64,000 nt of DNA from Devosia rhodophyticola (GTDB taxonomy: Bacteria > Pseudomonadota > Alphaproteobacteria > Rhizobiales > Devosiaceae), in the NCBI RefSeq assembly GCF_028816475.1, contig NZ_CP118247.1, positions 2,906,001 through 2,970,000 of the forward strand, in the 5' to 3' direction. The position numbers were made by a program, and so were the translations under genes. Below the pieces are notes generated by a model. That model saw only the letters and a program-made list of their open reading frames with translations, was not told the DNA's origin and did no database searches. Shown one piece after another: positions 1-64,000 of this stretch (positions are counted from its first letter, which is position 1; each line of letters starts with the position of its first letter).

Positions 1-824
1 CAATTTTACCTCGGACAATGTGGAAGTTACATTGGATCTCGATTTCCTCGGTGCGGTTTGGCGATTACCTCAATTCCATACCGCTGCCCGCAATCCTGTC
101 GGTGATCAAAGCCGAGGAATGGGAAAACTACGGCCTGCTGACTGTCGATTCCAGCCTGATTTACTCGATGATCGACGTTCTGCTGGGCGGACGACGCGTT
201 TCAGGCAATGTTCGGGTGGAGGGGCGTCCCTATACGACTATTGAAATGGCGCTGGCGCGTCGCATGATCGAGGTAATCCTTGAGGATACCCACCGTGCAT
301 TCGAGCCGGTGACGCAGGTCAATTTCAAGCTGGAGCGCATTGAGACCAACCCTCGCTTTGCGGCGATCTCCCGGCCTGCCAACGCGGCGATCCTGATCGA
401 AATGCGTATCGAGATGGATGATCGCGGCGGCAAGATCGAAATTCTGTTGCCCTATGCAACGATTGAGCCGATTCGGGTGCAATTGCTGCAGATGTTCATG
501 GGCGAAAAATTTGGACGTGACCCGATATGGGAAGGGCATCTGGCAACCGAGATTTATGCTGCCGATGTCGAAGTTTCCGCCATTCTGCACGAGCAGCAAT
601 TGCCGCTATCGCGTGTTCTGGCGCTGGCACCGGGCGATACTGTTTTATTTGATCGCACCCCGAGCGAACCGATCCAGCTGCGCTGTGGCGATGTTGATCT
701 GGCCGAGGCGATCATGGGGCATATCGGCAACAATGTTTCGGTTCGTGTGACCAGCCCTCTCAATCCGCCAAAAGTGACGATGGCGGGCTTTGAGGCACTC
801 GATCAATCTATGGAAGGACGATGA
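1..824 (+). CDS. fliM: Flagellar motor switch protein FliM, 5' end outside window, apparent frameshift
   Basis: FliM is the C-ring subunit that binds phosphorylated CheY and sets the direction of flagellar rotation. The readable part covers the middle domain (RFGDYLNSIPLPAI, then VDSSLIYSMIDVLLGGRR) and the C-terminal SpoA-like domain (GDTVLFDRTPSEPIQLRCGDVDL). The first 40 bases read NFTSDNVEVTLDL in frame 2, while the family-like continuation ISSVRFGDYL lies in frame 3, so one extra base seems to be present near positions 38-44. An open reading frame from position 18 exists, but its first eleven residues are not FliM-like. The stop overlaps the next start (ATGA). The identity is secure; whether the frameshift is real is not. 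Confidence 0.85.
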   Translation, partial: ILPRTMWKLHWISISSVRFGDYLNSIPLPAILSVIKAEEWENYGLLTVDSSLIYSMIDVLLGGRRVSGNVRVEGRPYTTIEMALARRMIEVILEDTHRAFEPVTQVNFKLERIETNPRFAAISRPANAAILIEMRIEMDDRGGKIEILLPYATIEPIRVQLLQMFMGEKFGRDPIWEGHLATEIYAADVEVSAILHEQQLPLSRVLALAPGDTVLFDRTPSEPIQLRCGDVDLAEAIMGHIGNNVSVRVTSPLNPPKVTMAGFEALDQSMEGR

Positions 825-1273
825 TGTTTGGATTGCCTTTGGGCCTTATCGTTGAAGGGTCGGTTGCCGTTCTTCTAATCATGACAATCGGGTACTGCAC
901 GGTCTTGAACAGCCGACTGAAGCGCCTGCATGCGGACAGGGAAGTGTTGCAGCAAATGGTCAATGACCTGGTCGGCGCGACCAATCTTGCCAATCAGGCG
1001 ATCAAGGAGCTCAAGGCGACCGCTGTTGATGCGGATCTTGTGTTGGGTGCCCGGTTGGAGGAAGCCGAACGCTTCGGTATTGAACTTGCCAATCACGTGA
1101 GCGCGGGCGCAGACGTTTTGGACCGCATCGCCAAGATCACCAGTGTGGCGCGCAAAAACCCTGCCGCGCAGGCGACGGCGCCCATCGAGGAAGATATACC
1201 ATCGCCCAACAAGTTGCATTCGGCGCTTGAGCAATTGGCCACCCGGGCGCGCGCACGCGGTGCTGCGGCATGA
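821..1273 (+). CDS. DUF6468-type membrane protein of flagellar cluster
   Basis: This 150-residue protein has one N-terminal membrane segment (about residues 5-27) followed by a helical, probably coiled-coil region (SRLKRLHADREVLQQMVNDL). It resembles the small alphaproteobacterial family DUF6468 found next to fliM and motE; that name is from memory, not a search. It overlaps fliM upstream and motE downstream by ATGA junctions, so the three are almost surely co-translated. The biochemical role is unknown; the position suggests a motor- or basal-body-associated part. Confidence 0.7.
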   Translation: MMFGLPLGLIVEGSVAVLLIMTIGYCTVLNSRLKRLHADREVLQQMVNDLVGATNLANQAIKELKATAVDADLVLGARLEEAERFGIELANHVSAGADVLDRIAKITSVARKNPAAQATAPIEEDIPSPNKLHSALEQLATRARARGAAA

Positions 1274-2288
1274 AATCTGTGCGCCTGCTCCCCGTTGTTA
1301 TTTTCGCTATCGCCGCCTTGCTGGTGTTCAAGACGGTCAGTCTTGTGACCACGGGGGGTACGTGCTGGGCGTTGCAGCGGTGCGGGCCGAGGAGCATGGG
1401 GGCAACAGTAGTGGGGACGCGGCAATCGAATTGCCCTCTGAACCCATGATGCAGGACGACAGCCCGGTTCTAACGGATATGTCGCCAACCATGGCGCAAA
1501 CGTTGACCAAAAAATCGGACAGTCCGGATCAATTGCAGGCCATTGCAGGCACCGAAGTGTTGAGCGGAGACGCTGCCGTACCGGAAGGAGAAGCAGCGGC
1601 TGCCATGGATCCTGCGGCGACACCAGAAGGTGCAGAGCCCGCCGCAAGCGACCTTGGGGCGAGGGATTGCCCGTCTGATGGAGGTGTCGTTGCCGAAGGG
1701 GGCGAAGAGGCATCTGCCAGCGGCGAAAATGCTGGCATGGCCAGTGCAAATTGCGACCCGCGCGCGGAAGCCGTGCCGATGAAATATGGCCCGGACGGTA
1801 TGCTTATCCCACTGACCGATGTGAACGGTGGGTCGCTGACCGAGCGCGCTCTGCTGGAACGGCTCGGTGAACGCCGGGTTGAGTTGGACAAATATGCGGC
1901 TGAACTGGACTTGCGCCAGTCGCTGGTGGACGCCGCCGAGCAGAAGATCAACGAACGAGCCGAAACGCTCAAAGCGCTGGAAGAACAGATCTCAAAACTG
2001 GTTGATCAGCGCAAGGAGATGGAGAGCGGACGGTTTGCAGGCATCATCACCATGTATGAGAGCATGAAGCCAAAGGATGCTGCCGCGATTTTCGATAATC
2101 TCGATATGGATGTGCTGCTGCGGGTGGCTAAAACGATGAACCCGCGCAAGATGGCGCCTGTACTGGCGGCGATGAATTCGACACGGGCGCAGGAACTTAC
2201 CGTGCGGATGGCAGCGAACGCCGATGAGCCAACCGACAAAATGGATCAAGCCGATCTTTCCTCGCTGCCACAGATTGTCGGACAATAG
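1270..2288 (+). CDS. motE: MotE-like flagellar motility chaperone, apparent frameshift
   Basis: MotE-type proteins are inner-membrane anchored, with an MgtE-N-like domain, and in rhizobia act as chaperones for the periplasmic motility protein MotC. The ATG at 1270 overlaps the previous stop (ATGA) and opens MKSVRLLPVVIFAIAALLVF, a clear membrane anchor. That frame runs into garbage after LVTTGG, and the expected continuation GGYVLGVAAVRAEE lies one frame over. The switch falls in a run of six G at about 1353-1358; one more G would restore the frame. The C-terminal domain (FAGIITMYESMKPKDAAAIF, then RKMAPVLAAM) is intact. The middle is an acidic, alanine-rich low-complexity stretch. Confidence 0.75.
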
Positions 2289-2423
2289 AGTTCGGCAACG
2301 GGTAAGGCTGCGTTAAGCACGACGCGATAGTGTCACGACGTTAGTTGTGTAATCGCGTTTTCTGTGTCCGGATTGATCTTGATCCGTTTGAGAACGCCTA
2401 ATTTGCCAGGCGGGCTGCGGTCG

Positions 2424-5400
2424 GTGAAGACTGCGTTACAGGTAGGCTGGAAAAGGGCGCGTCTTGCCCTGATTGTCAGTGTCGTCACGATGGCGGGGGC
2501 CTTGGTGTGCGCCGCGCCTGGTTGGGCGCAGGATCGCGGCCAATTGTCGGTCAGTGCCGAAAATGGCTTTGGCCGGATGATCGTCAGCTTTCGCTCCCGC
2601 ACAGATTTGCCCGCCTACAAGATCAGCAATGAAAATGGCGTGCTGTCAGTTACCTTTGATGAAGCTGCCGATGTGATCCTGCCCGATGTTGGCGGACTGC
2701 TGTCGGACTATGTCACAGCGGCGCGGGCGGATTCGGACAAGAAGGGTATCCGATTTGGTCTGCGGGCTGCGTTCGAAGTGAGCCATACCGAGGCCGACAA
2801 CCAGCTCTATATTGATCTGTTGCCGTCTGACTGGCAAGGAGCGCCACCAACGTTGCCGCAGGATGTGCAGGATCGGGTGGCGTCCAACGCCAAGGCATCC
2901 GCCAAGCAGGCAGACAGAAAGCGTAAGGCCGAAGTCGTTCGCCAGAAAAATCCGCAGGTGACGGTTCGGGTCGGCACTAATCCAACGTTCATGCGGCTGC
3001 AATTCGACTGGAGCCTTGATACCAAGGCCGATTTTTCCTTCAAGCAAAAGATAGGCGTGCTTGATTTTGAATGGCCAGTAGCAGTTGATGTCGCTGAGTT
3101 GGCATCCAGCCTGCCGCCTGAAATTGTCGATGTCAAAAATAATGTGACCGAAGACGGCAGCGACGTCATGCTCAAGTTTGCTGCCGGCGTCGAGCCCCGG
3201 TTTTATGAAGAGTCGCCGCGATCCTATACGATTGATGTCGACCTGCCTCACGCTGGGTTGCCGCCGATCACTGCACAGGCGCTGGTCGACAAGTCCGCAC
3301 CTGCGGACGACGCTGAAGCGCTGGCTGATATTTCGGGTGCCGGGGGGCAGGAGCGGCTAAAATCAGATCTCGGCGTTCTATATCCCGACACGGCGCCCGC
3401 CACGATCCAACCCTATGTCAGCATGGTCGGCACCACACTGCGCGTTGTGTTTCCTTTTGAGCAGGATACTGCGGCAGCGGTGTTTCGACGCGGCAACACT
3501 GTGTGGACAGTAATCGATACGGCGTCAGCCATCGAAGCGCCCAAGGACATGAAGGCACTTTCGGCCGTCGCGCGGGATTATTCCGTAATCTCGGGCGGGG
3601 ACACGCAGGTGGTTCGCATCGATTTGGGGCAGGACCGTCTGGCAACGCTTGGATCAGAGGGCCGCGCGTGGGTGCTTTCATTGGGCGACATGGTGCTGAC
3701 GCCGACAGAACCCATTGATCTGAAACGTCAGCGCACCGCCGAAGGCGGATATGAGATGGTGGCTGATGTCGAGCGTCCGGCGCGCGTGCACCAATTTGTC
3801 GATCCTGTCGTGGGCGATAAACTCGAGGTGGTGACGGCTTATCCACCAGCGCGCGGCATGTTGCGGGATCAGAAGTATGTCGATTTTACCGCGTTGCGGA
3901 CCGTTCATGGGCTGGCGATCAAGCCCCAGCATGACGGGGTGGATATTCAGGTTGAAAACAAGCTGGCGATCATCAGCACTGAGGGCGGATTGACGCTGTC
4001 GAGTGCGGATCAGCAACGGGCGCTGCGCACCAGTTTTGATGCAACCAACCGCTTCAGTTTCATTGATCTTGATAAATTGCTGGCAAGCGATCCTGCCCAA
4101 TATGAACAGCAGTATGACGATCTGACCGCGTCGGCCGCCAGCGCCAAGGGCAGCGCGCGCGATGCGGCGCGGTTGGATCTGGCCCAATATCAGTTGGCCA
4201 ACGGGTTTGCCTATGAAGCATTGGGCGTTCTCAGCGTTATCGGGGACAAGCCTGAAGGCAGCGAAGACCTGGTCCAGAAGGTGCGCCTGACGACGGCCAT
4301 CGCCGATACGGTCGTCAATAGATCCAGCGACGCGCTGGCAATTCTGAACAGTGCCAGGCTGGCCAATGAAGGTGATGCCTTGTTGTGGCGCACCATCGCG
4401 CGGGCTGATAGCGGCGACTATCGCGGCGCGCTCGAGGATGGGTTGGCCTCCGAGGATGTTGCGCGCAGCTATCCAGCGTGGGCCAAGAAGCGATTTACCT
4501 TTGCCGCCATTCGCGCAGCCGTTGAAACTGACGATATTGCCACCGCCCAGCGGTTGCTCGACAGCATTGATACCGCTGAACTCAACGTGGATGAAGTCAG
4601 CCAGCTGCATCTGCTGATGGGGCGCACAGACGAGCTCAAGGGCCAGGACGCCGAGGCAATCGACAATTATGGTCAGGTCATTGCCGCCGATATACGCCCA
4701 ACGCGCGCCGAAGCCATCTACCGGACAATGCTATTGCTCGACAAACAGGGCAATCTCAACCTTGAAAAGGCCACCGCCACCCTATCGGCAGAGGCCATGC
4801 TCTGGCGCGGCAATGCGCTGGAAGCCTCGATGCAGCAATTGTTGGCCAAACTCTATTTCCGTCGCGACGACTATCGGTCCGGGTTCGAAACCGTCAAACA
4901 GGCGGTGTCCGTCTATCCCGAGAGTCGGGAAATCAATGCTTTGCGCGATCAGGCGCAGCAGATTTTTGTTGATCTGTTCCTGAATGGGCAGGCCGAGGCG
5001 CTGGCACCGGTCGACGCGCTGAGCCTGTTTTACGACTTCCGGGAACTGACGCCGCCGGGGGCGCGTGGTGATGAAATGATCCGCAATCTGGCACGGCGTC
5101 TGGTCAAAATTGATTTGCTGCCACAGGCCGCCCAGTTGCTCGATTACCAGTTGAGCAATCGTCTCAAGGGTGCTGCCAAAGCGCAGGTTGCCGCTGATCT
5201 TGCCATTATTTACCTCGCTGATCGCAAGCCGCAGGACGCGCTGCGGGTACTGGGATCAACGCGGATGCCTGATCTGTCCGAGGCGCTGACGCGCCAGCGC
5301 CGGGTTCTCGAAGCACGTTCGATGATCGATGGCGGGCGGGACGAACTGGCGCTGGATTTGTTGAAGTCCATGCAGGGCAGAGATGTCGATCAACTACGTG

Positions 5401-5798
5401 TTGATGCGCATTGGCGCGCCAAGCGCTACGGCGATGCAGCGGAATTGCTCGAAACCATGTATGCGCCCAATGATCAGCCATTGAGCCAGCCAGCCCGCAT
5501 GAATGTCATCAAGGCGGCCGTTGGTTATGTGCTGGCGGGTGACCGGTTGGGGCAATCGCGCCTGCGGGCCAAATTTGCCGAAGCAATGGTGACGGCGCCC
5601 GAATGGCCGATGTTTGATTATGTGACCGGCACGATTACCACCGACAGTCTTGAGTTCAAGAAGGTGGCGAGCGCGGTTTCGGGTTTGGACGGCCTTAGCT
5701 CATTCCTTGCCGCTTACCGCGAAACCTATGGCACCGACGGGGCGATGGTGCCGCCGCAAGCTGCCCGGGCGGAAACCAAGGTGGCGGGTGCGGGTTAG
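2424..5798 (+). CDS. Large exported TPR protein of flagellar cluster
   Basis: From the GTG at 2424 the protein is about 1,124 residues with a Sec-type signal peptide ending near APGWAQD. An alternative GTG at 2364 gives a long N-region that looks less like a signal peptide. The first 550 residues are beta-rich and of unknown fold. The second half is helical with TPR-like repeats (AQYQLANGFAYEALGVL, RGALEDGLASEDVARSYPAW, KLYFRRDDYRSGFETVKQAV). It follows motE by about 135 bases and meets fliP tail to tail with a 4-base overlap. Proteins of this size and position occur in other alphaproteobacterial motility loci; I infer a periplasmic or outer-membrane motility role without knowing it. Confidence 0.7.
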   Translation: MKTALQVGWKRARLALIVSVVTMAGALVCAAPGWAQDRGQLSVSAENGFGRMIVSFRSRTDLPAYKISNENGVLSVTFDEAADVILPDVGGLLSDYVTAARADSDKKGIRFGLRAAFEVSHTEADNQLYIDLLPSDWQGAPPTLPQDVQDRVASNAKASAKQADRKRKAEVVRQKNPQVTVRVGTNPTFMRLQFDWSLDTKADFSFKQKIGVLDFEWPVAVDVAELASSLPPEIVDVKNNVTEDGSDVMLKFAAGVEPRFYEESPRSYTIDVDLPHAGLPPITAQALVDKSAPADDAEALADISGAGGQERLKSDLGVLYPDTAPATIQPYVSMVGTTLRVVFPFEQDTAAAVFRRGNTVWTVIDTASAIEAPKDMKALSAVARDYSVISGGDTQVVRIDLGQDRLATLGSEGRAWVLSLGDMVLTPTEPIDLKRQRTAEGGYEMVADVERPARVHQFVDPVVGDKLEVVTAYPPARGMLRDQKYVDFTALRTVHGLAIKPQHDGVDIQVENKLAIISTEGGLTLSSADQQRALRTSFDATNRFSFIDLDKLLASDPAQYEQQYDDLTASAASAKGSARDAARLDLAQYQLANGFAYEALGVLSVIGDKPEGSEDLVQKVRLTTAIADTVVNRSSDALAILNSARLANEGDALLWRTIARADSGDYRGALEDGLASEDVARSYPAWAKKRFTFAAIRAAVETDDIATAQRLLDSIDTAELNVDEVSQLHLLMGRTDELKGQDAEAIDNYGQVIAADIRPTRAEAIYRTMLLLDKQGNLNLEKATATLSAEAMLWRGNALEASMQQLLAKLYFRRDDYRSGFETVKQAVSVYPESREINALRDQAQQIFVDLFLNGQAEALAPVDALSLFYDFRELTPPGARGDEMIRNLARRLVKIDLLPQAAQLLDYQLSNRLKGAAKAQVAADLAIIYLADRKPQDALRVLGSTRMPDLSEALTRQRRVLEARSMIDGGRDELALDLLKSMQGRDVDQLRVDAHWRAKRYGDAAELLETMYAPNDQPLSQPARMNVIKAAVGYVLAGDRLGQSRLRAKFAEAMVTAPEWPMFDYVTGTITTDSLEFKKVASAVSGLDGLSSFLAAYRETYGTDGAMVPPQAARAETKVAGAG

Positions 5799-6610
5799 CC
5801 CGTTGTAAAACTGCGCACCAGCGATCCGGCGACCAGATACCAGCCGTCGACCAGAACAAAAAAGATGAGCTTGAACGGCAGTGAAATCACCACTGGTGGC
5901 AGCATCATCATGCCCATCGACATCAATACCGATGCGACAACCATGTCGATGACCACGAACGGCAGGAACAGCAGAAAGCCGATTTCAAAGGCGCGCCGCA
6001 GTTCCGAGATCATGAATGCGGGGATCAGCAGGGTCAGCGGGACGGCATCCGGGCTTTCGGGTGGCGGTGTGTCGGTTAGTTCATAAAAGAGTGACAGATC
6101 CTTTTCGCGTACATTGGCCTGCATGAATTTGTGGATGGGCACGCTACCCGCGTCGAACGCCTCGCCAATCTCCATGTCGCCGGCAAGCAACGGCTGAATG
6201 CCCAAATTGTAGGTCTGCTCCAGCGTGGGCGTCATGATAAAAATGGTTAGAAACAGCGCCAGCGACACCATGACCGAATTGGGTGGTGCACTTTGAAGGC
6301 CAATTGCTGTGCGTAGTAGCGAGAGCACGACCACAATACGGGTAAAGCTGGTCACCATCACCAGAATTGACGGGGCCAGCGCCAGAATGGTGATCAACCC
6401 GATGAGCTGAACGGCTCGTTCAGTCAGGGTGGTGTCGCTGCCGAAATCGATCGACACGTCCTGTCCAAAGGATATGCTGGGGGCCAGTGCCATACCGACG
6501 AAAACGGCCAGCCCAGCCCAGAAGGCGAAACGACCGTGCTTAGTTGCGGTCGGCGCTGTAGCCCTTGTCGTCGATGTGGCTGCCGGAGTCGTCAACTTGC
6601 GGACGCCCAT
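5795..6610 (-). CDS. fliP: Flagellar export apparatus protein FliP
   Basis: FliP forms, with FliQ and FliR, the export gate of the flagellar type III secretion system. The sequence shows a cleavable signal region (FAFWAGLAVFVGMALAPS), the conserved SFTRIVVVLSLLRTAIGLQ segment, and PFKLIFFVLVDGWYLV near the end, with about four membrane helices. The start is unsure: no ATG precedes the signal region closely, so the ATG at 6610 (inside the fliO 3' end) or a TTG at 6595 are candidates. Length of about 271 is slightly above usual because of this N-terminal overhang. It is co-transcribed with fliO and converges on the TPR gene. Confidence 0.9.
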   Translation of the reverse strand: MGVRKLTTPAATSTTRATAPTATKHGRFAFWAGLAVFVGMALAPSISFGQDVSIDFGSDTTLTERAVQLIGLITILALAPSILVMVTSFTRIVVVLSLLRTAIGLQSAPPNSVMVSLALFLTIFIMTPTLEQTYNLGIQPLLAGDMEIGEAFDAGSVPIHKFMQANVREKDLSLFYELTDTPPPESPDAVPLTLLIPAFMISELRRAFEIGFLLFLPFVVIDMVVASVLMSMGMMMLPPVVISLPFKLIFFVLVDGWYLVAGSLVRSFTTG

Positions 6611-7250
6611 TCTGCTCAGTGGAAGTATTAACAGCTTCTTTAACTGAGTCGGCGGCCTGACCATTGGTCTTTTCTGCGGGAAGCGCCGTGGGCTCCACTT
6701 TACTAACAGGTCGCATCAGTCCGGTCTGGCGAACCGAGGTGGGGTTTTTGGCGCTCGAGGGCCGTCGCAGTTCGCGCAAGCGATCCAACGGCGACACTTT
6801 CGGGGTTGTGGCTACCGGTGCGGGGGCATGGCCCAAAGTGGACTGCTGATTGGCGGCAACGCCGGGCGATTTTGCGGTGGTCGCCGTCGGACGACCAGCA
6901 GTTTTGTTGGCCACGATATTGGGCAGAGGGCGGCGGCTGGTCACATTTTGTGGGGTTTCGGAGACCGGGATGCCGGTTTCAACGACAACGTCCTGCGGGC
7001 CACCGGTCAAAAGAAGGTGTTCAACATTGTCGCGGCGGATGATGACGAGCTGTCGCTTGGGGTCAATTGCCAGCGTATCAACAACCAGCAGGCGTCGATT
7101 TCGGCCGCGGGCGACATTGCTCGATGCCTTGAATAGCATCTTTAAAGCCCATAGCCCCAATACGATCAGCACCAGCACGATGCCAAGGGCGAAGATCGAT
7201 GTCAGAACGGAATTACCCGAGCCGCCAAACAGGCTGGTTATGAATTGCAA
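6540..7250 (-). CDS. fliO: Flagellar biosynthesis protein FliO
   Basis: FliO assists assembly of the FliP ring of the export gate. It has one N-terminal membrane helix (SIFALGIVLVLIVLGLWALK) followed by the short FliO domain (NRRLLVVDTLAIDPKRQLVI and VEHLLLTGGPQDVVVE). The C-terminal half is a proline/threonine-rich, probably disordered tail, common in alphaproteobacterial FliO. Its last 70 bases overlap the probable start of fliP. The gene diverges from flgB, sharing the 175-base region that contains the CtrA box. Confidence 0.85.
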   Translation of the reverse strand: MQFITSLFGGSGNSVLTSIFALGIVLVLIVLGLWALKMLFKASSNVARGRNRRLLVVDTLAIDPKRQLVIIRRDNVEHLLLTGGPQDVVVETGIPVSETPQNVTSRRPLPNIVANKTAGRPTATTAKSPGVAANQQSTLGHAPAPVATTPKVSPLDRLRELRRPSSAKNPTSVRQTGLMRPVSKVEPTALPAEKTNGQAADSVKEAVNTSTEQNGRPQVDDSGSHIDDKGYSADRN

Positions 7251-7281
7251 CGCGTTTACTCCACTACGATACGCCAGGTAC

Positions 7282-7299
7282 CCGGCACTTATTGCCTAT
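7282..7299 (+). promoter_or_regulatory. ftr-like palindrome, copy A
   Basis: GGCA-N5-TGCC inverted repeat inside CCGGCANNNATTGCCTAT. Fifteen of 18 bases equal copy B about 93 bases downstream, in the same orientation. It resembles, from memory, the ftr elements bound by the flagellar regulator FlbD in Caulobacter. It sits on the fliO side of the divergent fliO/flgB region. Confidence 0.5.
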
Positions 7300-7352
7300 T
7301 TAGCCTCAAGAACATGCAAATTGCGAGACAAAGCTCCGCTAACGCGTTCAAG

Positions 7353-7367
7353 TTAATAGTTGATTAA
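7353..7367 (+). promoter_or_regulatory. CtrA binding site (TTAA-N7-TTAA)
   Basis: A perfect TTAA-TAGTTGA-TTAA followed by CC, matching the CtrA consensus TTAA-N7-TTAA(C). It lies 59 bases before the flgB start, where CtrA would act on flagellar promoters. The gene for CckA, the kinase at the head of the CtrA phosphorelay, ends the same cluster. Confidence 0.65.
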
Positions 7368-7374
7368 CCATACC

Positions 7375-7392
7375 CCGGCAAGAATTGCCTAT
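7375..7392 (+). promoter_or_regulatory. ftr-like palindrome, copy B
   Basis: Second GGCA-N5-TGCC palindrome with the same flanks as copy A, placed 7 bases after the CtrA box and about 34 bases before the flgB start. The position fits an operator near the flgB transcription start. I saw no sigma-54 promoter of GG-N10-GC spacing beside it. Confidence 0.5.
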
Positions 7393-7425
7393 CGGAAGGC
7401 GAGTCTGCCAAGGAGTATTCGAGCC

Positions 7426-7830
7426 ATGGGCATCATGAACATGCCGATATTTACAGCGCTAACCGACAAGATGCGCTGGCACCAAGCGCGTCAAGGTCTA
7501 TTGGCAGAAAATGTCGCAAATGCGGAAACGCCAGGTTACCAGGGGCGGGATCTGGCCCAATATAATTTTGCCGATCATTTGGGCGGCGGTTCGAGCGCAA
7601 CGATTAGTGTTACAGCGACCCAACCGATGCACATTTCAGTCGGTGGCGACACAAGCGCCGCCTTTGGTGCCCAGCGAATGAACAGCTTTGAGGTTACCCC
7701 TGAAGGCAATGCGGTGTCGCTGGAAGACGAAATGATGAAGGTCACGACAAATATGAGTGACTATCAGGCGGTCACCTCAATCTATCAGAGTTCGATGAAA
7801 ATCCTGCGCACCGCGATGGGGCGGTCGTGA
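7426..7830 (+). CDS. flgB: Flagellar basal-body rod protein FlgB
   Basis: FlgB is a proximal rod subunit. The ATG at 7426 is chosen because AGGAGT lies about ten bases upstream; a longer frame from 7360 has no ribosome site. The rod signature is MRWHQARQGLLAENVANAETPGYQGRDL near residues 15-45 (seen as a continuous family-like run) and the C-terminus YQAVTSIYQSSMKILRTAMGRS forms the second coiled-coil half. At 134 residues it has normal length. It leads the flgBC-fliE-fliQR-flhB run. Confidence 0.93.
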   Translation: MGIMNMPIFTALTDKMRWHQARQGLLAENVANAETPGYQGRDLAQYNFADHLGGGSSATISVTATQPMHISVGGDTSAAFGAQRMNSFEVTPEGNAVSLEDEMMKVTTNMSDYQAVTSIYQSSMKILRTAMGRS

Positions 7831-7848
7831 AATGGCTAGGTCAGTTCC

Positions 7849-8262
7849 ATGAGTGACTTCAACTCATCCCTAAAAATCGCCGCCACGGGTCTTCATGCAC
7901 AGACAGCGCGCATGCGTGTCATTGCTGAAAATCTGGCCAATGTTGATTCTGCGGGCAAGACGCCGGATGAGGACCCCTATCGGCGTCGCATTCCGACGTT
8001 CAAGACGGAGTTTGATGCGCAGGCGGGCGGTAATATCGTGGAAGTGGGCAAGCTTGCCTATGACATGAGCGATTTTACCACCCGGTTTGAACCGGGCCAT
8101 CCGGCGGCGGATCCGCAAGGCTATGTCAAATATCCCAACATCAATCCACTAATTGAATCGATGGATATGCGCGAAGCCCAGCGCACCTATGAAGCCAATT
8201 TGAACGTGGTGACCGTTACCCGGCAGATGCTGGGACGGACTTTGGATATCTTGCGCAGCTAG
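7849..8262 (+). CDS. flgC: Flagellar basal-body rod protein FlgC
   Basis: FlgC is a proximal rod protein that stacks on FlgB. It has the N-terminal rod motif LKIAATGLHAQTARMRVIAE followed by NLANVDS, and the C-terminal MDMREAQRTYEANLNVVTVT. Length 137 is normal. It starts 19 bases after flgB. Confidence 0.94.
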   Translation: MSDFNSSLKIAATGLHAQTARMRVIAENLANVDSAGKTPDEDPYRRRIPTFKTEFDAQAGGNIVEVGKLAYDMSDFTTRFEPGHPAADPQGYVKYPNINPLIESMDMREAQRTYEANLNVVTVTRQMLGRTLDILRS

Positions 8263-8281
8263 CGCCAAAAGGATCTAGATC

Positions 8282-8605
8282 ATGGCAATTCCATTTAACG
8301 CCGCCGCGGCTGCTTACGGCAACGCATCCAAGCTGATTTCCCAGACTGCAAAGCCGGGTACCGACATCGTGGCGAAGGCCGATCAGGGCAATGATTTTGC
8401 CAATATGTTGGCTCAATCGGTGCAGGATGTGGTCGATACTGGCAACAAATCGGACAAGATGGCTATGGATATGGTCAATGGCAAAGCCAATGTCGTGGAC
8501 ATGGTCACGGCGCTGTCCCAAACCGAATTAGCCATCGACAGCATGGTTTCGGTTCGCGACAAGGTCATTTCGGCGTATGAAGAGATCATGCGTATGCCGA
8601 TCTGA
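8282..8605 (+). CDS. fliE: Flagellar hook-basal body protein FliE
   Basis: FliE links the MS ring to the rod. The 107-residue protein carries the family C-terminal half: DVVDTGNKSDKMAMDMVNGK, then DMVTALSQTELAIDSMVSVR and KVISAYEEIMRMPI. It lies 20 bases after flgC and 19 before fliQ, in operon. Confidence 0.93.
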   Translation: MAIPFNAAAAAYGNASKLISQTAKPGTDIVAKADQGNDFANMLAQSVQDVVDTGNKSDKMAMDMVNGKANVVDMVTALSQTELAIDSMVSVRDKVISAYEEIMRMPI

Positions 8606-8623
8606 TTCTCGAAAGGCCGTGCC

Positions 8624-8890
8624 ATGAGCGGCGCTGAAGTTCTCGATATTGCGACCGACAGCATCTGGGTTTTGATCATTGTTTCGCTGCCGATGATGCT
8701 GGCAGGGTTGTTGGTCGGCGTGGTCATTGCACTGTTTCAGGCGCTGACCCAAATTCAGGAACAGACGTTGGTCTTTGTTCCAAAGATTCTGGCAATCTTT
8801 GTAACTCTATTGATTACGTTGCCTTTTTTGGGCTCCACCATGGGGGCCTATATGAACCGCATCGTCGATCTGATCATCATCGGCGGCTAG
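8624..8890 (+). CDS. fliQ: Flagellar export apparatus protein FliQ
   Basis: FliQ is a two-helix gate component of the flagellar secretion system. Its 88 residues show the two hydrophobic hairpins (WVLIIVSLPMMLAGLLVGVV and ILAIFVTLLITLPFLGSTMG) joined by ALFQALTQIQEQTLVFVPK, a conserved loop of the family. The gene ends one base before fliR. Confidence 0.95.
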   Translation: MSGAEVLDIATDSIWVLIIVSLPMMLAGLLVGVVIALFQALTQIQEQTLVFVPKILAIFVTLLITLPFLGSTMGAYMNRIVDLIIIGG

Positions 8891-8891
8891 G

Positions 8892-9659
8892 GTGGCGCTC
8901 AGTCTAAATTGGCTGCCCGATGTTGCCTATATCTACATTCTGCTATTCATGCGGATAGGTGCCATCTTGATGCTGATGCCCGCGCTGGGCGAGCAAATGA
9001 TCCCGGCCCGTATGCGGCTCAGTTTCGCATTGGCATTCACGCTGGTGCTCTATCCCTTGCTGGCCAAGGTCATGCCGCCGATGCCAACGCAGTTTCCTGC
9101 TCTGTTGGCAATCGTGTTCCACGAGATTGCAGTTGGACTGATTATCGGGGCGGTGACACGCATCACGGTGATGGCAACGCAGGTGGCTGGGGCTGTGATT
9201 GCTTTTCAGTCCGGGTTGAGTGCTGCGCAGGTCGCCGATCCCACGCAAAACGGGGTGCAGGGGGCTGTGATCGGTTCGTTCCTGTCGTTCGTTGGCGTCA
9301 CCTTGATATTTGCCACCAATCTCCACCACGTGGCGCTGGCGGCTATATACGACAGTTACATGGTGTTTTTGCCGACCGAGCCGCTGATGCTGGATGATGC
9401 GGCGCAACTGGCGATCCGAACGGTTTCGCATGCTTTTACAATTGGGGTGCAGATGTCGGCGCCGTTTATCGTTTTCGGGTTGGTGTTTAACCTTGGCGCG
9501 GGGATTTTGGCGCGCCTGATGCCGGCTTTGCAGGTGTATTTTCTCTTGATGCCTGCTAACATTCTGGTCGGATTGGTGCTGTTTGCATTGCTGCTCACCA
9601 TGATGATGGGATGGTATATTTCGGCGTTCGAAGACCATCTGGCGATGTTACGAGGCTGA
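8892..9659 (+). CDS. fliR: Flagellar export apparatus protein FliR
   Basis: FliR joins FliP and FliQ in the export gate. It begins with GTG immediately after the fliQ stop. Six or so membrane segments are visible, with the family features MRIGAILMLMPALGEQMIPA, GLIIGAVTRITVMATQVAGA and VFGLVFNLGAGILARLMPAL. Length 255 is normal. flhB starts three bases after its stop. Confidence 0.95.
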   Translation: MALSLNWLPDVAYIYILLFMRIGAILMLMPALGEQMIPARMRLSFALAFTLVLYPLLAKVMPPMPTQFPALLAIVFHEIAVGLIIGAVTRITVMATQVAGAVIAFQSGLSAAQVADPTQNGVQGAVIGSFLSFVGVTLIFATNLHHVALAAIYDSYMVFLPTEPLMLDDAAQLAIRTVSHAFTIGVQMSAPFIVFGLVFNLGAGILARLMPALQVYFLLMPANILVGLVLFALLLTMMMGWYISAFEDHLAMLRG

Positions 9660-9662
9660 CAC

Positions 9663-10757
9663 ATGTCCGATGAAGCCCCCGAACAGTCCAGTAAAACCGA
9701 AGACCCCTCCTTTAAAAAGCTCGAGGACGCTCGCAAAAAAGGCGATGTGGTCAAAAGCCAGGAAGTGACCACTTGGTTCATGCTGGGTGGAACAACGGCG
9801 CTTTTTGGTTTCATGGCACCGGGTGCCAGCGCGGGGCTGGCAAATTCCCTTAAGGAAATTTTCGCCAACGCTGATCAATTCGAGATCGGCGGCGCAGCGC
9901 TTCAGGCTTTTTTCAACGGTTTGGCCCTGCAATTGATCTTGATTGTGTTGGGGCCGCTGCTGGTTTTGTCGCTGTGTGCGATTGCCGCCAATCTGCTCCA
10001 ACACCCGCCGCTGCTTTCGGTTGAGCCGATTACCCCGAAATTGAGCAAGATCTCGCCGCTTGCTGGCGCCAAACGGCTGTTTTCCGGCGAAGCTCTGGTC
10101 AATTTCATCAAAGGCGTGCTGAAACTTTCAATCGTTGGCGCCGTGGTCGCGATAACTGTCTGGCCGGAGCAAGACCGGCTTTCGACCCTGATGACGGCTG
10201 ATCCCGCCATCATCTTGGGAGAATTTCAGGAAATCGGGTTGAAAATACTGATCGCGGTGTTGGCGGTTGTAACTATCATCGCTTTCGCCGATTTTCTCTA
10301 TATGCGCCAAAAATGGTGGAAACGTCAGATGATGACGGTTCAGGAAACGCGCGACGAATACAAACAGATGGAGGGTGATCCGGCGGTCAAGGGCCGAATT
10401 CGGCAGTTGCGGCAGGAGCGGGGGCGTCAACGGATGATGGCTTCGGTGCCTGATGCGACTGTCATTGTTACCAACCCGACCCACTTTGCTGTCGCCCTCA
10501 AATACGACAAGTCAATGAAAGCGCCGCTTTGCCTTGCAAAAGGTGCCGACGCGATTGCCCTGCGCATTCGAGAGATTGCCAAGGAAAACGATGTGCCCAT
10601 CGTTGAAAATCCGCCCCTCGCTCGAGCCTTGTTTGCCAGCGTCGAAATTGATCAACCCATACCCAGCGAGCACTTCAAGGCGGTGGCCCAGGTCATCGGC
10701 TTTGTGATGCGTTTGCGTGATAATCGTGGATGGACGCCAGGCAATTCGGTAAACTAG
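9663..10757 (+). CDS. flhB: Flagellar export switch protein FlhB
   Basis: FlhB controls substrate switching of the export apparatus by autocleavage. The N-terminus SSKTEDPSFKKLEDARKKGD is typical, four membrane helices follow, and the NPTH self-cleavage motif is at residues 271-274 inside VIVTNPTHFAVALKYDK. Length 364 is normal. It closes the flgB-flhB run; cckA begins 93 bases later. Confidence 0.96.
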   Translation: MSDEAPEQSSKTEDPSFKKLEDARKKGDVVKSQEVTTWFMLGGTTALFGFMAPGASAGLANSLKEIFANADQFEIGGAALQAFFNGLALQLILIVLGPLLVLSLCAIAANLLQHPPLLSVEPITPKLSKISPLAGAKRLFSGEALVNFIKGVLKLSIVGAVVAITVWPEQDRLSTLMTADPAIILGEFQEIGLKILIAVLAVVTIIAFADFLYMRQKWWKRQMMTVQETRDEYKQMEGDPAVKGRIRQLRQERGRQRMMASVPDATVIVTNPTHFAVALKYDKSMKAPLCLAKGADAIALRIREIAKENDVPIVENPPLARALFASVEIDQPIPSEHFKAVAQVIGFVMRLRDNRGWTPGNSVN

Positions 10758-10850
10758 CCATTAACTCTCCCAAGGCGGTAGGCCATTTGGTAGAGCTTTA
10801 GTATTGTTTGATTCGGTTATTTTGATCCGTATCCCGGAGCACACGCATTC

Positions 10851-13421
10851 ATGGCTGCAACCCCGCTTGGCGAGGACACCTATCCAGAACCGCTGCAAAC
10901 GCGCGAACGTGGTAACGCCGGATTGTGGCGCGTCGTTGCATTGAGCATCAGTCTGGTGGTTATTGCCGCCGTCTTTTCCTTTTACGGCGAGAATATTCCT
11001 GCTGACGTAACGCTGACCTTTGTCGGTCTGTTGGCTGTGGCAGGGGTTTTCTGCCTGTTCGGACTGGCGGCGGGTCTGTTCAAATTCGCCAATGGCGAGG
11101 AAAAGCGCACAGTTTCCCGAGCGCTGGTCGACAGCCTGCCTTATGGCGCAGTTGTTGCCGATCGTGATGGCAAGATCTCCTACGTCAACGCCCATTACGG
11201 CACCTTTTCCGGCGCCATGGTCAACGGCGTTCCGGTTGGCGTATCGCGGCTTTTTGCGGGGCAATCTGAAGCGAGCGAAGCGGTTTATCGCCTGTCTCGC
11301 GCGGCAAAGGATGGACGCACCGCCATTGAAGATATCCGCCTGATTGGTGGATTGGGCGGTTCGCATACCGATAGCAGCCGTCCGTTCTGGTATCGGGTTG
11401 CAATTAGGCCATTGCCGGAGGTTGACGGTGGCCGCAAGCCGCTTCTGGTCTGGTCGGTCGAAGATATCACGCGGGACCGCGAAAACAATGAGAGCGCCTT
11501 CCGCGATCTGCAGCGCGCCATTGATTATCTTGATCATGCCCCGGCGGGGTTCTTTTCCTCGGACGCGCACGGGCGCATTCAATATCTCAATTCCACCCTG
11601 AGTGATTGGCTGGGTTATGACCTGGCTGAGTTCAACTCGGGCCAATTGAGCCTTGGCGACATTGTGCGCGGCGACGGCGACAGCCTCCTCATGCGCGGTC
11701 GCGGCGATGGCGAGATCGGCACTGAAATCATCGACATTGATTTGGTGCGCAGCAATGGCACCGCGTTCCCCGTGCGCTTGTTGCATCGCGCGGCCCGCAT
11801 GGCCGAAGGCGAGTTGGGCGAAACCCGGACGCTGGTTCTGGATCAAAGCAGCGCGCCCGACAGCGAAGAAGAATTGCGGGCAGCCGAGGTGCGGTTTTCG
11901 CGGTTCTTCAACGACACGCCATTTGCGATTGCGACGCTTGATACCAATGGCCGGATCGTGCGCACAAATGCCCCGTTCAGCCGCATTTTCAAATGGTCGG
12001 GTGAACAGAAGAGCCTCGAATTGCAACCGCTGGCCGATCTCATCGGGGAGGGGAGCCGCGAACGTCTGGCCAAGGCGATCGTTAACGCAGGGGCCCAGCA
12101 ATCGGTCATCGAGCCGGTTGATGCTCTGTTGACCGCCGAAGGTGATCATGCGGTTCGGCTTTATATTTCCGGGTCGGAAATGAGTGCGGGGTCGCCCGAA
12201 CGGGTCAATGTCTATGCGCTGGACATGACCGACCAGCGCAAGCTTGAGGCCCAGTTTGCCCAAAGCCAGAAAATGCAGGCCGTTGGCCAGTTGGCGGGTG
12301 GTGTTGCGCACGATTTCAACAATCTCTTGACGGCAATCATCGGGTTCTCCGACTTGTTGCTGCTCAAGCACAAGCCGGGTGATCCCTCGTTTTCCGAATT
12401 GATGCAGATCAAGCAGAATGCCAATCGCGCTGCCGGGTTGACCCGGCAATTGCTGGCATTTTCGCGTCGACAAACCCTGCGGCCACAGGTGCTGGAACTG
12501 TCGCTGATCGTTGATGATCTGACCGTGCTGCTAAAACGCATGATTGGTGAAAAAATCAATCTGGGCGTCGATCATGGGCGCAATATCTGGCCTGTTCGCG
12601 CCGATGTGGTGCAGTTGGAACAGGTTATCATCAATCTGGTGGTCAACGCGCGCGATGCGATGCCCGGTGGTGGCGCCATCACCATTCGCACCAGCAATGT
12701 AACGGCCGCGGAAACCGAGAAATTCGACTTTGAAGGCATGGTTGCCGCCGACTATGTGCTGATCGACGTGCAGGACACCGGCACAGGCATGTCCGCCGAA
12801 GTGCTGGACAAGATTTTTGAGCCGTTCTTCACCACCAAGGATCTCGGCAAAGGCACCGGGTTGGGGCTGTCGACTGTTTACGGGATTATCAAGCAGACCG
12901 AAGGGTTTATCTATCCGGTCTCGGTGATCGGGGTTGGTACGACCTTCAAGATTTTCTTGCCGCGCCATATTCCAGCAGTCAATGAAATTACCGCCAAGGG
13001 TCCGGCGGCAACGCCAGTTCGCGACCTAACGGGACACGAGCGTATTCTGCTGGTTGAAGACGAGGAAAGTGTCCGCAATTTCTCAGCGATGGCGCTTCGC
13101 ACCACAGGCTATGAAGTTTTTGAGGCGGACGGGGGAGAAGAGGCTCTCGAAATTCTTGAGGATGAGAACTTTGAAATCGATTTGATGGTTTCGGACGTGT
13201 TGATGCCCGAAATGGACGGACCAACCCTGCTTAAGCACGTGCGCAAGAAGATGCCGACGCTTAAGGTGATTTTCGTGTCCGGCTTTGCCGAAGACAGCGT
13301 CCGCCGCGATATCGAGGACGACCAGAGTGTTGAATTCCTGTCCAAGCCCTATTCGCTCGATCAGATCAATTCCAAGGTCAAGGAAGTGCTACAGGCCGCG
13401 TTGCGTGGCAGTCAGGAATGA
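10851..13421 (+). CDS. cckA: Hybrid histidine kinase CckA
   Basis: CckA feeds phosphate through ChpT to the master regulator CtrA (and CpdR), controlling cell cycle and, in many alphaproteobacteria, motility. From the N-terminus: two membrane helices (about residues 24-77), PAS-like domains, a HisKA domain with GGVAHDFNNLLTAIIGFSD (phosphorylated His near 487), a HATPase domain (DTGTGMS about 642; GTGLGLSTVYG about 668) and a receiver domain with the acceptor Asp near 782 in VSDVLMPEMDG. The 856-residue length suits the family. Placing it after flhB, with a CtrA box at flgB, hints that this locus is controlled by its own phosphorelay. Confidence 0.92.
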   Translation: MAATPLGEDTYPEPLQTRERGNAGLWRVVALSISLVVIAAVFSFYGENIPADVTLTFVGLLAVAGVFCLFGLAAGLFKFANGEEKRTVSRALVDSLPYGAVVADRDGKISYVNAHYGTFSGAMVNGVPVGVSRLFAGQSEASEAVYRLSRAAKDGRTAIEDIRLIGGLGGSHTDSSRPFWYRVAIRPLPEVDGGRKPLLVWSVEDITRDRENNESAFRDLQRAIDYLDHAPAGFFSSDAHGRIQYLNSTLSDWLGYDLAEFNSGQLSLGDIVRGDGDSLLMRGRGDGEIGTEIIDIDLVRSNGTAFPVRLLHRAARMAEGELGETRTLVLDQSSAPDSEEELRAAEVRFSRFFNDTPFAIATLDTNGRIVRTNAPFSRIFKWSGEQKSLELQPLADLIGEGSRERLAKAIVNAGAQQSVIEPVDALLTAEGDHAVRLYISGSEMSAGSPERVNVYALDMTDQRKLEAQFAQSQKMQAVGQLAGGVAHDFNNLLTAIIGFSDLLLLKHKPGDPSFSELMQIKQNANRAAGLTRQLLAFSRRQTLRPQVLELSLIVDDLTVLLKRMIGEKINLGVDHGRNIWPVRADVVQLEQVIINLVVNARDAMPGGGAITIRTSNVTAAETEKFDFEGMVAADYVLIDVQDTGTGMSAEVLDKIFEPFFTTKDLGKGTGLGLSTVYGIIKQTEGFIYPVSVIGVGTTFKIFLPRHIPAVNEITAKGPAATPVRDLTGHERILLVEDEESVRNFSAMALRTTGYEVFEADGGEEALEILEDENFEIDLMVSDVLMPEMDGPTLLKHVRKKMPTLKVIFVSGFAEDSVRRDIEDDQSVEFLSKPYSLDQINSKVKEVLQAALRGSQE

Positions 13422-13458
13422 CAGCCACGCAAATGTCCAACGCTGAACGATTTCCGGC

Positions 13459-14478
13459 CTAGGCCGCCCCGCCGGGTACCGGTGTGCCCGGCGCCAGGAG
13501 CTTCTGATCGGCAAGGGCCGTCCACAGCGCATCTGGAATGTCAATTTTCCACCAGTCCAATATGCCATCCAATTCGGCAGGCGAGCGAGGGCCGGGCAGG
13601 ACATTGCAGACAGCCGGATGGGTCAATGGAAACTGCAACGCTGCTGCGGGCAGGGGCACGTCGAATTCGTTGCACACCGCCTCCAACCTTCGGACCTTGT
13701 CAACGACGGCTTCAGGGGCTTTGGCATAGTTGAAGGTCGTGCCACCCACCAGAATGCCGGAATTGAACGGTCCTCCGATCACAACCGAAGCCTTTCGTTT
13801 GATGCAAGTGGTCAGGAACGGATCCAGTGACGTCTGTTCAAGCAGCGTATAGCGGCCAGCCAGCAGGAATACGTCCCAGTCGCCCAGCTCAAAGGCCTCC
13901 ATGAGAATTTCCCATTCATTGACGCCCAAACCGATCGCGGAAATGACCCCGGCGTCGCGTAGTTCGCGCAATGCCTTGTAACCGCCGGTCGATAATTGTT
14001 GCCAAAGTTGCTTGTTGGCATCGGATCCGTGAGTGGCAAATCCGATGTCATGGACATAGAGAATGTCTATCTTGTTGACGCCCAGGCGCTGCAAACTGTC
14101 CTCGAATGAACGCATGACGCCATCGTAGGTATAGTCGTAAACCTCATCGAAGGGCAGTGGATCAACCCAATTGTGGGGTGATTTGCGCTCTCCGTGGACC
14201 GGTTTCAGCAGTCGCCCGACCTTGGTGGAAAGAATTACCCCATCGCGCCGCTGCCGCAGCACATCGCCTGCCAAATGCTCTGCGCGGCCAAACCCATATT
14301 GAGGGGCTGCATCGACGTAATTGATGCCGCAATCGAGTGCATGTTCAACTGTTGCTCGCGCCTGATCGGCCGGAACGGCGCCGCCAATACCTGCCAGCGA
14401 GGCGCAGCCAAGGCCCAGTTCCGTCACCTGCAGGCTGGTCTGGCCGACACGACGCTGTTTCAGTGCTTGCTGACTCAT
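13459..14478 (-). CDS. Aldo/keto reductase, D-threo-aldose / pyridoxal dehydrogenase type
   Basis: An NAD(P)-dependent TIM-barrel oxidoreductase of 339 residues. Visible family features are LGLGCASLAG near the start, INYVDAAPQYGFGRAEHL containing the active Asp and Tyr, STKVGRLL with the Lys, and the HDIG segment. The C-terminus NVLPGPRSPAELDGIL fits the cofactor-binding end. The closest subgroup is the L-fucose/D-threo-aldose 1-dehydrogenase and pyridoxal 4-dehydrogenase clade. It lies 160 bases downstream of gguC on the same strand, which supports a sugar-oxidation role. The substrate is not determinable from sequence alone. Confidence 0.85.
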   Translation of the reverse strand: MSQQALKQRRVGQTSLQVTELGLGCASLAGIGGAVPADQARATVEHALDCGINYVDAAPQYGFGRAEHLAGDVLRQRRDGVILSTKVGRLLKPVHGERKSPHNWVDPLPFDEVYDYTYDGVMRSFEDSLQRLGVNKIDILYVHDIGFATHGSDANKQLWQQLSTGGYKALRELRDAGVISAIGLGVNEWEILMEAFELGDWDVFLLAGRYTLLEQTSLDPFLTTCIKRKASVVIGGPFNSGILVGGTTFNYAKAPEAVVDKVRRLEAVCNEFDVPLPAAALQFPLTHPAVCNVLPGPRSPAELDGILDWWKIDIPDALWTALADQKLLAPGTPVPGGAA

Positions 14479-14638
14479 GCTTGGTCCCCTCGAGTTCGCG
14501 TCACTACTGACATGTTAGTCTGGGCGGGTAAAGAGTTGCGAACCGCCATCAGCTTGGCAATTGGTCGTAAGGCAAAGGGGCGCGACCAGCACGCCCTCCT
14601 AACAATCTGATTCTGTTTATGTCGGTAAGCGACTGAAC

Positions 14639-15634
14639 CTAATATATGTTGCCAACCGTCACGGGCGTTTCCTGGTCGATCCTGATCGGATTGCGCAGGG
14701 CGGCGCCGAACTGGCTTTCCTCGATTTCAAACACGTCACCGGGCTTGGTGGAAATACCGTCGGCAAAGCTCAGTGTGGCGGTTCCGAACATATGAACGTG
14801 CACATCGCCCGGCGTGCGGAACAGGTCGTATTTGAAATGGTGATATTCGAGATTGGCGATGGTGTGGCTCATATTGTCTTCACCCGACAGGAATGGTTTT
14901 TCCCAGATTGTTTCGCCGTTGCGCACGATTTTTGACGTACCTTCAATATGGGCAGGCAGATCACCGACACGCATTTCGGGACCAAAAGAGCAGGCGCGCA
15001 ATTTTGAGTGGGCCAAATAAAGGTAATTGACGCGCTCGGTCACATGGTCGGAGAATTCGTTGGCGATAGCAAAGCCGAGGCGGCGTGGTTGGCCGTGCTG
15101 GTCAATGACGTAGATGCCTGCGATTTCCGGTTCCTCGCCAGCATCAAGTGCAAAGGCCGGCGATGGGATCGGATGACCGGGCGCAATAATGCTGTAGCCG
15201 TTGCCCTTGTAGAACCATTCCGGCTGAACGCCTTTTTCGCCATCAGCAGGCTTTCCGTTCTCCAGTCCCATGCGGAACATTTTCATGGTGTCGGTCAGCC
15301 CGGCTTCGCTGCTGCCCGTGTTGGCGGTGTGCATGGCGTCACGCGTGGAAGCAGACCCGAGATGGGTCAAGCCGGTGCCGGTCAGGTAAAGATGGGCCGG
15401 ATCTGGATGATCAATAGGTGCCAGCATCCGGCCTTCTGCCAGGATCAAATCACGGTCTATGGTATCGCCCAAGCCCATTTTTTTAACCAGTGCACCCAGT
15501 CCGGTATCGGTCTGGAAGGCGCTGATGGCGAGATCGTAAACGCTTGTGGCATCGTTCAGCCGACGGGCACTGGCACCCTCGACGACGCCAACAGCGCGCT
15601 GCCCGTTGGAATCGAGAAATTGAATGAGGTTCAT
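14639..15634 (-). CDS. gguC: GguC/AraD1-family fumarylacetoacetate hydrolase-like protein
   Basis: Member of the fumarylacetoacetate hydrolase fold used on 2-keto-3-deoxy sugar acids. The start at 15634 (MNLIQFLDSNGQRAVGVVEG) is typical; an upstream ATG at 15694 adds an unrelated stretch. Recognisable segments are HLYLTGTGLTHLGSAS, KMFRMGLENGKPADGEKGVQ, EEPEIAGIYVIDQHG, NEFSDHVTERVNYLYLAHSK and FGTATLSFADGI. The GguC name comes from Agrobacterium sugar-uptake loci, and related enzymes act in L-arabinonate breakdown. Here no sugar ABC transporter is adjacent. The neighbouring aldo/keto reductase may supply its substrate. Confidence 0.85.
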   Translation of the reverse strand: MNLIQFLDSNGQRAVGVVEGASARRLNDATSVYDLAISAFQTDTGLGALVKKMGLGDTIDRDLILAEGRMLAPIDHPDPAHLYLTGTGLTHLGSASTRDAMHTANTGSSEAGLTDTMKMFRMGLENGKPADGEKGVQPEWFYKGNGYSIIAPGHPIPSPAFALDAGEEPEIAGIYVIDQHGQPRRLGFAIANEFSDHVTERVNYLYLAHSKLRACSFGPEMRVGDLPAHIEGTSKIVRNGETIWEKPFLSGEDNMSHTIANLEYHHFKYDLFRTPGDVHVHMFGTATLSFADGISTKPGDVFEIEESQFGAALRNPIRIDQETPVTVGNIY

Positions 15635-15794
15635 GGTGCTGCTCCTGCTGTGCAAATTTGGCGTCATAAAACGCAACATGTTAGTTGCGGGCAAGCGGAA
15701 AGTTCTGTTTCGGCATCATACATGTGGCGCATTGTGCAAAGGCAGATGAGGTCTTATCAAGAGTCGGCGCCAGCCCGGCGTTTTGGGGCACGAC

Positions 15795-16925
15795 ATGATC
15801 CTGGATAGCGTTGAGAGTGCGGTCACAGCAATTGCTGCAGGTGAACTGGTTGTTGTGGTTGATGATACTGATCGCGAAAATGAGGGCGATCTCATCATGG
15901 CGGCCAGTCTGGCGACGCCTGAAAAAATTGCCTTCATGATCCGCCACACGAGCGGCATCATCTGTGTACCGATGCCGGCAGCGCAGGCTGCAGCGCTCAA
16001 TCTTGAGCCGATGGTGGCCAATAATATCGATCCGTTCCGAACCGCGTTCACGGTAACGGTGGACTATCGGATCGGTATGACCACTGGCATTGCCGCCACA
16101 GAACGCGCCTCGACCATCCGGGCATTGGCAGGCAGCAACGCGGTCGCCAGCGATTTTATCCGGCCCGGCCATATATTTCCGCTCGTGGCGCGCGAAGGCG
16201 GCGTGTTGGCCCGCTCGGGCCATACCGAAGCGGGGGTGGATCTGGCGCGGTTGGCAGGTCTCGAACCCGCGGGCGTTCTGGCTGAAGTTGTCAATGATGA
16301 CGGCACGGTCAAGCGGTTGCCCGAATTGATCGAATTTTCACGGGAGCACGGCCTCAGGATCATCTCCATCGAGGATTTGATCGCTTATCGGCTGGACAAG
16401 GAAAAATTCCTGCAACGCGTGGCCGTTGTGCCGACTTTGGTTTCGGGCATGCAGGCTCAAGCCTACGCCTATGAGACGCCGTTTGATCCGTTGCAACAGG
16501 TGGCGTTGGTTATTGGCGATGTGGACGGGCAATCCAACGTGCCGTGCCGCATAATTCGTGAGCAGCCGTTGCGCGATGTTGTGGCCCGAGCCAGCGGGGA
16601 GCCGGATCAGATCGCCAGAGCGGTCGCCGAGATCAAGACGCGGGGGCGCTGCGGCGTGGTGCTGGTGTTGCGGGGGGCGCAGGCCGTGGACAGTGAGATT
16701 GACGGTCGAAGGGTTCCTCACGACACTGCGCTCGACGGGCAGGGTGGCGAATCACACGGCAGCGCCATCAAGCGTATGTCTGGCTGGCGCGAAGTGGGCC
16801 TGGGATCACAGATATTGCGAGACCTGGGTGTTCGCTCGATTGCGGTGATGACCACGTCGGGACGACAATACGTCGGTCTTGGTGGCTTCGGGATTGAAAT
16901 CTCCGAAACGATCTTGCTCAGCTAG
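15795..16925 (+). CDS. ribB: 3,4-dihydroxy-2-butanone 4-phosphate synthase with degenerate GTP cyclohydrolase II domain (RibBX type)
   Basis: The N-terminal domain (about 1-200) makes 3,4-dihydroxy-2-butanone 4-phosphate from ribulose 5-phosphate for riboflavin. It has DDTDRENEGDLIMAAS, RHTSGIICVPM, DYRIGMTTGIAATERASTIR and ARSGHTEAGVDLARLAGLEP. The C-terminal part resembles GTP cyclohydrolase II in outline but lacks the three zinc cysteines, so it should not open GTP. This matches the RibBX variant described for proteobacteria. The ATG at 15795 is preferred over a TTG at 15783. I found no FMN riboswitch upstream. Confidence 0.9.
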   Translation: MILDSVESAVTAIAAGELVVVVDDTDRENEGDLIMAASLATPEKIAFMIRHTSGIICVPMPAAQAAALNLEPMVANNIDPFRTAFTVTVDYRIGMTTGIAATERASTIRALAGSNAVASDFIRPGHIFPLVAREGGVLARSGHTEAGVDLARLAGLEPAGVLAEVVNDDGTVKRLPELIEFSREHGLRIISIEDLIAYRLDKEKFLQRVAVVPTLVSGMQAQAYAYETPFDPLQQVALVIGDVDGQSNVPCRIIREQPLRDVVARASGEPDQIARAVAEIKTRGRCGVVLVLRGAQAVDSEIDGRRVPHDTALDGQGGESHGSAIKRMSGWREVGLGSQILRDLGVRSIAVMTTSGRQYVGLGGFGIEISETILLS

Positions 16926-16951
16926 CGGTTGAAAAGCGCTTGACAGGATGA

Positions 16952-16966
16952 AAACAAAATGAGAAC
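16952..16966 (+). promoter_or_regulatory. SOS (LexA) box of recA
   Basis: AAAC-N7-GAAC, one mismatch from the alphaproteobacterial LexA operator GAAC-N7-GAAC (its complement GTTC-N7-GTTC). A third half-site, GGAC at 16974-16977, follows with the same 11-base period. A TTGACA -35 element lies at 16940-16945 just before it, so LexA would cover the promoter. Confidence 0.65.
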
Positions 16967-17048
16967 AAATAGAGGACATTAAAAGCACGACTTGCTGTGG
17001 TTCTGGCGCGTTGCATGGATACCCCGGGCGTGGAATAAGGAGAGAGAA

Positions 17049-18119
17049 ATGGCTAACTCACCGCTTCGCGTTATCGACGGGGGATCAATGGACAAGGATA
17101 AGGCGCTTACGGCTGCACTCAGCCAGATCGAGCGTAGTTTCGGCAAGGGTTCGATCATGCGATTGGGGGAAGCTGCCTCAATCGAAGTCGAATCGATTTC
17201 AACTGGTTCGCTGGGGCTGGACATTGCTCTGGGTATCGGTGGCTTGCCCAAAGGGCGAATTGTCGAGATTTTTGGACCGGAAAGTTCGGGCAAGACCACT
17301 CTGGCGCTGCATGTCATTGCCGAGGCACAGCGTGGTGGCGGCATTTGTGCCTTTGTGGATGCTGAACATGCGCTTGATCCGGTATATGCGCGCAAGTTGG
17401 GCGTCAACGTTGATGATCTGCTGATTTCGCAACCGGATGCGGGTGAGCAGGCGTTGGAAATCACCGACACACTAGTGCGTTCGGGCGCCATTGATGTGCT
17501 GGTGATCGACTCGGTGGCGGCGTTAACGCCGCGGGCGGAGCTGGAAGGCGAAATGGGCGATAGTCTGCCCGGTTTGCAGGCGCGTTTGATGAGCCAGGCA
17601 ATGCGCAAACTGACTGCCTCGATCGCAAAGTCGAAGTGCATGGTCATTTTCATCAACCAGATCCGCATGAAGATCGGCGTGATGTTTGGTTCACCTGAAA
17701 CCACGACTGGCGGTAATGCGCTCAAGTTTTACGCCTCAGTCCGTCTTGATATTCGCCGGATCGGCGCCATCAAGGATCGTGATGAGGTCGTTGGCAACCA
17801 GACCCGGGTCAAGGTGGTCAAGAATAAGTTGGCACCGCCGTTCCGTCAGGTTGAGTTTGACATCATGTATGGCGAGGGCATTTCCAAGGTCGGTGAGTTG
17901 ATCGATCTCGGGGTCAAGAGCGGCATTGTCGAGAAATCGGGTGCGTGGTTCTCCTACGATAGTCAGCGGCTCGGACAGGGACGCGATAATTCGAAGCAGT
18001 TCCTGCGAGACAATCCATCAATTTCTGCAACCATCGAGCAGGGAGTGCGTGAGAGCGCGGGCTTGTTGAGCGAGGTTTTGATCACGGAAGGCGGTACTTT
18101 GGCCGCTGACGACGATTAG
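17049..18119 (+). CDS. recA: Recombinase RecA
   Basis: RecA polymerises on single-stranded DNA for strand exchange and triggers LexA self-cleavage. The ATG at 17049 follows AAGGAGAGAG. Walker A GPESSGKT is at residues 76-83, followed by [18 protein letters not shown], the L1/L2 region ([20 protein letters not shown]) and the usual C-terminal domain. Length 356. The SOS box upstream and a strong terminator 24 bases after the stop show a single-gene, damage-inducible unit. Confidence 0.98.
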
Positions 18120-18142
18120 ATTGCACAGCGCTGCGGGAAACC

Positions 18143-18174
18143 GGGGTGTCAGGCAACTGACGCCCTATTTTTTT
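18143..18174 (+). terminator. recA: Rho-independent terminator of recA
   Basis: Nine-base stem GGGTGTCAG / CTGACGCCC (one G-T pair) around a GCAA tetraloop, followed by TA and seven T. It lies 24 bases after the recA stop. Confidence 0.88.
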
Positions 18175-18300
18175 GTCTTCGCGGGCGATGGGGCGAATGG
18201 CTGTGCGCAGTGCTGGACAGACCCGAGTGCCGCACGATAGAAAGCCTGACCAATCAATAGGCGCAAACTTTGGCGCCATCCCCGCGACGAAAGCCTTGTT

Positions 18301-20943
18301 ATGACGAGCGTTAACGATATCCGGTCGAGTTTTGTCGATTATTTTGCTCGTGCCGGACACGAGCCAGTACCGTCCAGTTCGCTGGTGCCTCGCAATGATC
18401 CGACCTTGATGTTCACCAATGCGGGCATGGTGCAGTTCAAGAACGTCTTTACCGGGCTCGAAAAGCGACCTTATTCGACCGCCGCTACGTCACAAAAATG
18501 CGTGCGGGCAGGGGGCAAACACAATGATCTGGACAATGTAGGCTTTACGGCGCGCCACCACACATTTTTCGAAATGTTGGGGAATTTTTCGTTCGGCGAT
18601 TACTTCAAGGAACGCGCGATCGAGCTTGCCTGGGGCCTGCTGACCAAGGAGTGGGGCCTCGAAAAAGATCGTTTGTCGGTCACGGTCTATCATACCGATG
18701 ACGATGCGCGGGCGCTTTGGAAGAAGATCGCTGGCTTGCCCGACGACAGGATCATTTCGATCGCGACCAACGACAATTTCTGGCAGATGGGTGACACTGG
18801 CCCGTGCGGTCCCAGCTCCGAGATTTTTTACGATCACGGCGATCACATCTGGGGCGGCCCTCCTGGATCCGCAGAAGAGGATGGTGACCGGTTTATCGAG
18901 ATCTGGAACCTGGTCTTCATGCAGTTTGATCAGCAGGCTGGTGGGGCCCGCACCAATCTGCCGCGACCTTCGATTGATACCGGCATGGGATTGGAGCGTG
19001 TTGCTGCGGTCCTGCAGGGCGTGCATGACAATTATGATATTGATCTGTTCAAGGCACTCATTTCGGCTGCGGCGCAATATACCGGCAGCGAGGTCAATGG
19101 CGACGGCAAGACCAGCCAGCGCGTAATTGCTGATCATCTGCGTTCAATGTCATTCCTGATCGCTGAAGGCGTGTTGCCGTCCAACGAGGGGCGCGGATAT
19201 GTGCTGCGCCGCATCATGCGCCGCGCGATGCGTCACGCCACGCTGCTTGGCGCCAATGAACCTGTCATTCACAAGATGGTGCCGACGCTGGTGCGCGAAA
19301 TGGGGCAAGCCTACCCTGAACTGGCACGCGGCGAAGCCATGATCGCTGAAACTGTAAGGCTTGAAGAGGGGCGGTTCCTCAAGACCTTGGGGCGCGGATT
19401 GCAGATTTTGGCTGATGAAACCAGCAGCCTGGGCGAGGGCGACACGCTGGCTGGTGGAACTGCGTTCAAGCTCTATGACACCTACGGTTTTCCGCTGGAC
19501 CTGACGCAGGACGCCTTGCGAACGCGCGGCATTGCCGTTGACCAGCAGGGTTTTAACGATGCGATGGCACGGCAGAAGGCCGAGGCACGCAAGAGTTGGT
19601 CTGGTTCAGGCGAAGCCAGCACCGATCAGGTCTGGTTTGGACTGTCTGACAGTTTAGGGCCAACCGAATTTTTGGGCTACGAAACCGAGGAAGCCGAAGG
19701 CGAGGTGACGGCGCTCGTTAAAGACGGCGTTCTGGTGGACGCGCTTGAGAACGGCGATGAGGGTTTTGTGGTCCTGAACCAAACGCCATTCTATGGCGAA
19801 AGCGGGGGCCAGGTGGGTGACCGTGGCCGGTTTACAGGCGAGGGGATTGCTGCCGATGTGCTGGACACCCAAAAGCATCACGGCGTTTTCGCTCACAAGG
19901 TCAAAGTCGCTGTCGGTCGGTTGACCAACGGTCAGGCGCTTGCCCTGCACGTTGATCATGAGCGGCGCGGCGCCATCCGCTCGAACCACTCAGCGACGCA
20001 CTTGTTGCACGAAGCGCTTCGAATGGTTCTGGGTGATCATGTCGCTCAGAAGGGATCGATGGTGTCGCCAGACCGTTTGCGTTTCGATTTTGTGCATACC
20101 AAGGCTGTCACTGAGCAGGAGATGGCCGAGGTCGAGGACATTGCCAATGCGATTGTCTTGCAAAACGCTCCAGTCGAAACCCGCCTCATGGGGGTTGAGG
20201 AGGCCAAGGATTCGGGAGCGCGTGCCTTGTTTGGTGAAAAGTACGGTGACGAGGTCCGCGTGGTTTCGATGGGGGAGCCCACTGGAAACGGATTGGGGTG
20301 GTCGGTTGAATTGTGTGGCGGCACCCATGTTCGGCGTACGGGTGATATCGGTTCGATCAGTATTGTAGCCGAAAGCGCTGTGGGTGCCGGTGTTCGTCGA
20401 ATTGAGGCGCTCACGGGTAACGCGGCGCGACATCGTGGTAACACAAACGTGGCAATTGTTAACACCGCAGCAGCACTTTTGCGCAGCGGCGGGCACGACG
20501 TTCTGGATCGGATTGCCTCGCTTCAGGAGCAATTGAAAAAGGCCGAGCGGGCGCTGACTGAGGCGCGCCAAAAAATTGCCATGGGTGGATCGGGCACCGA
20601 AAGCGGTGACGATAAGGCAATGGTCAATGGCGTGGCCTTTGTGGGTCGGGCCGTTGATGGTCTGCAGCCCAGGGATTTGCGTGGCTTGGTTGACCAGACC
20701 AAAACGCAGATTGGATCAGGCATCGTTGCCATTATTGGCCTGACAGACGACGGCAAGGCGGGCCTCGCCGTCGGTGTCACCAAGGATTTGACCGAAAAAT
20801 ACTCGGCCGTCGATCTGGTTCGCGCCGGGTCGACTGCGCTAGGTGGTCAAGGCGGCGGCGGTCGTCCTGACATGGCGCAAGCTGGTGGGCCTGACGCGAG
20901 CAAAGCTGATGAAGCGTTGGCGGCAATTCGCGCAATGCTTTAG
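18301..20943 (+). CDS. alaS: Alanyl-tRNA synthetase
   Basis: Charges tRNA-Ala. The 880-residue protein has the aminoacylation core ([60 protein letters not shown]), the editing domain with zinc ligands (NHSATHLL near 560 and CGGTHV near 669), and a C-terminal DHHA1 domain with [16 protein letters not shown] near 844. It begins with ATG after about 180 bases following recA and ends before a long hairpin terminator. Confidence 0.98.
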
Positions 20944-20978
20944 CCAACTCAATTGACGCTTGGCAGGAAACAGTTCCG

Positions 20979-21863
20979 CTACTGTCCCAGGCGATATGAG
21001 AAAACGCGGGCCTTCCAGCGGGCCCGCGTTTTGCCGTTCACGACATTAGTCAAGCCGGTCGCAACAACGATGAGCAGGCCGATTATGGCCAGTCTGTCGG
21101 GATATTCAGCGTAGAGCACTGCGCCGAACAGGATTGCCCAGATCAGCTGGCTATATTGGATGGGCGCGACAACGCTGGCGGGCGTAATCTTAGTCGCAGC
21201 AATGATGAGTAGTTGGCCAGTGCCACCAAACAGACCGATCATGCCGATCATCAGCCATTGCTGCATTGTGGGTGCCGTAAAGTCGTGCAGCATCATGGCG
21301 CCATTAAACGTCAGCGAGTAAAGCGTCGTGATGGCGATGATACTGATGCGTTGCTCAATGGGGGCGATGTGGCGCAGGATTATCGCAGCAACGGCGCTCG
21401 ATAGGGCTGCTGCCATCATGGCGATGTGGCCGAATTCGATCGTGCGGAATCCGGGTCGTATGACCAACAACACCCCGCAAAAGCCGAGCGCCAGCATAGC
21501 CCACCGTGTTGGTGTCATAATTTCTTTGAGGAAAAATACCGACAGAACAGTAATCAGTATCGGGGCGGCGAAGGCAATCGCATAGACATCGGCAAAAGGA
21601 ATATGCGTGAACGCGTACATGACGCAGGCGGTGCTGAAAATGGCACTGAGTGCCCGAAGCTGGACCAAAAACGGATGGCGTACACGCAAAGCGTGACGCC
21701 AGCGTTCGCCCCGGTTCGAAATGATCGCTGGCACGATTGCAAAAGTCGTCGTGAAAAACGCCAGTTCGAACACGGATATGCCGGGTCCGATGGCTTTTAT
21801 GAGCGCATCGCCTACGCAAAATATCGCATAGGCAGCAAACGCAAGAATGACGCCGACAGGCAT
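20979..21863 (-). CDS. EamA/DMT-family transporter
   Basis: Ten hydrophobic segments in two repeated EamA halves over 294 residues (LAFAAYAIFCVGDALIKAIG; later QYSQLIWAILFGAVLYAEYP). The family moves small metabolites such as amino acids or nucleosides; substrate unknown. Its last codons fall on the hairpin that terminates alaS, so the coding end doubles as a terminator on the other strand. It stands alone, convergent with alaS. Confidence 0.85.
   Translation of the reverse strand: MPVGVILAFAAYAIFCVGDALIKAIGPGISVFELAFFTTTFAIVPAIISNRGERWRHALRVRHPFLVQLRALSAIFSTACVMYAFTHIPFADVYAIAFAAPILITVLSVFFLKEIMTPTRWAMLALGFCGVLLVIRPGFRTIEFGHIAMMAAALSSAVAAIILRHIAPIEQRISIIAITTLYSLTFNGAMMLHDFTAPTMQQWLMIGMIGLFGGTGQLLIIAATKITPASVVAPIQYSQLIWAILFGAVLYAEYPDRLAIIGLLIVVATGLTNVVNGKTRARWKARVFSYRLGQ
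21001..21032. terminator. Bidirectional terminator hairpin between alaS and EamA gene
   Basis: Twelve-base perfect stem AAAACGCGGGCC / GGCCCGCGTTTT with an 8-base loop, giving a T tract on both strands. For alaS it lies 58 bases after the stop. For the opposite gene it lies inside the last codons, 22 bases before its stop. Confidence 0.85.
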
Positions 21864-22085
21864 CGCAAAATCCAGATATGATGGGAAACAGGCAGTTCAG
21901 GTGGGACCATATCGCGTGGACTGATCGGCGTCGATAGGGCGCGCGCTGATATTTCAACCTCACTCGATCCCACGTGTCATGGTGACCGGGAATTGTCCGC
22001 TGCGATAGGCGCTAACCGCCCGATGAACGGGACATTCAGAAATATTTCACGTAACAATTGTTGTGATTTCCATGTCGAGGTCAAA

Positions 22086-22406
22086 ATGGGAATGTTACGA
22101 AAACTGATTGGTGTCGTGTTTCTGGTAATTGCGTCGGCAGTGCCTGCCATTGCCGCCGAGCGTGCGACTATTGTTTTGTACCGCCAGCGAGAGGAACGAG
22201 TTGACGCTGATGCCCGGCGGCAAGTCGAACTAAGAAACTGCGCTCTGTGGATCGCGCCTTTTTTCATCACGGGCGCGGATGTCGATGGCATCAACAGTGC
22301 CGTGATCGAATTAACCGATGGCGGTCCAGAATCCGGCGCCGTCGAAGGCCATGGTGCCGCGGCAAATTTCGGAAACGAGGAAGCCCGTCCCCCAAATAAT
22401 TTGTAA
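22086..22406 (+). CDS. Small exported protein of unknown function
   Basis: A 106-residue frame with a good Sec signal peptide (LIGVVFLVIASAVPAIAAER) from the ATG at 22086. The mature part is charged at first (YRQREERVDADARRQVELRN) with one cysteine and a hydrophobic patch, ending in a glycine/alanine-rich tail. I recognise no family. The frame stays open upstream to 21993, but only the start at 22086 gives a signal peptide. It is the sole candidate gene in the 740 bases between the EamA gene and the porin gene, so it may be real or a decayed remnant. Confidence 0.45.
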   Translation: MGMLRKLIGVVFLVIASAVPAIAAERATIVLYRQREERVDADARRQVELRNCALWIAPFFITGADVDGINSAVIELTDGGPESGAVEGHGAAANFGNEEARPPNNL

Positions 22407-22542
22407 CGCATTGTGCGTCCGTCATGAAAAATGATTACGCAACGATGCCTGAATGGGCGGGCCAGACTTCACTAATGGTGGAGTGCCGAGCAGGAATGGT
22501 GTACCGGCCAGCCATGTCTACATCACGGAAGCGACGTTTTCA

Positions 22543-22575
22543 GGAAACGAAAACGGCTCCATCCTTGGCGCCGTT
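22543..22575 (-). terminator. Probable terminator of FadL-like gene
   Basis: On the minus strand AACGGCGCC, loop AAGGAT, GGAGCCGTT (one mismatch), then TTCGTTT. It lies about 30 bases after the porin stop. Confidence 0.5.
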
Positions 22576-22605
22576 GGGTTGGTATAGATAAGGCGGATGT
22601 TGCAG

Positions 22606-23715
22606 CTAGAACGAGGCCTTCAGACCACCATTGATCGCGAAAACACCGCTGGTGCCCCATTGTTCGCCGGATGCATTGGTGCCGCCGGCAAGTGTGCTGG
22701 CCGAAACGCCCCCAGTAAACTGCACAGTCTCGGAAATATCGTAGCTGACGCCTAGCGTGATGCCATAACGATCAGTCTGACTGCCAGCCATCAACACGCC
22801 GCCAGCGCCGGGGGTCGAGGTCCCGCGGTCCCAAGTCACGAGGCCAAGGATGCTCAACTGCTCATTGATGGAGTGCCCAACACCGGCCGTTACCGTCCAG
22901 CCGTCGCGATAACCGAGATTAGACACCAGCGGCGCGCCAATGGTGTTGACCGTCAGTTTTTGCAGGGCTTCCCAGTTCATCCATTCGACAGAGCCCAACG
23001 CTAACCAGCCTGGTGCAATGCCGGTCTGCGCCTTCAGCTCGATTGATTGCGGCGTTTCGACGTTGGCGGTCGCGGCGCCGCCGTAAGCGGTGCCCGACAA
23101 ATCATATTTGACAGCTGAATTATAGATGGCGCTAACGCGCAAGGCAATTTCTGGGATCTCATAAGCGACACCAGCACGCCAGCCCGCCGACCAGCCGTTG
23201 ATAGACACTGGCGTGCTGGTGGTCAGGCTGGTGGGAACATCGGCGTCGTAACTGAGGTTCTGCGCGGATAGGCCGCCAATAACGCTGAAAACGCCCGGGC
23301 CTGTTTGCATGCCAACGGCACAGGTGAGACCGGTATCGGTGGAACGGATGGATTCATTGACCGCCTGTCCGGTAAGTGCTGCGTAGGCGTTGGTGCGTGC
23401 AGTGTTCGCACCAAACGGATTCTGCACGCTGACCAGGCAACTGGCCATGTCCAAAAAGTCGGCCTTGAAGCCTGCATTGTAGTAGACGATGGAGGGTGTG
23501 GTGGCGACTATGCCAGGTTGCACGCCCGCATTGGTTACATCCTTATTGATATATACGTAAGTCGCGGTGGCTTTGCTGGCGTAAGTCGCCGGATCAAACA
23601 GCGCGTCCCAGTCGTACCCGTTGGCTTCAAGCCCTCCTGCAAAAGCGCCACCAACCAATGGCAGGCTGGTAGCCAAACCAATCATTGCAGCCATAATATT
23701 GCGGTGTGCGTTCAA
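22606..23715 (-). CDS. FadL/OmpP1/TodX-type outer-membrane transporter
   Basis: An outer-membrane beta barrel of the long-chain fatty acid/hydrocarbon transporter family. The TTG at 23715 is chosen because GGAGG lies five bases before it. A signal peptide follows (IMAAMIGLATSLPLVGGAFA). The rest is rich in alternating strands and ends in Phe (GGLKASF), as beta barrels do. Family-like stretches are WSAGWRAGVAYEIPEIALRV, VKYDLSG, TPQSIELKAQTGIAPGWLAL and YGITLGVSYDISE. At 369 residues it is shorter than E. coli FadL, as in many alphaproteobacterial forms. The substrate is unknown. Confidence 0.75.
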   Translation of the reverse strand: MNAHRNIMAAMIGLATSLPLVGGAFAGGLEANGYDWDALFDPATYASKATATYVYINKDVTNAGVQPGIVATTPSIVYYNAGFKADFLDMASCLVSVQNPFGANTARTNAYAALTGQAVNESIRSTDTGLTCAVGMQTGPGVFSVIGGLSAQNLSYDADVPTSLTTSTPVSINGWSAGWRAGVAYEIPEIALRVSAIYNSAVKYDLSGTAYGGAATANVETPQSIELKAQTGIAPGWLALGSVEWMNWEALQKLTVNTIGAPLVSNLGYRDGWTVTAGVGHSINEQLSILGLVTWDRGTSTPGAGGVLMAGSQTDRYGITLGVSYDISETVQFTGGVSASTLAGGTNASGEQWGTSGVFAINGGLKASF

Positions 23716-23929
23716 GTCATCCTCCGGCCACAAATTGCGTCAACTGCAATCCGGGAAAAGTCTCTGTTCAGCCTGCTTGGTTGAGCGTCGAATCATCCCG
23801 TCAAAGGCTAATTGAGATTAATTAATCTAATATCAATTTGTTGTCAGCAGTTAATAAATAGCGAGCGTTTGGTAGTTGAGCGCTGCGTTTTTCGCTGAAA
23901 CGGCCCGCTGGTGCCCAGTTTGGGAACGC

Positions 23930-23958
23930 AAAAAGGCGCCTCGCGTGAGGCGCCTTCA
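23930..23958 (-). terminator. icd: Rho-independent terminator of icd
   Basis: Ten-base stem AAGGCGCCTC / GAGGCGCCTT with a 4-base loop. On the minus strand it is followed by TTTTTGCG. It lies about 35 bases after the isocitrate dehydrogenase stop. Confidence 0.85.
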
Positions 23959-23991
23959 ATATCGCAGAGCGCTTCAACTATCCGCTTAGAA

Positions 23992-25203
23992 TTACGCCAT
24001 GGCCTTGCGCAGATTTTCGTCGATAGCGTCGAGGAAGCCCATGGTGGTAAGCCATGGCTGGTCAGGACCAACAAGAAGCGAAAGATCCTTGGTCATCTTG
24101 CCTTCCTCGATGGTATCAATGGTGACTTTTTCTAGGGTCGTTGCGAATTTCGCCAACGCTTCATTGTCATCAAGCTTGGCGCGGTGCGCGAGGCCACGGC
24201 TCCAGGCAAAGATCGAGGCGGTCGAGTTGGTCGAAGTTTCCTTGCCCTGCTGATGCTGGCGATAGTGACGCGTAACCGTGCCGTGGGCCGCTTCGGCCTC
24301 AACAATTTTGCCGTCGGGCGTTGCCAATACCGAAGTCATCAGACCGAGTGAGCCAAAACCTTGTGCCACGATGTCGGACTGGACGTCGCCGTCGTAATTC
24401 TTGCAGGCCCAGACGTAACCGCCGCTCCACTTTAGAGCCGACGCGACCATGTCGTCGATCAGGCGGTGCTCGTACCAGATCTTCTTGGCCTCGAATTTTT
24501 CCTTGAACTCAGCGTCGTAGATTTCCTGGAAAATGTCCTTGAACCGCCCGTCGTAAGCCTTGAGAATGGTGTTCTTGGTCGACAGATACACCGGTACACC
24601 GCGCGCCAGGCCATAGTTGAAGGACGAATAGGCAAAGTCGCGGATCGAGGAGTCGAGATTGTACATGGCCATAGCGATACCGGCCCCGGGTGCCTGATAG
24701 ACTTCGTGTTCTATGACCTTGCCGTCATCGCCTGTGAATTTAATCGACAGCGTGCCCTTGCCGGGGAACAGGAAATCGGTGGCGCGATACTGGTCGCCGA
24801 AAGCGTGACGGCCAACGATGATGGGTTGGGTCCAGCCAGGTACAAGCCGCGGCACGTTCTGACAGATGATGGGTTCACGGAAAATCACACCGCCGATGAT
24901 GTTGCGGATTGTTCCGTTGGGCGAACGCCACATTTTCTTGAGTTTGAATTCTTCAACGCGCTGTTCATCAGGTGTGATGGTGGCGCACTTGATGCCGACA
25001 CCATGTTTCTGGATGGCCTTGGCAGCATCAATGGTGATCTGGTCGTCAGTCGCGTCGCGGCTTTCCACTGACAGGTCATAATATTCGATGGGCAAATCAA
25101 GGTAGGGATGGATGAGCTTATCCTTGATCGCCTGCCAGATAATCCGGGTCATTTCATCGCCGTCCAGATCCACGACCGGATTTGCGACCTTAATTTTGCT
25201 CAT
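23992..25203 (-). CDS. icd: NADP-dependent isocitrate dehydrogenase (eukaryotic-type)
   Basis: Oxidises isocitrate to 2-oxoglutarate in the TCA cycle, making NADPH. The 403-residue sequence is of the homodimeric eukaryote-like subfamily usual in alphaproteobacteria: [75 protein letters not shown] and [20 protein letters not shown]. It is a single-gene unit with its own terminator. Confidence 0.96.
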
Positions 25204-25369
25204 CGAACGCTCCCAAGATGATTTATCGTGGCCGTGGCCAAGTTCCGCGCCCCTATAGCATCACCAGATCAAAGCGCAAAGACTGCCTCGGCAAGGGGGC
25301 ATGCCGGGAAGGGGTCGAGCCGCAGGGTTTATCGACCTGGATGGGACCAAGCTAACGATATTGTCGCGC

Positions 25370-25702
25370 TTATTTAGGTGGCAACGACGCCGTGAAAGCC
25401 ATCGCCAGATCAATCCAGCCACGCAGATGATCGTCGGCCTCGACTGCATCATTGGGAACGACCAGAAAGCCGCCCATACGTTTGGCTGCAAAATCTACAT
25501 GGTCAGCGCCGGGGAGGGCGCGGGCGGCGGCGTCATTATTCTTGCCAAGCCGCACCATCAAAGCGCCTTTGCTGGTGGCTCCCAGAGCCATGTTGCCGTT
25601 CAGCATGAAGCCGATGCCGCCGAACATTTTTCGCTCGGTGATGCGGGGGTCCATCGCTATGTGCTCGCGGAGGCGGGCCGCGATTTCCTGAGTCATGGTC
25701 AT
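25370..25702 (-). CDS. TfoX N-terminal domain protein
   Basis: A 110-residue protein made only of the TfoX N-terminal domain (ITERKMFGGIGFMLNGNMAL, MVRLGKNNDAAARALPGADH, KRMGGFLVVPNDAV). In Vibrio TfoX this domain lies in a competence regulator; the stand-alone form in rhizobia has no proven role. The ATG at 25702 overlaps the stop of the GFA gene (ATGA), so it is translationally coupled; a second ATG follows two codons later. Confidence 0.8.
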   Translation of the reverse strand: MTMTQEIAARLREHIAMDPRITERKMFGGIGFMLNGNMALGATSKGALMVRLGKNNDAAARALPGADHVDFAAKRMGGFLVVPNDAVEADDHLRGWIDLAMAFTASLPPK

Positions 25703-26145
25703 GGGGCCGGCCTGCGTTGTGGATAGGTTGGGTATTGTTCGACTTCGGGTGCGATGAAGTCCCAATCGTGATGGCTTCGCGCAAAGATCAACTGATTGGG
25801 CGAGAACCAATCGGCATCCTCGGTGAAAAGTCCAACGGGCAAGAGCATGATATCGGGTGAACGACTGGTTTTTCCGAACATGGGGGTGCCGCATTCGGGG
25901 CAAAAGCTACGCGCAACCGTGGCGCCAGAGTCAGCTGTGGCATCATAGGATTTGACGAAGCCCGAAATTGTGACATCGGCTTTGCTGACCATGGCGAGGC
26001 AGGCGTGACCGCTTCCCGTCGCGCGCTGACAATCCTGGCAGGAGCACACAAACATCGACAAAATTTTGCCACTGAGCGAAAGACTTGCAGCCCCGCAGGC
26101 GCAAGTCGCGTGTAGATCAAGTCTGGGGTGCTCCTGAATGTTCAT
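25699..26145 (-). CDS. GFA (glutathione-dependent formaldehyde-activating) domain protein
   Basis: A small zinc-binding protein of 148 residues with the GFA/CENP-V fold. The ligands are visible as CAC (residues 15-17), CSCQDCQRATGS (34-39) and CPECG (82-86). Members were named for adding glutathione to formaldehyde, but most, including this one, have no demonstrated activity. It overlaps the TfoX-N gene by ATGA and diverges from a GNAT gene. Confidence 0.85.
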   Translation of the reverse strand: MNIQEHPRLDLHATCACGAASLSLSGKILSMFVCSCQDCQRATGSGHACLAMVSKADVTISGFVKSYDATADSGATVARSFCPECGTPMFGKTSRSPDIMLLPVGLFTEDADWFSPNQLIFARSHHDWDFIAPEVEQYPTYPQRRPAP

Positions 26146-26235
26146 GGTTTAAATTGGCATGAGTTCTGGTTAGGTGACAAGCGTCAGACTTGCAATCGCG
26201 CGCCGGGTAGGCAAAGTGCGCCGAGGCGAGGTTCC

Positions 26236-26829
26236 ATGGTTCTTTTTCCCGATTATCCACTGACGACCCCACGGCTGCGGTTGCGCCCGTTCAAACGTGG
26301 GGACGTCGACGCAGTCTATGACTATCGGCGTCGCGATGTGGTGGCGCTTTATCTGTTTGATGTCGCTTTAAGCCGCGAGGAGTGTGCGCTAGCGGTGCAG
26401 CAACGCACTGGGCAGGTGGCGCTGACTGAGGAAGGCGACAAGATCATCCTTGCAGCCCAACATAAGGAGAGCGGCAGTGTCATTGGTGAGGTATCCCTCA
26501 TCTGGCGCAAGCAGGACGCCCGTCAGGTTGAACTCGGTTGGATATTTCATCCTGACTGGCAGGGAATGGGCTATGCCAGCGAAGCGGCAGAGTGCTTGTT
26601 AAACTTGGCTTTTGAAGAGGGCGACATGCATCGGGCCATGGCGCGCTGCGGTACCCAGAATGTTACCTCATGGCGGCTTATGGAGCGGCTGGGCATGCGG
26701 CGCGAGGCGCATTTCCGCGAGCACAGTCTATTCAAGGGAAAATGGGACGAAGAGTATATTTACGCCATCCTGCGGCGGGAGTGGCGGCAAAGCCGCGGGG
26801 ATGGGGTATTGGCTTCCATGAATCCATAA
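26236..26829 (+). CDS. GNAT acetyltransferase, RimJ/RimL type (first of tandem pair)
   Basis: Acetyl-CoA dependent N-acetyltransferase of about 197 residues. The start at 26236 opens PLTTPRLRLRPFKRGD; the acetyl-CoA loop is DWQGMGYASEAAECLLNLAF and the end is KGKWDEEYIYAILRREW. The next gene, 106 bases on, encodes a paralogue with the same GEWDEELHFAILDREW-type ending. The substrate is unknown; related proteins acetylate ribosomal proteins or drugs. Confidence 0.85.
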   Translation: MVLFPDYPLTTPRLRLRPFKRGDVDAVYDYRRRDVVALYLFDVALSREECALAVQQRTGQVALTEEGDKIILAAQHKESGSVIGEVSLIWRKQDARQVELGWIFHPDWQGMGYASEAAECLLNLAFEEGDMHRAMARCGTQNVTSWRLMERLGMRREAHFREHSLFKGKWDEEYIYAILRREWRQSRGDGVLASMNP

Positions 26830-26935
26830 AAACTGCTCGTGCGTGAGCACGATTTTCTAATGTCCGGGTAGGAACCGGACGACTCCGTTGGCGTTGAGTT
26901 AGTGGGCTTGAACGTAAGGCGGAGGGAAGTAGACG

Positions 26936-27532
26936 ATGGCATCCTTAAGATTACCGATAGCGACCGATCAGTTGGAATTGACCGCTTTCGAACGTAGCGA
27001 CACGGAGGCATTGGGTAGCTATTTGTGCAATCGTGACGCGCAACGCTATATCGATGGTCTGGCGCGGGACAAGCAGGACGTTGAGGCGGTTCTGCGACAA
27101 ATGCGCGAGCAGGTTAATCTGCGACGACCAGGCGATACGCTGACGCTGGCGATGCGAAAGAATACTGACAAGGAACTGGTTGGGCATGTTTGCCTGCGGT
27201 GGTCCGATGCCACAGCTGGGCAGGGTGAGTTGCGCTTTGTCCTACACCCCAGACACACGGGGAGGGGATACGCGCATGAAGCGATAGCCGCGATGCTCGA
27301 TCTGGCGTTTGATCATTACAATATTCACAGGGTCTTCATGCGGTGCGATGGGCGCAATCACCATTCGGCAAAGTTGCTGGAGCAAATCGGCATGCGGCTT
27401 GAGGCTCATTATAGAGAGCATGCGTTGTTTCAGGGCGAGTGGGACGAAGAGTTGCATTTTGCCATTTTGGATCGGGAATGGCGGCCATCAAGTAAGATCA
27501 GGCACTTCCCGCCGCGCGTTCGTGTCGCCTGA
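26936..27532 (+). CDS. GNAT acetyltransferase, RimJ/RimL type (second of tandem pair)
   Basis: Paralogue of the preceding gene, 198 residues. It has TDQLELTAFERSDTEALGSY at the N-terminus, the acetyl-CoA loop HPRHTGRGYAHEAIAAMLDL, and the shared end HYREHALFQGEWDEELHFAI. Shared blocks with its neighbour (REH.LF.G.WDEE and the MRLEAH/MRREAH block) indicate an old tandem duplication. It starts behind GGAGGGAAGT. Confidence 0.85.
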   Translation: MASLRLPIATDQLELTAFERSDTEALGSYLCNRDAQRYIDGLARDKQDVEAVLRQMREQVNLRRPGDTLTLAMRKNTDKELVGHVCLRWSDATAGQGELRFVLHPRHTGRGYAHEAIAAMLDLAFDHYNIHRVFMRCDGRNHHSAKLLEQIGMRLEAHYREHALFQGEWDEELHFAILDREWRPSSKIRHFPPRVRVA

Positions 27533-27600
27533 TATCAATGTAGATTTGCCACTTGGGTAAATCTTAGGCTATGTCCCGCTGCACCTAGGGGAAGCGCGAT

Positions 27601-28395
27601 ATGGCCGGGACAGATTCATCCAAAGACTTCATTCAGCGGCCAAGCCCGGCTGTGATCTTGTGTGAGCCTCAACTTGGGGAAAATATCGGTACGGCGGCGC
27701 GCGCCATGGCCAATTTTGGCTTGTGGGACTTGCGGCTTGTGCGACCGCGCGATGGCTGGCCCAATGAAAAGGCGGTAAATGCGGCGTCGCGTGCCGATCA
27801 TGTGATTGAACGCGTTAGGGTATTTGAGACGCTGGAAGCGGCCATCGCTGATCTGACGATGGTCTATGCCACGACGGCGCGTCCGCGTGATTTGCAAAAG
27901 CCCGTGTTCGGGCCCGAAGAGGCGGGGCGACATCTGGTGGGGCATATCGAGAGCGGCGCTGGCGCGGGGCTGCTATTTGGCCGCGAGCGCTGGGGTCTGC
28001 TCAATGAAGAGGTAGCGCTGGCCGATGCGATCGTAACGCTGCCGGTTGAGGCGGCATTTGCCTCGCTGAACATCGCGCAGGCGGTACTCATTCTGGCCTA
28101 TGAGTGGCGGCGGCAAACCGAGTTGGGAAGGCAACTTCCCTTTGCAGATGTGTTAGCAGATGTGGCACCGCGAGAAGAGTTGACGGGACTATTTGGTCAT
28201 CTTGAAGACGCGCTTGAGCGATCCGGCTTTTTTACTTCTCCGGAAAAACGTCCAACCGTTGTCAATAATTTACGGACACTTTTGACCCGAGGACAATTTT
28301 CCAGTCAGGAAGTACGCACGCTGCGCGGTGTGATTTCTTCCCTGGACCGTAAGCATCAACGGCCCAATCCTAATCGGGAAAAACGGGGCGAATAA
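27601..28395 (+). CDS. trmJ: tRNA (cytidine/uridine-2'-O)-methyltransferase TrmJ
   Basis: SPOUT methyltransferase that 2'-O-methylates position 32 in tRNA anticodon loops. The knot motifs are visible: PAVILCEPQLGENIGTAARA, FGLWDLRLVRPRDGWPNEKA, GLLFGRERWGLLNEEVALAD and PVEAAFASLNIAQAVLILAY. Length 264 with the short helical C-terminus of the TrmJ branch. It precedes an MFS gene by 70 bases. Confidence 0.92.
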   Translation: MAGTDSSKDFIQRPSPAVILCEPQLGENIGTAARAMANFGLWDLRLVRPRDGWPNEKAVNAASRADHVIERVRVFETLEAAIADLTMVYATTARPRDLQKPVFGPEEAGRHLVGHIESGAGAGLLFGRERWGLLNEEVALADAIVTLPVEAAFASLNIAQAVLILAYEWRRQTELGRQLPFADVLADVAPREELTGLFGHLEDALERSGFFTSPEKRPTVVNNLRTLLTRGQFSSQEVRTLRGVISSLDRKHQRPNPNREKRGE

Positions 28396-28465
28396 TGTCA
28401 CGTTGGACCAAACCGTAGCTTTTCGGCTTGGCGGATGAGATAACGCGTGGCAAGGATGCGTCATC

Positions 28466-29707
28466 ATGACCCAACCCTCTGACGCGCCCGGCGTTTCCAA
28501 ACTCGCCTTTAGTTACAAAGGCTTTCGATTTTTCTGGCTGACGACATTACTCGTCAGCTTTTCTGTGCAGATCATGTCGGTTTCGATTGCCTGGCAGATC
28601 TATGATGTCACGGGCAGCGCCTTTTTGCTGGGGTTGGTTGGGCTGTCGCTGTTTTTGCCGGCGCTGTTGCTGATATTGGTAACGGGCCTTGCGTCGGATC
28701 GGTTCAACCGGCGTATGATCATGGCAATCTGCCTGGGTGTCGAACTGCTCTGCGCGTTGGGCTTTCTAACGCTTGTGAATGCCGAGGCGCATGAGGTTTG
28801 GCCCATATTTATCATTCTGGTGATGCTGGGAACTGCGCGGGCATTCTGGGGCCCGGCGGCGCAATCGCTGGCGCCCAATCTGGTTCCGCCTGAAGCGTTG
28901 TCAAATGCAATTACGGTCAATGCCTCGGCCTGGCAATTTGCCGGCATTACGGGACCCGCTATCGGAGGGCTGCTGTACGGGGTGGCGCCGACCGCCGCGT
29001 TTGGTACGGCGGCGGGGTTGCTTGGGTTGGCGATGGTTGTCGTCTTGCTGATCCCCAAGCCGATGCAGCGTTCGTCGCGGCAGGCAACCAGCCTTGAAAC
29101 CATGTTTGCGGGGTTCCGCTACATTTTTTCGAACAAGGTGGTCTTGGGAGCGATATCGCTGGACATGTTCGCCGTGCTGATGGGTGGCGCGGTGGCGCTT
29201 CTGCCGATCTATGCCAAAGACATCCTGCATTCTGGACCACAGGAACTGGGCTTGTTGCGCGCGGCACCCGGCGTTGGGGCGATCATCATGGCGCTTTTTC
29301 TTACCCGGTTTCCCATCCGTGACCATGCTGGCAAGGCCCTGTTTATATTCGTTGGTTTGTTCGGGCTATTTACCGTTGTGTTTGGGCTGTCTACGACGGC
29401 CTGGTTATCCATTCCAGCGCTCACATTGGTGGGGGCCGCCGATATGGTCAGCGTCACCATTCGCGAGACCATCATGCAATTATGGACGCCCGAAGCGGTG
29501 CGCGGGCGGGTCAATGCGGTCAATAGCGTGTTTATTGGTGCTTCAAACGAGTTGGGTGAGTTCAGGGCCGGTTCGGTTGCGGCATTGATCGGCCCTGTTC
29601 CGGCGGTGGTGATTGGTGGGGTTGGCGCGATGATGGTGGCGGCGGTCTGGAGTCGCGCGTTTCCTGAATTGCGGGAGCAGAAAAATCTCGACAAGAAGAT
29701 GGCGTGA
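28466..29707 (+). CDS. MFS transporter, EntS-like (MFS_3)
   Basis: Twelve hydrophobic segments over 413 residues. The N-terminus GFRFFWLTTLLVSFSVQIMS and ARAFWGPAAQSLAPNLVPPE place it in the MFS_3 group that includes the enterobactin exporter EntS. The conserved loop after helix 2 is DRFNRRMIM. No siderophore genes are near, so substrate and direction are unknown; export is likely. Confidence 0.85.
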   Translation: MTQPSDAPGVSKLAFSYKGFRFFWLTTLLVSFSVQIMSVSIAWQIYDVTGSAFLLGLVGLSLFLPALLLILVTGLASDRFNRRMIMAICLGVELLCALGFLTLVNAEAHEVWPIFIILVMLGTARAFWGPAAQSLAPNLVPPEALSNAITVNASAWQFAGITGPAIGGLLYGVAPTAAFGTAAGLLGLAMVVVLLIPKPMQRSSRQATSLETMFAGFRYIFSNKVVLGAISLDMFAVLMGGAVALLPIYAKDILHSGPQELGLLRAAPGVGAIIMALFLTRFPIRDHAGKALFIFVGLFGLFTVVFGLSTTAWLSIPALTLVGAADMVSVTIRETIMQLWTPEAVRGRVNAVNSVFIGASNELGEFRAGSVAALIGPVPAVVIGGVGAMMVAAVWSRAFPELREQKNLDKKMA

Positions 29708-29720
29708 GCCCCCGCAGCGC

Positions 29721-29749
29721 TTGACTTGAGCCCCGTTGCCCCTTAATAG
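29721..29749 (+). promoter_or_regulatory. rpsD: Probable sigma-70 promoter of rpsD
   Basis: TTGACT, a 17-base spacer, then TAATAG, about 138 bases before the rpsD start. Four-of-six and better matches in both boxes at ideal spacing in an otherwise empty intergenic region. Confidence 0.6.
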
Positions 29750-29886
29750 GCGGCCACCTACCGAGGCTTTCGAGCCAATAGGCGCACCCGGGATCTCCTC
29801 AATATTTGGGATCTGTCGGTCATCCGGTTTACCGGTTGGCAGAGGAGGGCGCGATTTTCTTTCGACGTTTCTTGAAAGGATACGCG

Positions 29887-30504
29887 ATGTCGAAGCGCAT
29901 TTCAGCTAAGCATAAAATTGATCGCCGTCTTGGCGAAAATATCTGGGGCCGTCCAAAAAGCCCGCTCAATGCCCGTGCCTATGGTCCCGGCCAGCATGGT
30001 CAGCGCCGTAAGGGGAAGCTGAGCGATTATGGTTTGCAGCTCCGCGCCAAGCAAAAGCTCAAGGGCTACTACGGCTCAATCACCGAAAAGGCGTTCAAGC
30101 GCCTCTATTTTGAAGCACAGCGCGTCAAGGGCGATACCGGTGAAAACCTGATCGGTCTGTTGGAGCGTCGTCTGGATGCGGTCGTTTACCGCGCCAAGTT
30201 CGTCCCGACCGTTTTTGCTGCTCGTCAGTTCGTTTCCCACGGCCATATTCTGGTCAATGGCAAGCGCGTCAACATTCCATCCTACCAGTTGCAGATCGGC
30301 GACAAGGTTGAGATCCGTGAGCGCTCCAAGCAGCTCGCCATCGTGATCGAAGCCACCCAGCTGGCTGAGCGCGATGTTCCTGAATATGTTGATACCGACC
30401 ACAACAAGTTGACGGCAACCTTTGTACGGGTGCCAACGCTGACGGATGTTCCCTATCCAGTGCAGATGGAACCCAACCTGGTTGTTGAATTTTATTCGCG
30501 TTAA
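29887..30504 (+). CDS. rpsD: 30S ribosomal protein S4
   Basis: Primary 16S rRNA-binding protein of the small subunit. The ATG at 29887 follows GAAAGGA and gives the standard 205-residue alphaproteobacterial form starting [20 protein letters not shown]. The S4 RNA-binding domain is seen in [20 protein letters not shown] and [20 protein letters not shown]. It stands alone between its own promoter and terminator. Confidence 0.98.
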
Positions 30505-30550
30505 GCGCGACGCAATCCGGGTTCGCCCGGATCAAGCGACAGTACTGGAG

Positions 30551-30580
30551 AGGGCCGCTTCATTTGGAGCGGCCCTTTTG
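30551..30580 (+). terminator. rpsD: Rho-independent terminator of rpsD
   Basis: Nine-base stem AGGGCCGCT / AGCGGCCCT with an 8-base loop, then TTTTGTTTT, 46 bases after the stop. Confidence 0.88.
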
Positions 30581-30592
30581 TTTTGGCTACGA

Positions 30593-31882
30593 TCAGGTTG
30601 CGGGCAATGGATCGCCTGGCGCGATACCTTCGACCAAAGCCAGATAACGCGCATCATCATAGTCATTGATCAGTGGGGCGTCGGCGGGAATATTGGCTTC
30701 AAAGGCACGCAGGCGCTTGAACACTGATATCAGTGAAATGATGGTTGTCCAGGAGCTTGCAAGAAATTTGAAGGAATCTTCCACCTGACCGAATGCAGTG
30801 CTGATCTGTTGAAAAAGACCCAAGGTCAGGGCGCCAGCGACAATTGAAGGGGCCATGGCGATTAAGGGGATGAAATTGGAGCCCTGCAAATAGGCGTATC
30901 GCGCGACATTGAAATAGAGATAATGCCGATAGAGGCGAAAATAGTTGGACTGCATATTGAGAAACAGCTGTCGCACTGAGACTGGTTCTGCGCGTTCGCC
31001 GTTATCTTCGCCATAGACCAATTCCTTGCGATAAGCCGCTTCCACTCGCTGGTTGACGAATTCGAGTCCTGGCAGACGAATGCCGACTGTTGCGAGCAGC
31101 ACGGTGCCAAAGGCCGAGGACACCAGAGCGACCCAGACCAGGCTGCCATTCACTGGGCCAATGAAGGGCAATTCGGTGATATTTTGGGACAGGCCCCAAA
31201 GCAATGGCAGGAAGACAACCAATGTCATGACCGAAGAGACCAACGAAACGGCCAGTGATTCAACGATGCTGGCAAAGCGTTGGGTATCTTCCTGAATGCG
31301 CTGGGACGCGCCTTCGATTTGGCGCAGGTCGCGCCAATTGCTGAGATAGAAGAACGACATGGCCCGCCGCCAGCGGAACAGAAAGTGGGCAATGAAGAAG
31401 GCATTGAGGACCAACACTGTAATGTTGGGCACCAGCACGTAGGCCACTGTCAGAATTTCACCAAGGAACTGGTCTAGTGTCACCGTGCCGGGGTTCGTCA
31501 GGGCGGACTGGATGAGATTGTAGAAAGTGCCATACCAATCGTTAAGCCAGGCGCTAATCTGGACATTGAAGTAAACGACTTCAATTATGGTGACACTGCC
31601 GACCACGGACCACCAATACCAGTGGCGATTGCCGCCGATCCAGTACCAGGGAATGCAAAACATATAGCCGGCCAAAATCACATATTGATACAGCCACACC
31701 TTGTCAGGCGAGAAGAACGGATTGGGATCGGCCTCCGTGGGCTGAATGCCAAGCCATGGGCCAAGGCTGAGAAAGCTCTCCAGGTTGGAGCCAATCACAT
31801 ACCAGACCAGCATGACAAATGCCGTCCAGAGAAGTGCCGCCGGAAAGAATAACCGTGGATTTGGAAAGAAAGAGCGAAACAC
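30593..31882 (-). CDS. SbmA/BacA-family peptide transporter
   Basis: Inner-membrane protein of 429 residues resembling SbmA/BacA, the proton-driven importers of proline-rich and nodule-specific antimicrobial peptides. Typical segments are PNPRLFFPAALLWTAFVMLV, WLNDWYGTFYNLIQSAL, ALSFFYLSNW-like RRAMSFFYLSNWRDLRQIEG, GASQRIQEDTQRFASIVESL and WTTIISLISVFKRLRAFE. It is a transmembrane domain without an ATPase, as expected. In legume symbionts BacA is needed for survival in nodules; nothing nearby supports symbiosis here. Orthology to SbmA versus the related BclA-like groups is not settled. Confidence 0.85.
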   Translation of the reverse strand: MFRSFFPNPRLFFPAALLWTAFVMLVWYVIGSNLESFLSLGPWLGIQPTEADPNPFFSPDKVWLYQYVILAGYMFCIPWYWIGGNRHWYWWSVVGSVTIIEVVYFNVQISAWLNDWYGTFYNLIQSALTNPGTVTLDQFLGEILTVAYVLVPNITVLVLNAFFIAHFLFRWRRAMSFFYLSNWRDLRQIEGASQRIQEDTQRFASIVESLAVSLVSSVMTLVVFLPLLWGLSQNITELPFIGPVNGSLVWVALVSSAFGTVLLATVGIRLPGLEFVNQRVEAAYRKELVYGEDNGERAEPVSVRQLFLNMQSNYFRLYRHYLYFNVARYAYLQGSNFIPLIAMAPSIVAGALTLGLFQQISTAFGQVEDSFKFLASSWTTIISLISVFKRLRAFEANIPADAPLINDYDDARYLALVEGIAPGDPLPAT

Positions 31883-32057
31883 CGTGTACTCCTGACGGTC
31901 TATGAGGCTACGTCATTTAACTGAGGCAAATCGTTCAAAGCAAGAATTCGATATTAAAGCTTGGTAATGTTGGCGTGTTTTATGGGCGGCGGTTTTCCTT
32001 TCCCTTGACGCGCTGAGGCGGTATCAGCAACGCAGTCCCAAAGGTGAGGGTTTCAGC

Positions 32058-32924
32058 ATGACTGACATCGCAATGGCCGATAAGATTGAAGAGGGTGCCG
32101 TAAGCGAGGGTGCACACCCAATTTTTGCCAACGCGCCGCGCTCGGTGGCCTTCAACAAACTGCGCAAGCGGTTGATCCGAAATACCCGCGAGGCGCTTGA
32201 AAAATTTGCCATGGTACGGGCGGGCGAGCGCTGGCTGGTGGCGTTGTCGGGTGGCAAGGACAGCTATGGCATGCTGGCCATATTGCTCGATCTCAAGTGG
32301 CGTGGCCTGCTGCCCGTCGACTTGCTGGTGTGCAATCTGGATCAGGGGCAACCCAATTTCCCCAAACATGTACTGCCAGGTTTTTTGACGGGGCTTGGTA
32401 TCGAGCATCGCATTGAATATCGCGATACCTACTCAATCGTGACCGACAAACTGCCAGCGGGCGCCACCTATTGCTCGCTGTGCTCGCGGCTTCGGCGCGG
32501 CAATCTTTATCGTATCGCGCAGGAAGAGGGTTGCTCGGCACTGGTACTCGGCCATCATCGTGAAGATAGTCTCGAGACGTTTTTCATGAATTTGTTCCAT
32601 GGCGGAAAGCTGGCGGCGATGCCGCCCCGGCTGATGAATGACGAGGGCACGGTGGAAGTGTTGCGGCCCTTGATCTATTGCGCCGAGGACGATTTGCAGA
32701 AATTTTCGGACGCCCTGGCGTTTCCAATCATTCCTTGCGACTTGTGCGGCAGCCAGGATGGATTGGAACGCAACGCAACCAAGGCAATGCTCGATGGTAT
32801 CGAAAGGCGCATGCCCGGGCGAAAGGATGTGATGATCCGCGCATTGGGGAACGTCAATCCCAGCCATTTGCTCGACCCCAAACTGTTTGATTTCACTGGA
32901 CTAACTGACCGGAGAACCAATTGA
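32058..32924 (+). CDS. ttcA: tRNA 2-thiocytidine biosynthesis protein TtcA
   Basis: Fe-S dependent enzyme that thiolates cytidine 32 of tRNA. The ATP-binding PP-loop SGGKDS is at residues 64-69. Cysteine motifs CSLCSR and CDLCGSQ, the cluster ligands, are present, as is [20 protein letters not shown]. Length 288. Its stop overlaps the start of the phosphatase gene (TGATG), showing translational coupling. Confidence 0.94.
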
Positions 32925-33742
32925 TGCCGTTCGATATTGCCAAGCTGGCCACCATTTTGCGCGACGCGTCCAAGGCCGAAATTTTGCCGCGCTTTCGGCG
33001 CCTCGACGCCGGCATGGTCAACGTCAAATCCGAAGCAATCGATCTGGTAACAGAGGCGGATGTTGCCGCCGAAAAACACATTCTTGCCGGTGTTTCGGCT
33101 CTTATGCCCGAGGCGTTGTTTGTCGGCGAGGAATCGGTGGCCGCTGATCCCGATCTGTTGGAACGTCTGGCGAGCGCTGACCTTGCAGTGGTTGTTGATC
33201 CGATTGACGGCACGGCCAATTATGCCGCCGATCTGCCCCTGTTTGCCGTGATGGCAGCGGTAGTTTCCAAAGGGGAAACGATTGCGGGCATCATTTACGA
33301 TCCGATGGGCGATGATTGGGTGATGGCAGAAAAAGGATCTGGTGCGTGGCGTCGGCGGCCCAACGGGGAAGCTGTGCGCCTCAACGTGGCAGCAACACTG
33401 CCGCTGGAACAAATGGTTGGAACGGCTTCGGTCGCGTTTATTCCCTCAGACCGGCGCGCCGAAATCATGGGCAATCTGGCCAAGGTTCGGTTGGTTCCCA
33501 ATTTTAGATGCGCCGGACATGAATATCGCACGCTTGTATCAGGGCATTCGCAATTCGGGATGTATAACAAGCTGATGCCATGGGACCATTTGGCGGGCGT
33601 TTTGATTGCGCAGGAGGCGGGAGCCTATGCGGCGCGTCTGGATGGGTCGTCCTATCAGTCGCACCATGTCGATGGTGGCCTGCTGGTGGCGACAAATCGC
33701 GACGCCTGGCAGACATTGCGGCGTAACGTATTTACGTTTTAG
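32924..33742 (+). CDS. Inositol monophosphatase-family phosphatase
   Basis: Magnesium-dependent sugar/nucleotide phosphatase fold, 272 residues. Metal-binding residues are visible: Glu 70 in VGEES, Asp 92 and Asp 95 in DPIDGTANY, and the C-terminal Asp in PWDHLAG. It could act on inositol phosphate, histidinol phosphate or 3'-phosphoadenosine phosphate; sequence alone does not decide. It begins at the ATG overlapping the ttcA stop. Confidence 0.88.
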   Translation: MPFDIAKLATILRDASKAEILPRFRRLDAGMVNVKSEAIDLVTEADVAAEKHILAGVSALMPEALFVGEESVAADPDLLERLASADLAVVVDPIDGTANYAADLPLFAVMAAVVSKGETIAGIIYDPMGDDWVMAEKGSGAWRRRPNGEAVRLNVAATLPLEQMVGTASVAFIPSDRRAEIMGNLAKVRLVPNFRCAGHEYRTLVSGHSQFGMYNKLMPWDHLAGVLIAQEAGAYAARLDGSSYQSHHVDGGLLVATNRDAWQTLRRNVFTF

Positions 33743-33781
33743 AGGCGCGGACGATCGGTAGGGTCATCCGCGCCAAAAACG

Positions 33782-35032
33782 CTAGTGGGCCTCGGCGACA
33801 ACGGTCGTGTTCTCGTATTCCTTGCCGACACCGAAAAGCTTGCCATTTTCGGCAATCAGGATGCAGGCGAGCGCCAGAACGCCCATGGTGAAATACCCGG
33901 CGGCGACGGGCACCACCGTGCCATTGAACTGCTGGCCAATAAAACTGCCGATCAGTGCGCCACCCACGGTCTGAATGAAGCCGAAAACCGATGCGGCGGT
34001 ACCGGCGACTGCTCCCAAGGGCTCCATCGAAAGCGAGTTCATGTTCGATGCAGCCCAGCCGAAGCAGAACATGACGACGGCAAGCAACATGAAGAACAGC
34101 CATAGCGGCATGAATCCCATTATCGACAGGGCAAGCCAGATGCCGCTAACTGCAGTGAAGACCAGCATGGCGCCATGCGAAAGCCGCCGCATGCCGAGGC
34201 GTCGCACGATGCGCGAATTGGTGAATGAGGATACCGCCATCAGCGCGGCCATGGCCGCAAAGGCGACCGGAAAGTAGGGGCCGAGGCCGTAAATATCGAC
34301 ATAGACCTGCTGGGAGGTGCTGATAAAGCCAAACAGGGCACCGAATGTGAAGGTGCCGGCTAGGCCGTACATGAAGGCCGATCGATTGCTGATAACCAGC
34401 CGGAAGCCATCGGTAACTGCTCCGAAAGTCAGAGGGCGACGATCAGCGGGGGCCAGTGTTTCGGGCAGTCGCAAAAAGCCCCAGACCCCAGAAACGGTCG
34501 CCAGGCCCGCCATGAAAATAAAGATGGTCTGCCAAGGGCCAGTCATGAGCAATATCTGGCCGACGCCAGGTGCGATCACGGGAATGGCCATGAACACCAT
34601 GAAGGTCAACGACATGACCTCGGCCATTTCGCGGCCGGAATATATGTCGCGCACCATTGATGTGGCGATAACGCGGGTACCAGCAGCGCCCAGGCCCTGA
34701 ATGAAACGCAAGGCCAGGAGGACGCCAAAGCTGGGCGAGAAAATCGCAGCAACAGCGGCAAGGACATAAACAAGGATGCCCACGAAGAGCGGGGCGCGAC
34801 GGCCAAAGCGATCCGACAGTGGGCCAAACGCCAGTTGTGCCAAGCCGAAGCCGAGCATATAGGCGGAAATGACGAACTGGCGCTCGTTCTCGGATTCAAC
34901 GCCCAGGGCCGCGCCCATATAGGGCAGAGCCGGCAGCATGACGTCGATGGCCATCGCATTGAGCGCCATCAGCGCTGCGATCAAAGCAATGAATTCCGGA
35001 CGGGAAAGTACCCGCGTCAGGTGATTTGACAT
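33782..35032 (-). CDS. Bcr/CflA-family drug-resistance MFS transporter
   Basis: Twelve-helix proton antiporter of 416 residues. Bcr/CflA features are AIDVMLPALPYMGAALGV near the start, SDRFGRRAPLFVGI after helix 2, and RFIQGLGAAGTRVIATSMVR in helix 4. Start chosen at 35032 (MSNHLTRVLSRPEF); an upstream in-frame start adds an unrelated leader. Family members export chloramphenicol, bicyclomycin or sulfonamides; the substrate here is unknown. Confidence 0.88.
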   Translation of the reverse strand: MSNHLTRVLSRPEFIALIAALMALNAMAIDVMLPALPYMGAALGVESENERQFVISAYMLGFGLAQLAFGPLSDRFGRRAPLFVGILVYVLAAVAAIFSPSFGVLLALRFIQGLGAAGTRVIATSMVRDIYSGREMAEVMSLTFMVFMAIPVIAPGVGQILLMTGPWQTIFIFMAGLATVSGVWGFLRLPETLAPADRRPLTFGAVTDGFRLVISNRSAFMYGLAGTFTFGALFGFISTSQQVYVDIYGLGPYFPVAFAAMAALMAVSSFTNSRIVRRLGMRRLSHGAMLVFTAVSGIWLALSIMGFMPLWLFFMLLAVVMFCFGWAASNMNSLSMEPLGAVAGTAASVFGFIQTVGGALIGSFIGQQFNGTVVPVAAGYFTMGVLALACILIAENGKLFGVGKEYENTTVVAEAH

Positions 35033-35155
35033 AAATGATTCTCGAAAATGCGCCGCAACCGAACGTGTGGCCAATTATCGGGGACATTACTCGTGTGCTA
35101 ACATTTGGCAACCCCATCATCGGCATTAACCGATGAATTGGGGGCCTTGTTTGCC

Positions 35156-36373
35156 CTAAACCGGCTTTAGCGCAAAGCTGGATGCGCTTTTCTCGTTGAT
35201 TGGCAGGTGAATGGCCGCCGAGCCCAAGCCCAACAATATGCCAAGATACCAGACAAGGCTATAGGAGCCGGTCTGGTCAAAGACATAACCGCCGAGCCAG
35301 ACGCCGACAAATGAACCCAGCTGATGGGAAAAGAAGGCGACGCCGTAGAGCATGCCGAGATAGCGAGCGCCGAAGAACATGGCGACGAGGCCGGCGGTCA
35401 GTGGGACCGTTGAGAGCCAGAGAACGCCCATGACTGCCGCGAATGCAAAGGCGGTGAAGGTGCTGACAGGCACCAGCAAGAACAGGCCGATGGCAACGGC
35501 GCGGGAAAAATAGATGGTTGCGAGCAGCAGTTGTTTTGGAAAGCGACCGCCGAGATAACCTGACAGTAGCGAACCAACGATGTTGAACAGGCCAATAATG
35601 GCAATGGTCCAGCTGCCAATTTCGGGCGAGAGGCCGCATTGGACCAGATAAGCGGGCATGTGGACATTGATAAAAGCGAGATGGAAGCCGCAGACGAAAA
35701 ATCCAATGACCAGCAGTCTATAGGACCCGTGGCCCCACGCCTTGGACAAGGCCTGCATGAACGGGAGGTCGGCTTGTCCGACGGCCTGTTCGGTGCGACC
35801 GCGCAGGGCATAGGACAGTGGAATGATCATGAGAATCATCACGCCGAGGTAGACAAGGGCGGTTTGCCAGCCAAATGAGTTGATGAAGCCCTGACTGATC
35901 GGGGCGAAAATGAATTGGCCAAATGATGAGGCGGCGGTGGCGATGCCGAAGACCATCGAACGTCTTTCGGGCGGCACGGAACGGCCGAAAGCGGCCATGA
36001 CGACGCTGAAGGAACAAATGGCGATGCCAACGCCGGTAATCACGCCGCCTGTCAGCGTCAGGGCGCTTGCATCGGGGGATATGGTCATCAAAATGACGCC
36101 GCTGGCGTAGATCAGCGCGCCAAAGGCGAGCGTGCGGCCGGTGCCGACACGATCAGCGAAATTGCCGGCAAATGGCTGGGCGATTCCCCATGCAAGGTTC
36201 TGGATGGCCATGGCCATGCCGTAGCCTTCGCGAGTCAGACCCAGATCGGCCGACATGGGCAGGGTGAACAGACCAAAACTGGTGCGCACGCCATTGCCGA
36301 TTGCGGCGATGGCGCAGCCGGCAATGATCAATAGCAATAAGGGAACGGCGGGGCGGAGAGCAGTGGCGGACAT
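35156..36373 (-). CDS. MFS transporter, monocarboxylate/oxalate-like
   Basis: Twelve hydrophobic segments in about 405 residues from the start at 36373. NGVRTSFGLFTLPMSADLGL and REGYGMAMAIQNLAWGIAQP in the N-terminal half and AGLVAMFFGARYLGMLYGVA in the second half are typical of the monocarboxylate-porter-like MFS group. It is unrelated in sequence to the preceding Bcr-type gene, which lies on the same strand. The substrate is unknown. Confidence 0.82.
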   Translation of the reverse strand: MSATALRPAVPLLLLIIAGCAIAAIGNGVRTSFGLFTLPMSADLGLTREGYGMAMAIQNLAWGIAQPFAGNFADRVGTGRTLAFGALIYASGVILMTISPDASALTLTGGVITGVGIAICSFSVVMAAFGRSVPPERRSMVFGIATAASSFGQFIFAPISQGFINSFGWQTALVYLGVMILMIIPLSYALRGRTEQAVGQADLPFMQALSKAWGHGSYRLLVIGFFVCGFHLAFINVHMPAYLVQCGLSPEIGSWTIAIIGLFNIVGSLLSGYLGGRFPKQLLLATIYFSRAVAIGLFLLVPVSTFTAFAFAAVMGVLWLSTVPLTAGLVAMFFGARYLGMLYGVAFFSHQLGSFVGVWLGGYVFDQTGSYSLVWYLGILLGLGSAAIHLPINEKSASSFALKPV

Positions 36374-36511
36374 CGACGAATTCCAGTTACAAGGCGCGCA
36401 AGATAGACCTGCGACGACATCACGCAAAGTGATTTTGGTAAATGGGTGTTATCGGTTTTGGTGATGGCGGTATTCCATGCCAGCCACTATTGAGCCTGTC
36501 TGGAGCCGTAA

Positions 36512-36799
36512 TTGATCCGCCACATTGTGTTTTTCAGCGCGAAGAAGACCGAAAATATCGACGCTATCTGTGATGGGCTGAATTTGCTCGGGACAATTCC
36601 GGGGTCATTGCACTTTGAGGTGACGCGCAACACCAAGGTGGACCAAATTTCCAACGAGGTGGACGTGGTGGTTTATGCAGAGTTTGCTGATGCGGCGGGA
36701 TTGGCCGCCTACAAGGCACACCCGAGCTATGATCTGGCGACGCAGCGCGTCAGGCCACTGCGCGAACTGCGGCTGTCGTCTGACGTCGTGGCAAAATAA
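36512..36799 (+). CDS. Dabb (stress-responsive A/B barrel) protein
   Basis: A 95-residue ferredoxin-like dimeric barrel domain with the signature IRHIVFFSAKK at the start and the mid-domain HFEVTRNTKVDQISNEVDVV. It starts with TTG, seven bases after GGAG. Members occur in stress-response and polyketide contexts; no reaction can be assigned here. Confidence 0.82.
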   Translation: MIRHIVFFSAKKTENIDAICDGLNLLGTIPGSLHFEVTRNTKVDQISNEVDVVVYAEFADAAGLAAYKAHPSYDLATQRVRPLRELRLSSDVVAK

Positions 36800-36823
36800 A
36801 ACGCCGGGCGCAGACCCGGCGTT
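36791..36823 (-). terminator. Terminator hairpin between Dabb and grxD
   Basis: Nine-base perfect stem AACGCCGGG / CCCGGCGTT with a 6-base loop. On the minus strand it runs into TTTTATTTTGC, so it mainly terminates grxD transcription, overlapping the last Dabb codons. Confidence 0.75.
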
Positions 36824-36850
36824 GAAACGATCAATCTGAATTCTTGTCGA

Positions 36851-37186
36851 TCAGGCAGGCTGTTTGACTTCAATGCCCGCGGCGGTCATATGCGACTGCA
36901 ATTCGCCGGCCTGGAACATTTCACGCACGATGTCGGCACCACCGACGAATTCGCCCTTAACGTAAAGCTGGGGAATTGTTGGCCAGTTGGTATAGGCCTT
37001 GATGCCATCGCGCAGCTCCGCGCTTTCGAGCACATTGGCGCTATCATAGGTGACGCCGAGATAGCTCAAAATCTGGACGACCTGACCTGAAAAACCGCAC
37101 TGGGGAAAATCTGGCGATCCTTTCATGAACAGGAAAACGTCGTTGTTCTTTACCTTGTCGTCGATGAACGCGTTGATATCGGTCAT
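36851..37186 (-). CDS. grxD: Monothiol glutaredoxin Grx4 type
   Basis: Cluster-carrying CGFS glutaredoxin of 111 residues; the CGFS motif is at 30-33 in FPQCGFSGQ. It binds a [2Fe-2S] cluster with glutathione, often in partnership with BolA, whose gene lies 1.1 kb upstream on the same strand. NWPTIPQLYVKGEFVGGADI is the glutathione-binding part. The start at 37186 gives the usual N-terminus; an upstream in-frame start at 37252 adds an unsupported leader. Confidence 0.95.
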   Translation of the reverse strand: MTDINAFIDDKVKNNDVFLFMKGSPDFPQCGFSGQVVQILSYLGVTYDSANVLESAELRDGIKAYTNWPTIPQLYVKGEFVGGADIVREMFQAGELQSHMTAAGIEVKQPA

Positions 37187-37298
37187 TGGTGTTGCCTTTC
37201 GTAAGCCGGGTGCAAGGGCCGGGTTTGGTCTGAATGATAAATAGGCCACCACTGGGGCGGTGTCGAGATCATCAACGCAAAAGAGCGATGCGCGGCGG

Positions 37299-37934
37299 TT
37301 ATGGTTTGCTTATTTGTGACACAACCCAGGGGTGTTCGGCAAAATCGGCCATGGTTTGATATTCTATTGCGTCCCAGCCGTAAGCGCGGGCGGCGGTGAC
37401 CACTTTTGGCGTATCGTCAAAGAACAAGGGTGCGGTGGCTTGCGGTCCGATGCGGGCGGCAATGAAGTCGAAAAAGCCGTTTTCGGGCTTTCGGATGCCG
37501 ACGCGGGCCGAATAAAATATGTCTTCGAAAATATCGCCAAGGCCCAGTTTATCCCACAACCAAAGGGCCCGCATGTGGTCCTGATTGGTGGCAATGAACA
37601 GGCGGATATCGGTTTTTGCCTTAAGCGCGCGAATGGCCGCGATCAGTTCATGATTGAGTTGGCTGTCATGGCTGAACCAATAATGCACCAGCGCCATGGG
37701 CGAACCGTTAAAGCCGAGGGAGGGTAGACGCTTGTCGAGCGCCTCGACCAGGGCCATCTGACCCGTGACAACTTTCTTGATAAAAATATCGAAGATGAAT
37801 TCGTCTCGAAAACGGTTTGGATCAATGCCGAGATCGGCCAAAAGATTTTCATCCCAGCGGCGCTGCAATTCAGGGCGGGCATGATAGCCATGGACCAAAA
37901 CCCCGTCGACGTCGAAAATGACGGCGCGGGTCAC
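37299..37934 (-). CDS. HAD-superfamily hydrolase
   Basis: A 211-residue haloacid-dehalogenase fold protein. Motif I is IFDVDGVLVHG at the start, the TNQ segment of motif II is LFIATNQDHM, and motifs III/IV appear in GIRKPENGFF and LFFDDTPKVV. A helical cap sits between them, so it is a small-molecule phosphatase or dehalogenase of unknown substrate. It starts with GTG overlapping the DUF6665 stop (GTGA). Confidence 0.82.
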   Translation of the reverse strand: MTRAVIFDVDGVLVHGYHARPELQRRWDENLLADLGIDPNRFRDEFIFDIFIKKVVTGQMALVEALDKRLPSLGFNGSPMALVHYWFSHDSQLNHELIAAIRALKAKTDIRLFIATNQDHMRALWLWDKLGLGDIFEDIFYSARVGIRKPENGFFDFIAARIGPQATAPLFFDDTPKVVTAARAYGWDAIEYQTMADFAEHPWVVSQISKP

Positions 37935-38257
37935 TTGGTTTTACCGGTTTGGATTGCGCCAAGTCCGGCAAGGACTTCAGGGGTGATTTTCAACTCTTGA
38001 ATCACGTCGGTATGGCGCCGGAAGCCGACAAGTTCGCGTTGGACGAAATATTGCCAGACAAGACGGCGTGCTTCGGCAAGGGCGCTGTCGCGGTTGTGGC
38101 TTTCTGTGTTGCCGAGTCCTTCCAGTGCCGTCACAACATGGCGCTCAGCTGCGCCCAAGGAAGAGGCGCGTTCGGCGGCGATCTCGTTTTGCAGCGCCGC
38201 CGTGCACGCTTCGGGGCGGACGGCGCGGATCAGATCAAGAGAATCACGCAGCGACAC
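37931..38257 (-). CDS. DUF6665 family protein
   Basis: A 108-residue, mostly helical cytosolic protein starting with GTG. The pattern ALQNEIAAERASSLGAAERH and RRLVWQYFVQRELVGFRRHT recalls DUF6665 of the Hyphomicrobiales (from memory). No function is known. It sits two bases after bolA and overlaps the HAD gene, so bolA, this gene and HAD form one operon. Confidence 0.7.
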   Translation of the reverse strand: MSLRDSLDLIRAVRPEACTAALQNEIAAERASSLGAAERHVVTALEGLGNTESHNRDSALAEARRLVWQYFVQRELVGFRRHTDVIQELKITPEVLAGLGAIQTGKTK

Positions 38258-38259
38258 GA

Positions 38260-38493
38260 TTATTCAGGTGCACTGGTCTGGAGGGCAAGCGCGTGAAGCG
38301 CGCCGCCCATATCGCCCTGAAGCGCCGCATAGACGAGCTGATGTTGCTGGACCCGCGACTTGCCGCGAAATGTCTCGGAAATCACCGTGGCGGCATAGTG
38401 ATCGCCATCACCGGCCAAATCGCGGATTTCGATTTCGGCATCGGGCAGGGCGGTCTTGATGCGGCGCTCGATTTCGTTTGCGTCCATGGCCAT
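38260..38493 (-). CDS. bolA: BolA family protein
   Basis: A 77-residue BolA/IbaG-type protein: NEIERRIKTALPDAEIEIRD, then GDHYAATVISETFRGKSRVQ with the conserved His, and QHQLVYAALQGDMGGALHAL. These partner with CGFS glutaredoxins in Fe-S cluster trafficking; grxD is just downstream. Two start codons (38493 and 38487) are two codons apart. Confidence 0.93.
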   Translation of the reverse strand: MAMDANEIERRIKTALPDAEIEIRDLAGDGDHYAATVISETFRGKSRVQQHQLVYAALQGDMGGALHALALQTSAPE

Positions 38494-38577
38494 GACGTAC
38501 CCCTTAATTCGTATATTCGTCGTTTTACCTTGCCCTGATATGGCATGGCAAAGGGGGCGCTTCAATACGGGCTCAAG

Positions 38578-39171
38578 CTATTGTGGGGTTGCAGTGTCTT
38601 CGGTTTTCATGTCGACGCAGCAATCTGCGTCTGAATGGGTCGAGAAATTGGCGATGATGAAGTTGACGATTGGCCGGGCCTGCTCGGCATATTCCGTGGC
38701 GTAGAGGCAGTCGAGAGAGTAGCCGCGTGGGCCATCGACCGTTTCGGTGTGAACGATGGTCAGTGGCATGTTCATGGGAGAATCAGTGCTGGTGCCTTCG
38801 TAGAGCAGGGCATCGCCGCTCTGAAACTGGGTCACTGTCTTGTTGGTAATTGTGAAGCCGGGGAAGCGCTCGATCCAACCTTTTATCACCTCATCTTCAT
38901 CCAAGCTGTCGAGAGCCGATTGTGCTGTCCAGCCCGTGTCTTCAATCGGCACGATCTCGGAGGTGCACTGCAAGGGCGCTTCGGGATGGTTGATGGTTAC
39001 CGGCTCGCCCGCGGCACCAGTGGCTACCATGAAGTCGGGATAGATGAGGGTGTAAGGTTGGTCAGCCAGAATTGAACGTGAGACCGAGACGTTGATGCTT
39101 TGCGCCGAAGCCGCAGAGGTCGCCAGAAGTGGCAGGACGGCCAGAACGGCTATGGTGCGGGTCAGGGTCAT
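38578..39171 (-). CDS. Exported protein of unknown function
   Basis: A 197-residue protein with a clear signal peptide (TIAVLAVLPLLATSAASAQS) behind GGAG. The mature part has beta-rich segments (ADQPYTLIYPDFMVATGAAG) and four cysteines, including a CC pair near the end, likely forming disulfides in the periplasm. I recognise no family. It lies between purL and bolA, in the same direction, 13 bases before the bolA reading region begins and 128 after purL. Confidence 0.7.
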   Translation of the reverse strand: MTLTRTIAVLAVLPLLATSAASAQSINVSVSRSILADQPYTLIYPDFMVATGAAGEPVTINHPEAPLQCTSEIVPIEDTGWTAQSALDSLDEDEVIKGWIERFPGFTITNKTVTQFQSGDALLYEGTSTDSPMNMPLTIVHTETVDGPRGYSLDCLYATEYAEQARPIVNFIIANFSTHSDADCCVDMKTEDTATPQ

Positions 39172-39298
39172 GATTACTCCAGGGGCGTGCCCCATACTTT
39201 AACTCAATATGTTTGCAAACGCCCTAACAACGGCAATCATATGGCGGGACGGATATCCGAAATGGAAAGGGGCGCCCAGCGCCCCTCGAAAGTCCGGC

Positions 39299-41530
39299 CT
39301 ATATTTCGCCGCGCATATAATCGGGGAACCAGAATTCGTGGGCTTCCTGAAGTTTTTTGACCGGGATGGGGCGTGCCTTGCCCAAAACCAGTTCGCCTCC
39401 ACCGGTTGTGCCGATCCAGGGCGCAAAAATGCCTGCGGCCTCGACTTCGCCCATCAAGGCGGTGAAGGCATCAACATCCATATCGTCACGAACCGTAACC
39501 AGATAGCGGCCCTGATCCTCACCAAACCACGTTGGAATCGGGTCAACGCCTTCGAGTTGGGCGATTTTGGCGCCGATGCCCGAAGAAATCGCCATTTCGG
39601 CCAGTCCAATGGCGAGGCCGCCATCCGAAAGATCGTGGACTGCGGTTGCCTTGCCCGAGCGGATGAGGCCACGGACAAAATCGCCGGTGCGGCGCTCATG
39701 GGCCAGATCGACGGGCGGCGGTGGGCCGTCGCGGCGGTCATGCAGATCGCGCATATAGATGGATTGGCCCAGATGGGTGCCCCAGGCAGGCGGCGCACCA
39801 AACAGCAGAATGAGATCGCCGGGCTGGGCAAAGCCAGTGCGGGCCATCTTGCCCCAGTCGGGAATGAGGCCGACGCCGCCAATGGTCGGGGTGGGCAGAA
39901 TGCCCTTGCCGTTGGTTTCATTGTATAGCGAGACATTGCCGGAAACGATGGGGAAATCGAGGGCGGTGCAGGCTTCGCCGATGCCTTTGATGGCGTGGAC
40001 CAACTGGCCCATGATTTCGGGGCGCTCGGGATTGCCGAAATTCAGATTATCGGTCGCGGCGAGTGGATCGGCCCCGGTGGCGGTCAGATTGCGCCAGGCT
40101 TCGGCCACCGCCTGCTTGCCGCCCTCATATGGGTCGGCTTCGCAATAACGCGGGTTAACATCGGACGTGAACGCCAGCGCCTTGGTTTTGTGGCCGTCAA
40201 CGCGGATCACGCCAGCATCGCCGCCGGGGCGCTGCAGCGAATTGCCCTGGATCAGCGTGTCATACTGCTCATAGACCCAGCGGCGCGAGGCGATCTGATG
40301 CCCGCCGACCAGCGCCAGAACGGCATCGGCAACATCAGATTGTGGAATGTCGGTGGCCGCCAGGGGGACCGCAACCTTCGGCGGCGTCCAGGGGCGGTCG
40401 TATTCGGGGGCTTCGTCGCCAAGTTCCTTGATCGGCAGGTTGGCGACTTCATCGCCCTGCCAGATGACGCGGAAGCGCAGATCGTCGGTAGTCTTGCCGA
40501 CGGTGGCGAAATCGAGCTCCCACTTGACGAAAACCGCGCGCGCCTCGGCTTCTTTTTCAGGATGCAGCACCATGAGCATGCGCTCCTGGCTTTCGCTGAG
40601 CATCATCTCATAGGGCGTCATGTGCTCTTCGCGCACCGGCACCTTGTCGAGGTCCAGTTCAATGCCCAGACCGCCCTTGGCGCCCATTTCCACGGCCGAG
40701 CAGGTCAGCCCCGCTGCGCCCATGTCCTGGATGGCGATCACCGCGCCGGTGGCCATCAACTCGAGGCAGGCTTCGAGCAGCCGCTTCTCGGTAAAGGGGT
40801 CGCCGACCTGTACGGTTGGGCGCTTTTCCTCGATATCGTCGCCGAATTCGGCCGAGGCCATGGTGGCGCCGCCGACGCCGTCCCGCCCGGTCTTGGCCCC
40901 CAGATAGACCACCGGCAGGCCGACGCCCTTGGCTTCGGAGAGGAAAATCTTGTCCGTGTCTGCCAGACCCGCCGCGAAAGCGTTGACCAGAATATTGCCG
41001 TCGTAGCGTGTGTCGAATTCGACTTCGCCGCCCACCGTGGGCACGCCAAAGGCATTGCCATAGCCACCGATACCGGCGACAACGCCCGACACCAGATGGC
41101 GGGTCTTTTCATGTTCTGGCGCGCCAAAGCGCAGCGCGTTCATTGCCGCGACCGGGCGGGCGCCCATGGTGAATACATCGCGCAGAATGCCCCCCATGCC
41201 GGTGCCCGCGCCCTGATAGGGCTCAATATAGGAGGGATGGTTATGGCTTTCCATCTTGAAGACCACAGCCTGGCCGTCGCCGATATCGACCACGCCGGCA
41301 TTCTCCCCGGGGCCCTGGATGACGCGCGGGCCACTGGTCGGCAGGGTCTTGAGCCACTTCTTGGAGGATTTGTACGAGCAATGTTCGTTCCACATCGCCG
41401 AGAAGATACCCAGCTCGGTATAGGTCGGTGTGCGGCCGATCAGGTCGAGAATCTTCTGATATTCGTCCGGCTTGAGGCCATGATCGGCGACGAGTTGGGG
41501 AGTAATGACGATGTCGTTGGGAAGGGTCAT
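39299..41530 (-). CDS. purL: Phosphoribosylformylglycinamidine synthase, large subunit PurL
   Basis: ATP-dependent synthesis of FGAM, step four of purine biosynthesis, acting with PurQ (glutaminase) and PurS. At 743 residues it is the small-type PurL that needs separate PurQ and PurS, both found upstream. Motifs include [60 protein letters not shown] and [20 protein letters not shown]. The ATG at 41530 is preferred over a TTG one codon upstream. Confidence 0.97.
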
Positions 41531-41590
41531 CAAGCGGTTCCGTGGGGAGGCTCTGGAAAATTGTTCAAACTGGCAGCAACAAACGATGAT

Positions 41591-42229
41591 TCAGTCATGG
41601 ACCACCTGCCGCTGGCCAAGCCAGTTGTCGAGCAGGACTGTGAGCGCCATAAGCGAGCCAAGTCCCACGGTCATGCCAACGGCATTGAGCAGGACCTGGC
41701 CATAGCCAAGATTGATCGCGTTGAGGATGGGGTAGGGGTATTCCTCCACCCAGGCGCCGCGGGCCATGGCGTAGAAGAAATACACCAGTGTCGGCGCCAG
41801 CATCACGCCGATTTTGTCAAAGCGCAGAGCTCCGTGCCGGGCAACGACACTCCACCACACAATGTACAGAACCGGCGCGACATAGTGCAAAATGTAGTCG
41901 CAGATGAGGAAGAGGCCTTCGAGCGTGGTCAGGTGACGCAACACGAAGAACACGAACAGCATGACCAGCGCGATATTGGCCGCCATCAGGCCTCTCAGCA
42001 CCGGGTGGCGGAACAGGCTCAGCCAGGTCGCGGCACTGATCTCGGACAGATAGATCAGCACCACAATGATGTTGGTGAGGATGGTATAATAGCTCAAGAA
42101 CATGCCCAGCGCGCCGGGTATGTCGCGACCCGCTGCAGCATAGGCCTGCATGGAGATGACGAACTGCACGACAAGGCCTAGCGTGCCGACCAGCAAGCCC
42201 GTGAGGGTGAGCAGGCGGCGTGCGGCCAT
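41591..42229 (-). CDS. Pr6Pr-type six-helix membrane protein
   Basis: A 212-residue protein with about six membrane helices (GLLVGTLGLVVQFVISMQAY; FLSYYTILTNIIVVLIYLSE; ALVMLFVFFVLRHLTTLEGL). FLSYYTILTNI is typical of the Pr6Pr family, which has no known function. It starts one base after the purQ stop and ends 60 bases before purL, so it is carried inside the pur operon without any evident purine role. Confidence 0.72.
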   Translation of the reverse strand: MAARRLLTLTGLLVGTLGLVVQFVISMQAYAAAGRDIPGALGMFLSYYTILTNIIVVLIYLSEISAATWLSLFRHPVLRGLMAANIALVMLFVFFVLRHLTTLEGLFLICDYILHYVAPVLYIVWWSVVARHGALRFDKIGVMLAPTLVYFFYAMARGAWVEEYPYPILNAINLGYGQVLLNAVGMTVGLGSLMALTVLLDNWLGQRQVVHD

Positions 42230-42230
42230 C

Positions 42231-42899
42231 TCAGGCGGCCTCACCGAGGAGCCCGGAGAACAGGGCGCGTCCGTCATCGCCGCCATGGGCTGCTTCGATC
42301 AGGTTTTCCGGGTGCGGCATCAGGCCGAGCACATTCTTCTGCTCGTTGAATATCCCGGCAATATCATTGATCGAACCATTGGGATTGGTGCCTTCGGCAT
42401 AGCTGAAGGCCACGCGGCCTTCGCCTTCGAGCCGCGCGACGGTCTCGGCATCGGCAAAGTAGTTGCCATCGTGATGGGCGACCGGGCAGCGGAACACCTG
42501 GCCCTGGGCATAGCCGCGCGTGAACGCCGTATCGGCATTGACGACTTCGAGTTTGACGTCGCGGCAGACGAATTTGAGCGACATGTTGCGCATGAGAGCG
42601 CCGGGCAAAAGACCCGCTTCAATCAGAATCTGAAAGCCGTTGCAGACGCCAAGAATGTTGACGCCACTGGCGGCTTTGGCGCGGACTGCATCCATGATCG
42701 GGGAGCGCGCCGCGATGGCGCCGCAACGCAAATAGTCGCCATAGGAAAAGCCGCCGGGAATGACGATGAGATCAACATCAGGAATTTCGGCGTCCTGATG
42801 CCAGACCGTTGCAGGCGCTTTGCCTGAAATCTGAGTGAGTGCGGCGATCATGTCGCGGTCGCGATTCAGGCCAGGAAAGACGATGACTGCAGATTTCAT
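42231..42899 (-). CDS. purQ: FGAM synthase glutaminase subunit PurQ
   Basis: Class I glutamine amidotransferase that supplies ammonia to PurL. The nucleophile Cys is in [20 protein letters not shown], with [20 protein letters not shown] upstream and the catalytic His in [12 protein letters not shown]. Length 222 is normal. Confidence 0.97.
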
Positions 42900-42977
42900 C
42901 GGCTGGTCCTCGAAAAGGAGATGGGATAATCGTCCTTTTCGAGAGTCCCGACCGAAAAGGCAAGGGGTCGTGCCGTT

Positions 42978-44063
42978 TTATTCGGCTGGCGTCGCCGAAA
43001 CCTGTTGGCGAGGCCGACGTGCGCCTGGCGTGCCGGGAATGTGGGCCCAATCGGGACGCTCGAACAAGAACTTGCCAAATCCGGTCCATTGAACCAGCCA
43101 ATAGAGTACAACAGGGCTGATGACGGCGCTGGCCATGACGACAATGCTCAGGACGCTGATGTTGCTGATCAGATCGAATTTGATGAGCAGGGTACGAACG
43201 ATGCCCATGGGCAGGACGAAGGCGAGATAAATCACAAGGGATTTGGAGCCGAGCCAGCGGAGCCAGTCCATAAAGGCCAGTTTGGTCAAGAGGCTGGCGA
43301 TGACGCACAGGGCAGCCGTGCCGATCAGCGCCAGCAAGAGGTGCAGGACTGGGAGCGAGGCGAGGCCCATGTGGATTTCGCCGGGAAGGACGGCATAGCC
43401 GGGCGAGAACACGAGCGCTGCGTGGACCAGTGCCCAGGTTACAAGTGAGGCGAGCGCCATGCCGATATTGGCCTGTGCCCAGGCGACGAGCTTGAACAGC
43501 ATTGGTGCGAAAACGTAGCCCGAATAGAAATAGACGAAATAGGCGGCGAACTGGTCGATGAGATAGCTGCCGGTATGGATCGGTGCGATCTGAAGAACAG
43601 CGCCAAGGGCGAGGACCAACCAATGGGGCAGGCGCAGGGTGAAGCAGAGCTTGGCGACGGCGCTGAACACGGCCAGCATGTAGATGAACCACAAGACGCC
43701 GTAAGGCTCAGCGATCGCCCAAGCGAGGTCGATCAAAGCCATGGCGGGATCGCCTGCAACAAGACCAACCTTGAACACCAGATGGATGATGGCCCAGACG
43801 GCATAGAAATAGAAATAGTGCAGGACGCGGCGGTCTGCGTATGGCTTCCAGTCGCGGGCAATGACCAGTGAAAGGAACAGGCCTGAGATGGCGAAGAATT
43901 CCGGCATCCGGAAGGGTGTCGCGAATGCGATGATCCAGTGCAGTACGCCGGTCTGACCGGTGTCTTCGCCCACGCTAAAGGCGGAATACATCATGACAAC
44001 AAGCAGGATCGACAGGCCTTTTGCCATATCGACCCATTGCAGGCGTTGACTATCGTTGCTCAT
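42978..44063 (-). CDS. Acyltransferase-3 family membrane protein
   Basis: Ten or so membrane helices in 361 residues. It starts QRLQWVDMAKGLSILLVVMM, with TPFRMPEFFAISGLFLSLVI following: the typical acyltransferase-3 (OafA/OpgC/NodX) opening. Such enzymes O-acetylate or succinylate polysaccharides, glucans or lipids at the inner membrane. It interrupts the purS-purQ order, and its codon use looks like that of its neighbours. The acceptor is unknown. Confidence 0.85.
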   Translation of the reverse strand: MSNDSQRLQWVDMAKGLSILLVVMMYSAFSVGEDTGQTGVLHWIIAFATPFRMPEFFAISGLFLSLVIARDWKPYADRRVLHYFYFYAVWAIIHLVFKVGLVAGDPAMALIDLAWAIAEPYGVLWFIYMLAVFSAVAKLCFTLRLPHWLVLALGAVLQIAPIHTGSYLIDQFAAYFVYFYSGYVFAPMLFKLVAWAQANIGMALASLVTWALVHAALVFSPGYAVLPGEIHMGLASLPVLHLLLALIGTAALCVIASLLTKLAFMDWLRWLGSKSLVIYLAFVLPMGIVRTLLIKFDLISNISVLSIVVMASAVISPVVLYWLVQWTGFGKFLFERPDWAHIPGTPGARRPRQQVSATPAE

Positions 44064-44188
44064 TGGATGGCCTCCAGTAAATTACTGGGGCAATATATCG
44101 GCAATGCCTCTTATTCTGGTGGACAAACTGCCAACAGACTTAAGAGGTTTGCTTAATGGCTAAAGTTTTATTGAAGGGCGTGAGCGCG

Positions 44189-44272
44189 CTAGATTGGCAC
44201 CGACGCATAGGCAGCAAATATCAGTCCAAGTGTTGCGAAAAACAACACAGAAAGCGAAACGGTTTTGAACAT
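44189..44272 (-). CDS. Possible 27-residue single-helix membrane peptide
   Basis: A small frame from an ATG at 44272 encodes 27 residues with one continuous hydrophobic helix (SLSVLFFATLGLIFAAYA) and a lysine on the N-terminal side. A weak AGGA lies about ten bases upstream. It lies in the 263-base space between purS and the acyltransferase gene. It may be a small membrane protein or chance. Confidence 0.35.
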   Translation of the reverse strand: MFKTVSLSVLFFATLGLIFAAYASVPI

Positions 44273-44326
44273 AAAACAGCAATCCTACGCGGGATGAGAC
44301 GCGCGGCCTAAAATAGCGGGCGGGGG

Positions 44327-44569
44327 TTAATCGGAGATTTCGATCGTGTAATTTTCGATCACAGTATTGGCTAGCAGCTTTTCGCACATGGTGGTGACAG
44401 AGGCGCGAGCCGCAGATTCATCGGTTTCGTTCAGCGCCAGATCAAAGACCTTGCCCTGGCGCACGCCGCTGACGCCTGAAAGGCCCAGACTTTTGAGCGA
44501 GCCTTCAATGGCCTGACCCTGTGGGTCAAGGACGCCGGCCTTTAGGGTTACGGTGACGCGCGCTTTCAT
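44327..44569 (-). CDS. purS: FGAM synthase subunit PurS
   Basis: An 80-residue protein bridging PurL and PurQ. It opens MKARVTVTLKAGVLDPQGQA with SLKSLGLSGVSGVRQGKVFD following, the standard PurS pattern. The start at 44569 is preferred over an upstream in-frame start at 44587 that would overlap nearly to purC. Confidence 0.95.
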   Translation of the reverse strand: MKARVTVTLKAGVLDPQGQAIEGSLKSLGLSGVSGVRQGKVFDLALNETDESAARASVTTMCEKLLANTVIENYTIEISD

Positions 44570-44587
44570 TGATCTACCTTTTGGCAA

Positions 44588-45352
44588 TTATTGGACGAGA
44601 CGGGGACCGGTGGTCAGGGCATTTTCTGTTTCGACCAAAATGCCGAGGCGCTGGGCCACGTCGCGGTAGGCGTCAACCAGGCCGCCAAGGTCCTGACGGA
44701 AACGGTCCTTGTCGAGCTTGTTGCGCGTCTTGATATCCCACAGGCGGCAACTGTCGGGCGAAATCTCGTCGGCCAGAACAATGCGCATCAGGTCACCTTC
44801 GTAAAGGCGTCCGCATTCGATCTTGAAATCGACCAGTTGGATGCCGACACCCATGAACAGGCCCGACAGGAAATCGTTGACACGGATGGCAAGGCTCATG
44901 ATGTCATCCAGCTCGGCGGGGGTTGCCCAGCCAAAGGCGGTGATGTGCTCTTCGCTGACCATGGGGTCGTGCAGGGCATCGTCCTTATAACAGAACTCGA
45001 TGATGGAGCGCGGCAACTGCGTGCCTTCTTCCAGCCCCAACCGTTTGACCAGCGAGCCAGCGGCAATGTTGCGCACGATGATTTCGAGCGGGATGATTTC
45101 GACTTCCTTGATCAGCTGCTCACGCATGTTGATGCGGCGCAGGAAGTGAGTCGGGATGCCCAGACCGTTCAACTTGGTGAAGACGAACTCGGAAATGCGG
45201 TTGTTGAGCACGCCCTTGCCGTCCAGCACCTCATGCTTGGCGCCGTCGCCAGCGGTGGCATCGTCCTTGAAATATTGAACGAGCGTGCCGGGCTCAGGAC
45301 CCTCATACAAGATCTTGGCTTTGCCTTCATATATTTTACGCCGACGGTTCAT
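44588..45352 (-). CDS. purC: SAICAR synthetase PurC
   Basis: Phosphoribosylaminoimidazole-succinocarboxamide synthase, 254 residues. It opens [20 protein letters not shown], with [40 protein letters not shown] and [20 protein letters not shown]. It makes the substrate of PurB, encoded further up the region. purS begins 18 bases after its stop. Confidence 0.97.
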
Positions 45353-45549
45353 GAGGTCTCTGCCGTTTCCAATGAAGGGAAGTTCTATGAAATTTGGCCG
45401 CTTCATGCGCTAGAATCCGCCCAAAAGGCAAGTCCTTTTGCATTTCGGACGCGCATGAGGCCATTGCGCCCGTTGATTTGGGGGCGTGAACCCCTTATGT
45501 GCAAGGGGTGGCGTCAGGGGGCGCTGAAACCAATATATGCGGAGAAAAA

Positions 45550-45873
45550 ATGTCCGGATTCGACGATCGCAAGAAGGGTCAGGAAGCCAAGTTCGCGCTG
45601 GATGCAGAACTTCGCTTCAAGGCTGAAGCGCGCCGCAACAAACTCCTGGGCATCTGGGTAGCCGAACTCCTGGGGCTGACGGGAGACGATGCAACTGCTT
45701 ATGCAGCTGAGGTCGTGGCCGCTGATTTTGAAGAAGCTGGTGATGAAGATGTTTTCCGCAAGGTTTCTGCGGATATCAAGGCCAAGGGCCTGAGCATCGA
45801 CGATGAGGCGATTCGCCTGAAAATGACCCAGCTAACTGGCCTTGCACAGCAGCAGGTGCTGGCTGAAGGTTAA
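45550..45873 (+). CDS. F1-ATPase inhibitor subunit zeta (DUF1476)
   Basis: A 107-residue helical protein matching the alphaproteobacterial zeta subunit that blocks ATP hydrolysis by F1FO-ATPase, in the way mitochondrial IF1 does. It opens MSGFDDRKKGQEAKFALDAE, an inhibitory N-terminal segment, followed by KAEARRNKLLGIWVAELLGL. The ATG at 45550 follows GGAG. Its place beside purC is a known conserved neighbourhood in this class; it is transcribed against the pur genes. Confidence 0.9.
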   Translation: MSGFDDRKKGQEAKFALDAELRFKAEARRNKLLGIWVAELLGLTGDDATAYAAEVVAADFEEAGDEDVFRKVSADIKAKGLSIDDEAIRLKMTQLTGLAQQQVLAEG

Positions 45874-45895
45874 GGGCCGACCTATCGAAATGGCA

Positions 45896-45926
45896 CGAAC
45901 CGGGCGGGGGGACTTCACCCGGTTCG
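45896..45926. terminator. Hairpin between convergent zeta and DUF1344 genes
   Basis: Nine-base stem CGAACCGGG / CCCGGTTCG with a 13-base loop, between two convergent stops. No clear T tract follows on either strand, so termination is plausible only. Confidence 0.4.
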
Positions 45927-45938
45927 CGCACTACTGGT

Positions 45939-46226
45939 CTAGCCCAGAGAGAGGCTATCGACCTTGTGGGCTGTCCCGTTCATTTGGTATTTCAGGGTAA
46001 CCATTGAGCCGACCTTGAGGCCAGGGTCCTTGAAGCCAGCCGGCAGGGTATAGGTTGTGCCGTTGTTCAGCGTGATGGAGTGCGATGACAAGTCGAACGA
46101 CTTGACCGTGTCCGAAATGGATTGCGGGGTCGTGCTTATGCCGGCGCTGGTGGTGCTGGCAGCGTAACTGACGCCGGAAATGCCCAGCGCGAGTGCAAGG
46201 GCGGCGGGAAGAATGATATTTCTCAT
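45939..46226 (-). CDS. DUF1344 small exported protein
   Basis: A 95-residue protein with a signal peptide (IILPAALALALGISGVSYAA) and a short beta domain (TVKSFDLSSHSITLNNGTTY, then VGSMVTLKYQMNGTAHKVDS). This matches DUF1344, common in rhizobia, of unknown role. Monocistronic. Confidence 0.8.
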   Translation of the reverse strand: MRNIILPAALALALGISGVSYAASTTSAGISTTPQSISDTVKSFDLSSHSITLNNGTTYTLPAGFKDPGLKVGSMVTLKYQMNGTAHKVDSLSLG

Positions 46227-46465
46227 TTCGATTACCCAATAGATCGACGACCGCAGGCGGTCGTGGATTTTGCAAGTTTACAGATCGCGTCGAGTCGCAG
46301 GTCGAAATGGCTTGCCGGCGGGTCCAAACTTGCGGGATGAAATTAGGACCCTCATTTGTCGGGTTCAACTTATCAATAATTAATGTTGGTCGGCAAAATT
46401 TTTGCCATAGTTGGAGCAAGCGCGGCGAAAAGAAGGCATCCGGCTGGCGGGTGAATTTGCCGCGC

Positions 46466-46886
46466 TCAGCCCTTGAGTCTTTGCATCAGCCGGGTGAACA
46501 TCAACAGCCCTTCTGGCCGCGGACCGTGGCCCGACTCGATGTTGAAATGACCCGCTTCGCCCGCCTGATGGAAGTCCGACCCCCAGCATGAGGCGAATTC
46601 AGCGGCGTGGTCTACGCTGCAATAGGGGTCATTGGTCGAGGCGACAAGCATCGACGGGAAGGGCAGCGGATCGCGGGGAATGGGGCTGAAGGGAGCCGCT
46701 TCGGGCGGCGCTTCGGGGTGCAGCTCCACATCGGGAGGCGCGACCAAAAAAGCGCCGCGCACCTTGGTGTCGGCCAAACGTCTGGCCGCGTGTATCGTGG
46801 CCAAAACGCCGAGCGCATGGGCCAGAATAACCACCGGTCGCGTCGCCATCATGATGTCGCGCTCGATGGCGGTCACCCATGGCTCC
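46466..46886 (-). pseudogene. 5'-truncated copy of RBBP9-type hydrolase gene
   Basis: This encodes the last 135 or so residues of the alpha/beta-hydrolase-like protein whose full copy lies at 47932-48486. Homology between the copies starts at TTGCATCAGC (46481 / 47944) and stops at GGCTCC (46886 / 48349). By hand count about 51 of 406 bases differ, mostly silently, while only about seven residues change. The first 50 residues and the start codon are missing, so it is probably dead, though a frame from 46876 remains open. It keeps the conserved Asp and His and, like the full copy, has Ala in place of the nucleophile Ser. Confidence 0.8.
46481..46886 (+). repeat. Direct repeat, left copy (hydrolase 3' part)
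   Basis: Left arm of a 406-base direct repeat, about 87 percent identical by hand count to 47944-48349, flanking the AT-rich gene. The left arm is the more GC-rich at silent sites, like the surrounding chromosome. Confidence 0.85.
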
Positions 46887-46894
46887 TCGAAAAG

Positions 46895-47887
46895 TCAGAG
46901 TCCTAGATACTGTATGAATACGCTTGAAGCTACGTTTATAGCGATTGCGACTACTACTGACAGTGATGCAATTAGAAAGCTATGTCGGTTCTTTTTTCTG
47001 TGACTGTCGAGCATTCGAAAGTCACCTTTATTGATTTGCAAACAAGAGATGGGCAAGATACGATCGATATAACGCTCAAAAATTTTGCCAATTTCTTGAC
47101 CTGCGACCCATAAAATCATCGCGCCCCCGAAAATCATCACTATTGCATGGAGAAACGACGAATTTGAAGAAAGTTCTGCTGTTCGATTGGAGTTAAAACT
47201 CGCCCATGTCCCAAAAAGATAAGTGCCCGACATTGCTATTTTAAATAGTGGTGCGGATAAAAAGGAATACTTTTGTAAAAAGCTAACAATTTTATTCTCT
47301 GGGCTGGCATCTAATGTCTCAAACCATCCATCGATTACGTTTTGGAAGTTACGTGCAACTGAATAATCGACAAAGGATATTTTTGTAAATCCAGTTGACG
47401 TCGTAATCATCGACCAAATCGAACTGGGTACACCGATTTCACGATGTGACCTTTCAATCAGTGCGGAACGCGAGTGGACGTTGATGTCCAAAATATAAGA
47501 CTGTGGTGATTGGGTTTGAGGGAGCAAAATCATGAAATTGTAGCGAATTCTTACATTTTCAGTCGGACTTCCGTAAGATTTGTCATGTATTTTAAATCTA
47601 CTAAACGAACTTATTGTTTGTTTATGTTTGTCGTTGTAAAAAACTTCTATATTCTCATTACGACTTATGATGTTGTATTGTTCGCACATTTGGGTGATTT
47701 TTTCGTGTAATTGTTCTAAATCCGAAAAATCCGCTATGTGTGAAATGTCGTATGACTTTGTTATTTGTTCAGTCCGTCCAGTTATCTTATTATATATGTC
47801 TTGGACAGTTTTCATTGATACATTTACGCCGTCACCGAAATTAACATCGGTATTTTGATTTATTGCGTTTTTTTCCAAAAGTATCAT
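46895..47887 (-). CDS. AT-rich orphan membrane protein, unknown function
   Basis: I do not recognise this 330-residue protein. Its first 190 residues look soluble and polar (NFGDGVNVSMKTVQDIYNKI; EQLHEKITQMCEQYNIISRN). The C-terminal third has two or three membrane segments (FLHAIVMIFGGAMILWVAGQ and LIASLSVVVAIAINVASSVF) around a short basic loop. Base composition is strikingly AT-rich and codon use (many AAT, ATA, TTA) is unlike every other gene in the window. It starts 45 bases after the full hydrolase stop, in the same direction, and so may be read from the purB operon. A soluble sensor plus membrane effector layout is seen in some phage-defence proteins, but nothing specific supports that here. 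Confidence 0.75.
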   Translation of the reverse strand: MILLEKNAINQNTDVNFGDGVNVSMKTVQDIYNKITGRTEQITKSYDISHIADFSDLEQLHEKITQMCEQYNIISRNENIEVFYNDKHKQTISSFSRFKIHDKSYGSPTENVRIRYNFMILLPQTQSPQSYILDINVHSRSALIERSHREIGVPSSIWSMITTSTGFTKISFVDYSVARNFQNVIDGWFETLDASPENKIVSFLQKYSFLSAPLFKIAMSGTYLFGTWASFNSNRTAELSSNSSFLHAIVMIFGGAMILWVAGQEIGKIFERYIDRILPISCLQINKGDFRMLDSHRKKNRHSFLIASLSVVVAIAINVASSVFIQYLGL

Positions 47888-47931
47888 CCCCTAGGTAATA
47901 CCTAATTTTTACCGAAATTCGAATAATTTGT

Positions 47932-48486
47932 CTAGTTGAGGCGTTGCATCAGCCGGGTGAACATCAACAGCCCTTCTGGCCACGGACCGTGGCCCGACTC
48001 GATGTTGAAATGACCAGCTTCACCAGCCTGATGGAAGTCCGAACCCCAGCAAGTGGCAAATTCGGCGGCGCGATCAACGCTGCAATAGGGGTCATTGGTT
48101 GAGGCAACGAGCATTGAAGGAAACGGCAGTGGATCGCGGGGGATCGGGCTGAAAGGAGCCGCTTCCGGCGGCGCTTCGGGATGCAGTTCCACATCGGGTG
48201 GCGCAACCAGAAATGCGCCACGAACCTTGGTATCCCCCAAACGTCTGGCAGTGTGGATCGTGGCAAGAACGCCAAGCGCGTGGGCCAGAATCACCACCGG
48301 GCGGGTCGCCATCATGATGTCGTGCTCAATTGCAGTAACCCAAGGCTCCAACTGAGGATGGTTCCAATCCACCTGCGCCACCACCTTTGCGTTGGGCAGG
48401 CGATCAGACCAGCGCCGTTGCCAATGGCCGGGCGCACTGTCCCCAATGCCGGGGACGATTACAAAATCGACCTCGGAAATTTTCAT
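47932..48486 (-). CDS. RBBP9/YdeN-type alpha/beta-hydrolase-like protein lacking nucleophile Ser
   Basis: A 184-residue alpha/beta-hydrolase fold protein of the RBBP9/YdeN family. The oxyanion region FVIVPGIGDSAPGHWQRRW, the acid in ASTNDPYCS and the His in GEAGHFNIESGHG are intact, but the nucleophile elbow reads AHALG where family members have HSLG: GCG replaces a serine codon. It is therefore likely a non-catalytic relative or uses another chemistry. Its ATG overlaps the purB stop (ATGA), so it is translated with purB. The 3' three quarters are repeated to the left. Confidence 0.8.
   Translation of the reverse strand: MKISEVDFVIVPGIGDSAPGHWQRRWSDRLPNAKVVAQVDWNHPQLEPWVTAIEHDIMMATRPVVILAHALGVLATIHTARRLGDTKVRGAFLVAPPDVELHPEAPPEAAPFSPIPRDPLPFPSMLVASTNDPYCSVDRAAEFATCWGSDFHQAGEAGHFNIESGHGPWPEGLLMFTRLMQRLN
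47944..48349 (+). repeat. Direct repeat, right copy (within full hydrolase gene)
   Basis: Right arm of the direct repeat. It has more A/T at silent sites than the left arm, in keeping with an origin outside this chromosome. Confidence 0.85.
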
Positions 48487-49820
48487 TTATCGTTTCCGAA
48501 TACGCGGGCAAAAATCGTGTCGACATGTTTGAGGTGGTAGGCATCATCGAACATGGCGTCGATTTGCTCATTGCTCAGAGTCACTTCGGGGTCGTTCTTG
48601 AGGTTCTGGGCAAACTGACCGGTCCGGTCACCATCCGTCTGCCAGACTTTCATGGCGTTGCGCTGGACGGCGGCGTAGCTGTCTTCGCGCGAATAGCCGG
48701 CCTGGGTCAGCGCCAGGAGCATGCGCTGGGAATTGTGCAGGCCACCGAGCAGATCGAGATTGCGCCGCATGTTTTGTGGGTAGACCACCAGTTTGTCGAT
48801 GACACCGGTCAGGCGCGCCAAGGCGAAATCGAGCGTAATGGTCGCGTCGGGGCCGATCATCCGTTCGACCGATGAGTGGGAAATATCGCGTTCGTGCCAG
48901 AGAGCAACGTTTTCTAGCGCTGGGGTGACCATGCCGCGCACCAAGCGGGCGAGCCCGGTCAGGTTTTCTGTCAACACCGGGTTGCGCTTGTGGGGCATAG
49001 CCGATGAGCCCTTTTGGCCGGGTGAGAAATATTCTTCAGCTTCGAGCACTTCGGTGCGCTGGAGATGTCGGATTTCAACGGCGACGCGTTCGACCGACGA
49101 AGCGATGACGCCAAGAGTGGCAAAGAACATGGCGTGACGGTCGCGCGGAATGACCTGGGTTGAAACCGGTTCGATGCTGAGGCCCAGCTGATCAGCGACA
49201 TATTCTTCAACAGAAGGGTCTATATTGGCGAAAGTGCCGATGGCGCCGGAAATGGCGCAGGTGGCGATCTCGGCGCGCGCGGCGACCAGACGAGCGCGGT
49301 TGCGCGAAAACTCGGCGTAAGCCTCGGCGAGTTTGACGCCAAATGTCGTTGGTTCGGCGTGTATGCCGTGGCTGCGCCCGATGGTGATGGTGTTTTTGTG
49401 CTCGATAGCGCGTCGCTCAAGGGCCGCCAGAAGGGCGTCGATATCGGCTAGTAGCAGGTCGGCGGCGTGAGCCATCTGCACCGAAAGCGTGGTGTCTAGA
49501 ATGTCGGAGGAGGTCATGCCCTGATGCACAAAACGGGCTTCGGGGCCGACGATTTCGCTCAGATGGGTCAGGAAGGCGATTACATCGTGCTTGGTTGTGC
49601 GTTCGATTTCATCGATACGATCAACGTCGAAATGGTAGTCGCCGTGCTCGGCCTTGCGGGCCAACATGACATCCCAGATACGCTGGGCAGCGTCTTTGGG
49701 GACAACGCCCAGTTCGGCTAGTTTGGTGGTGGCGTGTGCTTCGATTTCGAACCAGATGGCAAAGCGAGCTTCCGGTGACCAGTTGGCGACCATTTCGGGG
49801 CGGGAGTAACGCGGAATCAT
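48483..49820 (-). CDS. purB: Adenylosuccinate lyase PurB
   Basis: Cleaves SAICAR and adenylosuccinate, two steps of AMP synthesis. The 445-residue sequence has the fumarase/aspartase-fold motifs: EIERTTKHDVIAFLTHLSEI, HQGMTSSDILDTTLSVQMAH, GRSHGIHAEPTTFGVKLAEA and the signature GSSAMPHKRNPVLTENLTGL. It starts 30 bases downstream of rpe and its stop overlaps the hydrolase start. Confidence 0.97.
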   Translation of the reverse strand: MIPRYSRPEMVANWSPEARFAIWFEIEAHATTKLAELGVVPKDAAQRIWDVMLARKAEHGDYHFDVDRIDEIERTTKHDVIAFLTHLSEIVGPEARFVHQGMTSSDILDTTLSVQMAHAADLLLADIDALLAALERRAIEHKNTITIGRSHGIHAEPTTFGVKLAEAYAEFSRNRARLVAARAEIATCAISGAIGTFANIDPSVEEYVADQLGLSIEPVSTQVIPRDRHAMFFATLGVIASSVERVAVEIRHLQRTEVLEAEEYFSPGQKGSSAMPHKRNPVLTENLTGLARLVRGMVTPALENVALWHERDISHSSVERMIGPDATITLDFALARLTGVIDKLVVYPQNMRRNLDLLGGLHNSQRMLLALTQAGYSREDSYAAVQRNAMKVWQTDGDRTGQFAQNLKNDPEVTLSNEQIDAMFDDAYHLKHVDTIFARVFGNDK

Positions 49821-49850
49821 AGAGTTAGGCTTTCTGGTTCAGAGATTGAG

Positions 49851-50528
49851 TCAGGCGGTCAGGGTGGTGGCGGCGTCGCGAATTTCTGCAATTCTGGGGG
49901 CGTAATGGGCTGGATTATTGCCCGACAGGATGGCTGAGCCGGCGACCAGCACATTGGCGCCGGCGGCGGCAACCTCTCGCGCATTGTCGGCAGAGATGCC
50001 TCCGTCAACTTCAAGATCAATGTCGCGATCCCCGATCAGGTCGCGGGCCTGGCGAATCTTGACCAGACTTTGAGGAATGAAACTTTGACCGCCAAAGCCG
50101 GGATTGACGCTCATGATCAGGACGAGGTCGATATCGGCGATGACATTTTCAAGCACCGAGACGGGCGTGGCCGGATTAAGTGAGACCCCGGCACGTTTTC
50201 CCTCGGCCTTGATGGCTTGAATGGTGCGGTGCAGGTGCGGCCCGGCTTCAGCGTGGACAGTGATGATGTCGGCGCCTGCTTTGGCGAAGGCAGCAATATA
50301 GGGGTCAGCAGGCGCTATCATCAGGTGCACGTCGAAGGGGCGATTGGTTAGCGCGCGGATGGACTGCATGACCACCGGGCCAAAGCTGATGTTGGGCACG
50401 AAATGGCCATCCATGACGTCGACGTGGATATAATCGGCGCCGGCGGAATTGAGTGCGCGTACCTCATCACCCAGACGTGAAAAGTCTGCCGAGAGGATCG
50501 ATGGCGCGATGCGAATGGGTTTGCTCAT
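49851..50528 (-). CDS. rpe: Ribulose-phosphate 3-epimerase
   Basis: Interconverts ribulose 5-phosphate and xylulose 5-phosphate in the pentose phosphate pathway. The TIM-barrel motifs are [60 protein letters not shown] and [20 protein letters not shown]. The start at 50528 gives the usual 225 residues. It heads the rpe-purB operon; its product feeds the ribose pool used for purines. Confidence 0.97.
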
Positions 50529-50713
50529 GCGGTGCTGCCGGGTGCTGACTGGATTGACGCTTTGCCTTAACGCCCTGCGGAGCGGGCGACAAGGGCGCGA
50601 CGGCGAAATCGCGTGGCTTCGGCGCAGTTCACAAACCAGCGATGCGGCGGTCCGGCACATTGCATTGATGGCGTGAAAGACTAAACAGAGCACGCAACAG
50701 GCGGAGCGTCACC

Positions 50714-51448
50714 GTGGAATTTTCATTGCCAGTCGTATTTGGAGCCGGTGTGCTGAGTTTTCTCAGCCCGTGCGTACTGCCGCTGGTGCCGCCTTATTTA
50801 ACCTACATGAGCGGGGCCAGCTTTGATCAGTTGCGCGATGAGGGGACAACTGCGGGCGCCCTGCAACGGCGCGTGATGGTGACGTCGCTGTTCTTCATTC
50901 TCGGCTTCTCGGTGATCTTTATCACCCTGGGGGCGACCGCCACTGCATTTGGGCAGACATTTCGGCAATTGCTGCCAATTCTGACGCCAATTGCAGGATT
51001 GATGATCATTGCGATGGGGTTGCATTTTCTGGGCGTATTCCGGATCAGCCTGCTGGATCGGCAAATGCGCCATCAGGGGCCAAGCGTTGCAAGCGGCCCG
51101 GTGGGCGGGTTTTTGTTGGGGCTGGCTTTTGCTATCGGTTGGACGCCTTGTATCGGGCCGATTCTTGCTGCGATCCTTTCGGTCGCCGCCAGCAAGAATA
51201 CCGCGTTTGAGGGAGCGTCGCTCCTCGGGGTCTATTCGCTTGGGCTGGGCGTGCCGTTCTTTCTGGCTGGAGTTGCGATTGGCCCGTTCCTGACATTTTT
51301 CGACGGGTTCAAGCGCCATTTGCGACTCGTTGAAAAAGTGATGGGGGCGTTGCTGGTCCTGACCGGGGTGTTGTTTCTCACCGGGAATTTTGCCCGAATT
51401 TCATATTGGTTCCTCGAAACCTTCCCCGTCCTAAGCACCATCGGCTAG
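50714..51448 (+). CDS. ccdA: Cytochrome c biogenesis protein CcdA
   Basis: Six-helix membrane protein that passes electrons from thioredoxin to periplasmic thiols for haem attachment. The two redox cysteines are Cys 20 in LSFLSPCVLPLVPPYLTYM and Cys 146 in AIGWTPCIGPILAA. Length 244. It starts with GTG behind GGCGGAGCG and diverges from rpe. Confidence 0.93.
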   Translation: MEFSLPVVFGAGVLSFLSPCVLPLVPPYLTYMSGASFDQLRDEGTTAGALQRRVMVTSLFFILGFSVIFITLGATATAFGQTFRQLLPILTPIAGLMIIAMGLHFLGVFRISLLDRQMRHQGPSVASGPVGGFLLGLAFAIGWTPCIGPILAAILSVAASKNTAFEGASLLGVYSLGLGVPFFLAGVAIGPFLTFFDGFKRHLRLVEKVMGALLVLTGVLFLTGNFARISYWFLETFPVLSTIG

Positions 51449-51570
51449 GCAATCTCTCTTTAACCCTCTCGAGCAATAGAACCAGCCAAGATCAACTTTC
51501 TGTGTGCATACTAACGACGGTTTTGCACGTGATGCCCGCAAATGGGCGTCAGAATATTTGATTTTTCTGG

Positions 51571-52815
51571 ATGGTAATATTGACCTCCGCTTTAACTGAA
51601 CAATTGCCAATAGATTTGGGCGACGCCAACAGTGGTGCAATAGTGCCGCCGACGCAGTTTTCCGATTTGTCTTTTTCTTTCAGCGTTTCTCAAAATATTG
51701 ACGATGTCGAGCCGGTTTGGCGCGCGCTGGAAGCGCAGGGCATTCATTCGCCCGGACAGAGTTTTGATTTCATCAAGCTGTGGGTTGAAGCGCGCAAGAT
51801 CGCATCGAACAACCAATTCTATGTCGTTGGTTATGCTGGAGGCGAGCCGATTGCGCTGTTGCCGCTGCATCGAAAAGCGGTCAAGGGCGTGCGGCTTTTT
51901 ACTTGGTTTCCCGGCGCAAACGTTGGGGCGTATGCGCCGTTGGTTGATGTTGATCGGCTACGGCAAATGTCGCCAACGCAACGGCAGGCATTGTGGAAGG
52001 GCATGTCGAGAATGCTGCCATCTGCCGATTTGATCTATTTGCGTGCGGTGCCGATCGAAACGGCTAACGCGGGACGATTGTTTGACGAACTGGGCACATT
52101 GCAGCCGTTTGAAACGCTCTATCGTTCGCAATATGGCAGTTGGGAAGAATGTGACCGCCTGCAGCGCAGCAAGTCGCGGCGCAAGCATGACCGGCAGCAG
52201 GGAGAGCGCCTGGAAGCATTGGGCGAAGTCAGTTTCGAAGAAGTTCGCTCTGGCCCCGAGACGACCTCGATCATCGACACGATGTTCACGCAGCGCTCGG
52301 CCCGGTTCAAGGCGATGGGTATTCGCGATACCTTTGTTGTTGAACGGTTGACAGATTTTTATCATCAGGCAGCACAGCCGGGCACCGGCGTTGACGTGCG
52401 GTTGCATGTGTTGCGGCTTGAAAATGAAATTGTTGCGGTGCGATACAATGTCGTGTGGGGCAAAGCGATGTATTGCCTGATCTCTTCAATGAGCGCCGAT
52501 CCACATATTCAAGGCGGTTCGCCCGGCAAGCAATGCCTGCTGCGGGTCATGAAAAGCGTGTTTGGTGAAGAAATCGGTGAATTTGACATGGGCGCTGGTT
52601 TTACCGACGAGAAGCGGCATTGGTGCAATGTTCAAGTGCCATTGAGCCAACATTACATGCCGTTGAGCGCGCGCGGAGCGATGGTGCTGGCGACCCATCA
52701 ATGGATCCAGCGGAGCAAGGGGAAAATCAAGGCCAACAAGGCGTTGATGAAGGCATTGCGGCGCCCGATCCAGCTTTTCAATCGCGTTTTTTGCGGCCCC
52801 AGCGACGCGTCCTAG
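51571..52815 (+). CDS. BioF2-like (Acetyltransf_6) GNAT protein
   Basis: A 414-residue protein with a C-terminal BioF2-like acetyltransferase domain related to FemAB ([80 protein letters not shown]). Relatives occur in polysaccharide loci such as cellulose biosynthesis. No polysaccharide genes adjoin here. It converges on radC with a 4-base overlap. Confidence 0.82.
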
Positions 52816-53537
52816 AGCAGTTTGAGGGCGCGCAAAGACGCGTGCCCGGACTTTCCGATGATGATGTGGTCATGGACGGTAATGCCGAGCGGCTTGGCGA
52901 TGTCAGTGATTTCTCGCGTCATCCGGACGTCGGCCGAGGAGGGTGCTGGGTCCCCGGAGGGGTGATTGTGCACCAAAATAAGCGCGGTGGCAGATAGTTC
53001 AAGCGAGCGGCGGATGACCTCGCGGGGATAGACAGGTGTGTGATCGACGGTGCCGATTTGCTGGACTTCGTCAGCAATCAGGCGATTTTTCTTGTCGAGA
53101 AACAGGATGCGGAACTGTTCGACCTTTTCGAAGGCCATTTGTGAGCGGCAATAGTCGAGTAGTTGCGACCAGGCGCCGAGTACGGGTAATTCGGTGGCGA
53201 TCTGGTCGCGCCCGTAGCGTTGGGCCACGGCCTGGGCCACCTTGAGATGGGTGATCGAGGTCTCGCCCAAACCTTTCACTTCGGCAAGACGATTGGGGGC
53301 GGCGCCCAACACTTCGGAAAATGATCCGAACTTGGTGATCAGATCCTTGGCGAGACTTTTTGTGTCGCGCTGGGGCAGGATCATGTGCAACAGCAATTCG
53401 AGCAATTCGTAGTCTTGCAGCGAATCACCGCCAACGGTTTTGAAGCGTTCGCGCGCCCGTTCGCGGTGACCAAGATAGTGTGGTGCGGCGGCGGCCTCCG
53501 AGAGCCCGTCCGACGCTGGCGGTTTTTCCCGAGGCAT
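52812..53537 (-). CDS. radC: RadC family JAB-domain protein
   Basis: A 241-residue protein with a helix-hairpin-helix ([20 protein letters not shown]) and a C-terminal JAMM metalloprotease-like domain with [20 protein letters not shown]. The name comes from a repair phenotype later shown to lie elsewhere; true function is unknown. The start at 53537 lies two bases after the map stop. Confidence 0.92.
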
Positions 53538-53539
53538 GA

Positions 53540-54370
53540 TTATCGCTTTGCAGTCAGAGGATTGAACAGTCCACCGGGTGACAGCGTGAAAACTTCGCAG
53601 CCTGTTTCGGTAATGCCAATCGAATGTTCGCATTGGGCCGACAGAGTGCGGTCGCGGGTGACGGCAGTCCAGCCGTCAGACAGGATTTTGACGTGGGGGC
53701 GCCCCAGATTGATCATGGGCTCGATGGTGAAAATCATGCCGGGGCGCAGTTCGGGGCCAGAGCCGGGGGTGCCGTAATGCATGATATTGGGTTCGTCGTG
53801 AAAGAGCTTTCCGACCCCATGGCCAACGAAATCGCGAACAACGCTGGTGCGTTCGTCTTCGGCATAGGACTGGATAGCTGCGCCAATGTCGCCGGTAGTA
53901 TTGCCCGGTTTGGCGGCCTTAATGCCGCGCTCCAGGCTTTGGTAGGTAACTTCAATCAGCCGCTCGGCCTTGCGTGAAATTTCGCCGACCGGGAACATGC
54001 GGCTGCTATCGCCGTGCCAGCCGTCAACGACAAGGGTCAGATCGATATTGACAATGTCGCCTTCACGCATGGGCCGATCATCGGGAATGCCGTGGCAGAC
54101 AACATGGTTGATGGATGTGCACAGGGAATGGCGATAACCGCGATAAAATATCGTCGCTGGGACCGCGCCGTTGTCGCGCGCAAATTCATAGGCGATCTGG
54201 TCGAGCGCAGCGGTGGTAACGCCGGGTTCGACCTGCTCGTATAGCAAATCAAGGGCGCGCGCCGTCAATTGGCCGGCCTTGCGCATGCCCTCGAAGCCTT
54301 CGGGGCCGTGCAGTGGAATGGTTCCAGAGGTGCGGCGAGGTTTGGCGGGGGCATCGACATAGTTGATCAT
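53540..54370 (-). CDS. map: Type I methionine aminopeptidase
   Basis: Removes the initiator Met from nascent proteins. Metal ligands are visible: Asp 110 and Asp 121 in [19 protein letters not shown], His in [17 protein letters not shown], and the Glu residues in [11 protein letters not shown] and [11 protein letters not shown]. At 276 residues with a short N-terminal extension it has normal length. It forms an operon with radC. Confidence 0.95.
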
Positions 54371-54520
54371 CTAGAACTCCAAACTCCTGATCCAAAACTA
54401 GTCATTGCCAACGCCCAAGGGAAGAGGCTGCGGAATAGACAGGCAAACTTGGGTGCCATTGCTTGACGTGGCGCGCAAGGGCAGGCATCCATTCGGGCAA
54501 TAGATATGCACGGTCAAGTC

Positions 54521-55285
54521 ATGACAACCAAACTATCAATCACTGCGGCCCTTCTTGTCATTGGCGACGAGATACTTTCTGGGCGAACCAAAGACGTCAA
54601 TATTGGCGCGACCGCCGATTTTTGCACCGATCTCGGAATCGAGTTGAAAGAGGTGCGGGTCGTTTCCGATGAAACCGACGATATTGTTGCGGCACTCAAT
54701 GCCGTTCGGGAGCGATATACCTATGTGTTCACGACTGGCGGCATAGGGCCAACGCACGACGATATTACAGCGGATGCGGTCGCCAGGGCCTTCAGTGTGG
54801 CTCTGCCGATCAATGCTGAAGCGCGTGCGATGCTGGAAACGCGGTGGCAGAATACCGGGACCGAGGTCAATGAGGCACGGTTGCGCATGGCGCGTATTCC
54901 TGAAGGTGCTGACCTGATCGTCAATGCGGTCAGCGCTGCTCCTGGGTTTCGGATCGGCAATGTGCATGTAATGGCGGGCGTGCCGATTATCATGCGGTCC
55001 ATGCTCGAAGCGATTGCGCCGACCCTTCAAACTGGTCGCAAGGTTATGTCCGAAACGATCAAGGCCGCCGTTGGCGAGGGCACGGTTGGTGGGCCATTGG
55101 GCGCGCTGCAGGCGCAATATCCGGACGTCAAGATGGGAAGCTACCCTCAGATGGGGGCCAATAAGGTCATGACGGAACTGGTCCTGCGATCATCAGATGA
55201 GGCCCGATTACGCGAAGCCGCAGCCAAAGTGCGCGAAATGGTGGCCCGGGAGCACGCAAAAGCGGGGATTACACCGCCCGAATGA
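54521..55285 (+). CDS. CinA-like molybdopterin-binding domain protein
   Basis: A 254-residue protein of the MoCF/CinA N-terminal family: AALLVIGDEILSGRTKDVNI at the start and YVFTTGGIGPTHDDITADAV as the ligand loop. It lacks the C-terminal nicotinamide-mononucleotide deamidase domain of full CinA, as in many alphaproteobacteria. A possible start five codons upstream (54506) exists. It diverges from map. Confidence 0.88.
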   Translation: MTTKLSITAALLVIGDEILSGRTKDVNIGATADFCTDLGIELKEVRVVSDETDDIVAALNAVRERYTYVFTTGGIGPTHDDITADAVARAFSVALPINAEARAMLETRWQNTGTEVNEARLRMARIPEGADLIVNAVSAAPGFRIGNVHVMAGVPIIMRSMLEAIAPTLQTGRKVMSETIKAAVGEGTVGGPLGALQAQYPDVKMGSYPQMGANKVMTELVLRSSDEARLREAAAKVREMVAREHAKAGITPPE

Positions 55286-55374
55286 GATGGAACGATTGGC
55301 GCGGGGCCTCAGGTTTGCTAAGGGACGCCACGCTGGCCAGAAAACGGCACACCAACGGTTACCGGAGTTGATAA

Positions 55375-55893
55375 TTGAACAATCCTAACCAGAAGTCATT
55401 TCCCGTTTCCTGGGATCAGTTTCATCGCGACAGTCGGGCCCTGGCCTGGCGCTTGACTGGCATGGGCACGTTCGATGCCGTGGTCGCAATTGCGCGCGGT
55501 GGGCTGGTGCCAGCCACGATTGTGGCGCGCGAACTCAATATTCGCGTTGTGGAAAGCGTTGCGGTCAAATCCTACGATCACCAAAATCAGGGCACGGTCA
55601 CGGTGCTTAAGTCGATTTCCCAGCAAATTCTCGATATCGCCAAGAATGGCGGCAAAGTGTTGATCGTCGATGATCTTGTTGATACCGGCGCGACGGCGCG
55701 CGCGGTGCGTGACATGTTGCCTGGCGCCCATTTTGCGACGGTTTACGCCAAGCCGATGGGGCGCGAACTCGTCGACACCTTTATTACTGAAGTTAGTCAG
55801 GATACCTGGATTTTCTTTCCATGGGATCTCGACGTGGCGTATGCGGCTCCCATCTCGGGGGGACCGACTAACGAATTCGTCTCGGGCGCCTAG
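55375..55893 (+). CDS. gpt: Xanthine (guanine) phosphoribosyltransferase Gpt
   Basis: Purine salvage enzyme of 172 residues. The PRPP loop [14 protein letters not shown] is at 95-107, with [20 protein letters not shown] upstream and [10 protein letters not shown] near the end, specific for the Gpt branch. It begins with TTG behind CGGAG. The tRNA-Leu gene follows 70 bases later. Confidence 0.95.
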
Positions 55894-55962
55894 TTGGCGA
55901 TTCAGCGGGATTTTCTGCGCTTCGGTGCAGTCTACTCTTGATGGGGTGGACGACACGCTATT

Positions 55963-56048
55963 GCGGGCGTGGTGGAATGGTAGACACACAGGACTTAAAA
56001 TCCTGAGAGGGTATCCTCGTGCGGGTTCGAGTCCCGCCGCCCGCACCA
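55963..56048 (+). tRNA. tRNA-Leu (anticodon TAA), CCA encoded
   Basis: Acceptor stem GCGGGCG (55963-55969) pairs with CGCCCGC (56038-56044), followed by A and encoded CCA. The anticodon stem-loop AGGACTTAAAATCCT carries TAA. A long variable arm (GAGAGGGTATCCTC region) marks the leucine class, and the T arm is GCGGGTTCGAGTCCCGC. Confidence 0.95.
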
Positions 56049-56063
56049 AACAAAGGCTAGGCA

Positions 56064-56441
56064 ATGATCAAAAAAGTTGAAACCGGCATTGCGCCGTCAA
56101 CGGCGCCAGTCAGCGATGCGATCAAAGCCGGGAAGCAGGTCTGGCTGGTGGCAATTGCCGAAGATCCCGCAACGGGCGGCATTGTTGCGGGTGATATCGA
56201 GATTCAGACACGGCGTACGATTGAAAATCTCGATATCGCGATCCGGGCCGCGGGCGGAACGTTGGCGGATCTGGCGCAGGTTCAGGTTTTTCTGACGGAT
56301 AGTGGGGATGCCAAAGGGATGAATGCGGTTTATGCCGAATTTTTCCACGAGCCTTATCCGGTAAGGGCAACAGTTGTGGTCAAGGAACTGTTGGCCGAGG
56401 GATTGCGCGTCGAAATGCTGGCGACAGCGATGGTGCAATAG
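56064..56441 (+). CDS. RidA family protein
   Basis: A 125-residue trimeric RidA/YjgF-fold protein that in known cases hydrolyses reactive enamines/imines. It has QTRRTIENLDIAIRAAGGTL, VQVFLTDSGDAKGMNAVYAE and FHEPYPVRATVVVKELLAEG with the active Arg. Its C-terminus differs from canonical RidA, so it may be a paralogue subgroup. It starts 15 bases after the tRNA and ends two bases before the next gene. Confidence 0.88.
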   Translation: MIKKVETGIAPSTAPVSDAIKAGKQVWLVAIAEDPATGGIVAGDIEIQTRRTIENLDIAIRAAGGTLADLAQVQVFLTDSGDAKGMNAVYAEFFHEPYPVRATVVVKELLAEGLRVEMLATAMVQ

Positions 56442-56443
56442 CG

Positions 56444-56728
56444 ATGTTGCTGAAGCGCGAACTGCTTGAAGAAATCAAGGCTGGCAAGGTTGATCTAGTA
56501 TTTCGGCGCTGGAGTCGACCGAGCGTCAAGGCAGGCGGTACGCTCAAGACCAAAGTCGGCATTCTGGCGATCAAGGCGATTGATGAGATGAGCCCGCACG
56601 ATGTGAGCGATGCCGATGCGCGGCGCGCCGGATTTGCGGACGCCGAGGCTTTTCATCGTTGGCTCGAAACAATGAAGGCGGGTGAATATTTTCACCGTAT
56701 CGAAGTGGGCTATCTGGGCGAGGCTTGA
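56444..56728 (+). CDS. Small ASCH/PUA-like protein
   Basis: A 94-residue protein starting MLLKRELLEEIKAGKVDLVF, with RRWSRPSVKAGGTLKTKVGI: the Arg-Trp pattern of small ASCH-type (PUA-like, RNA-related) domains. This is recall, not a search. It starts two bases after ridA and is surely co-transcribed with it. Confidence 0.65.
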   Translation: MLLKRELLEEIKAGKVDLVFRRWSRPSVKAGGTLKTKVGILAIKAIDEMSPHDVSDADARRAGFADAEAFHRWLETMKAGEYFHRIEVGYLGEA

Positions 56729-56730
56729 GC

Positions 56731-57402
56731 TTAAAACGGGCAGGGTACCACGAAGTTGCAGGGCTCGCCGGTGATGGGATGGCTGATCCCCAACTGCTCG
56801 GCGTGAAGTTGCAGGCGGTCGGCGGCGGTGAGGGGCTCTTCCTCGGCATAAAATGCATCTCCCAGAATCACATGGCCGATGGCCTTCATGTGAACCCTGA
56901 GTTGGTGTGTGCGACCGGTCAGCGGCGTTAACTGCACGCGCGTGACACCATTTTCCCGGTCAAGTACGGTCCACTGGGTCTGCGAGGGACGACCGCCCTC
57001 GTGGTCGACACGCTGGCGCGGCTTGTTGAGCCAGTCGGTTGCCAGAGGCAAATCAACAAGACCACTGTCGTCCTGCATGTTGCCCCAAACACGGGCGATA
57101 TAGCGCTTGCTGGTTTGACGTTTCTCAAACTGAATACCGATGCCTGCGTGGGCGCGCTTGTTGAGTGCCATGACGATGACGCCGGAAGTATCCTTGTCAA
57201 GGCGATGGACCATGCCGGCGGTGGGGTATTGCTTGCGGGCGCGATATTCCAGACAATCCCACAACGACGGATGGCGACCGGAAACGCTGAGCAGACCGCT
57301 AGGCTTGTCGAGCACGAGTATATCGTCATCGACGTGAACCACGTTCAGATAGGGTTCAAGTGGCGGATTGTAATCAAGCAATGTCGGCAATGGATCAAGC
57401 AT
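56731..57402 (-). CDS. rluA: Pseudouridine synthase RluA
   Basis: Makes pseudouridine in 23S rRNA (746) and tRNA (32) in E. coli. From the ATG at 57402 the N-terminus LLDYNPPLEPYLNVVHVDDD matches RluA closely; a start at 57459 is possible, and any longer extension is antisense to the next gene. The catalytic Asp is residue 69 in MVHRLDKDTSGVIVMAL. LTGRTHQLRVHMKAIGHVI follows. There is no S4 domain, as expected of RluA. It converges on the ASCH-like gene. Confidence 0.92.
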   Translation of the reverse strand: MLDPLPTLLDYNPPLEPYLNVVHVDDDILVLDKPSGLLSVSGRHPSLWDCLEYRARKQYPTAGMVHRLDKDTSGVIVMALNKRAHAGIGIQFEKRQTSKRYIARVWGNMQDDSGLVDLPLATDWLNKPRQRVDHEGGRPSQTQWTVLDRENGVTRVQLTPLTGRTHQLRVHMKAIGHVILGDAFYAEEEPLTAADRLQLHAEQLGISHPITGEPCNFVVPCPF

Positions 57403-57516
57403 GACGCCTGTTAGCAGGTCTTTGATCACAAAAACAGTTGGCGTTGTCGCCGACACCATTGCGTGAGATCGGTTCTCGCGCGAACATTCCTGAACTGAGC
57501 GCTGGAGGGACACAGC

Positions 57517-58509
57517 ATGTGGGATTTTTCTATTAGTCGTGCGTTGGGCATGATGGGCAGGACTTTGCCCTTCATCATTTTTCGAATGGTTGTCTATTTC
57601 GGCATGGCCGTCGCCTATGTGCTGGTCACCGGGGTCGGTGCCGGGTTGGGGTGGGGCGTGGGTGGATTTGGCGACGAAGGTTTTCGCGCAAGCACCACAT
57701 TCTGGGGCGGCGCGTTGGGCTTCGTGGTTACTGCAGGTGTGCTCTACTTCCTGCGCGAATATATCCTCTATATCGTCAAGGCCGGACACATCGCCGTGCT
57801 GGTCGAATTGATCGATGGACGGCCCATTCCAGGAGGGCGCTCGCAGATTGAGCATGCCAGTGTGATCGTCAAGGAGCGCTTTGCCGAAACCAGCGTGTTG
57901 TTCGGCATTGACCAACTGGTCAAGGGTGTTTTGAAAGCAATCACCGGGCTGGTGCAGGGGATCGCATCATTCTTGCCCATTCCTGGACTGCAGCAGTTCG
58001 TGGGCCTGATCCGGGCTTTTCTCAAGATTGCCGTTGGTCTGGTCGACGAGGTCATTCTCGGATACGCCATTCGCACGGGGTCGACCAATCCATGGGGATC
58101 CGCCCGCACGGCGCTCGTACTTTACGGGCAGAACTACAAGGTTATGCTGAAAAATGCCGCCTGGTTAACCATCATCACCTATGGGCTGGCGTTTTTGGTG
58201 TTCTTGTTGATGTTGGCGCCCGCCGCAGCATTGGTGTGGATTATTCCCGGCGCATGGTCCGCGGGTGGGCTGGTGTTTGCCATTATCTTTGCCTGGGCAG
58301 TCAAGGCCGCGCTGATCGAGCCATTCGCCATTGCCTGCATGATGGAGGTCTATTTCAAAACCATCGAGGGACAGGTGCCGGATGCGGAATGGGATGCGCG
58401 GTTGGCCTCCGCCTCAAAGAAATTTGGAAAATTGAAGGACAAGGCCGCTGGCTGGGTCGGTCAGGGCGGACGAACCGATCCAATTGGAACTGCGGACGGG
58501 ACAGCTTAA
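57517..58509 (+). CDS. Multi-pass membrane protein of unknown function
   Basis: A 330-residue protein with five to six membrane helices (LPFIIFRMVVYFGMAVAYVL; WGGALGFVVTAGVLYFLREY; AGGLVFAIIFAWAVKAALIE). It contains a long amphipathic middle (KAITGLVQGIASFLPIPGLQ) and a hydrophilic, lysine-rich C-terminal tail. Similar proteins are widespread in rhizobia but uncharacterised. The start follows GGAGGG. csbD lies 62 bases downstream and may be co-expressed. Confidence 0.7.
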   Translation: MWDFSISRALGMMGRTLPFIIFRMVVYFGMAVAYVLVTGVGAGLGWGVGGFGDEGFRASTTFWGGALGFVVTAGVLYFLREYILYIVKAGHIAVLVELIDGRPIPGGRSQIEHASVIVKERFAETSVLFGIDQLVKGVLKAITGLVQGIASFLPIPGLQQFVGLIRAFLKIAVGLVDEVILGYAIRTGSTNPWGSARTALVLYGQNYKVMLKNAAWLTIITYGLAFLVFLLMLAPAAALVWIIPGAWSAGGLVFAIIFAWAVKAALIEPFAIACMMEVYFKTIEGQVPDAEWDARLASASKKFGKLKDKAAGWVGQGGRTDPIGTADGTA

Positions 58510-58570
58510 TAGAGGAACTTCGCGGAGGGCGTTGCGTTGAGGAAGGCAACAAAGCCCTCAGGAGGCCGCA

Positions 58571-58753
58571 ATGAACAAGGATCAAGTCAAAGGTGCCGGC
58601 AAACAAGCCAAAGGCGCGGTAAAAGATGCCGTTGGTGGTTTGACTGGTAATGAGAAAATGCAGGCCGAAGGCAAGCTCGATAAAGCCGAGGGCAAGATTC
58701 AGGGCAAAGTCGGGGATGCCAAGAAAAAGCTCAGCGACAAGCTGGACGACTGA
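58571..58753 (+). CDS. CsbD family stress protein
   Basis: A 60-residue, very hydrophilic protein of the CsbD type (NKDQVKGAGKQAKGAVKDAV; GKLDKAEGKIQGKVGDAKKK). CsbD-like proteins are induced by general stress; the molecular role is unclear. A strong CAGGAGG precedes the ATG and a terminator follows within 25 bases. Confidence 0.92.
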   Translation: MNKDQVKGAGKQAKGAVKDAVGGLTGNEKMQAEGKLDKAEGKIQGKVGDAKKKLSDKLDD

Positions 58754-58773
58754 CTGCGGATTTTCGTGATTTG

Positions 58774-58802
58774 AGACCGCTCCATTCGGGGCGGTCTTTT
58801 TG
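58774..58802 (+). terminator. Rho-independent terminator of csbD
   Basis: Ten-base stem AGACCGCTCC / GGGGCGGTCT (one G-T pair), ATTC loop, then TTTTTGTTTT, 20 bases after the stop. Confidence 0.88.
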
Positions 58803-58808
58803 TTTTGC

Positions 58809-59072
58809 TTATTCGGCGGCCGTTAGTGCGTGGCGGCGTGCCTTTATGCGGTTGAGATGGTGGGCTGCATTGGCCAAAAGCGCTGAGCGAACGGTGGTGT
58901 CAGTTTCATCGTTGACGACATCCGTGCGCACTTTGAGGTCCAGATTATAGGCGCTGGTGTTTCCCATGAATTCTTCAACGATAGCCACGCGTACAACGCC
59001 GGTTATCCGGCCATTGATAATGGGGTGAGGCTGCACAGACTGCAGGACACAACTCGTGATTTCAAAGGTCAT
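58809..59072 (-). CDS. Small conserved-looking protein, unknown function
   Basis: An 87-residue cytosolic protein (TFEITSCVLQSVQPHPIING; YNLDLKVRTDVVNDETDTTV) with an N-terminal beta segment and helical end. I recognise no family. It starts behind a weak site and converges on csbD. The 108 bases upstream to gntK are AT-rich and hold its likely promoter. Confidence 0.6.
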   Translation of the reverse strand: MTFEITSCVLQSVQPHPIINGRITGVVRVAIVEEFMGNTSAYNLDLKVRTDVVNDETDTTVRSALLANAAHHLNRIKARRHALTAAE

Positions 59073-59180
59073 TTCAACCGTTTCCTACCACTGATTAATA
59101 TCTGTGGAAGGCATTGAAATCACAGTTGACAAACAAAATCACTATAAAAATGATTCGACGTTAACGGTCGAGTAACCTCT

Positions 59181-59753
59181 TTATTGCCAGCGCTTGAAGG
59201 ATTTGAGGTGGCTCAGGGTCTTCACGACGGTTTCGGCAATCTTTTCGATGCTATCGCTTATGGGGACGGAAATCACATTTTCTGATGTTGAATCAGGGAC
59301 TTCCAAGGTTGAGAATTGGGAGTCGAGTAGGCTTTCGGGCATAAACTCGTGGTGGCGATGGGCCATTCGATCGGCAATCAGTTCGCGCGACCCGTCAAGA
59401 TAGACAAAAGTGATCGGTTCGCTTGCCTTTTCGATCAGAAAATCGCGATAGGAGCGTTTTAGCGCGGAACAGGCGCCGACGGCGGCACCCTTCTTGTCAG
59501 CCGCCGCAACTAGCGCCCTGGCCAGATTTTCCAACCAGGGCCAGCGGTCCTCATCGGTAAGGGGCGTGCCAGCGCGCATTTTTTCGACGTTGGCGTCGGG
59601 GTGATAGTCGTCGCCGTCGAGGAACGGCACGTGTAGCCGACGGGCGATGGATTGGCCCACGGTGGATTTGCCCGATGAACTTACACCCATCGCGATGATG
59701 ATGCGGGCGGGAGCAAGATTTTTAGACCGTTGCTGAGAAGGCGCCGTCGACAT
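59181..59753 (-). CDS. gntK: Gluconokinase GntK
   Basis: Phosphorylates gluconate to 6-phosphogluconate. P-loop GVSSSGKST at about residues 23-31, then HVPFLDGDDYHPDANVEKMR, LTDEDRWPWLENLARAL and VYLDGSRELIADRMAHRHHE, all typical of thermoresistant gluconokinases. It overlaps idnO by 32 bases. Its product is the substrate of Gnd, encoded divergently 1 kb away. Confidence 0.93.
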   Translation of the reverse strand: MSTAPSQQRSKNLAPARIIIAMGVSSSGKSTVGQSIARRLHVPFLDGDDYHPDANVEKMRAGTPLTDEDRWPWLENLARALVAAADKKGAAVGACSALKRSYRDFLIEKASEPITFVYLDGSRELIADRMAHRHHEFMPESLLDSQFSTLEVPDSTSENVISVPISDSIEKIAETVVKTLSHLKSFKRWQ

Positions 59754-60492
59754 AGAGAATGTGTCCGTTTACAAATTTTGCAGCATCCGAGGCGAGGAAG
59801 ATGGCGGTGCCGCCGAGTTCTTCAACTTCTCCCCAGCGCCCCATGGGGGTGCGTGTTTCGATCCAGGCATTGAATTTTTCGTCCTTGACCAACGCTTCGT
59901 TGAGTTCTGTCCTGAAATATCCGGGCGCAATGCCGTTGATATTAAGCCCATGTGGGGCCCAGTCGACTGCCATACCACGGGTTAGATTGGCGACAGCGGC
60001 CTTGCTGGTGGCGTAAGGAGCAATCGAAGGGCGCGCAACGCCAGACATCAGCGAGCAGATGTTGATGATCTTGCCAGAACCGCGCGAAATCATGTGCGAC
60101 GCGACTGCTTGGGAGACGTTGAAAACCGAGGTGACGTTGGTCGTCATCAATTGATCAAATTTCTCGGGCGGAAAAGATTCGAGCGGGCTTCGGAATTGCA
60201 TGCCAGCATTATTGACCAGAATATCAATCGGCCCCAACTCGTCTTCGCAATAGGCAATAGCCTCGTTGACGCTGTCGCGGTTGGTGACATCAAACGCCAG
60301 CGCGGTTGTGTCCGCGTGATTGGCGATCAGGTCGGCTGTCGCATTGCCCAAAGCTGCTGCATCGCGGCCGTTAAGTACGATCTTTGCACCAGCGCCCGCA
60401 AGAGCGGTTGCAATGGCGAGGCCAAGGCCGCGACTGGAGCCGGTGATAAGCGCGCGTTTGCCTTCAAGACTGAAACGGGAAAGGGAATCCAA
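59722..60492 (-). CDS. idnO: SDR oxidoreductase, gluconate 5-dehydrogenase type
   Basis: Short-chain dehydrogenase of about 256 residues. The cofactor motif is LITGSSRGLGLAIATALAGA, NNAG lies in IDILVNNAGMQFR, and the active site SxnYxxxK is in ICSLMSGVARPSIAPYATSK. The closest family is gluconate 5-dehydrogenase (5-keto-D-gluconate reductase). TTG at 60492 is chosen because GGAGG stands five bases ahead. Context with gntK and gnd supports gluconate/ketogluconate use; the exact substrate is inferred. Confidence 0.85.
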   Translation of the reverse strand: MDSLSRFSLEGKRALITGSSRGLGLAIATALAGAGAKIVLNGRDAAALGNATADLIANHADTTALAFDVTNRDSVNEAIAYCEDELGPIDILVNNAGMQFRSPLESFPPEKFDQLMTTNVTSVFNVSQAVASHMISRGSGKIINICSLMSGVARPSIAPYATSKAAVANLTRGMAVDWAPHGLNINGIAPGYFRTELNEALVKDEKFNAWIETRTPMGRWGEVEELGGTAIFLASDAAKFVNGHILYVDGAFSATV

Positions 60493-60500
60493 GGTGTCCT

Positions 60501-60531
60501 CCAAATTGGGGCGAGCCTATGCCCGATTTGG
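60501..60531. promoter_or_regulatory. Inverted repeat before idnO, possible operator
   Basis: CCAAATTGGG, 11-base spacer, CCCGATTTGG (one mismatch), directly ahead of the idnO ribosome site and within the divergent idnO/gnd region. The arm length and place suit a repressor operator, but no regulator gene is in view. Confidence 0.4.
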
Positions 60532-60685
60532 GCAACGGGGCAAGTTTGACAACAAATTCAGCTATCAGAACGGTAAAAATCAAAGGTGCTACTTCCGTCC
60601 TGACGTGGTTTGTGGTCATGTTCGGCTCGCTGGTCTAGATGTAACCAGACGGTGACATATTGCGTGATCTCGGAAGGACTATGGT

Positions 60686-62104
60686 ATGACGACGGCAGAT
60701 ATCGGGCTTATTGGCCTTGCGGTTATGGGATCCAATCTGGCGCTGAATATCGCCGAAAAGGGCTACACAATTGCCGTCAACAATCGCTCGCCGGCAAGGA
60801 TTGACGAGTTCGTCACCATGGCCAAGGAGCAGGGGCTGGCCGGAAAAGTTATTCCTAAAGCTGATCTGGCTGAATTCGTACAGGCGGTATCGCGGCCCCG
60901 CTCGATCATCATCATGGTCAAGGCAGGGGCACCGGTCGATGCCATGATTGAACAGCTGTTGCCGCATCTGGAGCAGGGCGACGCCATAATCGAATGTGGC
61001 AATTCGCTATTCACCGATACACAAAGGCGCTTTGATTACCTTAAACCCAAGGGCATTGGCTATCTAGGCGCGGGTGTTTCGGGCGGTGAAGAAGGTGCCC
61101 GGCATGGTCCTTCCATCATGGTGGGTGGCTCAAAGGAACAGTGGCATAACGCCGAGGATGTGCTGACAGCAATTGCTGCCAAGTTCAATGGTGAAAGCTG
61201 TTGTGCTTATCTAGGCGAAGGTGGCGCTGGCCATTTCGTCAAGACTATTCACAACGGCATCGAATATGGCGACATGCAGATGATCGCCGAAGTTTATGGC
61301 GTGATGCGCGATGGATTGGGCATGGCCCCGCAGGCGTGTGCGGACGTGTTCAAAGAGTGGAACAGGGGACCACTCAATTCATATCTGATTGAAATCACTG
61401 GCCATGTTCTGGCGGCGATTGATGAGCCAACCGGCAAGCCGCTGGTTGAATTGATTTTGGACAAGGCCGGCCAAAAAGGGACTGGCGTCTGGTCGGCAAT
61501 TGCGGCTCAACAAATGGGCGTTCCAGCAACGGCAATCGAAGGGGCGGTCGCCGCGCGCTCGATTTCTTCGCGCAAAGACGAACGCATTGCCGCCGAAAAA
61601 ATTTATGGCAAACGCAGCGCTGGCAAGGCTGACGTGACCTTGGCGGATCTGGAGCAGGCACTGCTCGCGGGCAAGATAGTCAGCTATGCTCAGGGTTTTG
61701 CCGTGATCGCCAAGGCATCAGACGAAAATGGCTGGAAGCTGCCGCTGTCAACAATTGCTAAAATCTGGCGCGCTGGCTGTATTATCCGTTCGCGGTTTCT
61801 CGACCAGATGGCCGCAGCTTACGCAAAGGGCGACAATGCCAACCTTTTGATTGTTCCCGACTTTGTGACGTTGATGAAGGAAAACCATGGCGCGCTGCGC
61901 AAAGTGGTTGCAGCGGGCGCGGTGGGTGAATTTCCGCTGATCTGCCTTTCGGCCGCATTATCCTATTTTGACAGCTACCGGCAGGCGCAGGGAACGGCCA
62001 ATCTCATTCAGGGTCAGCGCGATTTCTTTGGTGCCCATGGCTTTGAAATTGAAGGTCGTGGCAAGGACCTGCATGGGGAGTGGCCAAGCACTTTGGGCAA
62101 CTAA
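60686..62104 (+). CDS. gnd: 6-phosphogluconate dehydrogenase (decarboxylating)
   Basis: Oxidises 6-phosphogluconate to ribulose 5-phosphate, CO2 and NADPH. The 472-residue protein is of the long form: GLIGLAVMGSNLALNIAEKG, GVSGGEEGARHGPSIMVGG, GGAGHFVKTIHNGIEYGDMQ (catalytic Lys near 186) and DFFGAHGFEIEGRG at the end. A GGAAGGA site precedes the ATG. Its product is also the substrate of Rpe. Confidence 0.97.
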   Translation: MTTADIGLIGLAVMGSNLALNIAEKGYTIAVNNRSPARIDEFVTMAKEQGLAGKVIPKADLAEFVQAVSRPRSIIIMVKAGAPVDAMIEQLLPHLEQGDAIIECGNSLFTDTQRRFDYLKPKGIGYLGAGVSGGEEGARHGPSIMVGGSKEQWHNAEDVLTAIAAKFNGESCCAYLGEGGAGHFVKTIHNGIEYGDMQMIAEVYGVMRDGLGMAPQACADVFKEWNRGPLNSYLIEITGHVLAAIDEPTGKPLVELILDKAGQKGTGVWSAIAAQQMGVPATAIEGAVAARSISSRKDERIAAEKIYGKRSAGKADVTLADLEQALLAGKIVSYAQGFAVIAKASDENGWKLPLSTIAKIWRAGCIIRSRFLDQMAAAYAKGDNANLLIVPDFVTLMKENHGALRKVVAAGAVGEFPLICLSAALSYFDSYRQAQGTANLIQGQRDFFGAHGFEIEGRGKDLHGEWPSTLGN

Positions 62105-62119
62105 ACCCATCGAATTTAG

Positions 62120-62150
62120 AAAGGCCTCGCTTCGGCGGGCCTTTCTTTGT
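62120..62150 (+). terminator. gnd: Rho-independent terminator of gnd
   Basis: Stem AAAGGCC / GGCCTTT with an inner CGC-TTCG-GCG extension, then CTTTGT, 15 bases after the stop. Confidence 0.75.
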
Positions 62151-62159
62151 CGGGGCTGG

Positions 62160-62642
62160 CTAGAGCGTCTTGAACATCACGAAGCTGTCGACATAACCCA
62201 ATTGGGGGTGATGAAAGGCACGGGGAAGCGTGCCTACGATATTGAAGCCCAGCTTTTGCCAAAGGGCGACGGCGCGTTCATTTGATGAAACGACGTGATT
62301 GAACTGCATGGCCCCAAAACCACGTTGAGACGCCTCGGCGAGGGAATGTTCGCACATCTGACGAGCGATGCCCTTACCCTGGGCGTCGGCTGCGGTGATA
62401 TAGCCGCAATTGGCGACGTGGGCGCCGTTGCCCTGCTGATTTGCCATCAAATAATAGGTACCAAGAATCTTGCCATTTTCTTCGGCCACATAGACCGTAT
62501 GGGAAGGGGCGAACCAGTAGCCGAGCACCTGAGTGTCGCTCCAGTCCTGGGGCAGCACGTAGGTGGTGCCAGCGGCTAACACGGGCGCAACAATTGACAG
62601 AATGGCGGCGTTGTCGGGTCTAGTAGCCAGTCGGATCTGCAT
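62160..62642 (-). CDS. GNAT acetyltransferase
   Basis: A 160-residue N-acetyltransferase: MQIRLATRPDNAAILSIVAP at the start and the acetyl-CoA loop ITAADAQGKGIARQMCEHSL, with LWQKLGFNIVGTLPRAFHH near the end, typical of the phosphinothricin/L-amino-acid acetyltransferase-like GNATs. The start at 62642 overlaps the MFS gene by 23 bases, so the two are co-transcribed. Confidence 0.85.
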   Translation of the reverse strand: MQIRLATRPDNAAILSIVAPVLAAGTTYVLPQDWSDTQVLGYWFAPSHTVYVAEENGKILGTYYLMANQQGNGAHVANCGYITAADAQGKGIARQMCEHSLAEASQRGFGAMQFNHVVSSNERAVALWQKLGFNIVGTLPRAFHHPQLGYVDSFVMFKTL

Positions 62643-63957
62643 CTGAATCTTCGTCTTCTTCGCGCGGTACAAGGATTTGTCCAGGCGGCGCCATTTCGGG
62701 CACTTTGGGTTTGTCTGCGATACTGGGGCGGCGCGTCAGGCTGAAACGGAGGGCGGCAGCGACAAACAGCACCAGCGCAATAACGACAGCAATGCTGGCT
62801 GCCAGGAACGGAGCACCGGGGAAGTAGTCCGCCGCCTGGCGGTCGTGCGTGTAATAGGAGAAAATCTGGGTGGCAGCGAGCGGGCCGATAATGGTGGCCA
62901 GCGAGTTGGCAGCATTAACGGCGCCCTGAAGTTCGCCTTGGGCATTGTCAGGCACCTGGCGCGACAGCACACCATTGATAGCGGGTGCAGCAAGGCCGCT
63001 GATCGCCCCAACCATGATGAAGAGGTAGAGATAGTAAATGTCGCTGGTGAAAGCGACACCAGCAAATGCTGTTATGGCGGCCAAAAGGCCAACGATGACG
63101 ACCGGGGTTTCGCCAAGTTGTTTGACAAAGGGGCCAACGAGAAATCCCTGGCAGATGGCAAAGCCGATGCCGAAGGCACCAAGGGTGCGGCCGATCTGGC
63201 TGGAGGTGAAATAAAAGACTTCGACGGTAAAATAGCTGAAGACCGATGGCAGGGATTGTGCAGCGAGTGAGAACACAAACAGGATTGCCAGCAGCCAGAG
63301 AACAATCGGATATTGTCGCAGTGACACCAGCGCGCCAAAGGGATTGGCGCGACGGATATCAAACTTGCGACGCGAGTGGCGCGGCAGGCTTTCGGGCAGA
63401 ACCAGAAGGCCGAAAATGAAATTGGTAAATGCCAAGGCCGCGGCGGCATAGAAGGGGACGCGAGGGCCGATGGAACCCAATTCACCGCCGATGACCGGCC
63501 CGATGATAAAGCCAAGCCCGAATGCGGCGCCAATCAACCCGAAACGGTGGGTACGTTTGTGCGGCGGGGTGATGTCAGCCATATAGGCCGTCGCGGTGGC
63601 CACGGCAGCACCGGCGATACCAGCGATGATACGGCCAATGAACAGGTACCAGACAAATGGGGCGATGCTCATCATGAGATAGTCGAATGTCAGCCCCAGC
63701 AATGAGGCGAGTAATACCGGGCGGCGGCCAAATCGGTCTGACAGATTGCCAAGCACGGGGGAGAAGACGAACTGCATGAAGGCGTAGGCGAAGACCAGAT
63801 AGCCGCCAATAACGGCTGCGTCGGCGACGCTGCCGCCTGTCAACTGTTCAAGCAGTTCGGGAAGGACCGGAACGATGATGCCGACGCCGATCATATCGAG
63901 CAAAATCGTGACCAGAATGCAGGCCAGAGTCAGTCGAGATCGCATTGCTGATGGCAT
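62620..63957 (-). CDS. TetA-family (TCR) MFS efflux transporter
   Basis: Twelve-helix MFS exporter of 445 residues in the tetracycline-resistance-like group: LDMIGVGIIVPVLPELLEQL, GNLSDRFGRRPVLLASLLGL, RIIAGIAGAAVATATAYMAD and GLAAPAINGVLSRQVPDNAQ. It ends in an acidic tail (PREEDEDSDADPTGY) not found in TetA itself. Chromosomal members of this group often do not confer tetracycline resistance; substrate unknown. Confidence 0.85.
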   Translation of the reverse strand: MPSAMRSRLTLACILVTILLDMIGVGIIVPVLPELLEQLTGGSVADAAVIGGYLVFAYAFMQFVFSPVLGNLSDRFGRRPVLLASLLGLTFDYLMMSIAPFVWYLFIGRIIAGIAGAAVATATAYMADITPPHKRTHRFGLIGAAFGLGFIIGPVIGGELGSIGPRVPFYAAAALAFTNFIFGLLVLPESLPRHSRRKFDIRRANPFGALVSLRQYPIVLWLLAILFVFSLAAQSLPSVFSYFTVEVFYFTSSQIGRTLGAFGIGFAICQGFLVGPFVKQLGETPVVIVGLLAAITAFAGVAFTSDIYYLYLFIMVGAISGLAAPAINGVLSRQVPDNAQGELQGAVNAANSLATIIGPLAATQIFSYYTHDRQAADYFPGAPFLAASIAVVIALVLFVAAALRFSLTRRPSIADKPKVPEMAPPGQILVPREEDEDSDADPTGY

Positions 63958-64000
63958 ACTGGCTTCACTAATTTCCTAGATTTCGCACGCAGTTGACACA

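Follow-up and report, generated by a model that had tools for sequence, protein, structure and literature searches.

The region between the divergent flagellar genes fliO and flgB of Devosia rhodophyticola carries two regulatory motifs side by side, which raises the question whether one promoter is under two regulators and, if so, in which direction the second one acts. We addressed this question in the window, by which we mean the whole stretch of 64,000 nucleotides analysed here and to which all positions refer, in the host genome and in related bacteria.

The motifs between fliO and flgB

A reading based on the sequence only had described a perfect TTAA-N7-TTAA box of the CtrA type, followed seven bases later by a GGCA-N5-TGCC palindrome of the FlbD (ftr-like) type. 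Both motifs are exact: the CtrA box TTAATAGTTGATTAA lies at 7353-7367 on the plus strand and is followed by CCAT, and the palindrome GGCAAGAATTGCC, to which no strand is assigned, at 7377-7389. The gap, in contrast, measures nine bases (CCATACCCC), so that the start-to-start distance from box to palindrome is 24 bases. We designate the box by its exact match and by its placing relative to the palindrome, which is kept in relatives, and the palindrome by its pattern, the conservation of the pair and its association with FlbD. Both motifs are situated between the starts of fliO (7250) and flgB (7426), and 73 bp separate the flgB start from the 5' end of the box.

The genes behind this promoter agree with the earlier description of rod and export genes. 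On the plus strand flgB (7426-7830; NF004654, above cut-off) opens a run that continues with flgC (7849-8262), fliE (8282-8605), fliQ (8624-8890; PF01313), fliR (8892-9659) and flhB (9663-10757), with flgC, fliE, fliR and flhB named by family matches. The same strand then carries cckA (10851-13421; NF046020, 1248 bits against a cut-off of 1000), which encodes the kinase heading the CtrA phosphorelay. On the minus strand, the divergent fliO (6540-7250) is a weak family match under its cut-off and is followed by fliP (5795-6664, family match), whose closest named relatives are FliP proteins of Devosia genomes (84 % for L011). Between fliM and fliP lies a frame of 1144 residues (2364-5798) that matches no NCBIfam family and in Pfam gives only a weak TPR hit under the threshold.

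Taken singly, each motif is weak evidence and could be there by chance. TTAATAGTTGATTAA is the sole TTAA-N7-TTAA in the window (0.21 expected; at least one in 20 of 100 shuffles), and GGCAAGAATTGCC is one of eight GGCA-N5-TGCC palindromes (2.49 expected; eight reached in 1 of 100 shuffles). Further copies of both motifs, for which the earlier reading had proposed a genome-wide search, are indeed present: we counted 27 full boxes in the host genome versus 57 with the reversed-pattern control, and 210 palindromes versus 45. Two clusters stood out in passing. A gap between divergent frames holds three full CtrA boxes in a stretch of 73 bp (L218:2484-2556; host C1 about 1661983-1662055), and the divergent gap between flgF and fliL (L094:16031-16087), a further crowded control region of flagellar genes, has two palindromes 14 bp apart together with a one-mismatch CtrA box.

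The full box near the predicted -35 of an early flagellar operon places the flgB promoter with class II flagellar promoters. A sigma-54 (class III/IV) promoter is not indicated, as we found no -24/-12 element (GG-N10-GC) on either strand of 7250-7426; the palindrome itself was considered as such a promoter and rejected, its GG and GC being 8 and not 10 apart. From the position of the box, the -10 and start-site region is predicted at 7377-7399 on the plus strand. The classical promoter reading sets 17 bases between TTAACC and the -10 element, and with this spacing the palindrome would fall between -35 and -10. In Caulobacter, an activating role is ascribed to a CtrA box whose 5' base is at -39 (PMC4287350), and if the box at flgB starts at -39, the palindrome would extend from about -15 to -3. 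Under either placement it is inside the predicted core promoter.

A second palindrome, GGCACTTATTGCC (7284-7296, no strand), which the earlier reading does not mention, lies beside fliO, 93 bp from the one at 7377-7389 and without a CtrA box of its own. We rejected it as part of a mirror-image CtrA/FlbD promoter for fliO, because a search of the gap that tolerated one mismatch found no further box. In 6 of 64 flgB loci of relatives, too, an exact palindrome lies upstream of the box, at varying distance.

Conservation of the pair in relatives

For comparison we took 80 fliP loci and retained the 64 in which flgB was found, leaving out 16 without a flgB match. Of these 64 alphaproteobacterial loci, 23 have an exact box and an exact palindrome ahead of flgB, as against none of 200 dinucleotide-shuffled sets; the start-to-start distance is 25 bp in 21 loci and 24 bp in two. 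When up to two mismatches in the left half-box and one in the palindrome were allowed, the pair was present in 34 of the 64 flgB upstream regions and lacking in 30. Counted at any distance and in either order, the 64 loci hold 34 box-palindrome pairs; the palindrome is downstream in 26 of them, 23 of which are spaced at 24-25 bp.

The same arrangement recurs beyond these loci. Across the order, the pair with a spacer of 7-11 bases was found in 116 of 249 genomes, compared with 2 matches for the reversed control (relatedness being ignored in these counts). The spacer, tallied in 55 of the order-wide places, is 10 bases in 35, 8 in nine, 7 in six, 9 in four and 11 in one, and the spacing is thus near-fixed but not absolute. 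In a class-wide draw, the exact pair (spacer 9-11) occurred in 7 of 289 genomes and its control in none; six of the seven encode FlbD over the cut-off, and the seventh (G180) has no FlbD match. Within the host genome alone, a half-box followed by the palindrome after 8-12 bases is not enriched (2 matches versus 4 in the control); both matches are flagellar promoters, and before fliX the genome has its second exact pair, whose spacer is 8 bases long. The box and palindrome pair is not a product of chance, because it is conserved with near-fixed spacing in relatives, above both shuffles and reversed control.

We inspected the gene context of 30 loci out of well over 100 order-wide places with the pair, and all 30 are flagellar neighbourhoods. 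The pair faces flgB in 15, flhA in ten, flgI in two, and fliO and fliX in one each; the remaining locus adjoins flbD, with the pair before a gene outside the reference set, and one of the 15 flgB-facing loci carries a second pair facing fliO. This recurrence before flagellar genes suggests one shared on/off design. In four Caulobacter flgB promoters (L043, L046, L061, L064) the box is present and other sequence stands in place of the palindrome, and the model genus therefore looks like an exception at this promoter. Several Brevundimonas flgB promoters have the palindrome and a worn left half-box.

FlbD, sigma-54 promoters and the fliF parallel

The lack of any flbD-like gene would have spoken against a second regulator of this kind, and we found a full-length FlbD of 455 residues in the host genome (NF050807, 802 bits, cut-off 750) that retains the GAFTGA motif. 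Its gene sits in the run fliF-fliG-fliH-fliN-flbD-flhA, in which fliG is named by position. In addition, the genome encodes CtrA (NF045991, 427 bits, cut-off 350), sigma-54 (RpoN) and FliX (PF10768, 118 bits, cut-off 25; its NCBIfam score of 92 is under the curated cut-offs), so that CtrA control is represented by ctrA and cckA, and FlbD control through ftr sites by flbD, fliX and rpoN. A further sigma-54 activator of 506 residues, encoded on the minus strand (L095:1275-2795; host C1 about 2300275-2301795), scores under the FlbD, NtrC and NtrX cut-offs; a full CtrA box lies some 43 bp ahead of its start.

The pair tends to occur together with FlbD. Among the 249 genomes, 133 encode an FlbD that passes the cut-off, and 110 of these hold the pair, compared with 6 of the 116 without, a contrast for which the Fisher test ignores shared ancestry; the other 23 FlbD genomes do not have the exact pair. 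As for the six, FlbD scores just under the cut-off in G452, partial matches lie at contig ends in G409 and G510, and in G385, G424 and G529 the pair is present with no FlbD match visible.

FlbD activates late flagellar genes in Caulobacter, a kind to which fliK and flgE belong. We found that the palindrome of the flgB promoter is shared by sigma-54 promoters of late flagellar genes of the host, being placed 108 bp upstream of a -24/-12 element, recognized by its sequence pattern, at fliK and 86 bp upstream at flgE, the latter named by its best match, which is under the equivalog cut-off. These are positions at which an activator of the FlbD type is expected to bind. At this flgE-like gene (L196:12254-12368), a half palindrome is located close behind the full one. 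The fliK gene is classified as class III in Caulobacter (PMC3096577). Across the order, a palindrome followed 80-110 bp on by a sigma-54 element occurs in 61 of 249 genomes and in 6 with the reversed control; the matches outside the host are counts, not individual inspections, and several may be due to chance. This combination is likewise more frequent with FlbD (54 of 133 genomes) than without (7 of 116), shared ancestry being ignored. The use of one site both upstream of sigma-54 promoters and within CtrA promoters is in keeping with a sigma-54 activator that has a repressing role too. The palindrome resembles in this respect the ftr enhancers of FlbD-activated class III/IV promoters in Caulobacter, although flgB, unlike those genes, has no sigma-54 element here.

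The closest known counterpart is the fliF promoter of Caulobacter, which combines a CtrA site with ftr4, the site through which FlbD represses this class II gene in C. crescentus (PMC3930126; PMC3096577). The earlier reading, which has FlbD acting later and on ftr sites, therefore gives an incomplete picture, since FlbD is also described as a repressor of early genes such as fliF (PMC3930126). We compared fliF at 17 loci in 16 genomes reached via named loci; of 20 FliF-family matches, the three with low scores (L215-L217) were set aside. In 13 of the 17, a palindrome with at most one mismatch begins exactly 25 bases after the start of a one-mismatch box, and this geometry is present in eight of nine Caulobacter and Brevundimonas loci, Caulobacter segnis FS (L212) among them. 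The four loci without the arrangement are that of a Caulobacter MAG, two of Bradyrhizobium, which have the palindrome and no such box, and a second fliF copy in one of these Bradyrhizobium strains. The host fliF promoter itself carries a box and a palindrome, each with one mismatch and 25 bp apart, and a perfect palindrome further upstream.

The flgB promoter thus shares with Caulobacter fliF a box, a palindrome downstream and a near-equal geometry. It differs in the gene controlled, in the start-to-start distance (24 here, 25 there) and in the palindrome, which is perfect here, whereas the three Caulobacter fliF loci with a palindrome read GGTA in its left arm. From Caulobacter flgB it differs by having a palindrome at all. 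In the fla2 system of Rhodobacter sphaeroides, the divergent flgB2/fliI2 intergenic region likewise has a flgB promoter that depends on CtrA (PMC6180460), but the divergent partner is another one, and the paper describes no second site of the ftr type: the words ftr and FliX do not appear in its main text.

Proposed control of flgB

We consider it likely that CtrA switches on the early flgB operon and that FlbD, once active, shuts flgB off by covering the core promoter. The flgB promoter would belong to the early flagellar promoters (class II type) and carry two operators whose arrangement is near-fixed. CtrA bound to the box over the -35 region would recruit RNA polymerase for transcription of flgB-flgC-fliE-fliQ-fliR-flhB; FlbD bound to the core-promoter palindrome just downstream of the box would block further initiation, a block that would set in once the early structure has been built and FliX lets FlbD act. 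With a single type of site, FlbD could serve as an activator from about 100 bp upstream of sigma-54 promoters, as at fliK and flgE, and as a repressor inside the CtrA promoters of flgB, fliX and fliF, with flbD itself downstream in the fliF run. Direct observation covers the two motifs and the conservation of their spacing, the presence of a gene for every player, the association of the pair with FlbD and the sigma-54 context; from these we infer binding, the start site, repression, its timing and the control by FliX. Our comparative evidence supports, with FlbD as the candidate, the earlier suggestion that CtrA and a second regulator act at one promoter.

That suggestion had left open whether the second regulator blocks or boosts. 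We favour repression over activation at flgB because of the predicted core-promoter position of the site, the match to the fliF geometry and the known repression of Caulobacter fliF by FlbD, all of which lean towards blocking. FlbD might nevertheless activate flgB or be neutral there. Co-activation with CtrA would agree with the activating role of FlbD elsewhere, but we regard it as improbable: the promoter lacks a GG-N10-GC element in 7250-7426, the palindrome is inside the predicted core promoter, and the loci of Caulobacter fliF, a class II gene that FlbD is described to repress (PMC3096577; PMC3930126), show equal geometry.

An unusual -10 or spacer element that CtrA-type promoters need, with no second regulator bound to it, would also account for the near-fixed spacing to the box and the overlap with the expected -10 region. 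We judge this account to be quite improbable: the palindrome is probably an FlbD site rather than a promoter element, because the same palindrome precedes sigma-54 elements, a position in which a -10 would make no sense, and, moreover, it is missing beside the CtrA box of Caulobacter flgB and its presence tracks FlbD. It is very improbable that another regulator recognizing the same half-site uses the palindrome; the genome does encode further sigma-54 activators, among them the one at host C1 2300275-2301795 with a CtrA box upstream, but the pair tracks FlbD, the sole regulator examined for association, whose gene lies in the flagellar cluster and whose partner FliX is present. Chance neighbourhood, for which it could be said that each motif alone is unremarkable genome-wide, is hardly credible given the conservation and spacing of the pair, and both the shuffled sets and the reversed-pattern control refute it.

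Activation by CtrA followed by shut-off through FlbD is a logic already known from Caulobacter fliF. What is new here is its predicted extension to flgB, fliX and flhA, the near-fixed spacing and the lack of the palindrome at Caulobacter flgB. In the literature searched, which covers few subscription papers, we found no description of the arrangement at flgB or in Hyphomicrobiales, nor of the flhA and fliX extension, the near-fixed spacing or the signature given below; for example, the main text of a study of the Hyphomonas CtrA network mentions neither FlbD nor flgB (PMC7200025), and PMC12363192, in the text available, mentions FlbD only as an ntrX homologue. The two-operator design of CtrA and FlbD may be common to early flagellar promoters (flgB, flhA, fliX) of FlbD-bearing Hyphomicrobiales, and the genome signature TTAA-N7-TTAA, about 10 bases, GGCA-N5-TGCC could serve to locate promoters of this type, as well as FlbD regulons, in relatives that have not been cultured.

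Finally, the same control may extend to the cell cycle. FlbD could possibly trim CckA because cckA follows flhB in the run, and if cckA is co-transcribed, FlbD feedback would reach the cell-cycle kinase through the flgB run, a proposal that we put forward as tentative and on balance doubtful. CtrA would then raise the level of its own kinase, and FlbD, as a signal that the early flagellum has been built, would lower it. If true, the CckA-CtrA circuit would thereby include a checkpoint on flagellum assembly, whose FlbD arm is absent from the Caulobacter flgB promoter. In the window, flhB and cckA share a strand and lie 93 bp apart (10757-10851). A CckA match (at least 37 % identity) was estimated to lie 6-203 bp behind flhB in 20 of 51 loci that have flgB and flhB; 14 of the 51 gave no CckA match, some of them for lack of sequence.
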